Assembly (NCBI RefSeq): GCF_016097415.1
Contig: NZ_JAEHGE010000001.1
Location: 149,001-213,000, forward strand
Reading direction: 5' to 3'
Length of the DNA: 64,000 nt
Origin: a sulfur-oxidizing endosymbiont of Gigantopelta aegis
GTDB taxonomy: Bacteria > Pseudomonadota > Gammaproteobacteria > GRL18
Of this stretch, positions 1 through 64,000 are shown one piece after another. Position 1 is the stretch's first letter, and the number at the start of each line of letters is the position of its first letter. The notes beneath the pieces were generated by a model. The model did not search any database. It was not told the origin of the DNA and saw only the letters and a program-made list of their open reading frames with translations. The translations under genes were made by a program, and so were the position numbers.

Positions 1-400
1 TGATAATGATTTCAGTCTGACTAGGTGTTTCTGCAGTGATACCTTCAGGTAACTGGTGTTCTACAGGATGAGAAAAGCCCAGGGTCAAATCAACTTTGTT
101 GCCCTGTGCTTTTGCTCTATAACCAACACCGATGAGTGTAAGTTTCTTTTCGAACCCAACACTCACTCCGGTCATCATATTGGTAACGATTGACTTCATA
201 GTACCGGTCAATGCATCACCTTGTTTATCTTTCGGATCAACAGGCTTAAACGCAGCGCTGCCATCTTCAAGTGTTAGTTCAACTGCTGTGTTTAAATTCA
301 TTTGCAATTGACCCTTAGTTCCTTTGACTGAAACCTCTTGCCCGTTAAGGGAGACTTCAACACCGGAAGGAATTGCTACCGGCTTTGTTACTCTAGACAT
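1..400 (-). CDS. rplF: 50S ribosomal protein L6 (partial, C-terminus outside window)
   Basis: Reading from an ATG at 400 gives 133 residues beginning MSRVTKPVAIP, the classic L6 start, and the frame is open to the window edge. L6 binds 23S rRNA near the sarcin-ricin loop and the factor-binding site. The gene lies directly after rpsH, as in the spc operon. A GGTGA Shine-Dalgarno-like stretch precedes the ATG. About 45 C-terminal residues are missing only because the window ends. Confidence 0.95.
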   Translation of the reverse strand, partial: MSRVTKPVAIPSGVEVSLNGQEVSVKGTKGQLQMNLNTAVELTLEDGSAAFKPVDPKDKQGDALTGTMKSIVTNMMTGVSVGFEKKLTLIGVGYRAKAQGNKVDLTLGFSHPVEHQLPEGITAETPSQTEIII

Positions 401-493
401 ATATTCACCTTATAGTGTCATAATTCTTGATTTCATATTAAGGAGACTTAGAATCTGCTAGATTCCAGTTTCCCCAGACATAAGCATGTTAGC

Positions 494-886
494 TTATGCT
501 ACGAAACACAATACTTCGCCACCTTGTCCAATATTTTTAGCTGCAGTATTAGTCATAATACCTTTAGAAGTAGAAACAATAGAAACACCTAAGCCATCCC
601 AAACAGTTGGAATGTCATTAGCTGACTTATATTGTCTAAGACCGGGTCTGCTGGCTCTTTTGATCAGTTCAATAACTGGTTTGCCCTGAAAATATTTCAA
701 GTCAATGGTTAGAACTGGCTTGCTACCATCGCTCACTTTGTGTGAAAGAACGAAACCTTCGTCTTCCAAAACTTTAGTGATAGCAACCTTCATTTTAGAT
801 GAAGGCATGGATACGTTTACTTTGTTTGCAGCTAATGCATTTCTTATGCGAGTTAGCATATCTGCAATTGGATCACTCATGCTCAT
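494..886 (-). CDS. rpsH: 30S ribosomal protein S8
   Basis: 130 residues, the same length as E. coli S8, beginning [17 protein letters not shown] and ending in the conserved [10 protein letters not shown]8 binds the central domain of 16S rRNA early in assembly, and in E. coli it is the translational repressor of the spc operon (family knowledge). The start at 886 has AGGAG seven bases upstream; an ATG two codons later is less well spaced. It sits between rpsN and rplF. Confidence 0.98.
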
Positions 887-919
887 AACTTTCTCCTAAT
901 TCCTGAATCTAATCGTCGA

Positions 920-1225
920 TTACCAGCTGGCTTTACGCAAACCTGGGACATCTCCCTTCATGGTGTGCTCGCGTAGTTTGTTTCTTGACATACCAAACTT
1001 ACGGAAATAACCATGTGGACGACCTGTAATACGACAGCGATTACGCAGACGAACTGGAGAAGAGTTTCTTGGTAGGGCGTTAAATTTCTCACGCGCTGCC
1101 ATTTGTTCTTCATAGCTTGCTTTGGGATCGGACATAGCCGCTTTTAATGCAGCACGTTTAGCAGCATATTTAGCAACCATCTTTTCGCGTTTTAATTCGC
1201 GTTGAATCATTGATTGTTTGGCCAT
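920..1225 (-). CDS. rpsN: 30S ribosomal protein S14
   Basis: 101 residues, the length of the long zinc-free S14 form. The signature [20 protein letters not shown] is present near residues 62-81 and lacks the CxxC pairs of the short zinc-binding form. S14 belongs to the head of the small subunit. The gene starts four bases after the rplE stop, so translation is probably coupled. Confidence 0.98.
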
Positions 1226-1229
1226 CTGA

Positions 1230-1787
1230 CTATCCTTTTGCTTCTGCTTCAGCTTTCAATGGGAAGCTAAAGGCTTTTAATAAAGCTTTGGCTTCGTCAT
1301 TGGTTTTTGCGGTTGTAGTAATAGTAATATCCATACCGCGTATCTTATCAATTTTGTCATAATCTATTTCAGGGAAAATGATTTGTTCTTTCACACCCAT
1401 ACTATAGTTACCACGACCATCAAATGACTTGGGGTTTAAACCACGGAAGTCACGGATACGAGGAATAGAAATACTGATCAAGCGCTCAAGAAATTCATAC
1501 ATTCTTTCTCTGCGCAAAGTTACTTTGCAACCAATAGGATAATCATCACGAATTTTGAATCCAGCGATAGATTTTCTAGCTTTGGTCACAACAGGTTTTT
1601 GACCGGATATCTTGGTCATATCGCCTACTGCGTGCTCAATAATCTTTTTGTCACCAATTGCTTCACCAAGACCCATATTCAGGGTGATCTTGGTGATCTT
1701 AGGAACTTCCATTACACTTTTGTAATTGAATTCCTTTTGTAGCTGAGCTACAACTGTGTCTTTATAAAACGTTTGTAAAGTTGCCAT
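1230..1787 (-). CDS. rplE: 50S ribosomal protein L5
   Basis: 185 residues (E. coli 179). It contains the L5 signatures [10 protein letters not shown] (about 33-42), [17 protein letters not shown] and the C-terminal [12 protein letters not shown]5 binds 5S rRNA in the central protuberance. It lies between rplX and rpsN in the spc operon order, with 72 bases separating it from rplX. The extra C-terminal residues (AEAEAKG) are a small lineage-specific tail. Confidence 0.98.
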
Positions 1788-1859
1788 TTTTGAACTTGTC
1801 CTACTTCGAATTTAGTAAGGATGACTAAGAATCTGTTGCGTCATCAATGAAATAATTAC

Positions 1860-2177
1860 TTACGCAATCACTTCATTGTTTGACTTGTAAAAACGGACTT
1901 TTTTGCCGTCTTCCAAGAACTTAATACCTACTCGGTCAGCTTTACCCGTGGCAGCATTAAAAATTGCTACATTGGAGATGTTCAAAGGCATAGCTTTATC
2001 GATTATGCCTCCAGCTTCTCCAGCATTGGGGTTAGCTTTGACGTGTTTTTTAGCGATATTTACATTCGGTATGATTAACCGGTTTTCGCCAACAAACGAG
2101 TCAACCTGACCGCGTTTTCCTTTATCTTTTCCGGCGATAACAATAACTTCATCACCTGTTCTTAACTTACGCATCAC
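1860..2177 (-). CDS. rplX: 50S ribosomal protein L24
   Basis: 105 residues. The N-terminal KOW motif is clear ([20 protein letters not shown], about residues 6-25). L24 is an assembly initiator that binds the 5' end of 23S rRNA. Two ATG codons stand in tandem at the start (2177 and 2174) and either could be used. The order rplN-rplX-rplE is canonical. Confidence 0.97.
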
Positions 2178-2324
2178 TTTCTCTCTTACGTCTTTTTAGC
2201 AGTGATCACTCCCGAGTAATCTTAAACCTCAAGATCATCAGGTGATATCATCACTAAAGTGCATCTAATAATAATTTAACTAACCATTTATAGCCCGCTT
2301 ATAATAAGTGGACGATAAAATTAA

Positions 2325-2693
2325 TTAAAGAACTTCAGGTGCTAATGAAATAATTTTCATGAACTTTTCATTACGTAGTTCACGGGTAACTGGACCAAAG
2401 ATCCGTGTACCGATAGGCTGATGTGCTGCATTTAATAAAACTGCTGCATTACTATCAAAACGAATCAAAGAACCATCAGGACGACGAACACCTTTTGTTG
2501 TGCGAACAACAACAGCATTATAAACGTCACCTTTTTTTACTTTACCGCGAGGTATAGCTTCTCTGATGCTACATTTGATGATATCACCCACACGAGCATA
2601 TCTTCTATGAGAACCACCAAGAACCTTAATACAAAGAATTCTTCGAGCTCCACTATTATCGGCTACATCAAGTACCGTTTGCATCTGAATCAT
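2325..2693 (-). CDS. rplN: 50S ribosomal protein L14
   Basis: 122 residues starting [18 protein letters not shown], the near-invariant L14 N-terminus, and ending [11 protein letters not shown]14 lies at the subunit interface and contacts 16S rRNA in bridge B8. This is the first gene of the classical spc group, 187 bases downstream of rpsQ. That gap is the S10/spc boundary, though no convincing promoter was seen in it. Confidence 0.98.
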
Positions 2694-2880
2694 TGTTAAT
2701 CTCCAAACAATGCTAATTCGGCGCTTTACTTATCTTTCCATATAGATAGACAAGTCATATAAACAAGCATAGCCAAGAAAGCCAAACATTATAGCATGGC
2801 TTCTTTTCTCTTGTACAGTGCTTATTATTGCGCGTACTGGCTAACTATCACCATTACCCTATCGCTAAGGCAACAATTCG

Positions 2881-3138
2881 TTAACCTGCTTTATTGACAA
2901 CTGCGACTAATGCCCATGACTTCGTCTTAGACATTGGACGACATTCAGTAATGGTGACAGTATCACCAATACCACATTCGTTGTTTTCATCATGAACATG
3001 CAGTTTAGTAGAACGCTTTATGTATTTACCATATAGCGGGTGCTTCACTTTACGCTCAATCATCACGGTTACAGTTTTGTCCATTTTATCACTTAGAACA
3101 ACACCATTAACCGTTCTTTGTTTTTTATCTTCACTCAC
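2881..3138 (-). CDS. rpsQ: 30S ribosomal protein S17
   Basis: 85 residues, OB-fold family. The signatures [18 protein letters not shown] and [20 protein letters not shown] cover most of the protein. S17 binds the 5' domain of 16S rRNA. It is the last gene of the S10 operon, 12 bases after rpmC. Confidence 0.97.
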
Positions 3139-3150
3139 AATAAGTACCTG

Positions 3151-3351
3151 TTACTTTGAACTAAGAACGGTTTTTACGCGTGCAATATTACGTCTAACTA
3201 TTTTAAAAAGATGAGGCTTGACCTGTTGGCCACTGCCTTGTCCCATTCTTAAGTTAAACTGCTCTTTACGCAATTCGTGCAATGTTTCAGTCAGCTCTTC
3301 AGGAGACTTGGCTTGCAGATCGCTTGATTTCAATTTATTTTCACTGCTCAT
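3151..3351 (-). CDS. rpmC: 50S ribosomal protein L29
   Basis: 66 residues, small helical L29 family. The motif LHELRKEQFNLRMGQGSGQ is followed by RRNIARVKTVL. L29 lies near the polypeptide exit tunnel, next to L23. Its start directly abuts the rplP stop, indicating translational coupling. Confidence 0.97.
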   Translation of the reverse strand: MSSENKLKSSDLQAKSPEELTETLHELRKEQFNLRMGQGSGQQVKPHLFKIVRRNIARVKTVLSSK

Positions 3352-3765
3352 TTACATCACCGTACGCTTAACAAATGTTGTTGCACAAGGTAACTTTGCA
3401 GCTGCTAGTTTGAAAGCTTCACGTGCAATCTCTTCAGAGACACCTTCCATTTCATATAGCATTGAGCCTGGTTGAATTTGGGCAACCCAATATTCTACGT
3501 TACCCTTACCCTTACCTTGTCTTACTTCTAGTGGCTTCTTAGAAATCGGCTTGTCTGGGAAGACCCGAATCCAAATTTTACCACCACGTTTAATATGACG
3601 AGTCATTGCACGACGTGCGGCTTCAATCTGACGTGCAGTCAAGCGACCGCGCGACATAGATTTTAGACCGTATTCGCCAAAACTCACTTTATTTCCAGTT
3701 GCAGCAAGTCCGCGATTGCGACCCTTGAACTGTTTCCGAAATTTTGTTCTTTTTGGTTGAAGCAT
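3352..3765 (-). CDS. rplP: 50S ribosomal protein L16
   Basis: 137 residues (E. coli 136). It begins [19 protein letters not shown] and contains the L16 signature [20 protein letters not shown]16 lies next to the A-site tRNA elbow and helps organise the peptidyl transferase region. It sits between rpsC and rpmC in S10 operon order. Confidence 0.98.
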
Positions 3766-3829
3766 TGTCTAACCCTTCTAGTTTGTTCCTGATGAGTCCG
3801 ATGCACCTAAAGAGTACATCGGAACTGGT

Positions 3830-4513
3830 TTACTTTGAATCGGCTGATTTTTTGGACAATAACTTGTCTTTCATCAGTGATTCAGTATCCAGAACCTCAC
3901 CTTTGAATATCCATACTTTTACGCCAATAATGCCGTAAGTGGTATTCGCTTCTGCAGTGCCGTAATCAATGTCAGCACGAAATGTATGTAACGGCACACG
4001 GCCTTCACGATACCATTCTGCACGGGCAATTTCTGCACCGTTCAAACGACCAGATACATTGATCTTGATCCCTTGAGCGCCTAAACGCATTGCATTTGTG
4101 ACTGAACGTTTCATCGCACGACGGAACATGATACGGCGTTCTAATTGTTGCGCAACACTCTGGGCAACTAAAACGGCATCAACTTCAGGCTTACGAATTT
4201 CTTCAATATTGATATGAACTGGTATGCCCATCATTTCTGCAATGGTGGTCTTTAGTTTTTCAATATCTTCGCCTTTCTTACCAATCACGATGCCTGGACG
4301 GGCGGTGTGAATAGTGATTCTAGCATTGTGTGCTGGTCTGTCGATCTGAATACGACTGACTGAAGCATGAGCTAATTTCTTTTCAAGAAATGTTCTTACT
4401 TCGATGTCTTTATTCAGAAAATCAGCATAGTCCTTAGAATTGGCATACCATTTCGATGTCCAATCCTTAATAATACCCAGGCGAATGCCAATTGGGTGTA
4501 CTTTCTGTCCCAT
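3830..4513 (-). CDS. rpsC: 30S ribosomal protein S3
   Basis: 227 residues (E. coli 233). The N-terminal [14 protein letters not shown] and the KH type II core [14 protein letters not shown] (about 74-87) are clear, as is the C-terminal domain ([21 protein letters not shown] in two parts). S3 forms part of the mRNA entry channel. The short lysine/serine-rich tail is normal. Confidence 0.98.
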
Positions 4514-4528
4514 TATTCTGCTCCGCTA

Positions 4529-4861
4529 TTATCTATCGCTAACTTTCACGACAACGTGACTGGTGCGTTTTAAAATTCTATTACCACGACCCTTTGCACG
4601 AGGCTGCATACGTTTGTATGTCGGCCCTTCGTCAACAAATATTGTAGTGATTTTTAATTCATCAATATCTGCGCCTTCATTGTGCTCGGCGTTGGCAATA
4701 GCTGATTCAAGCACCTTCTTGATAATAACTGCAGCTTTTTTAGGACTGTATGCTAATAGATCGAGTGCTGCTTCTACTGGTTTGTTGCGGATTTGATCGG
4801 CTACCAAGCGCATTTTTTGAGCAGAAATCATAGCATTTCTTAATTTTGCTGAAACTTCCAT
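4529..4861 (-). CDS. rplV: 50S ribosomal protein L22
   Basis: 110 residues, exactly the E. coli length. It contains the [13 protein letters not shown] helix and the beta-hairpin segment [20 protein letters not shown] that reaches into the exit tunnel, the site linked to macrolide tolerance in the family. No tunnel-loop change is evident by eye. It is closely spaced with rpsS upstream and rpsC downstream. Confidence 0.98.
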
Positions 4862-4866
4862 AATGC

Positions 4867-5139
4867 TTACCTAACCTTCTTATCTGCAACGTGGCCTCGG
4901 AAGGTTCTGGTAGGAACCATTTCACCTAACTTGTGACCAACCATGTTTTCATTAATTAATACAGGTACATGCTGACGACCGTTGTGCACTGCGATAGTTA
5001 AACCAACCATCTCAGGCATAACCATTGAACGACGTGACCAGGTTTTAACTGGCTTACGATCATTAGTTTCAACTGCCTTAAGCACCTTTTTCATTAAGTG
5101 ACCATCAATAAATGGTCCTTTTTTAATTGAACGTGGCAC
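4867..5139 (-). CDS. rpsS: 30S ribosomal protein S19
   Basis: 90 residues. [19 protein letters not shown] and the signature [19 protein letters not shown] identify S19, which binds 16S rRNA in the small-subunit head with S13. The gene lies 22 bases after rplB and five bases before rplV. Confidence 0.98.
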
Positions 5140-5161
5140 TATTAATACTCCTTAATAACGA

Positions 5162-5989
5162 TTATTTTTTGTTACGACGACGTACAATAAACTTATCAGT
5201 ACGTTTATTACTACGTGTCTTATAACCCTTAGTCGGAGTACCCCATGGAGAAACCGGATGACGGCCTCCAGATGTACGCCCTTCACCACCACCATGCGGG
5301 TGATCAACGGGGTTCATAGCAACACCACGAACTGTTGGACGAATACCTCTCCAACGGGTCGCGCCAGCTTTACCTAGCTTACGTAGACTATGTTCTGAGT
5401 TACTGACTTCACCGATCGTTGCTTTACAATCAACGTGAATTTTACGCATCTCACCGGAGCGTAAACGCACGGTAACATAAGCACCTTCACGCGCAATCAA
5501 TTGAGCTGAAGTACCGGCGCTACGTGCGATTTGTGCACCTTTGCCTGGCTTCATTTCAATACAATGAACGGTTGAGCCCACTGGGATGTCACGCAATTGC
5601 ATGGCATTACCCGGTTTGATATCAGACTCTGCACCAGAATGAATAGGTGTACCTTCAGATACGCCCTTCGGTGCAATAATATAACGACGTTCACCATCAG
5701 CATATAATACTAATGCTAAATGAGCCGTTCTATTGGGATCATATTCCAAGCGTTCTACTTTGCCTGGGATACCATCTTTATTTCTTTTAAAATCAACAAC
5801 ACGATAATGTTGTTTGTGTCCGCCACCAATATGACGCGTAGTAATACGCCCATTATTGTTACGACCACCTGATTTTGACTTCTTAGCGAGCAGCGGTGCA
5901 TGACCTGAGCCTTTATGTAGACCTTCGGTTTGAATGCGAACTACAAAACGACGCCCTGCTGAAGTTGGTTTGCTTTTAATTACAGCCAT
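5162..5989 (-). CDS. rplB: 50S ribosomal protein L2
   Basis: 275 residues (E. coli 273). The C-terminal signature [20 protein letters not shown], including the essential histidine, and the [21 protein letters not shown] region are present. L2 is needed for subunit association and peptidyl transferase activity. Standard S10 operon position after rplW. Confidence 0.99.
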
Positions 5990-6015
5990 TTCTGTTTACC
6001 TCAACTTTAGCCCGG

Positions 6016-6312
6016 CTACTCGCCCGACATCATTTTAATGGTTGAACCTTCTGCTAAGGTGACATACGCTTTTTTCCAGTCTTTACGACGACCAACTCTC
6101 TGGCCAAAACGTTTCACTTTACCCTTAGCAACACTGGTTTGTACATTTGATACTTTCACATCAAATACACTTTCAACTGCTTTTTTAATTTCTGGTTTAT
6201 TGGCATCAATTGCGACCTTGAAAACATATTGATTATTGTTTTCCTGGTTTAATGCCGCTTTTTCAGAGACATGTGGTGCAACTAATACGTTGAAGATACG
6301 TTCCTGATTCAT
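6016..6312 (-). CDS. rplW: 50S ribosomal protein L23
   Basis: 98 residues. It has [20 protein letters not shown] near the N-terminus and the [16 protein letters not shown] signature. L23 lies at the tunnel exit and docks trigger factor and SRP (family knowledge). The start overlaps the rplD stop by the four bases ATGA, so translation is coupled. Confidence 0.98.
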
Positions 6313-6929
6313 TTGAGCATCTCCTCAACTTTCTTGACAGCATCGGCGGTTATGATAATTTTCTCATAACGTACCAAGCTGACCGGATTAATGTGCTGTG
6401 CATCAGTGTACTCGATGTTAATCAAGTTTCTTGATGATAAATAGATATTCTGATCAAAATCTTCAGTCACTATTAATGCATTGCTACAGCCAAGTGCTTT
6501 TAATTGTTCAGCAAGTTCCTTAGTCTTAGGCCCTTCCATTTTCAGTGACTCGATAACAACCAAACGGTCATTACGAACGAGTTCTGAAACAATGGAGACC
6601 ATTGCACTACGGTACATCTTACGATTCACTTTTTGTGAAAAGTCACGATTTGTTGCTGCAAAAGTAGTACCACCACTACGCCAAATTGGGCTACGAATAG
6701 TACCCGAACGAGCACGACCTGTACCCTTCTGACGCCATGGTTTAGCACCACCACCGCTTACTGCAGAGCGATTTTTCTGAGCTTTAGTTCCAGAGCGTCC
6801 ACCAGCTAAATAAGCGGTGACAACCTGATGGATCAGTGCTTCATTGAAATCTTTGTTGAATGTTTCTTCAGATACTTCTACCGTCTTTTTAGAGGCTTTA
6901 CCTGAAGCTGTTGTTAAATTCAGTTCCAT
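6309..6929 (-). CDS. rplD: 50S ribosomal protein L4
   Basis: 206 residues (E. coli 201). The extended tunnel loop [20 protein letters not shown] is visible at about 54-73. In E. coli L4 is also the autogenous repressor of the S10 operon, acting on a leader upstream of rpsJ. Whether that control exists here cannot be judged from the sequence. Confidence 0.98.
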
Positions 6930-6940
6930 TTAATTATCCT

Positions 6941-7591
6941 CTACTCTTTGTTTGCAAATTGCATTTTAACAGCAGGTTTGATGATAACATTTGAATTTTT
7001 CGCGCCGGGAACACCGCCACGTACTAATATCAAATTTTTGTCAACATCAACGCGAATGACTTCAATGTTCAGGATTGTGCGCTGTGCAGCACCCATGTGA
7101 CCAGACATTTTCTTGCCTTTAAATACGCGTCCTGGTGTTTGGTTCTGACCAATAGAACCATTTGAACGGTGAGATACCGAGTTACCGTGTGTCATATCCT
7201 GACGATGGAAATGATGACGTTTGATACCACCCTGAAAGCCTTTACCAATTGATATGCCGGTTACGTCAACGATCTGACCTTCAGCAAAAATATCAACTTT
7301 AACTTCAGAACCAGCAGTAAACTCAGAGCTGTCGTCTAAACGAAACTCTACGGTTTTACGACCAGCTTCAACACCTGCTTTCGCAAAGTGTCCTGCTGCG
7401 GCTTTGTTGACGCGGGTTGCGCGACGACTGCCTACGGTAACCTGAATTGCATTGTAACCATCGGTAGCACTGGATTTAACCTGTGTTACGCGATTAGGTT
7501 CCATTTCTAGCACTGTCACAGGGATTGATTCTCCCTGCTCCGTAAAGATACGGGTCATACCCACTTTACGGCCTACTAAACCTAAACTCAT
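6941..7591 (-). CDS. rplC: 50S ribosomal protein L3
   Basis: 216 residues (E. coli 209). [20 protein letters not shown] opens the protein and [20 protein letters not shown] contains the glutamine that PrmB methylates in E. coli. L3 is an assembly initiator with a loop reaching the peptidyl transferase centre. Unusually, 316 bases separate it from rpsJ upstream. Confidence 0.98.
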
Positions 7592-7907
7592 TTTATTTTC
7601 CTCTGCAATCCGCTATTAATAGTTGCTTTAGTTAGCTAAATTACAATATGTGCAAAAATTCCGGTTGATTGTTGCACTATCTTTAAGTGAAAACACTCTC
7701 TCGCTGGCTAAATTAAATTTAATTTAGCTCCGTCAATGACAGAAAACCTTCAAAACAAAGGGGCTAAGAGTGTAAAAACCAAAACAGAATAGCTTATGAC
7801 TCTCTAAGCTAATGTCTAAGCTAATGTTTTTTAACAAAAAAATAACTTAGACATCAACTTAGACATTTACTCGTTCTGTCTTGATCAAAAATACAAGAGG
7901 CAGTATT
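7592..7907. other. Unusually long rpsJ-rplC gap with stem-forming repeats
   Basis: No coding frame of note lies in these 316 bases. The main structure is an inverted repeat, 7803-7822 against 7844-7863, with 16 of 20 positions complementary. Each arm holds two copies of a 12-base unit like TCTAAGCTAATG. A T-run and an A-run lie in the loop. In most Gammaproteobacteria rpsJ and rplC are separated by only tens of bases, so this looks inserted. Confidence 0.6.
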
Positions 7908-8225
7908 TTAGTTCAATTTAATCTGAACATCAACACCTGCGGCAAGATCCAGTTTCATCAGTGCGTCTACAGTCTTATCAGTTGGCTTAACAATATCCAT
8001 TAAGCGTTTGTAAGTACGTAGTTCATACTGATCACGAGCATCTTTATTAACGTGTGGAGAAGTCAATATGTCGAAACGTTCTTTGCGTGTAGGCAGTGGG
8101 ATAGGACCCTTAACCATTGCGCCAGTACGTTTAGCGGTTTCAACAATTTCTTTAGCACTGATATCAATTAAACGATAATCAAAAGCTTTTAAGTGAATAC
8201 GGATTGTTTGATCTTCTGTTGACAT
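7908..8225 (-). CDS. rpsJ: 30S ribosomal protein S10 (NusE)
   Basis: 105 residues. [20 protein letters not shown] and the signature [19 protein letters not shown] (with the usual small variations) identify S10, which works in the small-subunit head and as NusE in antitermination complexes with NusB and NusG. It follows tuf, at the head of the S10 group. Confidence 0.98.
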
Positions 8226-8264
8226 TATTTTTTGTCCTGTTCAATTTTTTATAGGATTCGTGTG

Positions 8265-8293
8265 CCTTCCCACTTCGTTAAGAAGGGGGAAGT
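8265..8293. repeat. Palindromic intergenic repeat, C/G-tract family
   Basis: An imperfect inverted repeat of the form CTTCCC...AAGGGGGAAG between tuf and rpsJ. Related elements lie at 17597-17637, 21875-21910 and 24641-24670. It has no U-tract facing the minus strand, so it is listed as a repeat and not as a terminator. Confidence 0.55.
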
Positions 8294-8306
8294 AAAGAAT
8301 CGTCTA

Positions 8307-9497
8307 TTATTCGATGACCTTAGCAACAACACCCGCACCAACGGTACGGCCACCTTCACGAATTGCAAAACGTAAACCGTCTTCCATCGCAATCGGTGCA
8401 ATCAAAGTAACAACCATTTGCACGTTATCACCTGGCATAACCATTTCTACACCTTCGGGTAATTCACAAGCACCGGTCACATCAGTTGTACGGAAGTAAA
8501 ACTGTGGACGATAGCCTTTGAAAAATGGAGTATGACGACCACCTTCATCTTTGCTCAACACATAAACTTCAGCATCGAAAATGGTATGAGGGGTGATTGA
8601 ACCCGGCTTAGCCAGTACTTGACCACGTTCGACGTCTTCACGTTTAACACCACGTAGAAGGATACCGACGTTATCACCTGCCTGACCCTGGTCAAGCAAT
8701 TTGCGGAACATTTCAACACCCGTACAGGTAGTCGTTTGAGTTTCTTTGATACCGATGATTTCGATTTCTTCACCGACTTTAACAATACCACGCTCAATAC
8801 GACCGGTTACCACCGTACCACGACCTGAGATTGAGAATACGTCTTCAACGGGCATAATAAAATCACCATCAATCGCACGCTCTGGCTCTGGAATGTAGGT
8901 ATCCATTGCTTCAACGAGTTTAACGATTGATGGCACGCCGATGTCACTGGTATCGCCTTCTAGGGCTTTGAGTGCTGAACCGATAATAATTGGCGTGTCA
9001 TCACCTGGAAATTCATAGAGATCCAATAATTCACGGATTTCCATTTCAACTAATTCGAGTAATTCTTCGTCGTCTACCATATCGGCTTTGTTCATATAAA
9101 CAAGGATATAAGGTACACCAACCTGACGAGATAATAGGATGTGCTCACGGGTTTGTGGCATAGGGCCATCAGCCGCACTACAAACAAGGATTGCGCCGTC
9201 CATTTGAGCAGCACCGGTAATCATGTTTTTAACATAATCGGCGTGTCCTGGACAGTCAACGTGTGCGTAATGACGAACGACTGATTCATATTCTACGTGA
9301 GAAGTTGCAATCGTGATACCACGTGCTTTTTCTTCTGGTGCTGAGTCAATTTGATCAAATGCGCGAGTTTCACCACCGTGAATTTCTGCCATACATTTGG
9401 TGATTGCTGCAGTTAAAGTTGTTTTACCATGATCGACGTGGCCAATTGTACCAACGTTGACATGGGGTTTTGTACGTTCAAACTTTTCTTTAGACAT
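8307..9497 (-). CDS. tuf: Elongation factor Tu (copy 1, str operon)
   Basis: 396 residues (E. coli 394). The G-domain motifs are GHVDHGKTT (about 19-27), DCPGHADY (about 81-88) and NKADM (about 136-140); domains 2 and 3 are complete to VVAKVIE. EF-Tu delivers aminoacyl-tRNA to the A site. Start ATG at 9497 has an AGGAAAAG ribosome site. The protein is identical to that of the second copy at 25906-27096. It follows fusA at 281 bases, with a palindromic repeat in the gap. Confidence 0.99.
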
Positions 9498-9681
9498 TTT
9501 CTTTTCCTGACTAAATATTAATTTACACAGACACCTTATACATTCACACTTTCTTACAAAAGTGATCGGGTAAAATCAGAGTCACATTCATTACACAAAT
9601 TGTTTACATTCAAAATAGGTAAGTCCTATCTTAAATGGTCTTGCTCGGTTCCCCTCTATTTAAAGAAGGCAATCTATCCGA

Positions 9682-9756
9682 GGTCGGAGTCAAATCACAT
9701 CCACCCCAGTTAAACATTTGGAGTGCGAAGTTTTTGTAATTTGACTCCGCCCCCCT
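9682..9756. repeat. Inverted repeat, GGTCGGAGTCAAAT family, copy 1
   Basis: GGTCGGAGTCAAAT at 9683 is matched in reverse by ATTTGACTCCGCC near 9739-9751. The same termini occur at 27691-27778 around a different core, so this is a dispersed element with conserved ends. It lies between fusA and tuf and has no coding capacity. Confidence 0.65.
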
Positions 9757-9778
9757 TAGCTATAACCTCAGCTAAAAT

Positions 9779-11881
9779 CTAATAACCCTGCTTTTTACGT
9801 ATGGCATCAACCACACTGCTAGGGGCTTCGGCGTATTTCTTAAATTCCATCGAATAACTGGCGCGCCCTTGAGTCGCTGAACGCAGTGCCGTCGCATAAC
9901 CAAACATTTCAGATAAAGGTACATCTGCATGTAATAGCTTACCCATCGGCCCATCATCCATCCCTTCAAGGATACCACGACGGCGATTTAAGTCGCCCAT
10001 CACGTCACCCATGTAATTTTCCGGGGTAACGACTTCTACTTTCATTATTGGCTCAAGTAATACCGGATTTGCTTTTTTCGCGCCATCGCGTAAAGCATAC
10101 GATGCAGCCACTTTAAATGCCATCTCATTGGAGTCAACATCATGGTAAGAACCATCATATAAAGTAGCTCTGATATCAACCAATGGAAAACCGGCAATCG
10201 CGCCGTTTTGCATTTGATCCTGAATACCCTTATCCACTGCACCAATATATTCTTTAGGTACGGTACCGCCAACGACTTCGTTGACAAATTCATAACCTGA
10301 ATTTTCTTCAAGCGGCTCTAGTTTTAACCAGACATGGCCATATTGACCACGACCACCCGATTGACGAATAAATTTACCTTCGACTTCAGCCGTTTTACGG
10401 ATGGTTTCCCTATAGGATACCTGTGGTGCTCCGACATTAGCCTCAACAGCGAACTCACGTTTCATTCTATCGACAATAATATCCAGATGCAGTTCACCCA
10501 TACCGGAAATGATGGTCTGACCGGAATCTTCATCGGTTTTAACCCGAAAAGAAGGATCTTCATGGGCTAATTTGCCCAAAGCGACACCCATTTTTTCCTG
10601 ATCAGCCTGTGTTCTAGGCTCAACAGCAACAGAAATAACAGGCTCTGGAAACTCCATTCGCTCTAAAGTAATCACAGCATTCTGAGCACAGAGTGTTTCG
10701 CCGGTAGTCACATCTTTTAAGCCAACTGCAGCGGCAATATCACCAGCACGTACTTCCTTAATCTCTTCACGAGAATTGGCATGCATTTGCAATATCCGGC
10801 CAATACGTTCTTTTTTGCCCTTGGTCGGGTTATATAACATATCACCCGATTTCAGCACCCCGGAGTAAACCCGGAAAAAAGTCAGCGTCCCAACAAAGGG
10901 GTCAGTGGCAATTTTAAAGGCTAAAGCGGCAAAAGGTTCATCATCGGATGCTTCCCGATGCGCCTCGGTTTCATTCTTATCATCCAGTACGCCATTTATT
11001 GCTTTCACTTCCGTGGGTGAAGGCAGATAATAAACAATCGCGTCAAGCATGGCTTGCACACCGATGTTCTTAAAGGCACTACCGCAGCAAACGGGAACAA
11101 TTTCTGTGGTTAAACAGCGTTCACGAATACCTTGATGTATTTCTTCTGCAGATAAATCACCTTCTTCAAGGTACTTATCCATTAATTCTTCATTGGCTTC
11201 TGCTGCCATTTCCAGCAAGTTTTCTCGCCACTCTTCGCAGAGTGCTAGCATATTTTCAGGAATTTCTTTGGCCTGATAATTAATGCCCATGTTTTCGTTT
11301 TCCCAGTAGATGGCTTGCATCTTTACTAGGTCAACGACACCCTCTAATTCCTCTTCAGCACCAATGGGTAGCTGTAGTGGCACGGGGGTAGCACCAAGAC
11401 GCGTTTTTATTTGTTCAACAACGCGTAAAAAATCAGCACCTGAACGATCCATTTTATTAATGAAGGCCATTCTGGGCACTGCGTATTTATTTGCCTGACG
11501 CCATACGGTTTCAGACTGCGGTTCCACACCACCTACGGCACAAAAAACCGCAACTGCACCATCAAGTACGCGTAATGAACGCTCTACTTCAATGGTGAAG
11601 TCAACATGTCCAGGGGTGTCAATAATATTGATGCGATGGGCATCAAATTGTTTGTCCATCCCCTTCCAGAAACAGGTAGTTGCTGCTGAGGTAATGGTAA
11701 TACCCCGTTCCTGTTCCTGTTCCATCCAGTCCATTGTTGCAGCGCCATCGTGTACTTCACCGATTTTATGTGAAACCCCCGTATAATACAGAACGCGTTC
11801 TGTGGTGGTGGTTTTACCCGCATCAATATGAGCCATAATGCCCACATTGCGATATTGGGTAATCGGTGTTTTACGTGCCAC
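9779..11881 (-). CDS. fusA: Elongation factor G
   Basis: 700 residues (E. coli 704). GTPase motifs AHIDAGKTT (about 18-26), DTPGHVDF (about 88-95) and NKMDR (about 142-146) are followed by complete domains II-V, including [13 protein letters not shown] in domain IV. EF-G catalyses translocation and, with RRF, ribosome recycling. The start is GTG at 11881, with a GAGG element upstream. It is in the str operon order rpsL-rpsG-fusA-tuf. Confidence 0.99.
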
Positions 11882-11990
11882 TGCTAAAAAAACCTCTAAA
11901 CGTTTTTATTGGGACTGGATGGTTAAAATTTTCGCCTGCGAACAACCGCTAAGTTGTCCCAGGACATGATAAAACAAGTTTATCGTTTTT

Positions 11991-12467
<477 letters not shown>

Positions 12468-12598
12468 TTACCTTTCTCTATTTGACTCAGCTTTTGCTGG
12501 GTCGTATGTTCTAAGATACTTACAGGTGACGTCTTTGGAAGATAACTGACTGAGCAATTATCTGACATTTCAGGCCTGTATGCGCTTTGCTCGTTTTA

Positions 12599-12653
12599 TA
12601 TAGCTCAAGGCTGTTTATATAGCTCAAGGCTGTTTATATAGCTCAAGGCTGTA
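12599..12653. repeat. 19-bp tandem repeat, about 3 units
   Basis: The unit TAGCTCAAGGCTGTTTATA is present twice in full (12601-12619 and 12620-12638) and once in part (12639-12653) in the rpsL-rpsG gap. It is short, perfect and A/T-flanked, so slippage is the likely origin. It has no coding content. Confidence 0.85.
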
Positions 12654-12666
12654 TAAAAACAAGACT

Positions 12667-13038
12667 TTATTTTGGACGTTTAGTACCGTATTTCGAGCGA
12701 CCTTGACGACGATCGTCAACACCCGCAGTATCTAATGTGCCACGTACCGTATGATAACGAACACCCGGTAAATCCTTAACACGACCGCCACGAATCAAGA
12801 TAACACTATGTTCCTGAAGATTGTGACCTTCACCACCAATATAGGTAGATACTTCGAAGCCACTGGTCAGACGAACACGCGCTACTTTACGTAATGCTGA
12901 GTTAGGTTTTTTAGGTGTTGTTGTGTAAACACGAGTACAAACGCCACGACGCTGAGGACAAGCCTGCAGTGCTGGAACATTACTCTTGGTTACTTGGCGT
13001 TTACGTGGTTTACGTACCAATTGGTTGGTAGTTGCCAT
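12667..13038 (-). CDS. rpsL: 30S ribosomal protein S12
   Basis: 123 residues from the ATG at 13038 ([15 protein letters not shown]). This start is chosen over a longer frame opening at 13092 because it matches the family N-terminus and has GGAG about 11 bases upstream; the extension lies over a leader hairpin. [18 protein letters not shown] and [14 protein letters not shown] are wild-type in the regions where streptomycin-resistance changes occur. The aspartate of KDLPG is the RimO methylthiolation site in E. coli. S12 is the decoding-centre protein and first gene of the str operon. Confidence 0.98.
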
Positions 13039-13066
13039 AAACTTTTTTTCTCCACACAATAAACAA

Positions 13067-13089
13067 CAGGCTGGGAACACCCCAGCCTG
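13067..13089 (-). promoter_or_regulatory. rpsL leader hairpin
   Basis: The leader between the rpsL promoter and its start codon contains a perfect 9-bp stem, CAGGCTGGG against CCCAGCCTG, with a 5-base loop. It ends about 28 bases before the ATG. A role in transcript stability or autoregulation is inference only. Confidence 0.55.
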
Positions 13090-13101
13090 CAAGGACGGAC
13101 A

Positions 13102-13130
13102 AATATAAACACTTGGCTTGTATTTGTCAA
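13102..13130 (-). promoter_or_regulatory. Sigma70-type promoter of the str operon
   Basis: On the minus strand TTGACA (13130-13125) and TATATT (13107-13102) are exactly 17 bases apart. Transcription would start around 13095, giving a leader of about 57 bases before rpsL. This fits the start of the rpsL-rpsG-fusA-tuf operon. Confidence 0.8.
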
Positions 13131-13137
13131 GTTATTT

Positions 13138-13238
13138 GTAGGTGGCGGTGAGTACAACGAACCCCAACAACGCTGAACAGAAAGACTTAAATCTGCTCAA
13201 TTATATGTTGGGGTTCGCTGCGCTCAACGCCAACCTAC
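13138..13238. repeat. Inverted repeat with GTAGGTTGGCG-type ends
   Basis: A left arm GTAGGTGGCGGTGAG...GAACCCCAAC and a near-complementary right arm ending CAACGCCAACCTAC enclose a loop of about 40 bases between rpoC and the rpsL promoter. There is no coding content. It resembles palindromic intergenic repeats widespread in Gammaproteobacteria and may act at RNA level as a 3' structure. Confidence 0.75.
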
Positions 13239-13266
13239 GGTTCTCCCTCTAAAAGGGAGTTAAAAA

Positions 13267-16200
13267 CTAGCTTTCTAAACTGCTGATTTCATCTTTCAAT
13301 GAATAGCGTTCTTTATCTTTCTGACGACGTTTGCGACGTTCTTTATGGTAAGTCAGTCCGGTTCCAGCTGGAATCAGACGACCAACAATGACGTTTTCTT
13401 TCAGGCCGCGAAGTTCATCTATCTTGCCACTCACCGATGCTTCAGTCAGAACACGGGTAGTCTCCTGGAATGAAGCCGCTGAGATAAAGGATTCTGTTGC
13501 CAGAGATGCCTTAGTAATACCTAATAGCAAGCGCTGGAAAGTAGCTGGCATTTTGCCATCTTTTTCCATTTTCAGGTTTTCTTCAACAATGGTAGAAAAT
13601 TCAACCTGCTCACCCTTGATAAAGCGCGTATCACCGGCATCATTAATTTCAGCACGCTTAATCATCTGACGTACGATGACTTCGATGTGCTTATCATTAA
13701 TTTTTACACCCTGTAAGCGATACACTTCCTGAACTTCATTAACAATATAATTCGCCAGTTCCTGTTCGCCTTTCAGACGTAAGATATCATGAGGGTTTGT
13801 TGCGCCATCAGAAACGACTTCACCCTTCTCAACTGACTCACCTTCAAAGACATTAATATGACGCCACTTTGGTAGTAACTCTTCATATCCCTTGCCTTCT
13901 TTAGGCGTAATAACCAGACGTTGCTTGCCCTTGGTTTCTTTACCAAAGCTCACAACACCGGAGATTTCTGCCAAGATGTAAGGCTCTTTTGGCTTTCTCG
14001 CTTCAAATAAGTCGGCAACCCGTGGTAAACCACCGGTAATATCCTTAGTTTTTGAAGATTCCTGAGGAATACGAGCAACCGCATCACCCACACCAACCGT
14101 ATCGCCATCGGCGTGGTTGACAATCGCACCAGCCGGTAGGGCATATTGCGCTGGAATATCGGTATCCAGAATATTCAGCTCATTACCATCGGCATCAAGT
14201 AATTTCACCATAGGACGTAAATCTTTAGCACTGCCTGCGCGTTGCTTCGGATCAATGACCACCAATGAACTCAGTCCAGTAATGGTATCCGTTTCTTTGT
14301 TAACCGTAATGCCGTCAATAAAATCAATAAAACGTACCACACCAGCCACTTCAGTAATAACAGGATGGGTATGTGGATCCCAATTAGCAACCACATCACC
14401 ACCATTGGCTTCTGAACCATCATTGACCGATAAAGAAGCACCATAAGGGACTTTATAACGCTCACGTTCACGACCATGACTATCAGCAACTGTTAATTCG
14501 CCAGAACGAGAAACAGCGATATTATTGCCGGTAGAAATTTGCTTAACGGTCTTAATATTATGTAAACGCACGGTACCAGTTGATTTAATTTCAATGCTAT
14601 TAACCGAAGCGGCACGTGATGCAGCACCACCAATGTGGAAGGTACGCATGGTTAACTGTGTTCCCGGCTCACCAATCGATTGCGCGGCAATAACACCGAC
14701 AGCTTCACCCATATTAACCTTATGACCACGCGCCAAATCACGACCATAACAGGTCGCACAGATACCATGACGGGTTTCACAAGCAATCGGTGAACGCACT
14801 TTCATGTGATCAACATTTAACTCTTCGAGTTGTTCACACCAGGCTTCGTCCAGTAGTGTTCCCTTGGGAATAATGACTTCGTCACCATTGGCTTTGATTA
14901 CATCCGCAGCAACGATACGACCTAGCACTCTTTCGCGTAGTGGCTCAACAACATCACCACCTTCAATCAGAGACTGAACCATGATGCCATCATCAGTACC
15001 ACAATCATCTTCAACCACCACTAAATCTTGTGATGCATCTACCAGACGACGGGTCAGATAACCGGAGTTTGCTGTTTTCAGTGCCGTATCGGCCAAACCT
15101 TTACGCGCACCGTGAGTGGAAATAAAGTACTGAAGTACGCTCAGTCCTTCACGGAAGTTTGCTGTAATTGGTGTTTCAATGATTGAACCATCGGGTTTAG
15201 CCATCAAACCACGCATACCTGACAACTGTCTAATCTGTGCGGCACTACCACGAGCACCAGAGTCAGCCATCATATAAACAGAGTTAAACGAGGTCTGTTT
15301 AATGACCGTGCCTTTGACTGGAATTGAATCTTTAAGGTCATCAGGTACGATGTCTTTTAACGGTAAGCCAGAAACAGTAGAAGTCGGTACATAATCAATT
15401 TCAATGGAGTCAGTTTCCAAATTATCCATCATTGATTTGGCAACATGCTCATTGGCATGTGACCAAATATCAATTACCTTGTTATAACGCTCACCATTAG
15501 TGACCAGACCCGACTCATATTGCTCCTGAATTTCTTGAACTTCTTTTTCTGCCTTGTCGATAATTTCATATTTATCGTCAGGAATCACCATGTCGTTAAC
15601 ACCAAAGGATGCACCCGAGCGTGCCGCAAAAGCAAAACCGATATACATTAATTGGTCAGCAAAAATAACTGTTTCTTTCAAACCAACATTGCGATAACAA
15701 GCATTGATCAGGGCAGAGATTGCCTTTTTGGTCAAATCTTTATTCAGTAAGTCGAATGATAGGCCACGTGGTAATATCTTCGTTAAAATCGTACGACCAA
15801 CCGTAGTATCGACAATACGAGTCCGATCTACCAACTCACCGTCTTCATTTGGGAAGGCTTCAGTGATACGTGATTTCACTTTCGCATGAAGCACAACATG
15901 ACCACCTTCAAAAGCACGCTCAGCTTCCATCTGGTTGGCAAACATCATGCCCTCACCCTTACTATTGATCAGTTCACGGGTCATATAGTACAGACCTAAG
16001 ACCACATCCTGTGAAGGAACGATAATAGGCTCACCATTAGCTGGTGATAAAATATTGTTTGATGCCATCATCAAGGAGCGCGCTTCAAGCTGCGCTTCAA
16101 TGGATAATGGTATGTGAACCGCCATTTGGTCACCATCGAAATCGGCATTGAACGCAGTACAAACTAATGGGTGCAATTGAATCGCCTTACCTTCAATTAA

Positions 16201-17520
16201 TACTGGTTCAAAGGCCTGAATGCCCAGACGGTGAAGTGTAGGCGCGCGGTTAAGCATGATGGGATGTTCACGAATCACCTCTTCGAGGATATCCCAAACT
16301 TCCGGACCTTCACGCTCGACCATTTTCTTAGCGGCTTTAATGGTAGTGGCTAAGCCACGTAATTCCAGCTTGCTGAAAATAAAGGGTTTGAATAATTCCA
16401 AGGCCATTTTCTTAGGCAGACCACACTGATGTAAACGTAGGGTAGGACCAACCACGATCACAGAACGACCGGAATAATCCACACGTTTACCCAACAAGTT
16501 CTGACGGAAACGACCTTGCTTACCCTTAATCATATCAGCTAAGGATTTTAGAGGACGCTTGTTAGAACCCGTAATAGCACGACCACGACGACCATTATCT
16601 AACAAGGCATCAACGGATTCCTGCAACATACGCTTTTCGTTACGGACAATAATATCCGGTGCATTCAACTCTAATAAGCGTTTTAGACGATTATTACGGT
16701 TAATAACACGACGGTATAAGTCATTCAAATCTGAAGTAGCAAAACGTCCGCCTTCAAGTGGGACTAACGGACGTAAATCAGGTGGCAGAACAGGTAGAAT
16801 GGTCATTACCATCCATTCTGGCTTGTTATTGGATTGCTGAAAAGCTTCCATTAACTTCAGACGCTTACTGAACTTTTTCAGTTTGGTTTCTGATTCCGTA
16901 CCATCCATAGCTTCGCGGATCATGGCGATTTCTTTAGGCACGGTAATGACTTTTAACAATTCACGAACCGCTTCAGCACCCATGCGGGCATCAAAATCAT
17001 CACCATATTCTTCAATGGCATCCAGATATTGATCATCGGTTAAAATCTGGTTTTTCTCCAGAGTCGTCATACCCGGATCGATAACCACGAATGCTTCAAA
17101 ATAAAGTACTCGCTCTATATCACGTAGCGTCATGTCTAAAATCAAACCCATACGAGAAGGCAAAGATTTTAAGTACCAGATATGTGCGACTGGGCTGGCG
17201 AGATCAATATGACCCATGCGATCACGACGTACTTTAGATTGTGTCACTTCAACGCCACACTTTTCGCAGATGACACCACGGTGTTTCAAACGCTTATATT
17301 TTCCACATAAGCATTCGTAATCTTTAACTGGGCCAAAAATTTTGGCACAAAATAAACCGTCACGTTCAGGTTTGAAGGTACGGTAGTTAATGGTTTCTGG
17401 TTTTTTTACTTCACCATAAGACCATGATTTGATCTTAGCCGGTGAAGCAAGTCCTATGCGGATGGCGTCAAAATCGTCGAACTGATTTTGCTGTTTTATG
17501 AGATTTAATAAATCTTTCAA
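13267..17520 (-). CDS. rpoC: RNA polymerase beta' subunit
   Basis: 1417 residues (E. coli 1407). The N-terminal zinc site ([20 protein letters not shown], about 70-89), the catalytic NADFDGDQ (about 460-467) and the second zinc cluster ([19 protein letters not shown] region) are all visible. The start appears to be TTG at 17520, with AGAGGA upstream and the family N-terminus MKDLLNLIK. It follows rpoB by 119 bases containing a palindromic repeat. Confidence 0.99.
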
Positions 17521-17596
17521 CTTGATATCCTCTACTAATGCGCCATGTGGGGCTGGTTATTTTCCAGACCCGGAATTTTGGTTTGAGCTTGTTTGC

Positions 17597-17637
17597 CTTC
17601 TAGAAAGAAGGGGGAGGCTTTATACTTCCCCCTCTTG
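17597..17637. repeat. Palindromic repeat in the rpoB-rpoC gap
   Basis: GAAGGGGGAGGC is mirrored by TTCCCCCTC with a short A/T loop, in the same C/G-tract family as 8265-8293 and 21875-21910. No convincing U-tract follows on the minus strand, so it should not stop rpoBC transcription. Confidence 0.55.
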
Positions 17638-17639
17638 GC

Positions 17640-20600
17640 CTAATCGACCTGCTCTAGTTCGATGTCGATGCCTAGGGCACGTATTTCTTTCAGTAATACG
17701 TTGAATGACTCAGGCATTCCGGCATCGATGCGGTGGTCGCCATCAACAATGTTTTTATACATTCTGGTACGACCCGTCACGTCATCAGATTTAACGGTCA
17801 ACATTTCCTGCAAGGTATAGGCAGCACCATAAGCTTCCAGAGCCCAGACTTCCATCTCTCCGAAGCGCTGACCACCAAACTGTGCTTTACCACCTAGAGG
17901 CTGCTGTGTTACCAGACTATAAGGACCGGTTGAACGTGCATGCATCTTGTCATCAACCAAGTGGTTGAGTTTGAGCATATACATATAGCCCACAGTGACC
18001 GGACGATCAAACTTATTACCGGTACGACCATCATAAAGTACTGACTGACCAGACTCATCATAGCCGGCAAGTTCTAACATACGTTTAATTTCACTTTCTG
18101 CAGCACCATCAAATACCGGTGTTGCCATAGGCACACCACCTTTGAGATTCTTACATAGCGCCAGTATGTCGGTATCACTCAGGCTGTCTAAGTCTTCTTT
18201 AACACCAGCACTTTCGTTATAGATCTTGTGCAGATATTCACGTAGCTTTTTGACTTTCTCAGCTTCTGCTGCTTTTTCTTGCAACATATCACCAATTTTC
18301 AGTCCCAGACCTCTAGCAGCCCAACCTAAGTGAGTTTCTAATACCTGACCCACGTTCATACGAGAAGGTACACCCAATGGGTTAAGTACGATATCGACAG
18401 TACGACCGTCTTCCAGATAAGGCATATCTTCAACTGGTACAATAGTGGAAATGACACCCTTGTTACCATGACGACCTGCCATCTTATCACCAGGCTGTAT
18501 ACGACGTTTAACCGCCATATAAACCTTGACCATTTTCAGTACGCCAGGTGCTAAATCATCACCGGCAACAATTTTCAGACGTTTTTCTTCGAATTGCTCG
18601 TCAAATTCTTTACGGGCATTTTCCAGATTTTCTGATAATTTTTCTAACTGAGTCTGGGTTTCAGTATCACGCATTTTGATATCGAACCACTTGCTACGCG
18701 ATGGAATTTCAGCCAGAGCTTCAGCAGTAACCTTGTCACCGGCATTCATGCCAGGGCCACCATCAACGATTTGATCGAGAATGACACGTTCAACACGGGC
18801 ATAAGTATCTTTTTCCACAATGCGGAACTGATCCATCATGTCCTTGCGTACTGAGGCCAGAGCATCTTCTTCAATTGACTTAGCACGGGCATCTTTTTCT
18901 AGGCCATCACGAGTGAAAACCTGAACGTCGATAATAGTACCGACTTTGCTGCCTGAAACGCGCAGTGAAGTATCTTTCACGTCAGAGGCTTTTTCACCAA
19001 AGATAGCACGTAGTAATTTTTCTTCCGGTGTTAATTGTGTTTCACCCTTAGGTGTCACTTTACCCACCAGAATATCACCACCTTTAACCTCAGCACCGAT
19101 ATAAACGATACCGGACTCATCCAGTTTCGCTAATGCCGATTCACCTACATTAGGAATATCACTGGTGATTTCTTCTGAGCCTAATTTAGTATCACGAGCG
19201 ATACACGTCAGTTCTTCAATGTGAATGGTAGTGAAACGATCTTCTTCAACCATACGTTCGGAAATAAGAATCGAATCTTCGAAGTTATAACCATTCCAAG
19301 GCATGAAGGCGATCATCATATTCTGACCCAGTGCTAATTCTCCGATATCCGTTGAAGGACCATCGGCCAGCACATCACCACGAGCAATCACATCACCTTC
19401 TTTAACCAACGGACGTTGATTAATACAGGTATTTTGATTAGAACGGGTGTATTTAGTCAGATTATAAATATCAACACCCGACTCACCCGGCAAGGTTTCT
19501 TCATCATTGACACGAATCACAATACGAGACGCATCACACTTGTCAATAAGTCCACCACGGCGAGCAATTGCAGCCACACCGGAGTCAATCGCAACCGTAC
19601 GTTCCATACCGGTTCCAACTAAAGGCTTATCAGCTTTTAGTGTCGGTACAGCCTGACGTTGCATGTTTGAACCCATCAAGGCACGGTTAGCATCATCGTG
19701 TTCTAAGAATGGAATCATTGATGCCGCTACCGAGACAATCTGTCTGGGTGAGACATCAATATAATTCACCTTATCCGGTGAATAGGTAGTAAATTCATTT
19801 AAGTGACGACAATTAACAATAGCATCAGTAATCTTACCATCATCATCAATCGTTGCATTGGCCTGAGCAATAACAAACTCAGATTCATCAATCGCGGACA
19901 AGTAGTCAATTTGATCGGTTAGCTTACTATCAACGACCTTACGGTAAGGCGACTCAAGGAAACCATAATCATTAGTACGGGCATATACAGACAGGGAGTT
20001 AATCAAACCAATATTTGGTCCCTCAGGTGTTTCAATCGGACAAACACGACCATAGTGAGTTGGATGTACATCACGCACTTCAAAACCTGCGCGTTCACGC
20101 GTCAGACCACCGGGGCCTAAGGCTGAAACACGACGTTTATGAGTGATTTCAGATAATGGATTATTTTGATCCATAAACTGTGATAACTGGCTGGAGCCAA
20201 AGAATTCTTTAATCGCTGCTGAAACAGGCTTGGCATTAATGAGTTCCTGAGGCATCAGGTTATCGGCTTCTGCTAATGTTAAACGTTCTTTAACAGCACG
20301 TTCAACACGAACTAAACCGACGCGGAACTGGTTTTCTGCCATTTCACCAACGCTACGTACACGTCGATTGCCTAGGTGATCGATGTCATCAACGACGCCC
20401 TTACCATTTTTAATATTTAATAAGGTGTCAATGACCGCAATAATGTCTTCATTTGATAAGACACCCTCGCCGGTCAGATCTTCACGACCGATACGGCGGT
20501 TAAATTTCATCCTACCTACGGCTGATAAATCATAACGTTCTTCAGCAAAGAATAGATTAGAAAATAATGCTTCTGCTGCTTCTTTAGTGGGGGGCTCGCC

Positions 20601-21737
20601 TGGACGCATCATACGATAAATCTCGACTTGTGCTTCAAGCTTGGTCGAAGAGGGATCGATACGCAGTGTTTCAGAAATAAAAGCACCAGCATCTAAATCA
20701 TTAGTATAAATGGTTTTAACGTCAGTTACTTTTGCTTCCAGTAATTTTTCTAATAATTCTTCAGTGATTTCATCATTGGCATTGGCTACGATTTCACCGG
20801 TTTCTTTATCAACGATATTTGTGGCGATTGCCTTACCAAAAAGAATTTCCAATGGAACGCGCATATATTCCATTTTTGACTTATCAATTTGGCGCACTAA
20901 ACGTGCAGTAATACGACGACCTTGTTCTACTAGAACAGTCCCTTCACTATCTTTAATATCAAAGCTAAAGGTTTCGCCACGCATTCTTTCTGAAACGACT
21001 TTAATTTCTGCGCCCGTTTCACTGATTTTGAATTCTTCAAAATCAAAGAACATATCCAATATTTGCTCTGATTCATAACCTAGAGCGCGCAATAAAATGG
21101 TGGCTGGTAATTTGCGCCGTCTATCAATACGAACAAAGACGTTATCCTTAGGGTCAAATTCAAAATCTAACCAAGAACCACGGTATGGAATCACCCGGGC
21201 ATTAAACAATAATTTACCGGATGAATGAGTTTTACCCTTGTCATGATCAAAGAATACGCCAGGACTTCTATGTAATTGTGAAACAATAACACGCTCAGTA
21301 CCATTAATAATGAAAGTACCATTGCCCGTCATCAGAGGAATTTCACCCATGAAAACTTCTTGCTCACGAATATCTTTTACTTTTTTGTTCTTAGCACTGG
21401 ATTCTTTATCATAAATAATCAGGCGTAACTTGACGCGTAAAGGTGCAGAGTAGGTTACACCACGAGTGCGACATTCGCGCTCATCAAAGGCCGGTTTACC
21501 CAGTCTATAGCTGATGTATTCAAGTGCGGCATTGCCAGAAAAGCTGACAATTGGAAACACTGATTTAAAAGCACCTTCCAGACCGACTTCATTGCGTCCT
21601 TCAGGGTTAACTTCAGATTGTAAAAATTTACGGAATGAATCCAGCTGAATAGCCAGTAAGTAAGGTACATCCATAATTCCTTTAGCGATGCCAAAGTTCT
21701 TACGAATACGTTTTTTTTCTGTAAATGAATAGGCCAT
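17640..21737 (-). CDS. rpoB: RNA polymerase beta subunit
   Basis: 1365 residues (E. coli 1342). The rifampicin-binding region reads [20 protein letters not shown] followed by [10 protein letters not shown], that is, wild-type at positions commonly changed in resistance. The C-terminus has [20 protein letters not shown]. The subunit forms the catalytic pincer with beta'. Start ATG at 21737; the gene follows rplL after a strong hairpin at 21960-21988. Confidence 0.99.
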
Positions 21738-21874
21738 TTATGTTCCCGAGCAGTCTCTGTTAAAGATCACTATTGTTTAAGATAGTGAGCGTCTAGGGGT
21801 ATGCTTGCAAGGATCATTCGTTTGACGGATGAAGCTTGTTTGCATATTCGAGTTATCTCAACTATTGACACTGG

Positions 21875-21910
21875 CCTTACTCCCCCCTTCTAAAGAAGGG
21901 GGGAGTAAGG
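21875..21910. repeat. Perfect palindrome CCTTACTCCCCCC..., rplL-rpoB gap
   Basis: A 36-base near-perfect palindrome whose arms begin CCTTACTCCCCCCTTCT, lying between rplL and rpoB just downstream of the attenuator-like hairpin. It is the cleanest copy of the C/G-tract repeat family in this window. Confidence 0.75.
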
Positions 21911-21959
21911 GCAAAAGCGACAGAATAAATAGTTCAAATAATTCGTATTTTAGAAACGG

Positions 21960-21988
21960 AAAAAGGCCGGTGGTCAAGACCACCGGCC
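21960..21988 (-). terminator. Attenuator/terminator between rplL and rpoB
   Basis: On the minus strand an 11-bp stem GGCCGGTGGTC / GACCACCGGCC with a 2-base loop is followed by TTTTTCC, the layout of an intrinsic terminator. In E. coli a partial terminator at the same place lowers rpoBC expression relative to rplJL. The same role is inferred here. Confidence 0.8.
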
Positions 21989-22053
21989 ATTTTCAGTTTT
22001 ACTGTCTCTTTGTGCCAAAAAAGGTTACAAAAAAACAGTAAAAATGCAATGCC

Positions 22054-22431
22054 TTACTTAAGTTCGACAGATGCACCAGCTTCTTCAAGCTGCTTTTTGA
22101 TTTCTTCAGCTTCAGCTTTTTCAACGCCTTCTTTAACAGGAGCAGGAGCGCCATCAACAACACCCTTAGCTTCTTTAAGACCTAAACCTGTGATAGCGCG
22201 TACAGCTTTAATGACGTTTACTTTCTTGTCACCTACAGCAGTCAGAATTACATCAAATTCAGTTTGCTCAGCAGCGTCACCACCAGCGTCACCGCCAGCA
22301 GCAGGTGCAGCAGCAACTGCAACAGCAGCAGTTACACCAAATTTTTCTTCCATTGCTTCAATAAGTTCCACAACTTCCATTACAGACATATTAGCAATTG
22401 CTTCTAACATTTCGTCTTTAGATACAGCCAT
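22054..22431 (-). CDS. rplL: 50S ribosomal protein L7/L12
   Basis: 125 residues (E. coli 121). It has an N-terminal dimerisation helix, an Ala/Gly-rich hinge ([19 protein letters not shown], about 33-51) and the C-terminal factor-binding domain with [18 protein letters not shown]. Multiple copies form the stalk that recruits GTPase factors. Downstream partner of rplJ. Confidence 0.98.
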
Positions 22432-22576
22432 TTTAAAACTCCAAATTTTTCTTGCTAATGAATCAACTTCGACTTTTTTGATCGAGTGATTTAACTAGCG
22501 TGTTGGTTTACCAATAAATTATTTCTTCTATAGCGAACATCGGCATATAACTTAATATAATAAGATGCTATCAGCC

Positions 22577-23104
22577 TTAGCTGGCTTCCTTCTGATCGCG
22601 AACAGCTGCGATAGTACGAACCAGTTTTGTATGCGGCTCTGCCAGAGTGCGAACAAATTTCGAAATAGGTGCTTTCATAACAGACATCAACATGCCGATT
22701 GCTTGATCCTTAGTAGGCATCTTCGCAAGGACAACAACATCTTTAGGTGCAAGTAATTTACCGCCAATTGAGACAATTTTTACTTCCAGCTTGTTATTTT
22801 CTTTCACAAATTCAGAAATGACTCGACCCGCAGCACCTGGATCTTCTTGCGAAAAAGCAAGAACCAGTGCGCCAGTCAGTTCACTTTGAATACATTCGAA
22901 ATCTGTACCCTCTACAGCGCGTCTAGCCAGGGAATTCTTCACCACACGAAGATAAACACCATCAGCACGTGCCTTAGCACGTAGCTCGTTCATTTCGTTT
23001 GATTCGATACCCTGATAAACAGCACCTACAACAGAGTGTGCATTTGCGGCTATTTCAGCTACTTCAGCGACAATCGCTTTTTTACCTTCAATAGATAAAG
23101 CCAC
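22577..23104 (-). CDS. rplJ: 50S ribosomal protein L10
   Basis: 175 residues (E. coli 165). MALSIEGKKAIVAEVAEIA is the L10 N-terminus, followed by the rRNA-binding domain and a C-terminal helix that carries L12 dimers. The start is GTG at 23104, preceded by GAGAGGTGAG. In E. coli L10 or its L12 complex represses the operon through the long leader, and a long structured leader is present here too. Confidence 0.98.
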   Translation of the reverse strand: MALSIEGKKAIVAEVAEIAANAHSVVGAVYQGIESNEMNELRAKARADGVYLRVVKNSLARRAVEGTDFECIQSELTGALVLAFSQEDPGAAGRVISEFVKENNKLEVKIVSIGGKLLAPKDVVVLAKMPTKDQAIGMLMSVMKAPISKFVRTLAEPHTKLVRTIAAVRDQKEAS

Positions 23105-23380
23105 TACAACTCACCTCTCGTTGCGGTTAGGTTAATTAAAAAAACCTACCGAGTTACAGATAATTATTGACCTGAATAAACTGACCAATAATCGTTAACG
23201 ATGTTTCTAGCATCCGAGGAGCATATTGAATTACACCGTCTGCGCCGGTTTTCACTGTTCTTTTAAAAAAAAACTAATGATGATTAAGAGCCTAAGCCCA
23301 CCGACGGTCTTTGACGTCCACCACATTTAAAAAATTAAATAATGGTAAACCAAAGTTCTTTTTTATTTATTACTTATTAC
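23105..23380 (-). promoter_or_regulatory. Probable L10 (rplJ) autoregulatory leader
   Basis: The 276-base rplA-rplJ gap has no gene. On the minus strand it holds GACCGTCGG and, further on, CGCAGACGGTG, with several short complementary segments before the rplJ ribosome site, as in L10 leader RNAs. The assignment rests on position and partial motif likeness. A covariance-model search would settle it. Confidence 0.55.
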
Positions 23381-24079
23381 TTACTTAAGCGCAATTGTTG
23401 ATTGATCAATTGTTAAACCTGGACCATGTGTGGTAGAAACACTGATCTTTTTCAGGTAAATGCCTTTTGCTGATGCCGGCTTTGATTTTTGTAAATCAAT
23501 CACTAAAGCTTCTAAGTTACCTTGTAACTTGTCTGCATCAAAGCCTATTTTACCGATTGCACAATGGATGATACCACCCTTGTCAGCACGGAAACGAACC
23601 TGACCCGCTTTAGCATTGTTGACTGCAGTCACAACATCCGGTGTAACAGTACCCACCTTAGGATTAGGCATCAAACCACGTGGTCCTAGGATTTGACCTA
23701 GTTGACCAACCACGCGCATTGCATCTGGTGTGGCAATAACAACATCAAAGTCCATTTCACCGGCTTTGATTTTTGCAGCTAAGTCTTCAAAACCAACGAT
23801 ATCTGCACCGGCTTCAGTTGCCTTAGTGGCATTTTCGCCCTGAGCAAATACAGCAACACGAACAGTCTTGCCAGTACCATGAGGTAGTACACAAGCACCA
23901 CGTACGTTTTGATCAGATTTACGAGGGTCAACACCCAAGTTCACACTGATATCAACTGATTCTTCGAACTTGGAAGCTGGTAATGATTTTAATAACTCAA
24001 CCGCTTCAGAAAAACCATAGAGTTTACCCAGTTCTACTTTTTCATTGACAATTTTTTGTCTTTTAGTCAGCTTAGTCAT
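23381..24079 (-). CDS. rplA: 50S ribosomal protein L1
   Basis: 232 residues (E. coli 234). The signature [20 protein letters not shown] and [16 protein letters not shown] are present. L1 forms the mobile stalk that helps release E-site tRNA, and in E. coli represses rplKA translation. The start is two bases after the rplK stop. Confidence 0.98.
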
Positions 24080-24081
24080 AA

Positions 24082-24516
24082 TTATTTAACTCCCTCTGTC
24101 TCAATACCCATACTTCTTGCTGTACCTGCGATGGTACGCACGGCAGCATCCATATCAGCAGCAGAGAGATCTTCCATTTTAGTGTTAGCAATTTCTTCTA
24201 ATTGCGCGCGATTCACTTTGCCCACTTTATCGCGGTTAGGTACACCTGAACCACTCTTGATGCCAGCGGCTTTTTTCAGCAATACGGCAGCAGGGGGAGT
24301 TTTAGTGATGAAAGTGAAACTACGATCACTAAAGACAGTAATAACGACAGGAACAGGCATGCCTTTTTCAAGACTGTCTGTTTTCGCATTAAATGCCTTA
24401 CAGAATTCCATGATGTTCACACCATGTTGACCTAGTGCAGGACCAACTGGTGGACTTGGGTTTGCAGAGCCAGCGGCTACCTGCAACTTAATATATGCTT
24501 CAATCTTCTTAGCCAT
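24082..24516 (-). CDS. rplK: 50S ribosomal protein L11
   Basis: 144 residues (E. coli 142). The proline-rich [20 protein letters not shown] segment and a C-terminal rRNA-binding domain are clear. L11 works at the GTPase-associated centre and is needed for RelA activation. A GAGGAAATT ribosome site precedes the ATG at 24516. Confidence 0.98.
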
Positions 24517-24575
24517 AATTTCCTCAATTTGGGTAATAACGCCCGATTAGAGCTCCCCTGTTAATGCAGCCAGAC

Positions 24576-24581
24576 ATTATA
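24576..24581 (-). promoter_or_regulatory. Possible rplK promoter (-10 box)
   Basis: A perfect TATAAT on the minus strand lies 60 bases before rplK, where E. coli has the L11 promoter. The -35 region is weak, so this is only a candidate. Confidence 0.45.
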
Positions 24582-24594
24582 TCCGACAAATAGC

Positions 24595-24630
24595 AATAGC
24601 GCCACAATTATTTAAAATTGTGGCGCTATT
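24595..24630. repeat. Stem-loop between nusG and rplK
   Basis: A perfect 15-bp stem (AATAGCGCCACAATT and its complement) with a 6-base loop. The T-rich tract follows it on the plus strand, while nusG is on the minus strand. It is therefore not a convincing intrinsic terminator for nusG, though it may protect the secE-nusG 3' end. Confidence 0.6.
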
Positions 24631-24640
24631 TTTCTTTTTT

Positions 24641-24670
24641 CTCCCCCCCCCATTCTATTAGAAGGGGAAG
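24641..24670. repeat. Degenerate C/G-tract palindrome
   Basis: CTCCCCCCCCCATTCT facing AGAAGGGGAAG just downstream of the nusG stop. It is a weaker member of the repeat family seen at 8265, 17597 and 21875. Confidence 0.45.
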
Positions 24671-24674
24671 TAAA

Positions 24675-25208
24675 CTAGGTTTTTTCTACCTGAATAAATT
24701 GCAGGTCAACCGGTGTTGAGCGGCCGAAGATACTGACTGAGACACGCATTCTGCTCTTGTCGTAATCAACTTCTTCAACGACACCATTAAAGTCATTAAA
24801 TGGACCATCAATGATACGCACCAGTTCACCCGATTCAAATAATACCTTAGGTTTGGGCTTGTCAGTACCTTCCTGAATTCGGTTCAGGATAGACTCGACT
24901 TCTTTATCGCTGATGGGTGCTGGATCGTCTTTTTTGCCACCGATGAAACCCAGTACTCTGGGTGCATCTTTGACTAAATGCCAAGTGTCGTCATTCATTT
25001 CCATTTGTACTAGCACATAACCGGGGAAGAATTTACGTTCACTGCGACGTTTTTTGCCATCTCTCATTTCAACTACTTCTTCAGTAGGAACGAGAATTTC
25101 ACCGAAATCTGCTTCCATCTCTAAACGCACAATGCGCTCTTCAAGAGAACGCTTTACAGATTTTTCGTAACCAGAAAATGCTTGTACTACATACCAGCGT
25201 AATGCCAT
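24675..25208 (-). CDS. nusG: Transcription termination/antitermination factor NusG
   Basis: 177 residues (E. coli 181). The NGN domain begins [20 protein letters not shown] and the KOW domain has [20 protein letters not shown] (about 124-143). NusG binds RNA polymerase, bridges to Rho or to S10, and suppresses pausing. It is four bases from secE, the usual secE-nusG pair. Confidence 0.98.
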
Positions 25209-25212
25209 TTTA

Positions 25213-25557
25213 TTATCCCTGACCGGTCAATAAACGAACAGCCCAACCAATTATCTGGTCGAAAGTCCAGAGAATAATGCCTACAATTACAACCATCACA
25301 CCAACAGTTAAGGTAGTTTGAGTGGTTTCCTTTTTGCTAGGCCATACTACTTTTTTCATCTCAATGACTGAAGCTCTGACAAAGGCAATGCTATTCGCAC
25401 CTTTTTCAGTTTTTGCTGCAATCAGAAAGCCAATAATCACACCGGCAAAAACACCCAGCACTCGATAAAGTACGGATATTTCACCTTGGGTGTAATATAC
25501 AAAGAGAGAGGCTGCAACAACGAGTATTGCTAAGCTTAGTTTTATTTTATCTGCCAT
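25213..25557 (-). CDS. secE: Preprotein translocase subunit SecE
   Basis: 114 residues with three hydrophobic helices (about 7-25, 31-48 and 82-108), the gammaproteobacterial three-span form. The conserved cytoplasmic motif VVWPSKKET lies at about 70-78. SecE clamps SecY in the inner-membrane translocon. Confidence 0.96.
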
Positions 25558-25670
25558 TAAATCATCTTAATGCTAATACCTTTGAAAATTTTAATTACAA
25601 ACCATCAAACGCATTTATTTTGGATGAATATAGCGTGGTCATTTTTCAGTCCACGCTATGTTCAAGAATT

Positions 25671-25746
25671 TGGCAGGCCAGGAGGGAGTCGAACCCCCAA
25701 CACCCGGTTTTGGAGACCGGTACTCTGCCAATTGAGCTACTAGCCT
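25671..25746 (-). tRNA. tRNA-Trp (anticodon CCA)
   Basis: A complete cloverleaf on the minus strand. The acceptor stem AGGCTAG pairs with CTGGCCT (one G-T), the anticodon loop is CTCCAAA, the T-loop is TTCGACT, and CCA is encoded. It lies between tuf and secE, as in other Gammaproteobacteria. Confidence 0.97.
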
Positions 25747-25905
25747 AAATTTGAATAATTTCTCTTACACTGTAATTTGGCAAATACACTGTTTATCTTC
25801 TTAGCAGTTTTCACTGAAAGAAAAAGCAAGAGATCAAAGCCCTTATTCGGTGAGCTTTTAATCAATGGCTCAAAAGAGCCATTGATTATTTTCTTATCGC
25901 TGCTA

Positions 25906-27096
25906 TTATTCAATAACCTTAGCAACAACACCCGCACCAACGGTACGGCCACCTTCACGAATTGCAAAACGTAAACCGTCTTCCATCGCAATCGGTGCAA
26001 TCAAGGTAACAACCATTTGCACGTTATCACCTGGCATAACCATTTCTACACCTTCGGGTAATTCACAAGCACCGGTCACATCAGTTGTACGGAAGTAAAA
26101 CTGTGGACGATAGCCTTTGAAAAATGGAGTATGACGACCACCTTCATCTTTGCTCAATACATAAACTTCAGCATCGAAAATGGTATGAGGGGTGATTGAA
26201 CCCGGTTTAGCCAGTACTTGACCACGTTCGACGTCTTCACGTTTAACACCACGTAGAAGGATACCGACGTTATCACCTGCCTGACCCTGGTCAAGCAATT
26301 TGCGGAACATTTCAACACCCGTACAGGTAGTCGTTTGAGTTTCTTTGATACCGATGATTTCGATTTCTTCACCGACTTTAACAATACCACGCTCAATACG
26401 ACCGGTTACCACCGTACCACGACCTGAGATTGAGAATACGTCTTCAACGGGCATAATAAAATCACCATCAATCGCACGCTCTGGCTCTGGAATGTAGGTA
26501 TCCATTGCTTCAACGAGTTTAACGATTGATGGCACGCCGATGTCACTGGTATCGCCTTCTAGGGCTTTGAGTGCTGAACCGATAATAATTGGCGTGTCAT
26601 CACCTGGAAATTCATAGAGATCCAATAATTCACGGATTTCCATTTCAACTAATTCGAGTAATTCTTCGTCGTCTACCATATCGGCTTTGTTCATATAAAC
26701 AAGGATATAAGGTACACCAACCTGACGAGATAATAGGATGTGCTCACGGGTTTGTGGCATAGGGCCATCAGCCGCACTACAAACAAGGATTGCGCCGTCC
26801 ATTTGAGCAGCACCGGTAATCATGTTTTTAACATAATCGGCGTGTCCTGGACAGTCAACGTGTGCGTAATGACGAACGACTGATTCATATTCTACGTGAG
26901 AAGTTGCAATCGTGATACCACGTGCTTTTTCTTCTGGTGCTGAGTCAATTTGATCAAATGCGCGAGTTTCACCACCGTGAATTTCTGCCATACATTTGGT
27001 GATTGCTGCAGTTAAAGTTGTTTTACCATGATCGACGTGGCCAATTGTGCCAACGTTGACATGCGGTTTTGTACGTTCGAATTTTTCCTTGGACAT
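25906..27096 (-). CDS. tuf: Elongation factor Tu (copy 2, tRNA-linked)
   Basis: 396 residues identical to copy 1 at 8307-9497. The start is ATG at 27096, where the family N-terminus [11 protein letters not shown] begins; an upstream in-frame start at 27108 would add four residues and is less likely. GGGG lies about 8-11 bases upstream. It follows tRNA-Thr and precedes tRNA-Trp, the tufB arrangement. Nucleotide differences from copy 1 are few and lie mainly near the ends, suggesting gene conversion. Confidence 0.99.
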
Positions 27097-27140
27097 CATC
27101 GACCCCAATCTTAGTTTAGTTTAAGCAAACAGTTTGTATC

Positions 27141-27215
<75 letters not shown>

Positions 27216-27280
27216 ATTCATTATTCTTTTACTCTGACTTTTTATAGCGTTATATAACTGTCAGAAAAAAGAGCAATCAA

Positions 27281-27354
<74 letters not shown>

Positions 27355-27484
27355 AAAATCACCTTTAAAACATTATTCCTAGCATTATAATAGGAGATAA
27401 TATTTTAAGGTAAAAAAAAACGCTCTCCTATTATTCGTAATCAATAGTCATTAGCGTTTCTTTTATAAATTCTATAATCTGAAA

Positions 27485-27569
27485 TGGTGGAGGGGGGAGG
27501 ATTCGAACCTCCGAAGGCAGAGCCAGCAGATTTACAGTCTGCCCCCTTTGGCCGCTCGGGAACCCCTCC
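27485..27569 (-). tRNA. tRNA-Tyr (anticodon GTA)
   Basis: An 85-base class II tRNA with acceptor GGAGGGG, anticodon loop CTGTAAA, a long variable arm (GGCTCTGCCTTC region), T-loop TTCGAAT and encoded CCA. It is the first gene of the tRNA-tuf operon. Confidence 0.97.
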
Positions 27570-27588
27570 GTACCTCAGAAAGGACGCT

Positions 27589-27617
27589 ATTATTGGTTAA
27601 ATTCATTTATCTGTCAA
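27589..27617 (-). promoter_or_regulatory. Promoter of the tRNA-Tyr-Gly-Thr-tuf operon
   Basis: TTGACA (27617-27612) and AATAAT (27594-27589) are 17 bases apart on the minus strand. A GCGTCC discriminator follows, as in stringently controlled stable-RNA promoters. The predicted start is about 15 bases before tRNA-Tyr. Confidence 0.85.
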
Positions 27618-27690
27618 GTCAATTAATCAATATTTTATGACTTTTTATTTATTCTGTTTAAATTGTAGTTTTTCGGGTGATTTCTAGCTA

Positions 27691-27778
27691 GGGGTCAGCT
27701 TGGAGTCGAAGTCAAATGGCACAAAGTTCAATGCCTAAATTTATCACCATACGTTTTGCCATTTGACTCCGACCCCTG
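27691..27778. repeat. Inverted repeat, GGTCGGAGTCAAAT family, copy 2
   Basis: GGGGTCAGCTTGGAGTCGAA with GTCAAATGGC is mirrored by GCCATTTGACTCCGACCCC about 40 bases later. The ends match those at 9682-9756. It separates the divergent tRNA operon and sat-cysC gene. Confidence 0.7.
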
Positions 27779-27843
27779 AGTTCAAAGAGAATAGAGTAAA
27801 CTACTCACATCTATCTAATTTATTTCAATTATAGGGACTTTAT

Positions 27844-29553
27844 ATGCCTCACGGTGGTGATCTCGTCAATCTTCTTGTCGCTCCAGAAGAAGCTGACAGC
27901 CTAAAACAACAATCTGAGTTTTTCCCTTCAATCACACTGACAAAACGGCAATTATGTGATTTAGAGATGCTCATTAATGGTGCGATGTCTCCCTTAACAG
28001 GTTATATGGATAAAGAAACCTATGATTCTGTTATTCAAACCTCACGCTTACCTAACAATTTGCTTTGGCCGATGCCTATTGTTTTAGATATCGAAGACAA
28101 GCTAGCGGAAAAGCTGTCTCCCGGTGACAAAGTAGCCCTACGCGATACTGAGGGCTTTATGCCTGCGGTCTTAACAGTGTCCGACATCTGGCAGGCTGAT
28201 AAAAAATTAGAAGCTGATACCATTTATGGTACTCAATCTAATTTACATCCTGGGGTAGACTACTTGTTAAATCAAAGTCACTCCTATTATATCGGAGGAG
28301 AGATTCAGGGCACCGAAACGTTATCCCACTTTGATTTTGAACAGCTTTGGTCATCCCCTGCTGAATTACGAGCCTTATTTAACAAACAAGGCTGGCGAAA
28401 TGTGCTGGCCTTTCAAACCAGTCAGCCTATGCATAAGGTGCATCAACACATCACCCTGAATGCAGCACGTGAAAACAATGCGCATATACTGATTCACCCG
28501 ACTGTTGGTATCACCAAGCCGGGGGATCTCGATTATTATGCTCGGGTGCATTGCTATCAGGCCATACAAAAATATTATCCCACTAACTTAGCGACCATGT
28601 CACTATTGCCACTCGCCATGCGCATGGCCGGCCCCAAAGAAGCACTCTGGCACGCAATCGTTAATAAGAATTATGGTTGCTCTCATATTCTCATCGGCCC
28701 TGAACATGCATCGCCCCCTACTGAGCAATTTTATGCACACTCTGCTGCCCAGCAATATGTGACTGAACATGCTGATGAATTGGGTATTATTCCGGTATGC
28801 CCTGAAGAAACACGCTATGTGGCAGAAAAACAAGCCTTTTTACCACTTTCTAGCATTAAAAAAGATAAGCTTGGCAGTGAAATGCTCTCGGTAGATGAGC
28901 TCAAGAACCATTTACAGAATAACCACCCTATTCCTGAGTGGTTTAGTTATCCTGAAGTGTTAAAAGCACTCAGCCGCGCCTATCCTCCCCTTTGTAAACA
29001 AGGCATCACCTTGTTTTTCACTGGACTGTCCGGATCAGGCAAATCAACCCTAGCAAAAATCATTTATGCCAAATTGATTGAGCTTGGTACTAGACCCGTG
29101 ACCCTATTAGATGGTGATATTGTCAGACATAATTTATCCAGTGAATTAGGTTTTTCTAGAAATGACCGCAATATCAATGTTCGACGCATCAGCTTTGTCG
29201 CCAATGAAATTACCAAAAATGGTGGGGTGGCGATTTGTGCGCCGATTGCGCCTTATACCGAAATGCGCCGCAGTGCCCGTGAATTAATCGAACAATACGG
29301 TGCTTTCATTGAAATCCATGTCGCCACCCCCTTAGAAGTGTGTGAGTCACGGGATCGCAAAGGGCTTTATGCCAAGGCCAGAAAGGGCATTATTCCTGAA
29401 TTTACCGGCATTAGTGATCCCTATGAGCAACCGGAAACCCCTGAAATGCGCATTGATACTAGCCAATTTTCACCCATGGAAGCAGCTCAGGCAATTTACC
29501 TCTATTTATTTAGAGAGGGCTATATAGAAACGGCTGAAAACTGCGGTCAATAG
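27844..29553 (+). CDS. Bifunctional ATP sulfurylase/APS kinase, atypical sulfurylase site
   Basis: 569 residues. Residues about 1-385 match the PUA-like plus catalytic ATP sulfurylase fold (HPTVGITKPGDLDYYARV; MRMAGPKEALWHAI). Residues about 390-569 are a complete APS kinase with P-loop GLSGSGKST, LDGDIVRHNLS and DRKGLYAKARKG. Together these make APS and then PAPS. The sulfurylase motif usually written QxRNPxHxxH reads QTSQPMHKVH here, and the usual GRDHAG reads GPEHAS. HxxH is kept but R, N, R and D are lost, so the first activity may be altered. The gene stands 27 bases before a DHH phosphoesterase, probably one operon. Confidence 0.9.
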   Translation: MPHGGDLVNLLVAPEEADSLKQQSEFFPSITLTKRQLCDLEMLINGAMSPLTGYMDKETYDSVIQTSRLPNNLLWPMPIVLDIEDKLAEKLSPGDKVALRDTEGFMPAVLTVSDIWQADKKLEADTIYGTQSNLHPGVDYLLNQSHSYYIGGEIQGTETLSHFDFEQLWSSPAELRALFNKQGWRNVLAFQTSQPMHKVHQHITLNAARENNAHILIHPTVGITKPGDLDYYARVHCYQAIQKYYPTNLATMSLLPLAMRMAGPKEALWHAIVNKNYGCSHILIGPEHASPPTEQFYAHSAAQQYVTEHADELGIIPVCPEETRYVAEKQAFLPLSSIKKDKLGSEMLSVDELKNHLQNNHPIPEWFSYPEVLKALSRAYPPLCKQGITLFFTGLSGSGKSTLAKIIYAKLIELGTRPVTLLDGDIVRHNLSSELGFSRNDRNINVRRISFVANEITKNGGVAICAPIAPYTEMRRSARELIEQYGAFIEIHVATPLEVCESRDRKGLYAKARKGIIPEFTGISDPYEQPETPEMRIDTSQFSPMEAAQAIYLYLFREGYIETAENCGQ

Positions 29554-29580
29554 GTAAAAAGACAGGTAAAAAGGACAACC

Positions 29581-30564
29581 ATGCAAACATTTGATGTTTT
29601 TAACGGCGATGCCGATGGCATTTGCTCATTATTACAATTACGCCAGGCAATGCCCTGCCAATCTCAGCTGATCACCGGGATCAAGCGGGATATTAATTTA
29701 TTAAAAAAAGTATCGGCTCAAACAGGTGATCAGGTTAATGTACTGGATGTTTCACTGGATAAAAACCGTATCGAGTTAGTGAGCCTGCTGGCCCAAGGCG
29801 TTGACGTATTATATATCGACCACCACTTTTGTGGTGAACTTCCAGAAAGTGAGCATTTGAGCCCAGTCATTGATACCCAGCCAAACACTTGCACCAGCTT
29901 ATTGATGTATCAATATCTTAAAAAAGAACTCACTCAACAGATAAGTCCTTTATGGGCAATTACCGGCACTTTTGGTGACAACTTAAATCAATCAGCATTC
30001 ACTTTAGCCTCAGAAACAGCTCTTAAAGACTCAGAAATAGCACGATTAAAATCACTGGGCATTTACATCAATTATAATGGCTATGGTGCTAGTGTGTCAG
30101 ACCTGCATTTCGCACCAGATGAACTATTCAAATTATTATTACCCTATCACAAGCCTTTAGATTTTATTAATGATAGCAGCTCAGTCTACGCTTCATTAAA
30201 ATCAGGCTACGATGAAGATAATGCTCATGTTCAAGACATAAAAGCGGAATTTGAAACCGATAAAACAGCCCTATTCATCTTACCCAATGCCGCTTGGGCA
30301 CGCCGAATCAGTGGCGTTTATAGTAATGAATTGGTCAATCAATACCCTGATCGCGCCCATGCGGTATTGACAGAAAACGATCAGGATGGGTATTTAATCA
30401 GTGTTCGAGCACCATTGAACAACAAAACCGGCGCCGATGACTTGTGCCGTCAATTTGAATCCGGTGGAGGTAGAAAAGCTGCGGCAGGCATTAATCATTT
30501 ACCTAAAGCTGATCTAGAGCGATTTATGGAGCGCTTTTCCGTACAGTTTGTTTCCAAAACGTAG
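29581..30564 (+). CDS. DHH-family phosphoesterase
   Basis: 327 residues. The metal-binding motifs are FNGDADGICS (about 7-16) and YIDHHF (about 79-84), with ITGTFGDN downstream. The C-terminal DHHA1 domain ends in SGGGRKAAAG, where the usual GGGH histidine is arginine. Related proteins hydrolyse short nucleotides, including pAp/PAP and cyclic dinucleotides. Directly after a PAPS-forming enzyme, a role in removing 3'-phosphoadenosine 5'-phosphate is a reasonable inference but not shown. The stop codon lies in a palindromic repeat shared with kdsD. Confidence 0.85.
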   Translation: MQTFDVFNGDADGICSLLQLRQAMPCQSQLITGIKRDINLLKKVSAQTGDQVNVLDVSLDKNRIELVSLLAQGVDVLYIDHHFCGELPESEHLSPVIDTQPNTCTSLLMYQYLKKELTQQISPLWAITGTFGDNLNQSAFTLASETALKDSEIARLKSLGIYINYNGYGASVSDLHFAPDELFKLLLPYHKPLDFINDSSSVYASLKSGYDEDNAHVQDIKAEFETDKTALFILPNAAWARRISGVYSNELVNQYPDRAHAVLTENDQDGYLISVRAPLNNKTGADDLCRQFESGGGRKAAAGINHLPKADLERFMERFSVQFVSKT

Positions 30565-30597
30565 GGTGGGCAGATAAGGCCATGCCCAGCCTACGTT
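30558..30597. repeat. Palindrome spanning both convergent stop codons
   Basis: AACGTAGGGTGGGCA at 30558-30572 is mirrored by TGCCCAGCCTACGTT at 30583-30597 (one mismatch). The TAG of the DHH gene (30562-30564) lies in the left arm. The TAA of kdsD (30596-30598) overlaps the right arm. It may act as a bidirectional 3' structure. Confidence 0.8.
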
Positions 30598-31561
30598 AGC
30601 AATCGAATATTTCCAGGATACCGGTAATATGGTTATCATTATCAGTCACGATGAGTGCTTTGATCTTTTTCTTCAGCATTAATGACTCTGCATCGACTAG
30701 CATCATGTCATCATTAATAGTGATCGGATTTTTAGTCATGATCTCCCCAATACTGGCTTGGTTCATATCCACTTTATTCACTAGCGCACGGCGTAAATCA
30801 CCATCCGTGACGATACCAATGACTTTTTGATCATCGACAATCACCACCAAGCCCAAGCGTCCTTCACTAATAGCCAAAACCGACTCACCTAGCGATGTCT
30901 CTTGACTCACTAATGGTAGATTATTGCTATGCATCACATTGCTCACTTTCGTCAGCAAACGTCGTCCTAAACTGCCACCGGGGTGATAGCGGGCAAAATC
31001 TTCAGCCTGAAAATTACGCGCCTTAATCAAAGCAACCGCCAGTGCATCGCCCATGCCCATCGTTGCCAGCGTCGATGTGGTGGGGGCTAAATTATTGGGG
31101 CAGACTTCACGCTCAACCTTGACACTCAAAATTACATCAGAATGCTGTGCCATGGTCGATTCTACATTGCCGACAATAGAAATAATTTCATTGCCAAAAT
31201 GCTTCACCGAGGGTAATAAGTTAATAATTTCTTCTGTTTCACCGCTATAAGAAATCAAAACTAAGAGGTCGTCACGGGTTAACATTCCCAAATCACCATG
31301 AAAAGCTTCTGCTGGGTGCATAAAAAAGCTCGGGGTGCCTGTAGAGGCAAAAGTGGCCATCATTTTCTTTCCGACCAAACCGGACTTGCCCATACCGCAA
31401 ACAACGACTCGTCCCTTCGTTTGCAAAATCATCGTCACCGCTTTAAAAAACTCATCACCCAAGCCCGCTGACATATTAATTAATGCCTTAGCCTGCTCAG
31501 TTAAAGATTCTTTGGCGATCTGTAGCATTGCTGATTGCTTGTCACTGTTCACATCGCTCAT
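30596..31561 (-). CDS. kdsD: Arabinose-5-phosphate isomerase (KdsD/KpsF family)
   Basis: 321 residues (E. coli KdsD 328). An N-terminal SIS domain (GKSGLVGKKMMATFASTGTP, about 58-77; ISYSGETEEI) is followed by two CBS motifs. It interconverts ribulose-5-phosphate and arabinose-5-phosphate, the first step to KDO for lipopolysaccharide. The C-terminus ends ITGILEIFDC, a few residues short of the usual HxHDLL-type ending, and the stop lies at a palindromic repeat that may have replaced the native end. The start is three bases after the kdsB stop, so coupling is likely. Confidence 0.93.
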   Translation of the reverse strand: MSDVNSDKQSAMLQIAKESLTEQAKALINMSAGLGDEFFKAVTMILQTKGRVVVCGMGKSGLVGKKMMATFASTGTPSFFMHPAEAFHGDLGMLTRDDLLVLISYSGETEEIINLLPSVKHFGNEIISIVGNVESTMAQHSDVILSVKVEREVCPNNLAPTTSTLATMGMGDALAVALIKARNFQAEDFARYHPGGSLGRRLLTKVSNVMHSNNLPLVSQETSLGESVLAISEGRLGLVVIVDDQKVIGIVTDGDLRRALVNKVDMNQASIGEIMTKNPITINDDMMLVDAESLMLKKKIKALIVTDNDNHITGILEIFDC

Positions 31562-31564
31562 TTA

Positions 31565-32359
31565 TCAGGAGTTTCCCATTATTATTTGTTCTACTTTATC
31601 AATATCGGCAGCGACATCAACCCCATGCCCTGGCTCATCACGCACGATAGAGACATGGATCCCAATACCATTATACAGTAGCCGTAATTGTTCTAGTGAC
31701 TCTGTTTTTTCCAACTCACAAGGCTCAAGCATAATATATTGCTTTAAGGCAGTTCCTCGATAGGCATACATGCCAATATGCCGATACCAGTGACTTTCTT
31801 CTGGTAATTTCTTAATACTTTGTTGGGACGCATCTGTCATTTTAAAATCATCTCTAGCCCAGGGGATAACGGCACGAGAAAAATATAAGGCATAGCCTTG
31901 ATGATCCATGACGACTTTTACAATATTGGGGTCAAATGCTTCTTCCTGCATTTCAATCGGTGTCGCCAGAGTGGACATGCCGGCCTTACGATTATTTTTT
32001 AAAGACTCTGCGACCAAGTTAATGTGCATGGGTGATACCAATGGTTCATCGCCTTGCACATTAACAATGATACTTTGCTCAGCCCAGTTTTTTAATTGTA
32101 GCACCTCAGCCAGACGTTCTGTGCCTGAGGCATGATCCGATGAGGTCATTACAATATCATTAGTGAATTGTTTGGCAGCATCGACGATTCGCTGATCATC
32201 TGTGGCAATCACCACCTCGCTTGCCTGACTTTGTAAGGCACGCTCATAGGTGTGTTGAATCATTGGTTTGCCTGCAATGATTTTTAAGGGCTTGCCTGGC
32301 AGACGGGAAGAAGCATAGCGAGCGGGGATAACAATTTTAAAATCGGGCTTGTTATTCAT
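31565..32359 (-). CDS. kdsB: 3-deoxy-manno-octulosonate cytidylyltransferase
   Basis: 264 residues (E. coli 248). The nucleotidyltransferase signature IPARYASSRLPGKPL (about 11-25) and VNVQGDEPLVSP (about 98-109) are clear. It activates KDO as CMP-KDO for lipid A core synthesis. It is followed immediately by kdsD. Upstream lies the satellite block 32466-32894, which separates it from kdsC, so it may depend on read-through across the repeats. Confidence 0.96.
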   Translation of the reverse strand: MNNKPDFKIVIPARYASSRLPGKPLKIIAGKPMIQHTYERALQSQASEVVIATDDQRIVDAAKQFTNDIVMTSSDHASGTERLAEVLQLKNWAEQSIIVNVQGDEPLVSPMHINLVAESLKNNRKAGMSTLATPIEMQEEAFDPNIVKVVMDHQGYALYFSRAVIPWARDDFKMTDASQQSIKKLPEESHWYRHIGMYAYRGTALKQYIMLEPCELEKTESLEQLRLLYNGIGIHVSIVRDEPGHGVDVAADIDKVEQIIMGNS

Positions 32360-32465
32360 AAATTTTAGTTTTGTTTATGGATGATTTCCCATTATACGTT
32401 ATATGAAATAATTTTCGGGATTTATGTGATATACCGCACCGCCTTGCGTGTCGCATCGGTATATT

Positions 32466-32556
32466 GTACCGACCTGTTCCGACCTGTTCCGAACCCGTTC
32501 CAAATCGTTCCGACCCGTTCCAACCCGTTCCACCTGTTCCGAACCGTTCCAACCCG
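32466..32556. repeat. Short-period GTTCC(G/A)ACC repeat
   Basis: About nine variants of a 10-11 base unit (CGACCTGTTC, CGACCCGTTC, CAACCCGTTC) run without interruption. There is no coding sense or hairpin. It forms the left part of the satellite block between kdsB and kdsC. Confidence 0.85.
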
Positions 32557-32894
32557 TAGGGGCAGACCGTAGGGGCAGACCGTAGGGGCAGACCTATGTG
32601 TCTGCCCGGGTGGTGTTGAATTCAGGATGAATTTTGGGGCGGTCATTTAAAGGGCGGACATATTGGTCCGCCCCTACGGGTGGTGGTGTTGAATGCAGGG
32701 GGAATTGTGGGGCGGTCATTTAAAGGGCGGACACATAGGTCCGCCCCTACGGGGCTGGTGTTGAATTCAGGATGAATTGTGGGGCGGTCATTTAAAGGGC
32801 GGACACATAGGTCCGCCCCTACGGGGCTGGTGTTGAATTCAGGGGGGAATTGTGGGCGGTCATTTAAAGGGCGGACACGTAGGTCCGCCCCTAC
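32555..32894. repeat. 72-bp tandem repeats with GGGCGGAC...GTCCGCCC hairpins
   Basis: Three CGTAGGGGCAGAC units are followed by four copies of a 72-73 bp unit. The element GGTCATTTAAAGGGCGGACA recurs at 32641, 32714, 32786 and 32858. Each unit carries the inverted repeat GGGCGGAC/GTCCGCCC and ends near CCCCTACGGGGC. The last copy supplies the 3' end of kdsC. There are no unique spacers, so this is not CRISPR. Confidence 0.9.
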
Positions 32895-33405
32895 GGGGGG
32901 TTGAATATAATTCGTCTAGGTCGAACTGGGCATCGAGGATTAAATCTGCGACTTCTCTTGCAACGCCTTCCCCCCCACCGGCAATGGTGATGTAATCTGC
33001 TTGTTTTTTGACATAATTGTGGGCGTCTTGCACCGCAATAGACAAACCAACTTGTGACATCACGGGCAAATCAATGACATCATCGCCAACATAGGCGGCC
33101 TGTTCAGGTTCTAATGATAGAATCGTTAGCAACTCAGCAAAAGCTTGCGCCTTGTCATTGCAGGCAGGATAAAAATGCGTCACTGATAAATCACTCATTC
33201 TTTTTTTCAAGGGCTGTGAATCTTTAGCCGTGATCACCGCAACCGTAATTCCCTGCTGTTGCAGCAACTTAATCCCTACCCCATCTTTAACATTAAAACG
33301 CTTAAATAACTCGCCATCAGGACCATAATTCAGCATGCCATCCGTTAACACGCCATCAACATCAAAAATCAACAATTTAATAAGTTTTGCTTTGGATTCA
33401 ATCAT
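32860..33405 (-). CDS. kdsC: 3-deoxy-manno-octulosonate-8-phosphatase
   Basis: 181 residues (E. coli 188). HAD phosphatase motifs: FDVDGVLTDG (about 13-22, nucleophile D), the lysine of the NDKAQAF region, and YVGDDVIDLPVM (about 100-111). It removes phosphate from KDO-8-P. The last dozen residues (RRGGPTCPPFK) and the TGA stop are encoded by the adjacent tandem repeat, so the native tail has been replaced. The domain itself looks complete. Confidence 0.93.
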   Translation of the reverse strand: MIESKAKLIKLLIFDVDGVLTDGMLNYGPDGELFKRFNVKDGVGIKLLQQQGITVAVITAKDSQPLKKRMSDLSVTHFYPACNDKAQAFAELLTILSLEPEQAAYVGDDVIDLPVMSQVGLSIAVQDAHNYVKKQADYITIAGGGEGVAREVADLILDAQFDLDELYSTPRRGGPTCPPFK

Positions 33406-33446
33406 CTATTATTCAACTCTCATATTGCGGTTTAAATTAAATATCG

Positions 33447-34805
33447 CTAGCGATATAACAGCAGAGCATCTAAACGACGATCAATTTCACTCACCATCTG
33501 CTTATAAGGTTCAGCATTCACATCACCATAGCGTAATTTGAACTCATCTTTCGTTAAACCTTCCGGAAGTGCCGAAATATCAGGAAAAAATATTGCTTCA
33601 GATGCCTCTGCCGCCATAAGCCTTTGTAGCCTCCATGCCCCTCCATTTTTATCCATGGCCATACTGGCCAAACGAACACCAGCACGATCGGCCGCCAAAT
33701 CCACAAAGCTGAAGCCACTACCCTTATAATCCGAATCTAACAACTCTTTGAATTCACCAATTGCCAAACTACTGCCCTGATCGCCCATTAACTTTAATGC
33801 CGTTGAATAAATAAAATGCAAACGCAAATCCCGTCGCTCAGCTAATACAACATGATGCTTGGGTGGTCGGTGCAGACGCATATAATTAGTTTTTTCCATA
33901 CCCAGAAAAGAATTGAACTTATAGCTCCCCAGAAATATCGCCAAGGCCAAAATAGCCGCCTGATTTTCGACATCCGACTTGCCCGACTCAGTCAGGCGAT
34001 GAGCTTCTTCAAATAAGGGGCTTAAATACAGTGCCAAAGAAACGACTTCTGAATCCTGATAAACTTGACTCAGTCCTAATAGATACTCATAATAATGACC
34101 AATTTTTTTAGGATCACCAAACAAAGCCACCTCATCCCGAAAGCCTTTCAAGCGTTGGCGGACAATTTCAACACGACGTTTCATGGCTGAAGAAGCATTA
34201 ATACCTAAAGTCATCTGACTACGTTCCAAAGACAAACTTTCAACTGAGTTTAAAAAAAAAGTCCCCTGTTTATCCCCCATAACCCAATCCAATAATAAAC
34301 GTAATACGGTAATCGATGTTTCCCCTGAAACAGACAGCTCACCAATCGACACAGACTCAATGTCCAGCCCCGCTTGAGAGGGATTAATTTGCGCCGATAA
34401 ATTCAGGTAATAACCAAATGGATTCTCGGGCAAAGTTATAGACAGAGCCGCTAAGATGCCAAAACGGGTAACATTCATCCGCCCCTTCAGCCGTGGAATC
34501 GCACGAGAAGCTAAAGCCAGCACGCCATTCAGCTCTTCCGCTGTCGCGGTCAGAGAAACCGGCTTCTCTGCATTTGCTATCAGATCGAGTGTGCGCTTAA
34601 CCAATGCCTTTGCCTGTGTTGCAGACTCAGCATTAATCGTATCCGTAGAAGAAACCAACGGCATCAACTGAATAGCAGACGACAACACCCATAGACCTAA
34701 AGCGACAAGCGTCATCAGCACCAGAGCAAAGCCTAAAATGACCTTCCAATAATGCGACAAACGAGAAGCAGTGGTTCCGCCTATTTTAGAAACTGATTTA
34801 AACAA
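33447..34805 (-). CDS. Uncharacterised protein with N-terminal membrane anchor
   Basis: 452 residues; I do not recognise the family. One hydrophobic helix (about 20-52) follows a short basic N-terminus, so most of the protein should be periplasmic. The C-terminal half has HRPPKHHVVLAERRDLRLHF, then a helical DLAADRAGVRLASMA stretch, and ends YKQMVSEIDRRLDALLLYR. It stands 41 bases before kdsC, so a cell-envelope link is possible. A run of nine A/T (34252-34260) is in frame, showing the sequence is reliable across such runs here. Confidence 0.7.
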   Translation of the reverse strand: MFKSVSKIGGTTASRLSHYWKVILGFALVLMTLVALGLWVLSSAIQLMPLVSSTDTINAESATQAKALVKRTLDLIANAEKPVSLTATAEELNGVLALASRAIPRLKGRMNVTRFGILAALSITLPENPFGYYLNLSAQINPSQAGLDIESVSIGELSVSGETSITVLRLLLDWVMGDKQGTFFLNSVESLSLERSQMTLGINASSAMKRRVEIVRQRLKGFRDEVALFGDPKKIGHYYEYLLGLSQVYQDSEVVSLALYLSPLFEEAHRLTESGKSDVENQAAILALAIFLGSYKFNSFLGMEKTNYMRLHRPPKHHVVLAERRDLRLHFIYSTALKLMGDQGSSLAIGEFKELLDSDYKGSGFSFVDLAADRAGVRLASMAMDKNGGAWRLQRLMAAEASEAIFFPDISALPEGLTKDEFKLRYGDVNAEPYKQMVSEIDRRLDALLLYR

Positions 34806-34981
34806 AGGCTAAGCTCATTTTTTCATAGCACACTGCGACTCTATTATTTTTAGCCATAATCATCATTTGCATCTCTTCACAAGGTGATACCTGACATGGC
34901 CACTATCCAAATTACACCCTAAGCGTTTTCGCTACCTTGACATCCTACCCCACCTGAAGGACAAGCCGATAAATAAAGGTG

Positions 34982-35010
34982 TTGATAAATGCGATAAATT
35001 AAGCTATTAT
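34982..35010 (+). promoter_or_regulatory. Promoter with -35 box inside the transposon end
   Basis: TTGATA (34982-34987) and TATTAT (35005-35010) are 17 bases apart. The -35 box lies in the inner part of the left inverted repeat. An AAGGGG ribosome site precedes the ATG at 35044. Confidence 0.7.
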
Positions 35011-35776
35011 TCTTGTAAAATCAACATTTAAGGGGATATCTAAATGGATAAAATATCTTCTGATATAAAACAACCAAGAATTCCAGTTGAAATTAACGAT
35101 ATTCAGGTTAATTTTTGCAAAAATCCATTGTGCCAAAATTATGGTGTTCCTGCCAGCACAGAAAGCCAAGTTAAACTCCATAAATCACAAAAAGACTGCT
35201 ACAAATTATCAAGTGGTAGTCGAAAGCCAGTTACTAAACTGATTTGCAAGTCTTGTAATGAGTTATTCCCAGTTAAGAGCAATCAAGGAATTTGGGATGA
35301 ATTACAGCGAATTGAAGAATATTTAAAAGAAACTCCAGAGGTGTCATGCCCTGATAATTCATGTAAAAATAATCTCATTAGTATTAAGTTAGGAAAAGAA
35401 TTTTACCAGTCTTTTGGGAAAACAAAATCAGGTTCTAGTCGTTATCGATGCAAGTCTTGTAAGAAAACATTTTCAGTTAAACAATCTACAACTGGTCAAA
35501 AACAGCCTCATAAAAACAATCTTATTTTCAAACTTCTAATGAATAAATCCCCTTTAAGGCGAATCTGTGAAGTTGCTGATGTTGGTATGGCGACTGTTTA
35601 TGCAAAAATTGATTTTCTGCATAAACAGTGCATGACCTTTGTATCAGAAAGAGAACAGAGGTTAATTAAAAGCAATATAAAGCGACTTTATGTTAGCGTG
35701 GATAGACAGGTAATGTGGCTATACTTAACCGGACACACAACTTAAAATAACTAAAAGATAAAAAGTGTGACCTAAA

Positions 35777-36097
35777 ATGAATGATCAAACAAAAAAACCG
35801 AATAAAAGCTATACATCAGAATTTAAAGAATCAGCTGTCAAATTAGCTAATGAGACGGATCAACCCGTTTCTCAGACTGCCAGGGAGCTAGGTGTTAATG
35901 TAAATACTCTACATACCTGGATCAGTAAATATTCCAAACCGGTGAAGACGGTAGCCAATAGAAGTGATGAACACATTTATGATGAAGTAAAACGTCTGAA
36001 AAAAGAATTGGCAAAAGTGATTCAGGAGCGTGATTTATTAAAAAGGCCACAGCGTACTTTGCAAGGGAAACTTTGTGAAGTACGCATGGATAACTGA
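35777..36097 (+). CDS. IS3-family transposase OrfA
   Basis: 106 residues with an N-terminal helix-turn-helix (SYTSEFKESAVKLANETDQP ... SQTARELGVNVNTLHTWISK) and a leucine-zipper-like helix (VKRLKKELAKVIQERDLLK). The usual ending KKATAYFAxE is reached in the -1 frame at the AAAAAG run near 36045. That is either the programmed frameshift of IS3 elements or a one-base loss. Confidence 0.85.
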   Translation: MNDQTKKPNKSYTSEFKESAVKLANETDQPVSQTARELGVNVNTLHTWISKYSKPVKTVANRSDEHIYDEVKRLKKELAKVIQERDLLKRPQRTLQGKLCEVRMDN

Positions 36098-36937
36098 TCA
36101 GGCTAAAGATTACCCGGTAACGATTCTGTGCCGTTTTATGGATGTTTCCCGTAGTTGCTATTATGATTGGGTTAGCTCTCCTAAAACGGATAGAGAGAAA
36201 GAAAATGAAGCGCTTACTGAGCAGCTAAAAAACTGTTTGAAGACAGTCGCAAGACTTATGGAACCCGTCGTCTTAAAAGAAAACTGGCTGAAAAAGGCGT
36301 TCATATAAGCCGCCGGAGAATTGGTCGATTAATGAAAAAAGCCGGTTTGTTTTGTAAAACGAAGAGACGCTTTAAAGCGACGACTAATTCCAAGCATAAT
36401 AAGCGTATATCTCCAAATTTACTGGAAAGAGAGTTTACTGTCTCTCAACCTGATCGCTACTATGTGGGTGATATTACCTATATTGCCACCAAGGAAGGCT
36501 GGTTATATTTAGCGGTTGTCATTGACTTATTCTCTAGGCAAATTGTTGGCTGGTCGATGGATGAGCGAATGAAAGCCAAGCTAGTCAATGATGCTTTACT
36601 GATGGCCATATGGAAGCGTAAACCAATGGATGGATTGCTTTGGCATACTGACCGAGGTAGCCAATATGCCTCTGATAGTCATAGAAAAATATTGTCGGAT
36701 CATAACATAATTCAGTCTATGAGCCGCAAAGGAAATTGCTGGGACAATGCTGTATCAGAGAGCTTCTTTCATAGTTTGAAAACTGAATTGACGCACCATT
36801 GTCGATTCAAAACCAGAGTAGAAGCAAAGCAGGCAATATTTGAATATATTGAGGTATTTTATAATCGGGAGCGACTTCATTCGGCTAATGATTATTTGTC
36901 ACCAGTCGATTATGAAATACAGCAGGAAATAGCTTAA
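36075..36937 (+). pseudogene. IS3-family transposase OrfB, frameshifted
   Basis: The first part starts with GTG at 36075 (KYAWITDQAKDYPVTILCRF) and stops at 36308. The catalytic part continues in another frame to 36937. Adding one A to the run near 36229 restores [23 protein letters not shown] integrase motifs are present: GDITYI (first D), [11 protein letters not shown] (second D) and [16 protein letters not shown] (E). The protein would be about 287 residues. Confidence 0.8.
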
Positions 36938-39900
36938 ATCGATTGATTGAAGAGGGGTAAAAGGCGACATAAATGCCGCCCATTACCGTTGACGGCCATC
37001 GGCTCCTCAGCCTGTGCCGTGAAGATATTGTAACAGGATCATTACCGTTGTGAAAATACCTTGGGTGAATGGAACGGCTCTATCGTTCCAGAGGGCAAAG
37101 CCCTTTCTCTTCATCTGTTTAAAGTTAACATGAGAAACTAAAACACATCAAGGAATATATTGTTAATTGGACAAGACGAGAAGATAAACGAAATATTAAA
37201 CTTTCAGCAATCGGTAGTGCTGACAATGAAACGGGCTACGTATTTCAAATGAATTTAAACTATGATCCTTGTATTAGCCCTATTGAAATAGAAGAAAATG
37301 CTTTATCTGTTAATGATTATAATGCCCAATACGCCTATCGAAAACATGCAAGATTCTGGTTGAATGGTGATTATAAAGAGAGTGTGAAAAATTCAAGATC
37401 CAAAAGACAAATGGATCATCTTTAAGTGCCGATATATCAGCAACATACAAGGATGCAATTTCTCGTGATGATATAGAAGAATCAGAAGCTCTCTATCAAG
37501 TACAAAAATTGCCTCAAAATGGAATGCAGATCCATTCTGAATATACGATGTATGGACATTTCTTTTTTATACATAAATTGTTCAGTGGTGTTGAAAAAAT
37601 CAGATTCTTTTTAGATCAAGATTCTGGAATGAGAGCAACCTGCTTAACAGCTTTCCATAACGAAATAAAAAATAGAAGCTGTGATGCTTTTTATGTTCGA
37701 ATAACAAAGGATTTAACTGTTGATGAAAAGCGGAGAACTTTAAATGATTCCAGGAACTATTTTTCAGATCAGCAAAAGAACACCCTGATTTATCAAAAAA
37801 TAAAATAAAATTAAAAATAATAAAAGATCGATTAGAAAACATGCAGGAAATTGGAAACTGGAAAGATAAATGGCTTTTACACCCTTTTCCTAATATGTCT
37901 GAACCAGAAAAAGCGATTTGTTATCTTACTGATTATGGTGACTATGATGAAGACCATCAGGCATGGTTATATAACAAAGCCTCCATGCATGGGATTGATA
38001 ATTTTTTTATGCAGGTTAGACGTAGATTATCATTATTAGAGCGAGCTATTTCATCTGCCAGCAGTTCTGGCAGAAGGTGGTATGGGTATTCTGCTTACAA
38101 CCCAAAGAACATTGTTAAGTTACTCGATATATTCCGAGTTTATTATAATTATTGTATTGCAGGAAAAGACAAAAAAACACCCGCTATGCGTTTAGGTCTG
38201 GCAAAAGGCATTGTTAGTCCAGAAGACATCATTTATTTTTCACCTAATTAACTATGAGCCATTATGAATAAAACAATTTTCAAACAACTTAAGAAAGACA
38301 AAGGTAACTGGCTCAATGAAACAGAAGTACGCCAGGGATGGATAAAGATTATTGGTGATGCTTTAAATATTCCTTTTCAAATGGAGAGGCAAAGAGTTGA
38401 TGCCAGTTATAACAGAGTTATTATTGAATTTAAGGATAAGGGCTTATTTAATGGCAGTACTTCCAGTTCTGCATTTAAAAATGCGGTGTTTGATCGCTTA
38501 AAAAATATATCCCGACTCGTGCTAAACTCGAATCCCTCGACAATGAGGATTATATTGGAATAGTTACCGATGCAGAGCATATTGCATTTGCACGGTACAG
38601 CCGAGGAAAAATAGTTCATGATGCATTATTACCATTAAGTGAATCCAGTGTATCTTTGATAGTTAAGGCTCTGACTGATTGTAAATGGGTTCCTGTTACA
38701 TCAGAAAATCTAATCACTGATTTTGGTCATAGTTCTGATGCTGGCTGTAATATGTTACAGGCTTTATCTGACGCATTATCAGAGCGACTGGAAAAGAAAA
38801 ATAATAATAAAATAAAATGATCTTTGAAGAGTGGAAAGCTCTTTATGGACAAACATCAAATCTTTCCATCAGCCAAGTGAATGGGATTCTTGATAATATT
38901 GGATTTCAAGTCAATTTCTCTGAACAAAAAAAGTCTGAAGAATTGAAGATCCCTGTTGCACTTTTTGTCATACATACTTACAACTCTCTTTTGATAAAAA
39001 TTCTTGGTGCAGAAGTTGTTGCCGAACATGCACTAACCACTTATAAAGGATTTATCAGAGAAACTCAGTCAGCCTTGATGGTCAATTATTAATTGACCGA
39101 ATGGAATATGAAATTGAACAGGGTAATTTCTTTTCTGGTGCTGGAATAAATGGGTTTGGAGAAGAAGTTATTTTCAGTTGGTATCTTGATGTTGCAAGAT
39201 TGAAACAACATCAAGCCAAAATAATTGATGGATTAAAAGGTATTTTGCTTTCATTCTCCATGTATAGAGCGGATAAATTAACTTCCGCACGTTCAAAAGA
39301 TGTTCTTAAGTCGTTTTATCAAGATCTCGTGCCAAATGAGCTACGAAAAAGTCTGGGTGAATTTTATACACCAGAATGGTTGGTTGAAGTCACTCTGGAT
39401 AGAATCAATGTAAAAAATTTTTTAACTCAACGATTTCTTGATCCAACATGTGGTTCAGCTTCTTTCTTACTGGCTTTAATCAGGAAAATAAAAATACAAG
39501 CAACAGATGATGGGTGGGGTGATTTAGAAGTGTTAAAACACATCATAAACAATGTCTGGGGCTTTGATTTAAATCCTTTAGCAGTCCAGACTGCCCGAGT
39601 GAATATATTAATCGCTATTTCTGATTTATTAGACAATAACAAAGGAACAGATATAGAAATACCGATTCTTTTAGCGGATGCAGTGTATTCCCCAGCTCGA
39701 AATCCTAAAAAGATGAATTGATTGTCTCTTATAAAATTGGTAGTGAAGTAGCCGATCTTGAAATTTTATTGCCTTCAGAATTGGCTTTTGATAGAAGTCG
39801 TTTAGATTCCGTATTTTTACTAATGGATAATTTAGTTTCAAAAAGTACTCAGTGGCGTGAGACAGAAAAAAAAATTAATACAAAAAAAATTAATTACATC

Positions 39901-40434
39901 CAATGAAATGAAAGAATGGAGATCACCACTCAAGCATACTTATGAAAAAATTCTGGATTTACATGAAAGAAACTGGAATGGTATCTGGTTTCGTATAGTG
40001 CGTAATTTCTTCTGGTCTGCTATTGCAGGAAAGTTTGATGTGGTTGTTGGTAATCCACCTTGGGGATGGTCAAAATTACCCGAATTATACCGTGAACGTA
40101 TAAAGCCAACCTGTGATCATTATGGAATTTTCTCAAAAACAAAATTTCATGGTGGAAATGAACTTGATATATCAGGAATGATCACCTATACCGTTGCAGA
40201 TAAATGGCTCAAAGATGAAGACGGAATTTTAGCATTTACAGTGGACCCCATTGTCAAGACAGCTTTCTCAAATATTAAGATATAATTCTGTTGGTTATTT
40301 ATAGTATTAGTCTTATCCACATATCCACAGGTCTGCCAGTAGTCCAGAGACGCTTGCGATATATCTCAGGGCTACTGGCTTGGCCTGTGGATATGTGGAC
40401 AAGGCGGTTGCCAGTAAAGTTGATTATCCTCTCA

Positions 40435-41255
40435 TCATGCTGCCCGTTTTAAGTCTGGAACAACTTCTTTCATCACGCCATAGATCTCTGCAGGCGTTTT
40501 TCCACCGTGTGTACTGTGTGGTCGTTCATGGTTGTAAAACTCAAAATATTCCTTTAATGAGCTCTTTAGCTCATCAATACTTTGGTAATCCTTGAGGTAA
40601 ATTTCCTCATATTTTACACTTCGCCAGAGTCGTTCAATCATAATGTTATCCATTGCTCTGCCTTTGCCGTCCATGCTGATTTTTATATCATTGGCCTTTA
40701 GAACACCTGTAAATGCTCTGCTAGTATATTGAGCACCTTGATCCGTATTGAAGATTTCTGGCTTTCCATATCGTCGCAGTGCTGTTTCCAGACTACTGAT
40801 ACAAAAGCTTTCTTCCATGCTGGTTGACACTTCCCAGGACAGCACAAAACGGCTACTCCAGTCCATAACAGCACTTAGGTAGACAAATCCATGTGGCATC
40901 CGTAAATACGTGATATCTGTGCACCAAACCTGGTTATTCCTATTAATATCAATTCCTTTGAGCAAATATGGATAGAGGTTATTTACTTTGCAAGGCTTGC
41001 TGGTATTGGGTTTTGGTGCCACTGAAACCAATCCCATGATCCGCATAAGCCGTTGAACTTTTTACGATTAATTTTATAACATTTCAATCTTAATGCATTA
41101 CGAATTTGACGACTGCCATAGAATGGATGTTTTATGTACAACTCATCAATCAAATTCATTAATGTTAAATCTTTATTTTGCAGAGGCTTTTTAGGTTGAT
41201 AGTAATAGCTTGAACGGTTCAGGCCGATAAGCTCACATTGTTTTTTGATGCTCAA
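40435..41255 (-). pseudogene. IS3-family transposase OrfB, copy 1 (frameshifted)
   Basis: Two overlapping frames, 41255-40983 and 41046-40435, join as KKVQRLMRIMGLVSVAPKPN if one A is added to a run near 41064. DDE motifs: WCTDITYLRM (D), FNTDQGAQYTS (D) and MDNIMIERLWRSVKYEEIYL (E). The same shift occurs in copy 2, so both copies seem to come from a parent already frameshifted here. Confidence 0.85.
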
Positions 41256-41299
41256 CTGAGGGTGCTCTTTTTCTATGCAACACCGCTTTTCTGCTCTAC

Positions 41300-41590
41300 T
41301 CAGTTGAACATCTTCAACTTTTTTGACAGCCAGTCAGCCTCTACTTTTAGTTGACCTATTTGGCTGTACAGGTGTTCTTTTTCCTTTTCATGTTCAGCAT
41401 CTTTATTCTCTAATTTTTTTTGAAAAAGTATCGGCTGCACCATCAAGCATCTGCTTTTTCCAGCTATTGACCTGGGTGGTGTGCACTTCAAATTCTGACG
41501 CAATTTCTGCGACTGTTTTTGACCTTTCAAAGCCTCAATGGCTACTTTTGCTTTAAATTTGTTGTTGAATGTTTTTCTTTTTGTGCTCAT
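41300..41590 (-). pseudogene. IS3-family transposase OrfA, copy 1 (frameshifted)
   Basis: It begins MSTKRKTFNNKFKAKVAIEA and ends with a zipper helix (IGQLKVEADWLSKKLK). The middle is out of frame: adding one A near 41517 gives the expected TVAEIASEFEVHTTQVNSWK, and a second shift restores the end. OrfA binds the element ends in this family. Confidence 0.8.
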
Positions 41591-42400
41591 TTTTTTGTTC
41601 CCCGTTAGGTTAGCTCTTATATCTTAACCTATTGTCCAGTTTTCGGGGTCCACTATAATTTGTTATCACGCAAACTCATTTTCAATCACCATCTTCAGCA
41701 GGTTTTCGATCATTTTATATCGGAAATAATCAGATCATTCAACCTGTAGGGATTGATGATCTAAAAGCTTTAAAGCCATTTCCTGATGCAGCCAATAAAA
41801 CAGCTATTTTTATTGCTAAAAAATGCAAAGGTAACACAATAAAATATCCTATACCCTATGCTATATGGGAAGCGGCTAAAGGAAATAAAAAAGCAATCCC
41901 TGCTCACCTCACAAAACAAGAAGCTCTTGATTCAGTTGACATTGATAAGTGTGAGGCAACCCCTGTTACGGGAGGTGATTCACCATGGGCTATTACACCG
42001 AAAGGTGGTTTTAAAGCATTTAAAAGATCACTGGTGCAAGCACTTGGGTTAACGGCAGAAAAAAGGATAACCACAGAATTAAATGGTATTTATTTTGTAA
42101 AAATTATTGATACAAATAAAAATAATAATTTGGTGCAAATTAAAACCTGCCCTGACTTTGGAAGAAATGAAAAAGTAAAACCAGCAAGAAAGTTTTGGAT
42201 AGAACCTGATTTTCTATATCCTTTAGTTAAGGGGGCTGGAGATATACAGGAATGTTATGTCTCAATCAAAAAAGATTTATATGTACTGGTGCCTAATAAG
42301 GGGATCACAAAACAGTTGTAAACGTCAATTAAAACCCACGTTCACAATAAGCTTCAGTTAGCTCAAACTATGATCTTCAATTCGTAATTTGGAGATACAA

Positions 42401-42724
42401 ATGAGCAACCATTCAAAAGATGCTTCGATGAAGCAACACATAGAGGCCTGCCAAGCCAGTAACTTAAGCCAGGCAGTTTATTGTCAACAACATAAGATAC
42501 CCTCTCATATTTTTAGCTATTATCGAAAGAAGTTGGGTTATGTTAGCTCATCAAAACAGGTCAACACCAACAATCAACTCATTCCCATTAATTTACTGGC
42601 CAATTCCCCCACAAGCAATGCAATTAAAGTAAGCCATACCAATGGTTTCAGTTTGGAAATCAATTCTGATACGAACCTGAATCAGCTCAAGTCCATTCTG
42701 GATTTGCTCAGGACTGTTTCATGA
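42401..42724 (+). CDS. tnpA: IS66 accessory protein TnpA, copy 1
   Basis: 107 residues from ATG at 42401 (MSNHSKDASMKQHIEACQAS), with GGAG seven bases upstream. The helix-turn-helix-like LSQAVYCQQHKIPSHIFSYY region is typical. This copy is in frame to the stop, which overlaps the tnpB start as ATGA. Confidence 0.85.
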   Translation: MSNHSKDASMKQHIEACQASNLSQAVYCQQHKIPSHIFSYYRKKLGYVSSSKQVNTNNQLIPINLLANSPTSNAIKVSHTNGFSLEINSDTNLNQLKSILDLLRTVS

Positions 42725-43101
42725 TAACGGGCATCACAGTCAATCAGGTTTATCTGGTTTCTGGTGTTACCGATATGAGAAAAGCAACCAATGGGCTATC
42801 ACTGATTGTCTCAGAGCAATTGGAACACAATCCCTTTGATGGCAGTGTCTTTGTTTTTTGTAATCGTCAGCGAGATAAACTTAAAATACTGTACTGGGAG
42901 CGTAATGGTTTCTGGCTTTACTATCGTACACTTGAAAAAGGGAAATTCCAGTGGCCGATGGAAAAAGAACAACCCACTCTTTCGTTAACACTGAGAGAAT
43001 TACAGTGGTTACTGGATGGTTTATCTTGCACACAACACCATGCTCACCCTGAAATTCATGGTCTGGAAACAACTAAAAAAGTCCCTTTAGATGCGCATTA
43101 A
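42721..43101 (+). CDS. tnpB: IS66 accessory protein TnpB (Orf2), copy 1
   Basis: 126 residues with the IS66 Orf2 signature VYLVSGVTDMRKATNGLSLI and the VFVFCNRQRDKLKILYWERN core. The C-terminal dozen residues differ from copy 2, which has one more A near 56714 and ends at ENN. The native end is probably the shorter one. It is required for IS66 transposition but is unrelated to the RNA-guided TnpB. Confidence 0.9.
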   Translation: MITGITVNQVYLVSGVTDMRKATNGLSLIVSEQLEHNPFDGSVFVFCNRQRDKLKILYWERNGFWLYYRTLEKGKFQWPMEKEQPTLSLTLRELQWLLDGLSCTQHHAHPEIHGLETTKKVPLDAH

Positions 43102-43150
43102 ACAGAATAAATACAAGCATTTAACGCTCATTTTTAGTATAATATAACGC

Positions 43151-44680
43151 ATGAGTTCAACAGACAAAATACTACCAGAAGAGATACCAACGCTCAAAAA
43201 CAGGGTGCTTGAACTCCAGTCAAAAGTGGACTGGTATGAGGAACAATTTCGTCTGTTGCAACACAAACGGTTTGGTACTTCCAGTGAAAAAGAAGCCCAC
43301 CCCGACTTCTTTAATGAGGCAGAAACGTTCGCCGAAGAAGCACCGGAAGTCCGTGAAACCATTACTTATGAGCGTAAAAGCCCGGTCGTAAGCCTTTACC
43401 TAAAGACCTACCTCGTAAAGTTGTTCGTCATGAGTTATCTGAAGCAGAACAAGTCTGTGACTGCGGTCATCACTTGCATGAAATTGGTGAAGAGACCTCA
43501 GAGCAACTGGAAATTGTTCCTGCTCAGGTATATGTTGTAGAACATGTTCAGGTTAAATATGCCTGTCGTGCTTGTGAGGAAGGCGTTAAAACTGCTCCTA
43601 AGCCTGCACAGCCCATTCCTAGAAGTTTTGCATCACCCAGCCTGCTGGCCTATATCATTGTTTCTAAATTCCTAGACAGCTTGCCTCTCTATCGACAGGA
43701 AGCGATATTTAAACGCTATAAGATAACACTTTCCAGAGCCAGTATGTCCAACTGGGTGCTTAAATCAGCTGAATTACTCAAACCCTTTTATAATCGGTTG
43801 TTGTATTATCTCATTAGGCAGAAAATCATCCAGGCCGATGAAACAACGATGCGAGTGATCCATGATGGACGTGAGAATTGCCCTAAATCTTATATGTGGC
43901 TCTATCAAAGTGGCGGCTATCATTCCAAGTGTCCCATTGTTTTGTATGAGTATCAGCCTACTCGTGCAGGCCAACATGCCAAAACCTTTTTAACGGGGTT
44001 TTCAGGTTACCTGCAAACGGATGGCTTTCCCGGTTATCATATATTCGAAAATGAGAACAGTGAAGTCACTTTATTAGGCTGCATGGCACATGCTCGTCGC
44101 AAGTTCCATGATGCCTTAAAAGCATTACCCAAGAACAGTCAGAAAAAGCCTGGCATGGTACAAATGGCGATCAGTAAAATTGCTAAATTGTATGCGATTG
44201 AAAAACAAATCAAACCGCTCAATGCTGAACAACGTTACCTGATCCGTCAGGAAAAAAAGCAAACCACTACTGGATGACTTTAAAAAGTGGTGTGATGATA
44301 AAGTGACTAAAACAACAAAAGACAGTAAGTTGGGTGTCGCTATTCGTTATGTGATCAATCAATGGAAGTATCTGACTGTCTATCTTGAAGAGGGCAACCT
44401 CCAGATTGATAATAATATGGCAGAGCGGCGGATCAAACCCTTTGTGATTGGGCGCAAAAACTGGGTCATGAACCAAAATCCTCGTGGTGCTGAGGCCAGT
44501 GCTATTTTATATTCAATCGTGCAAACAGCGAAAGCAAACAACCTAGAGCCCTTTGCCTTTTTAACACACATTCTGACTGAGTTACCTAAGCTGGGCAGGC
44601 ATTATGATGATGAGGCTTTAGAGCAATTGTTGCCATGGAATTTGACTGAAAAAATTCAGCCTTTAAATAAAGTGGAATGA
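43151..44680 (+). pseudogene. tnpC: IS66 transposase TnpC, copy 1 (two frameshifts)
   Basis: It starts MSSTDKILPEEIPTLKNRVL with a coiled coil. It shifts at a lost A near 43376, resumes at 43474 (zinc-binding CDCGHHLHEI, CRACEEG), then shifts again at an extra A near 44260. Catalytic regions include IQADETTMRVI (D), LQTDGFPGY (D) and DNNMAERRIKPFVIGRKNW (E). Copy 2 is intact at both places, so a consensus of about 510 residues can be built. Confidence 0.9.
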
Positions 44681-45345
44681 TACGTCAACGTGGGAAGTTT
44701 TGACGTATACAAACAGTTATTAGAAGATTGTGAAAATGACATGGAAGACAAACCAAAGTGTGAAGGATTTTTTAGCACCTATCAAGACCAGCTTATTTTA
44801 AGATCAACATATAGCAAACGAATGACAGAACACGCACCTTATTTCTGTATTTCAAATGTTGGCAGTTATACTTTCGCACCATTTAAAGTGGTATGGCCTG
44901 AACAGCCTGGCAATAAATCATTTAGAGCGGCAGTCATTACAAAAGGTAACGATCCTATCAGTGGTCAAAAAGTTTTTGTTCCCGACCACAAATTGTTTTT
45001 TGTTGATTTTTATGATTCAGAGCCAGCCTATTATCTTTGTGGTTTACTAAACAGCTCTACAGTACAAGCTTTTATTGATAGTCATAATATTTCAATTCAA
45101 GTGGGTAATGTGTTTAAACACATGAATTTACCAGAATTTGATGCAGATAATAAGAAACATAAAGAGTTATCAGCATTAAGTGAAGTAGCACATAATGAAG
45201 ATAACAAAATCAAAAGACAAGCATTGTTAAAAACTATTTCTAAACTTGGAAATTCATTACTTTGAGCAAATATGGGTGTTTTTATACAAAAATATCAACA
45301 CCTTTGTTTATCGGCTTGCCTGAAGGAAGGGGATTCCTGAGAGCC

Positions 45346-46563
45346 TTAAGCTACAGCAGGTTCTAACTCATTACTGAGTTGTCTGGTTCCTGCTTCATAG
45401 AGTAGACTAACGCCCGTCTCTCCACAGGCTAACAAGCGGTGTCCCCGCTCTAATACATTGATTGCACCAATCACGTCAGCATGATTTTTATGATGACAGA
45501 CAACACACTCAAATTCTGATTGTGTTTTCCGGTTGTCCTTGCTTCTGTGTTGGCACATGGGACAAGTCTGACTGGTGTATTTTGGATCGACAAACAACAC
45601 TTGACCGCCAGACCAACGTTGTTTGTATTGCAGAAAGGTTTTGAACATCCCCCAGCCCTGTTCGAGGATGACTCGGTTCAAGCCTGATTTCTGTTTGACC
45701 ATTGCTCCAGGGTTTTCCATATCACCTTTCGCTGATTTCGTCATGTTTTTTATCTGCAAGCTCTCAAGCACAATCATAGCGTGGCTTTTGCTGAGTGCAG
45801 TTGATAGCTTATGCAGGGTGTCATGACGAATATTGGCTATTTTGGTATGAAGTCGGTTAATCTTCTCTTTGAGCTTTCGCCAGTGGTTTGAAAACTTAAT
45901 TTTTCTGGCTAAACTCTTTTGCAGACGTTTGATTTTATCCTTAAAAAAACTCACGTCTATCGGTTCGGCAAACTCACCGTCTGATAGGGTAAAGAGACGT
46001 TTCACACCCATATCGACACCAATCATTGATAATGACGAGTGGACAGATTCAGGTAATTCCATTTCAACCTGAATAGAGACAAACCAATATTTTCCCTGAC
46101 GGGAAACCGTCACATTCTTTGCCGTACCTTCAATCTCTCTGGACTTTCTGAAATTTACCCAACCAATTTTAGGTAGGAAAATTCGCCGGCCTTCAATTTT
46201 AAAACCTTGGGGTAATGAAAAGCTATCCCTGTCACCTCGTTTCTTGGGTGTGGGTATTTTTTTTAACGGTTGCTTTTTGTCAAACGCATCCTTAAAGGCT
46301 CGTTCCAGTTGCTTAAGCGTCTGTTGTAAGGTTTGGGCGGGTGACAGTTTTAGAAACCCATATTGATCACTCTTTTTCCAGAGCTTGCTAAACCAGTCAA
46401 GTTCCTGGTACCAAAGCATCGGTTGTTTATTTTCAAGATGGTAAAGATTCAACCTTAAAGCCTTATTCCACAAGTAACGACAATTGCCCGCATATTGAGA
46501 CATTAACTGCTCTGTCTCTGCGTTGGTGTTGAGTCGGTATTTGTAGGCTTTGCGAATGATCAT
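45346..46563 (-). CDS. tnpB: TnpB, IS200/IS605-family RNA-guided nuclease
   Basis: 405 residues, apparently intact. N-terminal MIIRKAYKYRLNTNAETEQL is typical. The RuvC-like residues are in IGVDMGVKRLFTL (D, about 182), IVLESLQIKNM (E, about 268) and HADVIGAINVL (D). A zinc ribbon CPMCQ...CVVCHH lies between the last two. TnpB proteins cut DNA using an omega/reRNA made from the element's right end. That right end is split 20 bases after the gene by the transposon ending at 45318, so a normal guide RNA should not form. No TnpA is nearby. Confidence 0.93.
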   Translation of the reverse strand: MIIRKAYKYRLNTNAETEQLMSQYAGNCRYLWNKALRLNLYHLENKQPMLWYQELDWFSKLWKKSDQYGFLKLSPAQTLQQTLKQLERAFKDAFDKKQPLKKIPTPKKRGDRDSFSLPQGFKIEGRRIFLPKIGWVNFRKSREIEGTAKNVTVSRQGKYWFVSIQVEMELPESVHSSLSMIGVDMGVKRLFTLSDGEFAEPIDVSFFKDKIKRLQKSLARKIKFSNHWRKLKEKINRLHTKIANIRHDTLHKLSTALSKSHAMIVLESLQIKNMTKSAKGDMENPGAMVKQKSGLNRVILEQGWGMFKTFLQYKQRWSGGQVLFVDPKYTSQTCPMCQHRSKDNRKTQSEFECVVCHHKNHADVIGAINVLERGHRLLACGETGVSLLYEAGTRQLSNELEPAVA

Positions 46564-46634
46564 GATTCTATAATAGCTATTTGTTGTACAATATTCAAGA
46601 AGTATTGAAAAAATTTTTAATGTCGGTGATCATC

Positions 46635-46650
46635 CACCTGAAGGAAGGTG
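46635..46650 (-). repeat. Left-end hairpin of the TnpB element
   Basis: CACCTGAAGGAAGGTG forms a short imperfect hairpin of the kind recognised by Y1 transposases at IS200/IS605 ends. It shares CCTGAAGGAAGG with the split right end. Confidence 0.6.
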
Positions 46651-46710
46651 TATTTCGCTTCGTTTGTTAAGAGATTTTTGGATAAAAGGGTTTAAATAAT
46701 TCCAGATAGG

Positions 46711-47571
46711 CTACATTTTTAACAGAAAAACTTCAGAATATTCCGGTGAGGGTGGTTCAATATCCGCTACACTTCTATATTGATAAGGATAGCCCCAAGT
46801 GACCAAGCGAGACAAAAACAAAGAAGTGCCATTCAATAGTTGCTCATCAATTTGTATCCGCTTCACCCGCATTTGAGACATCAACTGATTACGAAAAAAT
46901 GTTAAATGCTGTTGCAAAAACTGAGGGTCGCTGGCTGAATACAAGCTAAACAAACCATCGCCACCGCCGCCCATCAACAAACATTCTTCTTGTTTATGTT
47001 TCACCAATGCATAGGCATTGCCGAATGATGCATGATCATCGAAAAGCACTTTGTTCGCAGGATTACAAGAGCGACCAATTTCTTCAACATCCACAATGAT
47101 TTTATAATCATTCGACTGAAAAAATGAGCTACGATAAAGAATTCGTTTACTTTGATTGCCATCCTTGAAACCTAATTTTTTATAAATCTCATAGGTCACA
47201 TCATTAGAACTAAAGCTAGTCAAAATAAGGTCTTTATTTTTTAATAATGGGAAAAGCATCATGATGCTATAACTGCGATATTCATGCAAAACGATCCAAG
47301 TGCTCAAATTGCAAAACAGACGTGTCTTACCCGCCAGCTTCTGATGACTGTAGATGGTACCAATATAGCCGACAATTTGTTCCCCTACGGCTAAAACGAT
47401 CCCCGGGGAAAAAGCCTCTTCCGACCAATGATTTTGAAATAAGCGCTGCCAATCTTGTTTGCATAAATGAGAATTCTTCATTTTCAGCAACAAAGGATAC
47501 ACTTTTTCAAAATCACTGACTACGGCCTGGCGTATCGTTGGCTTCGACTGAATTTCTATCACTTTATTCAT
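46711..47571 (-). CDS. GNAT-like acetyltransferase
   Basis: 286 residues. The N-terminal 150 residues look like a GNAT fold: IRQAVVSDFEKVYPLLLKMK, VGEQIVGYIGTIYSH (beta 4) and YEIYKKLGFKDG (the helix and strand that close the CoA site). The C-terminal half is unassigned. Five bases separate it from the radical SAM gene upstream. GNAT proteins of this size occur in polysaccharide and acyl-carrier clusters, which fits the neighbours. Confidence 0.7.
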   Translation of the reverse strand: MNKVIEIQSKPTIRQAVVSDFEKVYPLLLKMKNSHLCKQDWQRLFQNHWSEEAFSPGIVLAVGEQIVGYIGTIYSHQKLAGKTRLFCNLSTWIVLHEYRSYSIMMLFPLLKNKDLILTSFSSNDVTYEIYKKLGFKDGNQSKRILYRSSFFQSNDYKIIVDVEEIGRSCNPANKVLFDDHASFGNAYALVKHKQEECLLMGGGGDGLFSLYSASDPQFLQQHLTFFRNQLMSQMRVKRIQIDEQLLNGTSLFLSRLVTWGYPYQYRSVADIEPPSPEYSEVFLLKM

Positions 47572-47576
47572 GCTTA

Positions 47577-48506
47577 TTATTTGCCATCTTTCACAGACAC
47601 CGCATCACCATTAACATTCAAGCATTCCAACTTTGTGGTTATTTTATTTAACACCAACCATTTTTTGCTACACCATTGTGGTGCCAACAAAATATCTTCC
47701 GCTGCCGTCCCGGTTAAACGATGAAAAATTAATTCTTTAGGCGCCATCCTGATCATTTCAACCACCGTATCGACATATTCATCCAGGGTCAATGCATGAC
47801 ACAACCCCTGCTTCCATTGGCGTACTAATTGCGTGCCTTTGACTATATGCAAGGGATGTATTTTTATGCCTTCAGGTTGAGTTTCCAATACCCGCGACAT
47901 ACTCGTCACACTCTGTTGCGGTGTTTCTGGCGGCAAGCCTACAATTAAATGCGTACACACTTGCAAGCCATACTGATGCGCACGTTTAATCGCATCCTGA
48001 TACTCAGCAAAACCATGACCTCGATTCACATGCGCTAGGGTACTATCAAAGCTGGACTGAACACCCAGTTCCAACCAGATTTCATAGCCCTGCTCTTGAT
48101 ATTGTGCCAACAATCTTAACACCCCATCCGGCACACAATCAGGGCGAGTACCCACCGATAGGCCGATCACATCGGGGTGCGACAAGGCATTATCATAGAG
48201 TGATTTTAAATCATTAATATCAGCATAAGTATTCGTATAGGCTTGGAAATAAGCCAAATAGTGAGTTGCCCCCGTGCGTTTCACAATCACCTTTCGCCCG
48301 GCATCTAACTGCTCATCTATCGAGGGGGGCTTGCGACTATTGGGACTAAATGACGTATTATTACAAAAAGTACAACCACCGATGCCTTTCGTTCCGTCAC
48401 GATTTGGACAGGTAAATTGTGCATCAATGGCTAATTTATGTACCTTATGGCCATATTTTTCACGCATGGCACGGCCAAAAGTCAATACAGATTGATCAAG
48501 ATACAT
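47577..48506 (-). CDS. Radical SAM protein, YhcC family
   Basis: 309 residues, the length of E. coli YhcC. The cluster cysteines are in CPNRDGTKGIGGCTFC (about 33-48), the spaced CX10-CX2C form of this family. GLSVGTRPDCVPDGVL and THLIVGLPPETPQQSVTSMS are typical. The substrate is not established. It may be co-transcribed with the GNAT gene downstream. Confidence 0.9.
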   Translation of the reverse strand: MYLDQSVLTFGRAMREKYGHKVHKLAIDAQFTCPNRDGTKGIGGCTFCNNTSFSPNSRKPPSIDEQLDAGRKVIVKRTGATHYLAYFQAYTNTYADINDLKSLYDNALSHPDVIGLSVGTRPDCVPDGVLRLLAQYQEQGYEIWLELGVQSSFDSTLAHVNRGHGFAEYQDAIKRAHQYGLQVCTHLIVGLPPETPQQSVTSMSRVLETQPEGIKIHPLHIVKGTQLVRQWKQGLCHALTLDEYVDTVVEMIRMAPKELIFHRLTGTAAEDILLAPQWCSKKWLVLNKITTKLECLNVNGDAVSVKDGK

Positions 48507-48571
48507 AGAATATGGCTAATTTCTGCTTAGTGATAATAAAAAATCGGCTATTAGCCAAGCTCAAGTAAGGC

Positions 48572-48742
48572 TTAGCTAATACAAAGACTGTCAATAATAT
48601 CAGCAGCAACCACCGATGTGCGATTCCTTGCACGCCGGTCTTTACCCATGCGGCGCTCAAACGTGATCTGTTTGCCGTGACAATCTACAAGAGGAAAAGA
48701 GGCTTTTTTACTCTGCCTTCTATCGCTACCGATCTGATGCAT
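48572..48742 (-). CDS. Small basic protein, 56 aa
   Basis: A short frame begins MHQIGSDRRQSKKASFPLVD and contains ERRMGKDRRARNR, giving a strongly basic centre. AAAGGATAG precedes the ATG at 48742 with normal spacing. It has no membrane segment and I do not recognise it. The surrounding 385-base gap (48507-48891) otherwise shows only an inverted repeat at 48551-48580 overlapping its stop. Confidence 0.55.
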   Translation of the reverse strand: MHQIGSDRRQSKKASFPLVDCHGKQITFERRMGKDRRARNRTSVVAADIIDSLCIS

Positions 48743-48891
48743 TTGCTATCCTTTAAAATCATCAAATTTATTAAAAACTACACTTTATTTAAAGCCATAT
48801 TTAATTTAAAACCCTATACTTCATCAGTATAGTAACTTCTAAAAATTTCGCAAGATTAATACCAAACTGAAAATTTCACCTAAATAGAGCC

Positions 48892-49143
48892 CTAAGCCCC
48901 TATTTTTGTATCAAGAAATTGATCCAGCGTCCCTAATGTTTCAAAAGTATCACCACTGATATCATCATCTTCCACAATAATACCAAATTGTTCCTCTAAA
49001 GCAGTAATCACAGAAATCACTCCCATTGAGTCAAATTCTGCAACATTCCCCAACAACAATGTCTCTGAATCACTGTCATTAAAGGATTCATCTAGTTCCA
49101 GTGTTTCAATTAAAATACGTTTTATTTGCTCTAAATGTGTCAA
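48892..49143 (-). CDS. Acyl carrier protein
   Basis: 83 residues, acidic and helical. The phosphopantetheine serine lies in VAEFDSMGVIS (about S39), followed by the ALEEQFGIIVEDDDI helix. As a stand-alone ACP away from fab genes and next to acyl/aminoacyl transferases, it probably serves a dedicated surface-polymer pathway. Confidence 0.88.
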   Translation of the reverse strand: MTHLEQIKRILIETLELDESFNDSDSETLLLGNVAEFDSMGVISVITALEEQFGIIVEDDDISGDTFETLGTLDQFLDTKIGA

Positions 49144-49205
49144 AAAAAGTCCCTAACATAAAATTTTATAACGATTATAGCATTCTCACTCTAAAAACCC
49201 ATTAT

Positions 49206-50330
49206 TTAGGCTTTTAAAATATATTTTTTTACCCAGGGGGCTACAATGGCTTTTAAACCATACCCAAAACCCCAAAGCGTCTTTTTATTGTACGCAACAA
49301 CAGCCCACCTCTCTCGTCGCTGCGTCATCCAGTCCTTTTTGTAGGCATCGTCACCGGTCAAACAATCAATTTCACTCACCCGATCTTTTTCAATCACAAA
49401 TTCAAACAAGGCCGCTGTCAAAATAGAACCAATAGAGGTATTTTTAAAGCGTGGGTCATAAGCCAATTTATAAATACTGGCAATCGCACCATCCACCCCA
49501 TCACTCACCAACCAAATTTGGGCGGCCGCAGGCACATTGTCAATAGTGGCCACGCCCAAACGCAATTGATTTTTTTTAGCCAGCGACAACACCATATTTT
49601 CAACAAACAAGGGATAAGTTTCAGCCGTTTTCCAGCTGGCTGCATAAATCGCCTGGTACTGGGGTAACAATGCTTGTACCTCATCAAAAGAGGAGACAAT
49701 GGTTATTTCAACAGCCTCCAACTTTTTCGCTTTACGACGAATGGTATTTCTTAATTTAGAAGGGCGTTGCTGATAATAGGCTGAAAAATCATCTGAAGTC
49801 ACCCTCTCATACCAATTACCGAAGGAAAAATAGGCATCCACAAAATAACCACAACGCTTGAGCGATGAAAGCAGGCAAGCATATTCAACCTTGCCATTAT
49901 CTAAGGGTTCAAAAGTAATGCTCTGATAGTTAAAACGATCAATTGCTTTAAATAAAGTCAAAAAAAGCGCATCCAGCGGCACAGATTCCGTTGCCACCAA
50001 AGGCATAGTAAAAAGAGAGGAATAATAATTACTCAAAACATGCAAGTGCCGGCCTTTGTTAACGGATTCATAGCAAGGCAAAATTAATAAGGGCTTTCCA
50101 TACTTTGGCTCTGGCTCTGGCTCTGACTCAAATTCCAAGGCAAAAATACGCACCGACTCGGGAAAAACATAACGCTCCAACAACTCAAACCAAAGCCGTG
50201 AAAAAAAAATACTCTCACGCGATGCTTGTTCAAACAAGGGATTAAAACGCTCCGGCACACTGGCCATCGAATCAAATTCGCCGAACTGAATGCCTTTTAT
50301 GACAGTGTCTATAGCAATAGGGCTGGTCAT
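49206..50330 (-). CDS. FemAB/CelD-like GNAT acyltransferase
   Basis: 374 residues. The central region SKLRNTIRRKAKKLEAVEIT and the C-terminal GVATIDNVPAAAQIWLVSDG ... DCLTGDDAYKKDW match FemAB/CelD-type proteins found with exosortase and capsule loci. An acidic SEPEPEP repeat lies at about 69-75. Its start overlaps the upstream acyltransferase stop by ATGA. A nine-base homopolymer (50201-50209) is in frame. The substrate is unknown; acyl transfer from the nearby ACP is inference. Confidence 0.8.
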   Translation of the reverse strand: MTSPIAIDTVIKGIQFGEFDSMASVPERFNPLFEQASRESIFFSRLWFELLERYVFPESVRIFALEFESEPEPEPKYGKPLLILPCYESVNKGRHLHVLSNYYSSLFTMPLVATESVPLDALFLTLFKAIDRFNYQSITFEPLDNGKVEYACLLSSLKRCGYFVDAYFSFGNWYERVTSDDFSAYYQQRPSKLRNTIRRKAKKLEAVEITIVSSFDEVQALLPQYQAIYAASWKTAETYPLFVENMVLSLAKKNQLRLGVATIDNVPAAAQIWLVSDGVDGAIASIYKLAYDPRFKNTSIGSILTAALFEFVIEKDRVSEIDCLTGDDAYKKDWMTQRRERWAVVAYNKKTLWGFGYGLKAIVAPWVKKYILKA

Positions 50331-50905
50331 TTTCGCATTTTAACCACTTTAGCCGGATTGCCAACCACAATGGCATAATCAGGCACCTCGGTCGTCACCA
50401 CAGAGCCCGCGCCGACCACACAATGCTTGCCCACATTGGCCATAATCAATGCGCCATTACCAATCCAGCAATCTTCGCCAATGCTAATTTTTTCAAAATG
50501 CCCACCTTGCTGCTGTATCGGTTGCTCCAAATCGGCAAAATCATGCTGATGCTTACCACTCATAATATGCACACCACTGGCAATCAAGGCATTTTTGCCA
50601 ATACGACACATACCGATATTACATTGCGGACCAATATAAACCCCTTCATGGATCTCCGTATCCGCTTGTGAAAACAAGGTCGCAAACGAGATCACCACAT
50701 TAGGATGACAATAAGCCATCGTATGGCGATAAAAGGCAATTCGCAGATAGCTCCCAAGCTTGCCTGGCAACAGACTCAGCAATTGTGAAAAGGACATAAA
50801 AGGACTTTCACGCAATAGCTTTTCACTGCTAAAAAATAACATCAACAATGGCGAAATAACCACCACCAATAATAGGCCTATAAGCCTTTTCAAATTCTGT
50901 TTCAC
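50327..50905 (-). CDS. Hexapeptide-repeat (LbH) O-acetyltransferase
   Basis: 192 residues. An N-terminal hydrophobic segment (about 8-26) precedes a left-handed beta-helix with VYIGPQCNIGMCRIGKNALI, KISIGEDCWIGNGALIMANV and VVGNPAKVVKMRK. Such enzymes O-acetylate sugars in capsule or exopolysaccharide synthesis. Coupled to the FemAB-like gene. Confidence 0.88.
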   Translation of the reverse strand: MKQNLKRLIGLLLVVVISPLLMLFFSSEKLLRESPFMSFSQLLSLLPGKLGSYLRIAFYRHTMAYCHPNVVISFATLFSQADTEIHEGVYIGPQCNIGMCRIGKNALIASGVHIMSGKHQHDFADLEQPIQQQGGHFEKISIGEDCWIGNGALIMANVGKHCVVGAGSVVTTEVPDYAIVVGNPAKVVKMRK

Positions 50906-50939
50906 CTTGTATTCCTAAAAAAATCATTCCAACACTCAC

Positions 50940-51045
50940 ATCAGCAATACATTTTTCTATTTTGCTATTAGCAGGAAGGATATGTTGGAGAGCTTGGCCT
51001 ATTAAGGACTCACATCTTGCTCTATAATTGAAACAACTGCACCAT
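50940..51045 (-). pseudogene. Remnant of a retropepsin-like gene
   Basis: Three blocks match the intact gene at 51693-52019 and its downstream flank: AGGAAGGATATG with TGGAGAG, CCTATTAA with GACTCA, and CTATAATTGAAACAACTG. The blocks are in the same order but with most of the coding sequence between them lost. No usable frame remains. Confidence 0.6.
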
Positions 51046-51058
51046 GAGCAAATTTTTG

Positions 51059-51352
51059 TTATGTTCGTTTTAGCCAATATTTCGGTTTTCTGCTATTATG
51101 CATAATAGCAACAACATAAACAAACTCATTAGCAGTTCGATAAATGATAGAAAAAGGGAATTTACTTAACAGAAATCGTCGGAAGTTATTTTGGAATTTA
51201 GGCCATGTATTAGGCATTTCAGAAACTGCTTGATATGCAGATTCCAACTCATTTAAAAAATCATCCCCTAAACCATCCGCCTGTTTTTGATACCAGTCAA
51301 ATGATTCTTTAATATCAGTAGCGACCTCTGGATGAAATTTAATTTCTTCCAT
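51059..51352 (-). CDS. ParE/RelE-family toxin
   Basis: 97 residues. EIKFHPEVATDIKESFDWYQ and the C-terminal FPFSIIYRTANEFVYVVAIM followed by HNSRKPKYW are typical of type II ParE/RelE toxins. The gene starts one base after the antitoxin stop. Targets in the family are gyrase or translating mRNA; which applies here is unknown. Confidence 0.9.
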   Translation of the reverse strand: MEEIKFHPEVATDIKESFDWYQKQADGLGDDFLNELESAYQAVSEMPNTWPKFQNNFRRFLLSKFPFSIIYRTANEFVYVVAIMHNSRKPKYWLKRT

Positions 51353-51353
51353 T

Positions 51354-51575
51354 TTAATTTTTTATTGATTTTTTTAACGTTTGCCAAGAAACACCTTTCA
51401 CGGTACCTGACTCAAGTTCTAGGTAGCGTTTTTCTGCTAATTCGGCCCATGCATCATCAACACCATCTTCTTGTTTGCTCTCTAGGGAAGAAATCAAACA
51501 ATGTGCGACCAGCGCTTTATCTTGAGATGAAAGTTCTTTAATACTTTCAATAACTTGCTTTACATTAATAGACAT
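51354..51575 (-). CDS. Antitoxin of the ParE-type pair
   Basis: 73 residues from ATG at 51575 (MSINVKQVIESIKELSSQDK). The addiction-module pattern is present: an N-terminal helix, then LVAHCLISSLES and WAELAEKRYLELESGTVKGV. A longer frame from 51641 is rejected because the extension lacks family features. The antitoxin-before-toxin order is standard. Confidence 0.85.
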   Translation of the reverse strand: MSINVKQVIESIKELSSQDKALVAHCLISSLESKQEDGVDDAWAELAEKRYLELESGTVKGVSWQTLKKSIKN

Positions 51576-51692
51576 ATCAATACCAACTATTTGTAATTGT
51601 AAATAAATTCTAGCACACACGGCTATTTTTTCATATTGCAAAAACGGAGTGCTAGTGTTCCCATCAGCAACACGTTTTTCTATTTTGCTTTA

Positions 51693-52019
51693 TTAGGAAG
51701 GATATGCTGGAGAGTTTGGTCTAACAGTCACTTTGTGTCTTGGACAATCAACTAACAAATCCAAGCCTTCTAATACCATTTGTCCTATTAAAGGCTCAAC
51801 ACCATAATCACTGATCAGAAGAGGATTTTCGGTTGTTGAATCATCTGCCAAGTAAACAAGCGCTTTGCTATCCGCTTTTAAACCAATAGCTTCTGCAACA
51901 TCTTTACCTATAATTGAAACAACTGTACCGCTATCAACCAGAGCATCAAGCTCAATAGATTGACCATTGAAAGGATTAATTAATGTAAAATCCCCTCTCA
52001 CTTCGCCCATGACTGACAC
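51693..52019 (-). CDS. Retropepsin-like aspartic protease (clan AA)
   Basis: 108 residues. The catalytic motif is ALVDSGTVVSIIGKDVAEAI (about 26-45), DSG in place of DTG, and the C-terminus has VLEGLDLLVDCPRHKVTVRP. Small prokaryotic proteins of this type are common near toxin-antitoxin and mobile genes and their substrates are unknown. A decayed second copy lies at 50940-51045. Confidence 0.8.
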   Translation of the reverse strand: MSVMGEVRGDFTLINPFNGQSIELDALVDSGTVVSIIGKDVAEAIGLKADSKALVYLADDSTTENPLLISDYGVEPLIGQMVLEGLDLLVDCPRHKVTVRPNSPAYPS

Positions 52020-52190
52020 CCTTTAATTTTTTAATTTTCTAATTGCGTATTCATAATTTAGTTTTTCCATTTTTCTTTATCGTCATTCTGAAAAATTCGA
52101 AATTTCAGTATTTTTTACAATGCGATACCATGATTCTATCAGGTAAATTAACACAAGTAATAAAAAAACTAAAACAGGGCATTTAATGAT

Positions 52191-52198
52191 GTTATAAT
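52191..52198 (+). promoter_or_regulatory. Extended -10 promoter before the deacetylase fragment
   Basis: TGTTATAAT contains TATAAT at 52193-52198 with an upstream TG. Transcription is expected near 52205, the A of the ATG, implying a leaderless message. The -35 region is poor. Confidence 0.5.
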
Positions 52199-52204
52199 CC
52201 CAAT

Positions 52205-52603
52205 ATGCTCAATTACCATGCCCCCATTCGCTTAGCGACAGACACAAGCCCACAGCTGATCGTCGTCATTGATACTGAAGAAGAATTTGACTGGTCTTCC
52301 CCACCAGACAAAAATGCAGTTGCTGTCACCGCAATGGAAAAAATCTACCTGGTTCAAGACATATTCGATGAATATCAGATAAAACCCTGCTATATCATCG
52401 ATTATCCTATCGCTAGCCAAGCTGCTGGCTATGAACCATTACTTGAAATCTATCAAAAAGACAATTGTGAAATTGGTGCGCACCTTCACCCCTGGGTCAA
52501 TCCACCCTTTGAAGAAGCCCTCACGATCAGCAATATGTACCCGGGCAATCTAAGTCGAGCACTTGAGTTTGCAAAGCTTAAAAATCTCAAAAAGGATAAG
52601 TAA
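52205..52603 (+). pseudogene. Polysaccharide deacetylase (WalW-like), truncated
   Basis: 132 residues. LIVVIDTEEEFDW (about 18-30) carries the metal-binding aspartates and EIGAHLHPWVNPP (about 89-101) the His pair of the NodB fold. Full-length relatives are over 300 residues, and this frame ends soon after SNMYPGNLSRALEFAKLKN. About two-thirds has been lost, so activity is unlikely. Confidence 0.8.
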
Positions 52604-52608
52604 ATAAT

Positions 52609-52659
52609 ATGCAAGTTGATTTCATGATCATAGGTTCCCAAAAATGTGGCACTAGGTAA
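52609..52659 (+). pseudogene. Sulfotransferase N-terminal remnant
   Basis: A 16-residue frame, MQVDFMIIGSQKCGTR, matches the 5'-phosphosulfate-binding start of PAPS-dependent sulfotransferases (FxIIGxQKCGT) and then stops. It sits five bases after the deacetylase fragment. The 210 bases after it hold no recognisable continuation. It hints at former use of PAPS. Confidence 0.6.
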
Positions 52660-53145
52660 GCGATCAATCAGCGATTAGATTTCCCCTACTTAACCAAATC
52701 GGATAAAAAAGTAACCTTCCAGTATTTTCAATTTTTTTAGCTTGTACCTCAATATAATAGTTGTTAAAGTGACTCTAATTATCATTAATATCACTCGGAA
52801 GTTCAATAATAACCTGTCTAAAAAAATAATATTAAATACACGTATTTAATATTATTTTAGCAAAGGAATATCGTGTTTTTTAAATTGAAAATTCAACCAG
52901 TTTTTTTTGTTTTTTTATTTGTACTTATTATTAGTTTAGTCATTGAATACAGTGGACCCCATTGTCAAGACAGCTTTCTCAAATATTAAGATATAATTCT
53001 GTTGGTTATTTATAGTATTAGTCTTATCCACATATCCACAGGTCTGCCAGTAGTCCAGAGACGCTTGCGATATATCTCAGGGCTACTGGCTTGGCCTGTG
53101 GATATGTGGACAAGGCGGTTGCCAGTAAAGTTGATTATCCTCTCA

Positions 53146-53993
53146 TCATGCTGCCCGTTTTAAGTCTGGAACAACTTCTTTCATCACGCCATAGATCTCT
53201 GCAGGCGTTTTTCCACCGTGTGTACTGTGTGGTCGTTCATGGTTGTAAAACTCAAAATATTCCTTTAATGAGCTCTTTAGCTCATCAATACTTTGGTAAT
53301 CCTTGAGGTAAATTTCCTCATATTTTACACTTCGCCAGAGTCGTTCAATCATAATGTTATCCATTGCTCTGCCTTTGCCGTCCATGCTGATTTTTATATC
53401 ATTGGCCTTTAGAACACCTGTAAATGCTCTGCTAGTATATTGAGCACCTTGATCCGTATTGAAGATTTCTGGCTTTCCATATCGTCGCAGTGCTGTTTCC
53501 AGACTACTGATACAAAAGCTTTCTTCCATGCTGGTTGACACTTCCCAGGACAGCACAAAACGGCTACTCCAGTCCATAACAGCACTTAGGTAGACAAATC
53601 CATGTGGCATCCGTAAATACGTGATATCTGTGCACCAAACCTGGTTATTCCTATTAATATCAATTCCTTTGAGCAAATATGGATAGAGGTTATTTACTTT
53701 GCAAGGCTTGCTGGTATTGGGTTTTGGTGCCACTGAAACCAATCCCATGATCCGCATAAGCCGTTGAACTTTTTACGATTAATTTTATAACATTTCAATC
53801 TTAATGCATTACGAATTTGACGACTGCCATAGAATGGATGTTTTATGTACAACTCATCAATCAAATTCATTAATGTTAAATCTTTATTTTGCAGAGGCTT
53901 TTTAGGTTGATAGTAATAGCTTGAACGGTTCAGGCCGATAAGCTCACATTGTTTTTGATGCTCAACTGAGGGTGCTCTTTTTCTATGCAACAC
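53146..53993 (-). pseudogene. IS3-family transposase OrfB, copy 2 (frameshifted)
   Basis: The catalytic 203-residue part (53757-53146) is identical to copy 1. The upstream part (53993-53694) is joined by the same missing A near 53776. An extra loss near 53957 extends its upstream reading into other sequence. DDE motifs as in copy 1. Confidence 0.85.
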
Positions 53994-54065
53994 CGCTTTT
54001 CTGCTCTACTCAGTTGAACATCTTCAACTTTTTTGACAGCCAGTCAGCCTCTACTTTTAGTTGAC

Positions 54066-54299
54066 CTATTTGGCTGTAAGGTGTTCTTTTTCCTTTTCAT
54101 GTTCAGCATCTTTATTCTCTAATTTTTTTTGAAAAAGTATCGGCTGCACCATCAAGCATCTGCTTTTTCCAGCTATTGACCTGGGTGGTGTGCACTTCAA
54201 ATTCTGACGCAATTTCTGCGACTGTTTTTGACCTTTCAAAGCCTCAATGGCTACTTTTGCTTTAAATTTGTTGTTGAATGTTTTTCTTTTTGTGCTCAT
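54066..54299 (-). pseudogene. IS3-family OrfA, copy 2 (frameshifted)
   Basis: Same N-terminus as copy 1 (MSTKRKTFNNKFKAKVAIEA) and the same out-of-frame centre. A further indel near 54080 ends it 19 residues earlier than copy 1. Confidence 0.8.
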
Positions 54300-56048
54300 T
54301 TTTTTGTTCCCGTTAGGTTAGCTCTTATATCTTAACCTATTGTCCAGTTTTCGGGGTCCACTATAGAATTAGCACTTGTGGAAAGAAAGTTCGCTATTTT
54401 TAACGGTGGTTTTTTATCTTCTCATGTACTTGATTCACCTTATGAAATCACGTTATTCTTTCTCACATTATTATTAGCCCAAGCTACTATAATTGCAATT
54501 ATTTTACTCCCATTCCTTAAAACAAGTAAAAAAAAATAAAGTTATAGTCTATTATAATTTTATTTTTTTTTTTTTTTTAGCATTAAATGCAATTCTCCTT
54601 GGTCTAAAATATAAATTACTAAGCTATTTTAGTGATGCAGTCAGCTTTGAATTAATAAAGAATCTTGGTGGCGGAAGCATTTTAGACGCATTGCTTTATA
54701 TAATTGATGAGGCTGTACTTATTTTAGTAGTAATACTGGCTATCACTGGTTTGTACTGGCTTGGCTATAAGTTAATTAGCAATATTAAATATTTAAATGA
54801 ATTAATACCACCTGAAAGAAATATAAAAAAATACCCATTAACATCCAAAATCATATACTTCACATCATTTTTTTTTTATACTCGTAGCAAGCCTCTTGCT
54901 TTCAAATCAACAAAGAGACATAAAATATGGACTTAACAGCTTTCTTAGTTATAATTTAATAAATTCAGTTTTCTCACAAATAACAGATTTTGATAGAGAT
55001 AACTATAGCTATTTTACCTCTCAAGCGATAAATTCCCCTTTGATGCAACAAAATACCCCTTTGCACTTGACAGACCTAACAATGGAATTGATGAAGATGG
55101 CCTTTTAGGCGATTTAAAATTTCACCCGCCTCAACCAACCATCAATATTACTATCCCCCCTAACCAAAAGAATTTTGTCTTAATTGTTCTTGAAAGTGCA
55201 AGAGGTGATTTACTCGAAAAAAAAATTAATGGCATAACCGTTGCGCCCAACATCAATGCATTAGCAACTGAAGGTACTGCTATCAAGGAAGCATATAGCC
55301 ATGTAGGTTATACTTCACCATCACTGAAAACTCTTTTTACTGGTAGTATAAATCCAACAAAATCAAGCCCATCATTATTTCGTGAGTTTAAAGCTAGTGG
55401 TTATCAAATAGCCGTTTTCTCGGGGCAACCCTCTTCATTTGGGAGTATATCAGAAACAGTTGGTATGAGAAAAAATAGTGATGATATATTTTTTGATGCT
55501 GAAAAGTTAAAGGAAAAGCGAGCGTTTAGCTTCGAGCAAAAGGATCGCTTTTGCTCGATGGTCAGGTTTTATTGGGTGAATTCGATAATCGTTAGGAAAC
55601 AAAAACCAATGGAAAAAACCAAGATTTATTTACTTCAATTTCCAATCTGCTCATTTTCCTTATTTTCACCCGGGAATGAAAAAGAGTAAAATTCTGTCAA
55701 AAGGTCCTATTTCTCGTAGTAACATAAGTAAGGATAATGAAATACACCTCAGAGAAACCTATTGGAATGCTATTCATTATGCAGACTGGCTCGTTGGACA
55801 AGTGATCGAAAGATTAAAAAAGCTTGGAGTATACAATAACACAGTAGTACTTGTAACCGCCGATCATGGTGAGTCATTGTTTGATGATGACTTTTTAGGT
55901 CATGGCCACTTTATTAATCAACAGCAAACGCACATTCCTTTAATCGTCAATATTCCTAACATAACGTAAACGTCAATTAAAACCCACGTTCACAATAAGC
56001 TTCAGTTAGCTCAAACTATGATCTTCAATTCGTAATTTGGAGATACAA

Positions 56049-56279
56049 ATGAGCAACCATTCAAAAGATGCTTCGATGAAGCAACACATAGAGGCCTGCC
56101 AAGCCAGTAACTTAAGCCAGGCAGTTTATTGTCAACAACATAAGATACCCTCTCATATTTTTAGCTATTATCGAAAGAAGTTGGGTTATGTTAGCTCATC
56201 AAAACAGGTCAACACCAACAATCAACTCATTCCCATTAATTTACTGGCCAATTCCCCACAAGCAATGCAATTAAAGTAA
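56049..56279 (+). pseudogene. tnpA: IS66 TnpA, copy 2 (frameshifted)
   Basis: Identical to copy 1 for about 70 residues, then a C5 run reads C4 near 56257 and the frame ends at QAMQLK. Confidence 0.85.
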
Positions 56280-56367
56280 GCCATACCAATGGTTTCAGTT
56301 TGGAAATCAATTCTGATACGAACCTGAATCAGCTCAAGTCCATTCTGGATTTGCTCAGGACTGTTTC

Positions 56368-56722
56368 ATGATAACGGGCATCACAGTCAATCAGGTTTAT
56401 CTGGTTTCTGGTGTTACCGATATGAGAAAAGCAACCAATGGGCTATCACTGATTGTCTCAGAGCAATTGGAACACAATCCCTTTGATGGCAGTGTCTTTG
56501 TTTTTGTAATCGTCAGCGAGATAAACTTAAAATACTGTACTGGGAGCGTAATGGTTTCTGGCTTTACTATCGTACACTTGAAAAAGGGAAATTCCAGTGG
56601 CCGATGGAAAAAGAACAACCCACTCTTTCGTTAACACTGAGAGAATTACAGTGGTTACTGGATGGTTTATCTTGCACACAACACCATGCTCACCCTGAAA
56701 TTCATGGTCTGGAAAACAACTA
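56368..56722 (+). pseudogene. tnpB: IS66 TnpB (Orf2), copy 2 (frameshifted)
   Basis: Starts as copy 1 (MITGITVNQVYLVSGVTDMR), but a T6 run reads T5 near 56503, so the frame changes after GSVFVF. The true frame would end at HGLENN near 56722. Confidence 0.85.
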
Positions 56723-56797
56723 AAAAAGTCCCTTTAGATGCGCATTAAACAGAATAAATACAAGCATTTAACGCTCATTTTTAGTATAATATAACGC

Positions 56798-58326
56798 ATG
56801 AGTTCAACAGACAAAATACTACCAGAAGAGATACCAACGCTCAAAAACAGGGTGCTTGAACTCCAGTCAAAAGTGGACTGGTATGAGGAACAATTTCGTC
56901 TGTTGCAACATAAACGGTTTGGTACTTCCAGTGAAAAGAAGTTCACCCCGACTTCTTTAATGAGGCAGAAACGTTCGCCGAAGAAGCACCGGAAGTCCGT
57001 GAAACCATTACTTATGAGCGTAAAAAGCCCGGTCGTAAGCCTTTACCTAAAGACCTACCTCGTAAAGTTGTTCGTCATGAGTTATCTGAAGCAGAACAAG
57101 TCTGTGACTGCGGTCATCACTTGCATGAAATTGGTGAAGAGACCTCAGAGCAACTGGAAATTGTTCCTGCTCAGGTATATGTTGTAGAACATGTTCAGGT
57201 TAAATATGCCTGTCGTGCTTGTGAGGAAGGCGTTAAAACTGCTCCTAAGCCTGCACAGCCCATTCCTAGAAGTTTTGCATCACCCAGCCTGCTGGCCTAT
57301 ATCATTGTTTCTAAATTCCTAGACAGCTTGCCTCTCTATCGACAGGAAGCGATATTTAAACGCTATAAGATAACACTTTCCAGAGCCAGTATGTCCAACT
57401 GGGTGCTTAAATCAGCTGAATTACTCAAACCCTTTTATAATCGGTTGTTGTATTATCTCATTAGGCAGAAAATCATCCAGGCCGATGAAACAACGATGCG
57501 AGTGATCCATGATGGACGTGAGAATTGCCCTAAATCTTATATGTGGCTCTATCAAAGTGGCGGCTATCATTCCAAGTGTCCCATTGTTTTGTATGAGTAT
57601 CAGCCTACTCGTGCAGGCCAACATGCCAAAACCTTTTTAACGGGGTTTTCAGGTTACCTGCAAACGGATGGCTTTCCCGGTTATCATATATTCGAAAATG
57701 AGAACAGTGAAGTCACTTTATTAGGCTGCATGGCACATGCTCGTCGCAAGTTCCATGATGCCTTAAAAGCATTACCCAAGAACAGTCAGAAAAAGCCTGG
57801 CATGGTACAAATGGCGATCAGTAAAATTGCTAAATTGTATGCGATTGAAAAACAAATCAAACCGCTCAATGCTGAACAACGTTACCTGATCCGTCAGGAA
57901 AAAAGCAAACCACTACTGGATGACTTTAAAAAGTGGTGTGATGATAAAGTGACTAAAACAACAAAAGACAGTAAGTTGGGTGTCGCTATTCGTTATGTGA
58001 TCAATCAATGGAAGTATCTGACTGTCTATCTTGAAGAGGGCAACCTCCAGATTGATAATAATATGGCAGAGCGGCGGATCAAACCCTTTGTGATTGGGCG
58101 CAAAAACTGGGTCATGAACCAAAATCCTCGTGGTGCTGAGGCCAGTGCTATTTTATATTCAATCGTGCAAACAGCGAAAGCAAACAACCTAGAGCCCTTT
58201 GCCTTTTTAACACACATTCTGACTGAGTTACCTAAGCTGGGCAGGCATTATGATGATGAGGCTTTAGAGCAATTGTTGCCATGGAATTTGACTGAAAAAA
58301 TTCAGCCTTTAAATAAAGTGGAATGA
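56798..58326 (+). pseudogene. tnpC: IS66 transposase TnpC, copy 2 (one frameshift)
   Basis: A one-base loss plus two substitutions near 56936-56942 break the frame after GTSSEK. From 57121 to 58326 a 401-residue frame is intact, with the zinc-binding, DDE and C-terminal (ALEQLLPWNLTEKIQ) regions. It complements the defects of copy 1. Confidence 0.9.
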
Positions 58327-58355
58327 TACGTCAACGTGGGAAGTTTTGACGTATA

Positions 58356-58568
58356 CTATAAACCGAAAGAAGCCAAACCGCTAATCAGTACACCGACTAG
58401 AACAAAATAGCTTAAAATCAGCACGGGATCACGTCTAAAACTCGATTTTTTACGTGATAATTTATTATGACGAGACAATTTATTATAAGAAAGTGAAATT
58501 AAACGCTCATTGGAATTACTACCAGGACGGCTCAATCCATAACAACCTGTAGAACTATAACTACTCAC
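58356..58568 (-). CDS. Small membrane protein, possibly truncated by IS66
   Basis: 70 residues from GTG at 58568, with GAGGGG upstream. A serine/arginine-rich N-terminal half (LSYNKLSRHNKLSRKKSSF) precedes one hydrophobic helix (VLILSYFVLVGVLISGLASF). The family is unknown. The TAG stop uses the last base of IS66 copy 2, so the native C-terminus may be longer. Confidence 0.5.
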   Translation of the reverse strand: MSSYSSTGCYGLSRPGSNSNERLISLSYNKLSRHNKLSRKKSSFRRDPVLILSYFVLVGVLISGLASFGL

Positions 58569-58754
58569 AGCAAACCCCTCAAAAAATCCATTATTTTATT
58601 ATTATTATCAGTACTTTTTATTATTAATTTATTTAAGTACTTTTTTAGCTTTTTACATTAACTTTTGTAGCTTCTAGGGATTACACCTAGGAAGTATGGG
58701 TATATTGCCAATTTTTGTTTTTGAATGCAAGGATTTTCCTACTTTATCTGACAA

Positions 58755-60269
58755 TTAAATAAGAAATTCTTTGTAGGCCGGATTTTCCGTTTCATCCTTA
58801 TAGCTATAACCCAAGTCATCGAGGAATCGATGAAAATTTTCCAGTTCAGCATCCGGCACCTGAATGCCTGCCAATACCCGTCCAAAGGCCGCGCCATGAT
58901 TGCGATAGTGGAACAAACTGATATTCCAGTTCTGCCCGATACCGCGAAGAAATCGTAATAATGCACCGGGACGCTCGGGAAATTCAAAACGATACAAGTG
59001 TTCATTTTTCACCACCGGTGCATGACCGCCCACCATGTGACGCAGGTGCAACTTGGCAATTTCATTATCACTAAAATCAACCACCGGATAGCCCTTAGAA
59101 GTCAATGCATCAAACAATGCCTGCTTTTCTTCTTCGGCATTACTGGTTTTAACCCCAACAAAAACCCGTGCTAGTTCATCATGAGCATAACGATAATTAA
59201 ATTCAGTAATACCGCGATTCCCAACAATCTTACAAAACTTATAAAAGCTACCAGGCGCCTCATCAATCGTTGCTGAAAATAAAACTTCGCGATGTTCACC
59301 CAACTCAGCTCGCTCGGCAACATGACGCAGGCGATCAAAATTAATATTAGCGCCACTATTAATGGCAACGAACATTTTATTACTAATGTCATGCTCGCTG
59401 ATATATTTTTTCAATCCTGCGACAGCCAAAGCACCGGCAGGTTCAGTCACCGTTCGAGTATCATCAAAAATATCTTTAATCGCGGCACACATTTCATCGG
59501 CATTGACCAAAATGACTTCGTCCACACATTTTTGCGCGACCTTAAAGGTTTCTTTTCCGACTTGTTTAACCGCGACACCATCAGCGAAAATACCGACCTG
59601 CTCCAAAATCACTCTTTCATTAGCTTTTAGAGCGTCATGCATTGAGGCTGCATCATCGGGTTCCACACCAATGATTTTAATATTAGGGTAAAGATACTTA
59701 ATATAAGCAGAAACGCCGGCAATCAGCCCACCACCACCCACCGGTACGAAGATAGCCTCCGGCTCTTGTTCACATTGCTGCATAATTTCCATCGCAATGG
59801 TTCCCTGTCCGGCAATCACATCGGGATCATCATAAGGATGCACAAAGGTCCAACCATGCAGTTTTTCTAATTTTTTTGCATGTTCATAAGCTTCATCATA
59901 ACTATTGCCATGCAATTCAACTTTTGCCCCGAGACGTTTGACAGCCATCACTTTAATATCGGGGGTCGTTTTAGGCATCACAATCAAGGCATTTATGCCC
60001 AGTTTATTGGCGGATAAAGCAACCCCCTGAGCATGATTGCCCGCTGAAGCTGCAATAACCCCTAGGTCTTTTTCTGTCTGACTCAGTTGCACCATTTTGT
60101 TATAGGCACCACGAATTTTAAAGGAAAATACCGGTTGCAAGTCTTCGCGTTTGAGTAGGATTTGATTACCTGTACGCAGGGATAAATTAACCGCTGGATC
60201 CAGTGGTACTTTATCAACGATATCGTAAACATGGGATTTAAGTATCTTTTTTACATAATTTTCTAACAT
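58755..60269 (-). CDS. ilvA: Threonine ammonia-lyase, biosynthetic
   Basis: 504 residues (E. coli 514). The PLP lysine is in FSFKIRGAYNKM (about 48-59), SAGNHAQGVALSA lies at about 75-87, and the glycine loop VPVGGGGLIAG at about 176-186. The C-terminal 180 residues form two ACT-like domains for isoleucine/valine control. It converts threonine to 2-oxobutanoate, the first step to isoleucine. Confidence 0.97.
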   Translation of the reverse strand: MLENYVKKILKSHVYDIVDKVPLDPAVNLSLRTGNQILLKREDLQPVFSFKIRGAYNKMVQLSQTEKDLGVIAASAGNHAQGVALSANKLGINALIVMPKTTPDIKVMAVKRLGAKVELHGNSYDEAYEHAKKLEKLHGWTFVHPYDDPDVIAGQGTIAMEIMQQCEQEPEAIFVPVGGGGLIAGVSAYIKYLYPNIKIIGVEPDDAASMHDALKANERVILEQVGIFADGVAVKQVGKETFKVAQKCVDEVILVNADEMCAAIKDIFDDTRTVTEPAGALAVAGLKKYISEHDISNKMFVAINSGANINFDRLRHVAERAELGEHREVLFSATIDEAPGSFYKFCKIVGNRGITEFNYRYAHDELARVFVGVKTSNAEEEKQALFDALTSKGYPVVDFSDNEIAKLHLRHMVGGHAPVVKNEHLYRFEFPERPGALLRFLRGIGQNWNISLFHYRNHGAAFGRVLAGIQVPDAELENFHRFLDDLGYSYKDETENPAYKEFLI

Positions 60270-60415
60270 AGCCGCTAAGTTACCAATATTTTGAAATTAA
60301 GTCTAATGAAATGTGATAGTAGAGGCGTTTACAGCGCAATTAGCACAAAAAACCATTAGCTACGAGACTTCTGGCACTTTGGCCTGAAATCAAGGATAAT
60401 ATCGCCAAAAATGAA

Positions 60416-60600
60416 TTCAACCTAAAATAATCAGTTGAATCGTAGCGAGAGCGACTTAGGTGCTGAAGATTAAGGGTTTTACAGGTTATTTTGGCTTTAT
60501 TCGTAGTCACCTACGGGTGAAGTCAAAATGTTCTGGAAAATCCTTAAGATTCAGTGCATAAGGCGGTCGCAGTAGGTTCAACTGATTTTTTTAGGTTCAA
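60416..60600. repeat. Long imperfect inverted repeat between ilvA and rpiA
   Basis: Arms of about 80 bases (TTCAACCTAAAATAATCAGT at the left end; TGATTTTTTTAGGTTCAA at the right) fold into one long stem with loop TCGTAGTCACCTACGGGTGA. It has no coding content. The rest of the 365-base gap shows nothing recognisable. It has the shape of a MITE or intergenic hairpin element. Confidence 0.7.
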
Positions 60601-60637
60601 AGAAATCGGCTGAAAAAACAGCAAGAAGGAGAACATG

Positions 60638-61294
60638 ATGAATCAAGATGAAATGAAACAAGCAGTCGCAAGGGCGGCTATCGAGCACGTCGTACCGGAT
60701 ACAATTATTGGTGTTGGTACGGGTTCTACCGCCAACTTTTTTATTGATGAACTAGCCAAAATCAAACACAAAATTAATGGTGCAGTTGCCAGTTCAGAAG
60801 CCACTGCCGAGCGTCTACGCGGTCATGGTATTGAAGTATTTGACTTAAACTCCGTCAGCGAAATGTCCGTTTATATTGATGGCGCTGACGAAACCAATAA
60901 AGCCTTTCACCTAATCAAAGGTGGTGGTGGTGCTCTAACGCGTGAAAAAATCGTTGCTGCGGTCGCTGACAAGTTTGTTTGTATTGTTGATGAGACAAAA
61001 TTAGTCAGCTATATGGGTAAATTTCCACTACCTGTTGAAGTGATTCCGATGGCCCGCAGTTATGTAGCGCGTGAAATCGTCAAATTAGGTGGCGAGCCAG
61101 TCTTACGTGAAGGCTTTACTACCGACAATGGCAACATTATTCTGGATGTACACGGCATGGAAATTATGGAGCCGGTGAAATTAGAAAATCAACTCAATGC
61201 CATTGTCGGTGTTGTCACTAATGGCTTATTCGCTCAACGCCCTGCGGATGTATTGCTAGTTGGTACACCCAATGGCGTTAGAGAAGGTTTTTAA
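60638..61294 (+). CDS. rpiA: Ribose-5-phosphate isomerase A
   Basis: 218 residues from ATG at 60638; the ATG one codon earlier (60635) is also possible, but AAGGAG is better spaced to the second. [15 protein letters not shown] (about 25-39), YIDGADETN (about 80-88) and [12 protein letters not shown] (about 94-105) are the family phosphate-binding and catalytic loops. It interconverts ribose-5-P and ribulose-5-P, the substrate of KdsD encoded upstream. Confidence 0.97.
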
Positions 61295-61341
61295 GAATAT
61301 TATTTAAACCATTTGTTTGAACCCTTTGTTTGAACATCGAT

Positions 61342-61413
61342 GATGCGCTTCGTACCTCAGCAGCATCCTACACATACAAAACCGTAGGATGCTGCTGAGG
61401 TACGAAGCGCATC
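61342..61413. repeat. Perfect 30-bp inverted repeat between convergent genes
   Basis: GATGCGCTTCGTACCTCAGC (start of the arm at 61342-61371) is perfectly complementary to 61384-61413, with a 12-base loop. It lies between the rpiA and oxidase stops and could end or protect both transcripts. No U-tract follows. Confidence 0.85.
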
Positions 61414-61448
61414 AACTTCAATTACCGACATACTCCCTACACTAAAAT

Positions 61449-64000
61449 CTACAACAGCACCCGCTCAATTCCACCATGGGTGGCATCATCAATAAACTGC
61501 TTCTGCCATTCATCCCCTAAGGTCTTCTGACACAATTCCACGACAATATATTCCGCCGTCATCTCAGTTTCACCGCGATAGCGATTCAAACCTTGCTGGC
61601 AAGCAGGGCAAGTCGTTACTAATTTAACCGGCGCTTTCTTAACTAACTCTTTTTTATCAGCCACTTGCTCAAAATGATTGATGTTTTGCTGCAATTCTTC
61701 CTGCTTACGATAGCGTAGCTGACTGGAAATGTCCGGTCTGGACACCGCCAAGGTACCCGACTCACCACAGCAGCGATCCGACAAAATCACATTATCGCCC
61801 AAAATAGCCTTGGCCACCGCCAAGGGTTGCTGGGTTTTAATCGGTGTATGACAGGGATCATGATAAATATACCCCACCGCCTGACTATCAGCATCCAGCG
61901 AATAACCTTTTTCCGCTAGGTATTCATGAATATCCAATAAACGACAATTAGGAAATATTTTCTGAAATTGATATTTCAATAATTGATCCATACAAGTACC
62001 ACAAGACACCAATACGGTTTTGATATCCATATAGTTCAGGGTATTAGCAATACGATGAAACAAGACCTGATTATCCGTTGATATCGCCTGCCCTTTTGCG
62101 GCTTCACCACCCGCCGTTTGAGGATAACCACAACAGAGATAGCCCGGCGGCAATACTGTTTGCGCACCGGAATGATACAGCATCGCCAAGGTCGCCATGC
62201 CCACCTGACTGTATAAACGCTCCGAGCCACAACCGGGAAAATAAAACACCGCATCCGATTCTTCGGCATTTTTTCCGATAAGCTCGGCATTACGCAAAAT
62301 AGGAATAGTAGTGCTGTCTTCTACCCCTAATAACTTGCGCATCGGCTGTGATGGAATATCCGCTGGCATGGGCTTTTTAACAAAGTTAATCACCTGCTCT
62401 TTAATGGGCATTTTTCCATGGGTAGTATGGGGAATTTTACCTGCCACCAAAAAACCAAAACGCTTGGCGAATTGATGTCCCAGACGCTGAGCTTTATAAG
62501 ACCATTCGATCATCACTTTACGCATGACGTTGATCACTGCCGGATCAGTCACATTAAGATAGGCCATGGCCAGCTTATTCATCAGCGAAAAGCGTTTTTG
62601 TTTGCGATTGCGTAAAATCGTACGCATCTGAATAGATACATCACCAAAATCAATGTTCACCGGACAGGGATTCAAGCACTTATGACACACAGTGCAATGA
62701 TCGGCGACATCATTCATCTCATCAAAATGACGGATGGAAATACCCCGACGAGTTTGCTCTTCATAGAGAAAAGCTTCCATGATCAGCCCCGTGCCCAGAA
62801 TTTTGTTACGCGGTGAATAGAGTAAATTCGCTCGGGGAATGTGGGTACTACACACTGGCTTACATTTGCCACAGCGTAGGCAATCTTTGATCTCATTATT
62901 CAGTGCACCCAGCTCACTGGCCTCAAGGATCAGTGCTTCTTGCTGCAACAATTGCAAGGAAGGCGTATAGGCATTTTCCAGTCCTGCATTCGCCATCAAT
63001 TTGCCAGGGTTAAAATGATTATCCGGGTCGACTTTATCTTTATAGGTTTTAAACGCCGCTAAAATATCATCATTTAAAAATTGTAACTTAGTAATGCCAA
63101 TGCCATGTTCACCGGAAATAACACCACCTAACTGTTCCGCCAGCCCCATGATTTCTTCCACCACCTTATCAGCGGTTTGCAACATATCATAGTCATTGGA
63201 ATGCACAGGAATATTAGTATGCACATTGCCATCACCGGCATGCATGTGAGTGGCAACAAATAATCGACCCGGACGAATATCAGCATGGATTTTATCCAAC
63301 TGTTCATTAATATCCGACAGATTCAGGCCACTGAATAATTCTTTTAATGGCCACTCAACTTCATCACGATAGGAAACCCGTAACACTCTTTTTTGTAATA
63401 GCTCAAAAAAGGTGAGCGATAATTGCTTTGTGTCTAATGAATAGGCGCTGGCAATACTGTCATCCAGTTGCCCTGCCGGTGTATCCAGTTGTTCCAATAA
63501 GCTATTCCAACGATATTGGACAGCATTAATCAGTTTCAATGCCGCTGTTTTCTTATCCTGCAGTATCGTATTGGTTTCTTCTGAGCCTTCAAATTCAGGG
63601 TTTTTTGAGCTGATTTTTAAATCACTATGTAAATATTTATCCACCGCCGCAACAATTTTTAACTTGTTTTTGATCGAGTGAATGATATTAATACGTTCAA
63701 TACCCAGGGTATATTCTGCCAATTTATCCAGAGGAATAACGACATCTTCATTGATTTTAAAGGCATTGGTATGAGAGGCAATCGCCGCCGTTCGAGCACG
63801 ATCCAACCAGAAATATTTTCGTGCTTCCGGGCTCACAGCAATAAAACCTTCGGCATCACGGGCATTGGCTAATTGCACAATTTTTGAAGCGGCACGTGCC
63901 ACCATATCTTCATCATCCGAAGCGATATCAGCAAGCAATACCATTTTGGGTAATTCAGTACGGGGGGATTTAGTGGAATAATCAACGGCCTTGATATAAC
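61449..64000 (-). CDS. FAD/Fe-S 2-hydroxyacid dehydrogenase (GlcD/YdiJ-like), partial
   Basis: The frame is open to the window edge, giving 849 residues and the C-terminus; the FAD-binding start lies outside. The FAD-oxidase C-terminal domain (HMHAGDGNVHTNIPVHSND; SGEHGIG) is followed by two 4Fe-4S motifs (CLRCGKCKPVC, CTVCHKCLNPCP) and two CCG domains (YFPGCGSERLY...YLCCGYPQ; HDPCHTP...RCCGESG). Such enzymes oxidise D-lactate, D-2-hydroxyglutarate or glycolate and pass electrons to quinone. The exact substrate is undetermined. Confidence 0.88.
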   Translation of the reverse strand, partial: YIKAVDYSTKSPRTELPKMVLLADIASDDEDMVARAASKIVQLANARDAEGFIAVSPEARKYFWLDRARTAAIASHTNAFKINEDVVIPLDKLAEYTLGIERINIIHSIKNKLKIVAAVDKYLHSDLKISSKNPEFEGSEETNTILQDKKTAALKLINAVQYRWNSLLEQLDTPAGQLDDSIASAYSLDTKQLSLTFFELLQKRVLRVSYRDEVEWPLKELFSGLNLSDINEQLDKIHADIRPGRLFVATHMHAGDGNVHTNIPVHSNDYDMLQTADKVVEEIMGLAEQLGGVISGEHGIGITKLQFLNDDILAAFKTYKDKVDPDNHFNPGKLMANAGLENAYTPSLQLLQQEALILEASELGALNNEIKDCLRCGKCKPVCSTHIPRANLLYSPRNKILGTGLIMEAFLYEEQTRRGISIRHFDEMNDVADHCTVCHKCLNPCPVNIDFGDVSIQMRTILRNRKQKRFSLMNKLAMAYLNVTDPAVINVMRKVMIEWSYKAQRLGHQFAKRFGFLVAGKIPHTTHGKMPIKEQVINFVKKPMPADIPSQPMRKLLGVEDSTTIPILRNAELIGKNAEESDAVFYFPGCGSERLYSQVGMATLAMLYHSGAQTVLPPGYLCCGYPQTAGGEAAKGQAISTDNQVLFHRIANTLNYMDIKTVLVSCGTCMDQLLKYQFQKIFPNCRLLDIHEYLAEKGYSLDADSQAVGYIYHDPCHTPIKTQQPLAVAKAILGDNVILSDRCCGESGTLAVSRPDISSQLRYRKQEELQQNINHFEQVADKKELVKKAPVKLVTTCPACQQGLNRYRGETEMTAEYIVVELCQKTLGDEWQKQFIDDATHGGIERVLL

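Follow-up and report, generated by a model that had tools for sequence, protein, structure and literature searches.

The gene at positions 27844-29553 (+ strand) of the 64,000-nucleotide stretch of DNA analysed here, in the following called the window, very probably encodes an APS kinase whose Sat-like domain is dead and of structural or regulatory use, an enzyme fed with APS from elsewhere and making PAPS for sulfation, as judged by sequence comparison. The open reading frame begins with ATG, has zero internal stops and covers a full-length Sat-APS kinase fusion of 569 aa. It scores 778.8 bits against PRK05537.1, the model of the bifunctional Sat/APS kinase family (cut-off 669), and the Pfam domains found in it are PUA_2, ATP-sulfurylase and APS_kinase. 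In detail, these are a PUA-like N-terminal domain (aa 2-157, 27847-28314, +, PF14306), a Sat-like catalytic domain whose residues suggest that it is dead for APS formation (aa 167-378, 28342-28977, +, PF01747) and an APS kinase domain (aa 386-538, 28999-29457, +, PF01583). The AlphaFold2 model of the fusion has a mean pLDDT of 91.3. In the alignment the kinase P-loop GLSGSGKST (aa 394-402) and the DGD motif (aa 423-425) are intact, and the sequence-only reading of this DNA had correctly described both as normal.

That reading had also reported two altered motifs in the Sat-like domain, and both are present as written. According to the alignment, QTSQPMHKVH (aa 191-200, 28414-28443, +) stands where QTRNPxHxxH is expected, and GPEHAS (aa 285-290, 28696-28713, +) where GRDHAG is expected. 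Compared to 1i2d of P. chrysogenum, to which the alignment is gap-free here, R199 is replaced by S193, N200 by Q194, R292 by P286, D293 by E287 and G296 by S290. Thus, the key Arg, Asn and Asp residues are indeed gone and the histidines kept, as had been claimed. Retained are Q191, T192, P195, H197, H200, H288, A289 and the GxxKxxD mobile loop (GITKPGD, aa 222-228, 28507-28527, +; role from the available part of PMC3779200). The earlier observation was right and slightly understated. A third altered catalytic loop had been missed: SVDELK (aa 349-354, 28888-28905, +) stands where the alignment has SGTxxR, its final change from R to K being mild. Regarding the features of a functional ATP sulfurylase, HxxH is found (H197, H200), whereas QxRN (here QTSQ), GRD (GPE) and SGTxxR (SVDELK) are not. 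No register shift that would restore the lost residues shows in the sequence, as neither of the first two motifs contains a gap when aligned to 1i2d, 2gks or 1g8f.

The roles of these residues are described in the available portions of two studies. In the Sat of A. vinosum, Gln199, Arg201 and Ala299 bond the sulfate of APS and Thr200, Arg201 and Asn202 the α-phosphate, the pyrophosphate site consists of Asn202, His205, His208 and Arg365, with the Arg of SGTxxR as an invariant residue of this site, and the ribose is contacted by Gly295, Arg296 (main chain) and His298 (PMC3779200). In human PAPSS1, docking places the sulfate between R421 and R522 (PMC11697783). From these roles it follows that the window protein is without both sulfate-site arginines and part of the pyrophosphate site. 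Judging from the aligned positions, it retains the ribose contacts (G285, H288) and both HxxH histidines. Because both sulfate arginines, the Asn and the Asp are replaced in the alignment and the SGTxxR loop of the pyrophosphate site is altered, the Sat-like domain would be unable to make APS. Because H197/H200, Gln191, Thr192, GxxKxxD, His288 and Ala289 are retained, weak or altered nucleotide binding would be possible.

To describe the distribution of the replacements, an alignment of 65 counted rows was used, consisting of relatives, the window protein, 3cr8 and 1i2d; ORFs shorter than 400 aa and duplicate sequences were omitted, and the window's own copy (L001) was not counted. The rows comprise 20 canonical fusions (19 bacterial rows and 1i2d), nine standalone Sats and 36 replaced fusions. 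All 20 canonical fusions and all nine standalone Sats have Arg at position 193, Asn at 194, Arg at 286 and both the Gly and the Arg of SGTxxR, compared to 1, 2, 0, 2 and 14 of the 36 replaced fusions, respectively. The Asp of GRD is intact in 18/19 canonical bacterial rows. The R and N of QxRN, the R of GRD and the G of SGTxxR tell intact from replaced fusions. Within the family of the window protein, S193, P195, H197, P286, H288 and A289 are identical in 15/15 sequences compared, and since the key replacements are invariant in these 15 sequences, chance or sequencing error behind them can be ruled out.

The sequence-only reading had proposed a family tree to see whether the replacements define a clade, and they do. 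In a 64-row tree including eight standalone Sats, the window protein falls within a 29-row clade of replaced fusions with a support of 100/100, consisting of Gammaproteobacteria and one Desulfobulbaceae genome. The tree of the kinase domain alone returns the same 29-row clade (100/98). The other replaced rows (3cr8, L086 and L020; L083 with L071; L080 with L069) lie elsewhere in the tree or are joined weakly, and with the motif columns removed the minimum number of state changes is four. On these reduced columns, a single origin of all 36 replaced rows, forced together, is weakly rejected (p-AU 0.036), in a test whose group was partly picked after the tree was seen and contains the long branches L086, 3cr8 and L020. 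The trees thus suggest, not firmly, that the loss of Sat residues probably happened more than once. Among openly licensed literature, mostly titles and the starts of abstracts, we recognised no description of recurrent loss in bacterial Sat-APSK fusions. On the Desulfobulbaceae contig, two replaced fusion copies lie face to face (L049, 312-2030, +, and 2811-4595, -), beside a group II intron reverse transcriptase (5073-6485, +).

Selection was assessed domain by domain. Among 15 sequences of the window's family, the median dN/dS was 0.111 for the PUA, 0.086 for the Sat and 0.028 for the kinase domain, figures which derive from 41, 30 and 34 of 105 pairs with dS below 2; the median dS of 1.2-1.4 is near saturation. 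For the 19 canonical rows (171 pairs), the ratio of Sat to kinase protein distances, computed without rows L015, L048, L077, L086 and L049b, was 1.07, compared to 3.28 for the main replaced clade (25 rows, 284 pairs) and 2.78 for the window's family (95 pairs); with one row per subclade it was 1.08 for canonical versus 3.35 for replaced fusions. Given a Sat dN/dS of 0.086 and a distance ratio of 3.28 against 1.07, the catalytic constraint has been relaxed and the fold kept. Altogether the constraint on the Sat-like domain is relaxed but real, and purifying selection persists. Invariant in the 15 family sequences are Q191-S193, P195-H197, V199, T224-L229, Y231-V235, I284-P286 and H288-P291; outside this family the pocket residues are variable in the alignment. 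A changed substrate, which the sequence-only reading had considered, found no supporting evidence: measured against its kinase, the Sat-like domain drifts at about three times the pace seen in canonical fusions.

Half-dead Sat-APSK proteins are already known from T. denitrificans and Entamoeba; what is distinct here is the residue set and the evolutionary context, together with an interesting neighbour. Among solved structures, the nearest relative that shares the architecture and likewise has an altered site is 3cr8 of T. denitrificans, reportedly a two-domain hexameric APS kinase without ATP sulfurylase activity, going by the title of Gay, Segel and Fisher 2009 and by text citing it. Both features of this kind of kinase are seen in the window protein, namely loss of the Sat-like residues N-terminal to APSK and an intact kinase P-loop and DGD. 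The two proteins share the PUA-Sat-APSK architecture and are 47% identical over aligned columns. However, different residues are changed in 3cr8: the first-loop Arg is retained but the Thr and the second His are gone (QARQPMHRAQ), and GGEHQP takes the place of the GPEHAS of the window protein. In the trees 3cr8 groups apart. Its Sat-like domain has been proposed to stabilise the hexamer, according to the available part of PMC13213808. The same portion of that paper describes the APS kinase of Entamoeba histolytica, which resembles the window protein by description in that a catalytically dead Sat-like domain is N-terminal to an APS kinase, which in Entamoeba is a working one. The Entamoeba protein is reported to be dimeric, its Sat-like domain to be without the substrate-binding loop and its pocket to have lost substrate binding. 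The presence of this dead domain makes the kinase more active, and the protein aggregates when the domain is taken away (PMC13213808).

In the case of the canonical bacterial fusions (PRK05537, e.g. Aquifex 2gks), the fusion is the same and the 19 rows are 43-56% identical to the window protein, but all 19 rows keep R193, N194 and R286 as well as both the G and the R of SGTxxR. The fungal ATP sulfurylase 1i2d has the same domain order and 45% identity, with the situation reversed: the Sat motifs are intact and the kinase-like domain is altered (TGYMNSGKDA, LLLGD). This fungal kinase-like domain is described as regulatory in the available part of PMC2275785.

We then turned to the sulfur genes of the window's genome (4.91 Mb, 99.91% complete, 1.79% contamination). 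It encodes a separate canonical Sat with QTRNPMHLAH and GRDHAG, and a CysQ over the cut-off. A standalone CysC is present, so the fusion is not the sole APS kinase of the genome. Sulfotransfer_3 matches at four places, two of them with equal score and perhaps copies, and Sulfotransfer_1 is over the cut-off at three. PF01507 (CysD/CysH type) has no match in this genome, with 14/14 control genomes positive, and for CysN none of six weak matches is over the cut-off. The search for another Sat or CysDN, proposed earlier, was therefore successful for Sat and returned neither PF01507 nor CysN over the cut-off. Upstream of the canonical standalone Sat lie an IS66-type transposase fragment and a lipoamide-dehydrogenase-like gene (L103, 6914-7867 and 7871-9082). 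The genome also has aprA at three loci with interrupted frames (G000:C1 2461118-2462973, 2482890-2484748 and 2550836-2552689; L104-L106), which may reflect gene decay, recoding or assembly error.

Similar searches were carried out in 56 genomes. Three of them (G002, G089 and G091) were dropped as their protein was in pieces or the motif unclassed, which left 53 genomes classed and represented by a protein on the tree. A second Sat was found in 29/34 replaced-type genomes (partial matches in G015 and G063 included) versus 1/19 canonical ones, so that the fusion is the only Sat found in 18/19 canonical genomes. AprA above 200 bits was found in 26/34 versus 0/19, a limit chosen by eye under which G009, G012 and G060 count with partial matches; when the cut-off of the family itself is applied, the numbers are 23/34 versus 0/19. 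Fisher tests, which treat relatives as independent, give p values of 8.6e-9 for the second Sat and 2.4e-8 for AprA. The association is clustered by ancestry, with two independent pairs on starred branches and four on all branches, none of them against the trend and too few for significance in a phylogenetically corrected test. A second Sat was not found in five replaced-type genomes (G017, G023, G073, G078 and G092), nor AprA over 200 bits in 8/34; perhaps these assemblies are incomplete.

The neighbour of the fusion, 27 nt downstream (29581-30564, +), encodes a DHH-DHHA1 phosphoesterase that is probably a PAP phosphatase, an assignment based on Pfam, motifs, the predicted fold and the neighbourhood. 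According to Pfam and the model (pLDDT 91.2), the product has the DHH-DHHA1 fold and no further domains. The best Foldseek match of the model is MtPAPP 8a8k (E 1.9e-14, TM 0.74/0.76), a Mn-stimulated PAP phosphatase of Methanothermococcus according to the available part of PMC10322725. Superposition on 8a8k gives a Z of 26.5 and an rmsd of 3.2 over 297 residues; RecJ-like structures tie at 25.9, and the NrnA type is at about 16-18. A profile search found no sequence link to the solved PAP phosphatases (8a8k), and in NCBIfam the protein matches RecJ alone, and weakly (29.6 bits against a cut-off of 396.9). Invariant in 16 rows are D10, D12, D56, D80-H81-H82, D133, R276 and G295-R298. The metal ligands of motifs I-IV and the basic residue after GGG (GGGR) are present, the residues named in the papers being paired by motif and not by superposition. 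Under this pairing, the Pyrococcus enzyme depends on the Arg, the Gly and the Lys in the matching motifs, as stated in the accessible text of PMC8268124. MtPAPP and this Pyrococcus pApase are likewise DHH-DHHA1 proteins of about 320 aa with conserved metal motifs, and the archaeal genes for such phosphatases lie near sulfate-activation genes (PMC10322725, PMC8268124, both in the parts available). Unlike them, the neighbour is bacterial and without detectable sequence similarity to 8a8k.

In the window's family, the DHH gene follows the fusion in 15/16 loci with at least 900 nt downstream (the window and 14/15 others; the exception is L078), and in L054 it precedes it. In two more distant relatives, L048 and L084, it was not found downstream of the fusion. 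Of the 369 genomes of the class that were searched, 71 contain a homologue at E <=1e-20. Outside the window's family lie 27 of the 30 DHH loci examined. In seven of these 27 sampled loci, a gene for sulfate activation is no more than about 1.5 kb away, namely CysC in L123, L130, L136 and L146 (L130 and L136 are from one genus), Sat in L128, a canonical fusion in L125 and a replaced one in L139. In Gammaproteobacteria the DHH gene is thus met repeatedly next to genes for Sat or APS kinase. With G007 counted, the chance of 7/28 is P 1.5e-8, assuming five such genes in 3 Mb and ignoring relatedness. G007, from the window's genus, has the DHH gene without a sulfate-activation neighbour and without a fusion; therefore the role of the DHH protein is not confined to a fusion partner. 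In the openly licensed literature, mostly titles and abstract starts, no description of a bacterial MtPAPP-like DHH partner of APS kinase was recognised. The neighbour is a candidate for a bacterial PAP phosphatase family.

Other loci showed further arrangements. The replaced fusion of L139 (1-1356, -; TSRPMHRMH, GPHHASP) comes from another gammaproteobacterial family and again adjoins a DHH gene. CysQ lies directly downstream of a replaced fusion in L053 (7717-8490), L055 (5712-6485), L056 (7717-8490) and L057 (3256-4029), in records named Acidiferrobacteraceae, Arenicellales or Gammaproteobacteria. In L053 this standard PAP phosphatase was called by model (300.9 bits, cut-off 228.8), and in the other three by similarity to the L053 gene. 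CysQ is found close to the canonical fusions L050 and L058 as well, so that having a PAP phosphatase gene nearby does not set dead fusions apart. The neighbours of other replaced loci (30 ORFs scanned) are otherwise mixed, with TPR proteins, sugar-nucleotide enzymes, AAA/ParA-type proteins and others; among the matches listed for these 30 ORFs, which for the TPR proteins are the best 25 families, there was no sulfotransferase.

Taken together, residue loss, clade, selection and gene content point to the following sequence of steps, in which enzyme activities, flux, regulation and the lifestyle of the organism are our reading of these data. The fusion would phosphorylate APS, supplied by the separate canonical Sat or by AprBA run from sulfite, to PAPS. 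As no CysH/CysD-type gene was found, the PAPS would go to sulfotransferases and not to PAPS reduction. The downstream DHH-DHHA1 protein would probably convert the resulting PAP to AMP and phosphate, and PAP may be cleared by this protein and CysQ together. The Sat-like domain would persist as a scaffold in the assembly or regulation of the kinase, by analogy to T. denitrificans and Entamoeba. A regulatory role, which the sequence-only reading had also suggested, is plausible on this analogy.

Several other explanations of the Sat-like domain have to be weighed against this one. That it still works as an ATP sulfurylase, other positions having taken over the catalytic roles, could be argued from the score above the PRK05537 cut-off, from the retained HxxH histidines, Gln191, Thr192, GxxKxxD and ribose-contacting His288, and from the Lys in place of Arg in the third loop. 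We consider this very improbable, as three catalytic loops are altered in a domain that diverges about threefold faster relative to its kinase than canonical ones, with no register shift in the first two motifs; moreover 3cr8, in which even the first-loop Arg is retained, was published as lacking the activity, according to its title. A functionless, decaying relic, retained only through its fusion to the kinase, would account for the faster divergence, for altered sites in several lineages and for interrupted frames in a few relatives (L016, L048, L022/L079). However, both N-terminal domains are under purifying selection according to their dN/dS (0.086 and 0.111), albeit with dS near saturation, and every domain folds at high confidence in the AlphaFold2 model, which makes a relic quite improbable.

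The APS kinase with a dead Sat-like domain, as preferred here, also has a variant: a pocket remodelled to sense a nucleotide (APS, PAPS, PAP or ATP) would control the kinase allosterically, a mirror image of the fungal Sat. The remodelled loops are themselves invariant in the 15 family sequences, G285, H288 and the mobile loop are kept, and the Entamoeba and fungal proteins (PMC13213808, PMC2275785, available parts) offer examples of regulation by a dead or altered partner domain. Yet since the Entamoeba pocket is reported to be without substrate binding (PMC13213808, in the part available), regulation need not involve a ligand, and the variability of the pocket outside the window's family also speaks against a sensor, which we regard as possible but rather doubtful. 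More speculative still, and unlikely as a whole, would be a general scheme for gammaproteobacterial sulfur oxidisers. Here, fusions would repeatedly have lost the sulfurylase once APS came from dissimilatory Sat/Apr, and the conserved remodelled pocket would be a nucleotide sensor tuning PAPS output. The fusion and the DHH gene would act as a two-gene unit, the latter standing for a bacterial family of PAP phosphatases unrecognised in the literature searched, and the control would mirror that of fungal Sat.

The loss of one activity beside a second source of APS offers a testable explanation for the death of one half of a fusion and the survival of the other. Because PRK05537 carries the name 'bifunctional sulfate adenylyltransferase/adenylylsulfate kinase', genomes of the replaced type are annotated as having an enzyme for sulfate activation, which this gene probably does not provide.

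Regarding the surroundings of the fusion, a promoter and terminator scan of 27100-30700 gave signals near chance, and a plasmid search returned 16 records, every one below 60% identity. Two pairs of 19-base inverted repeats similar to GCCATTTGACTCCGACCCC, with at most three mismatches and about 75 bases end to end, lie at 27702-27776 and 9680-9754. Such repeats gave four matches versus zero in shuffles, and they may be the ends of short mobile elements.
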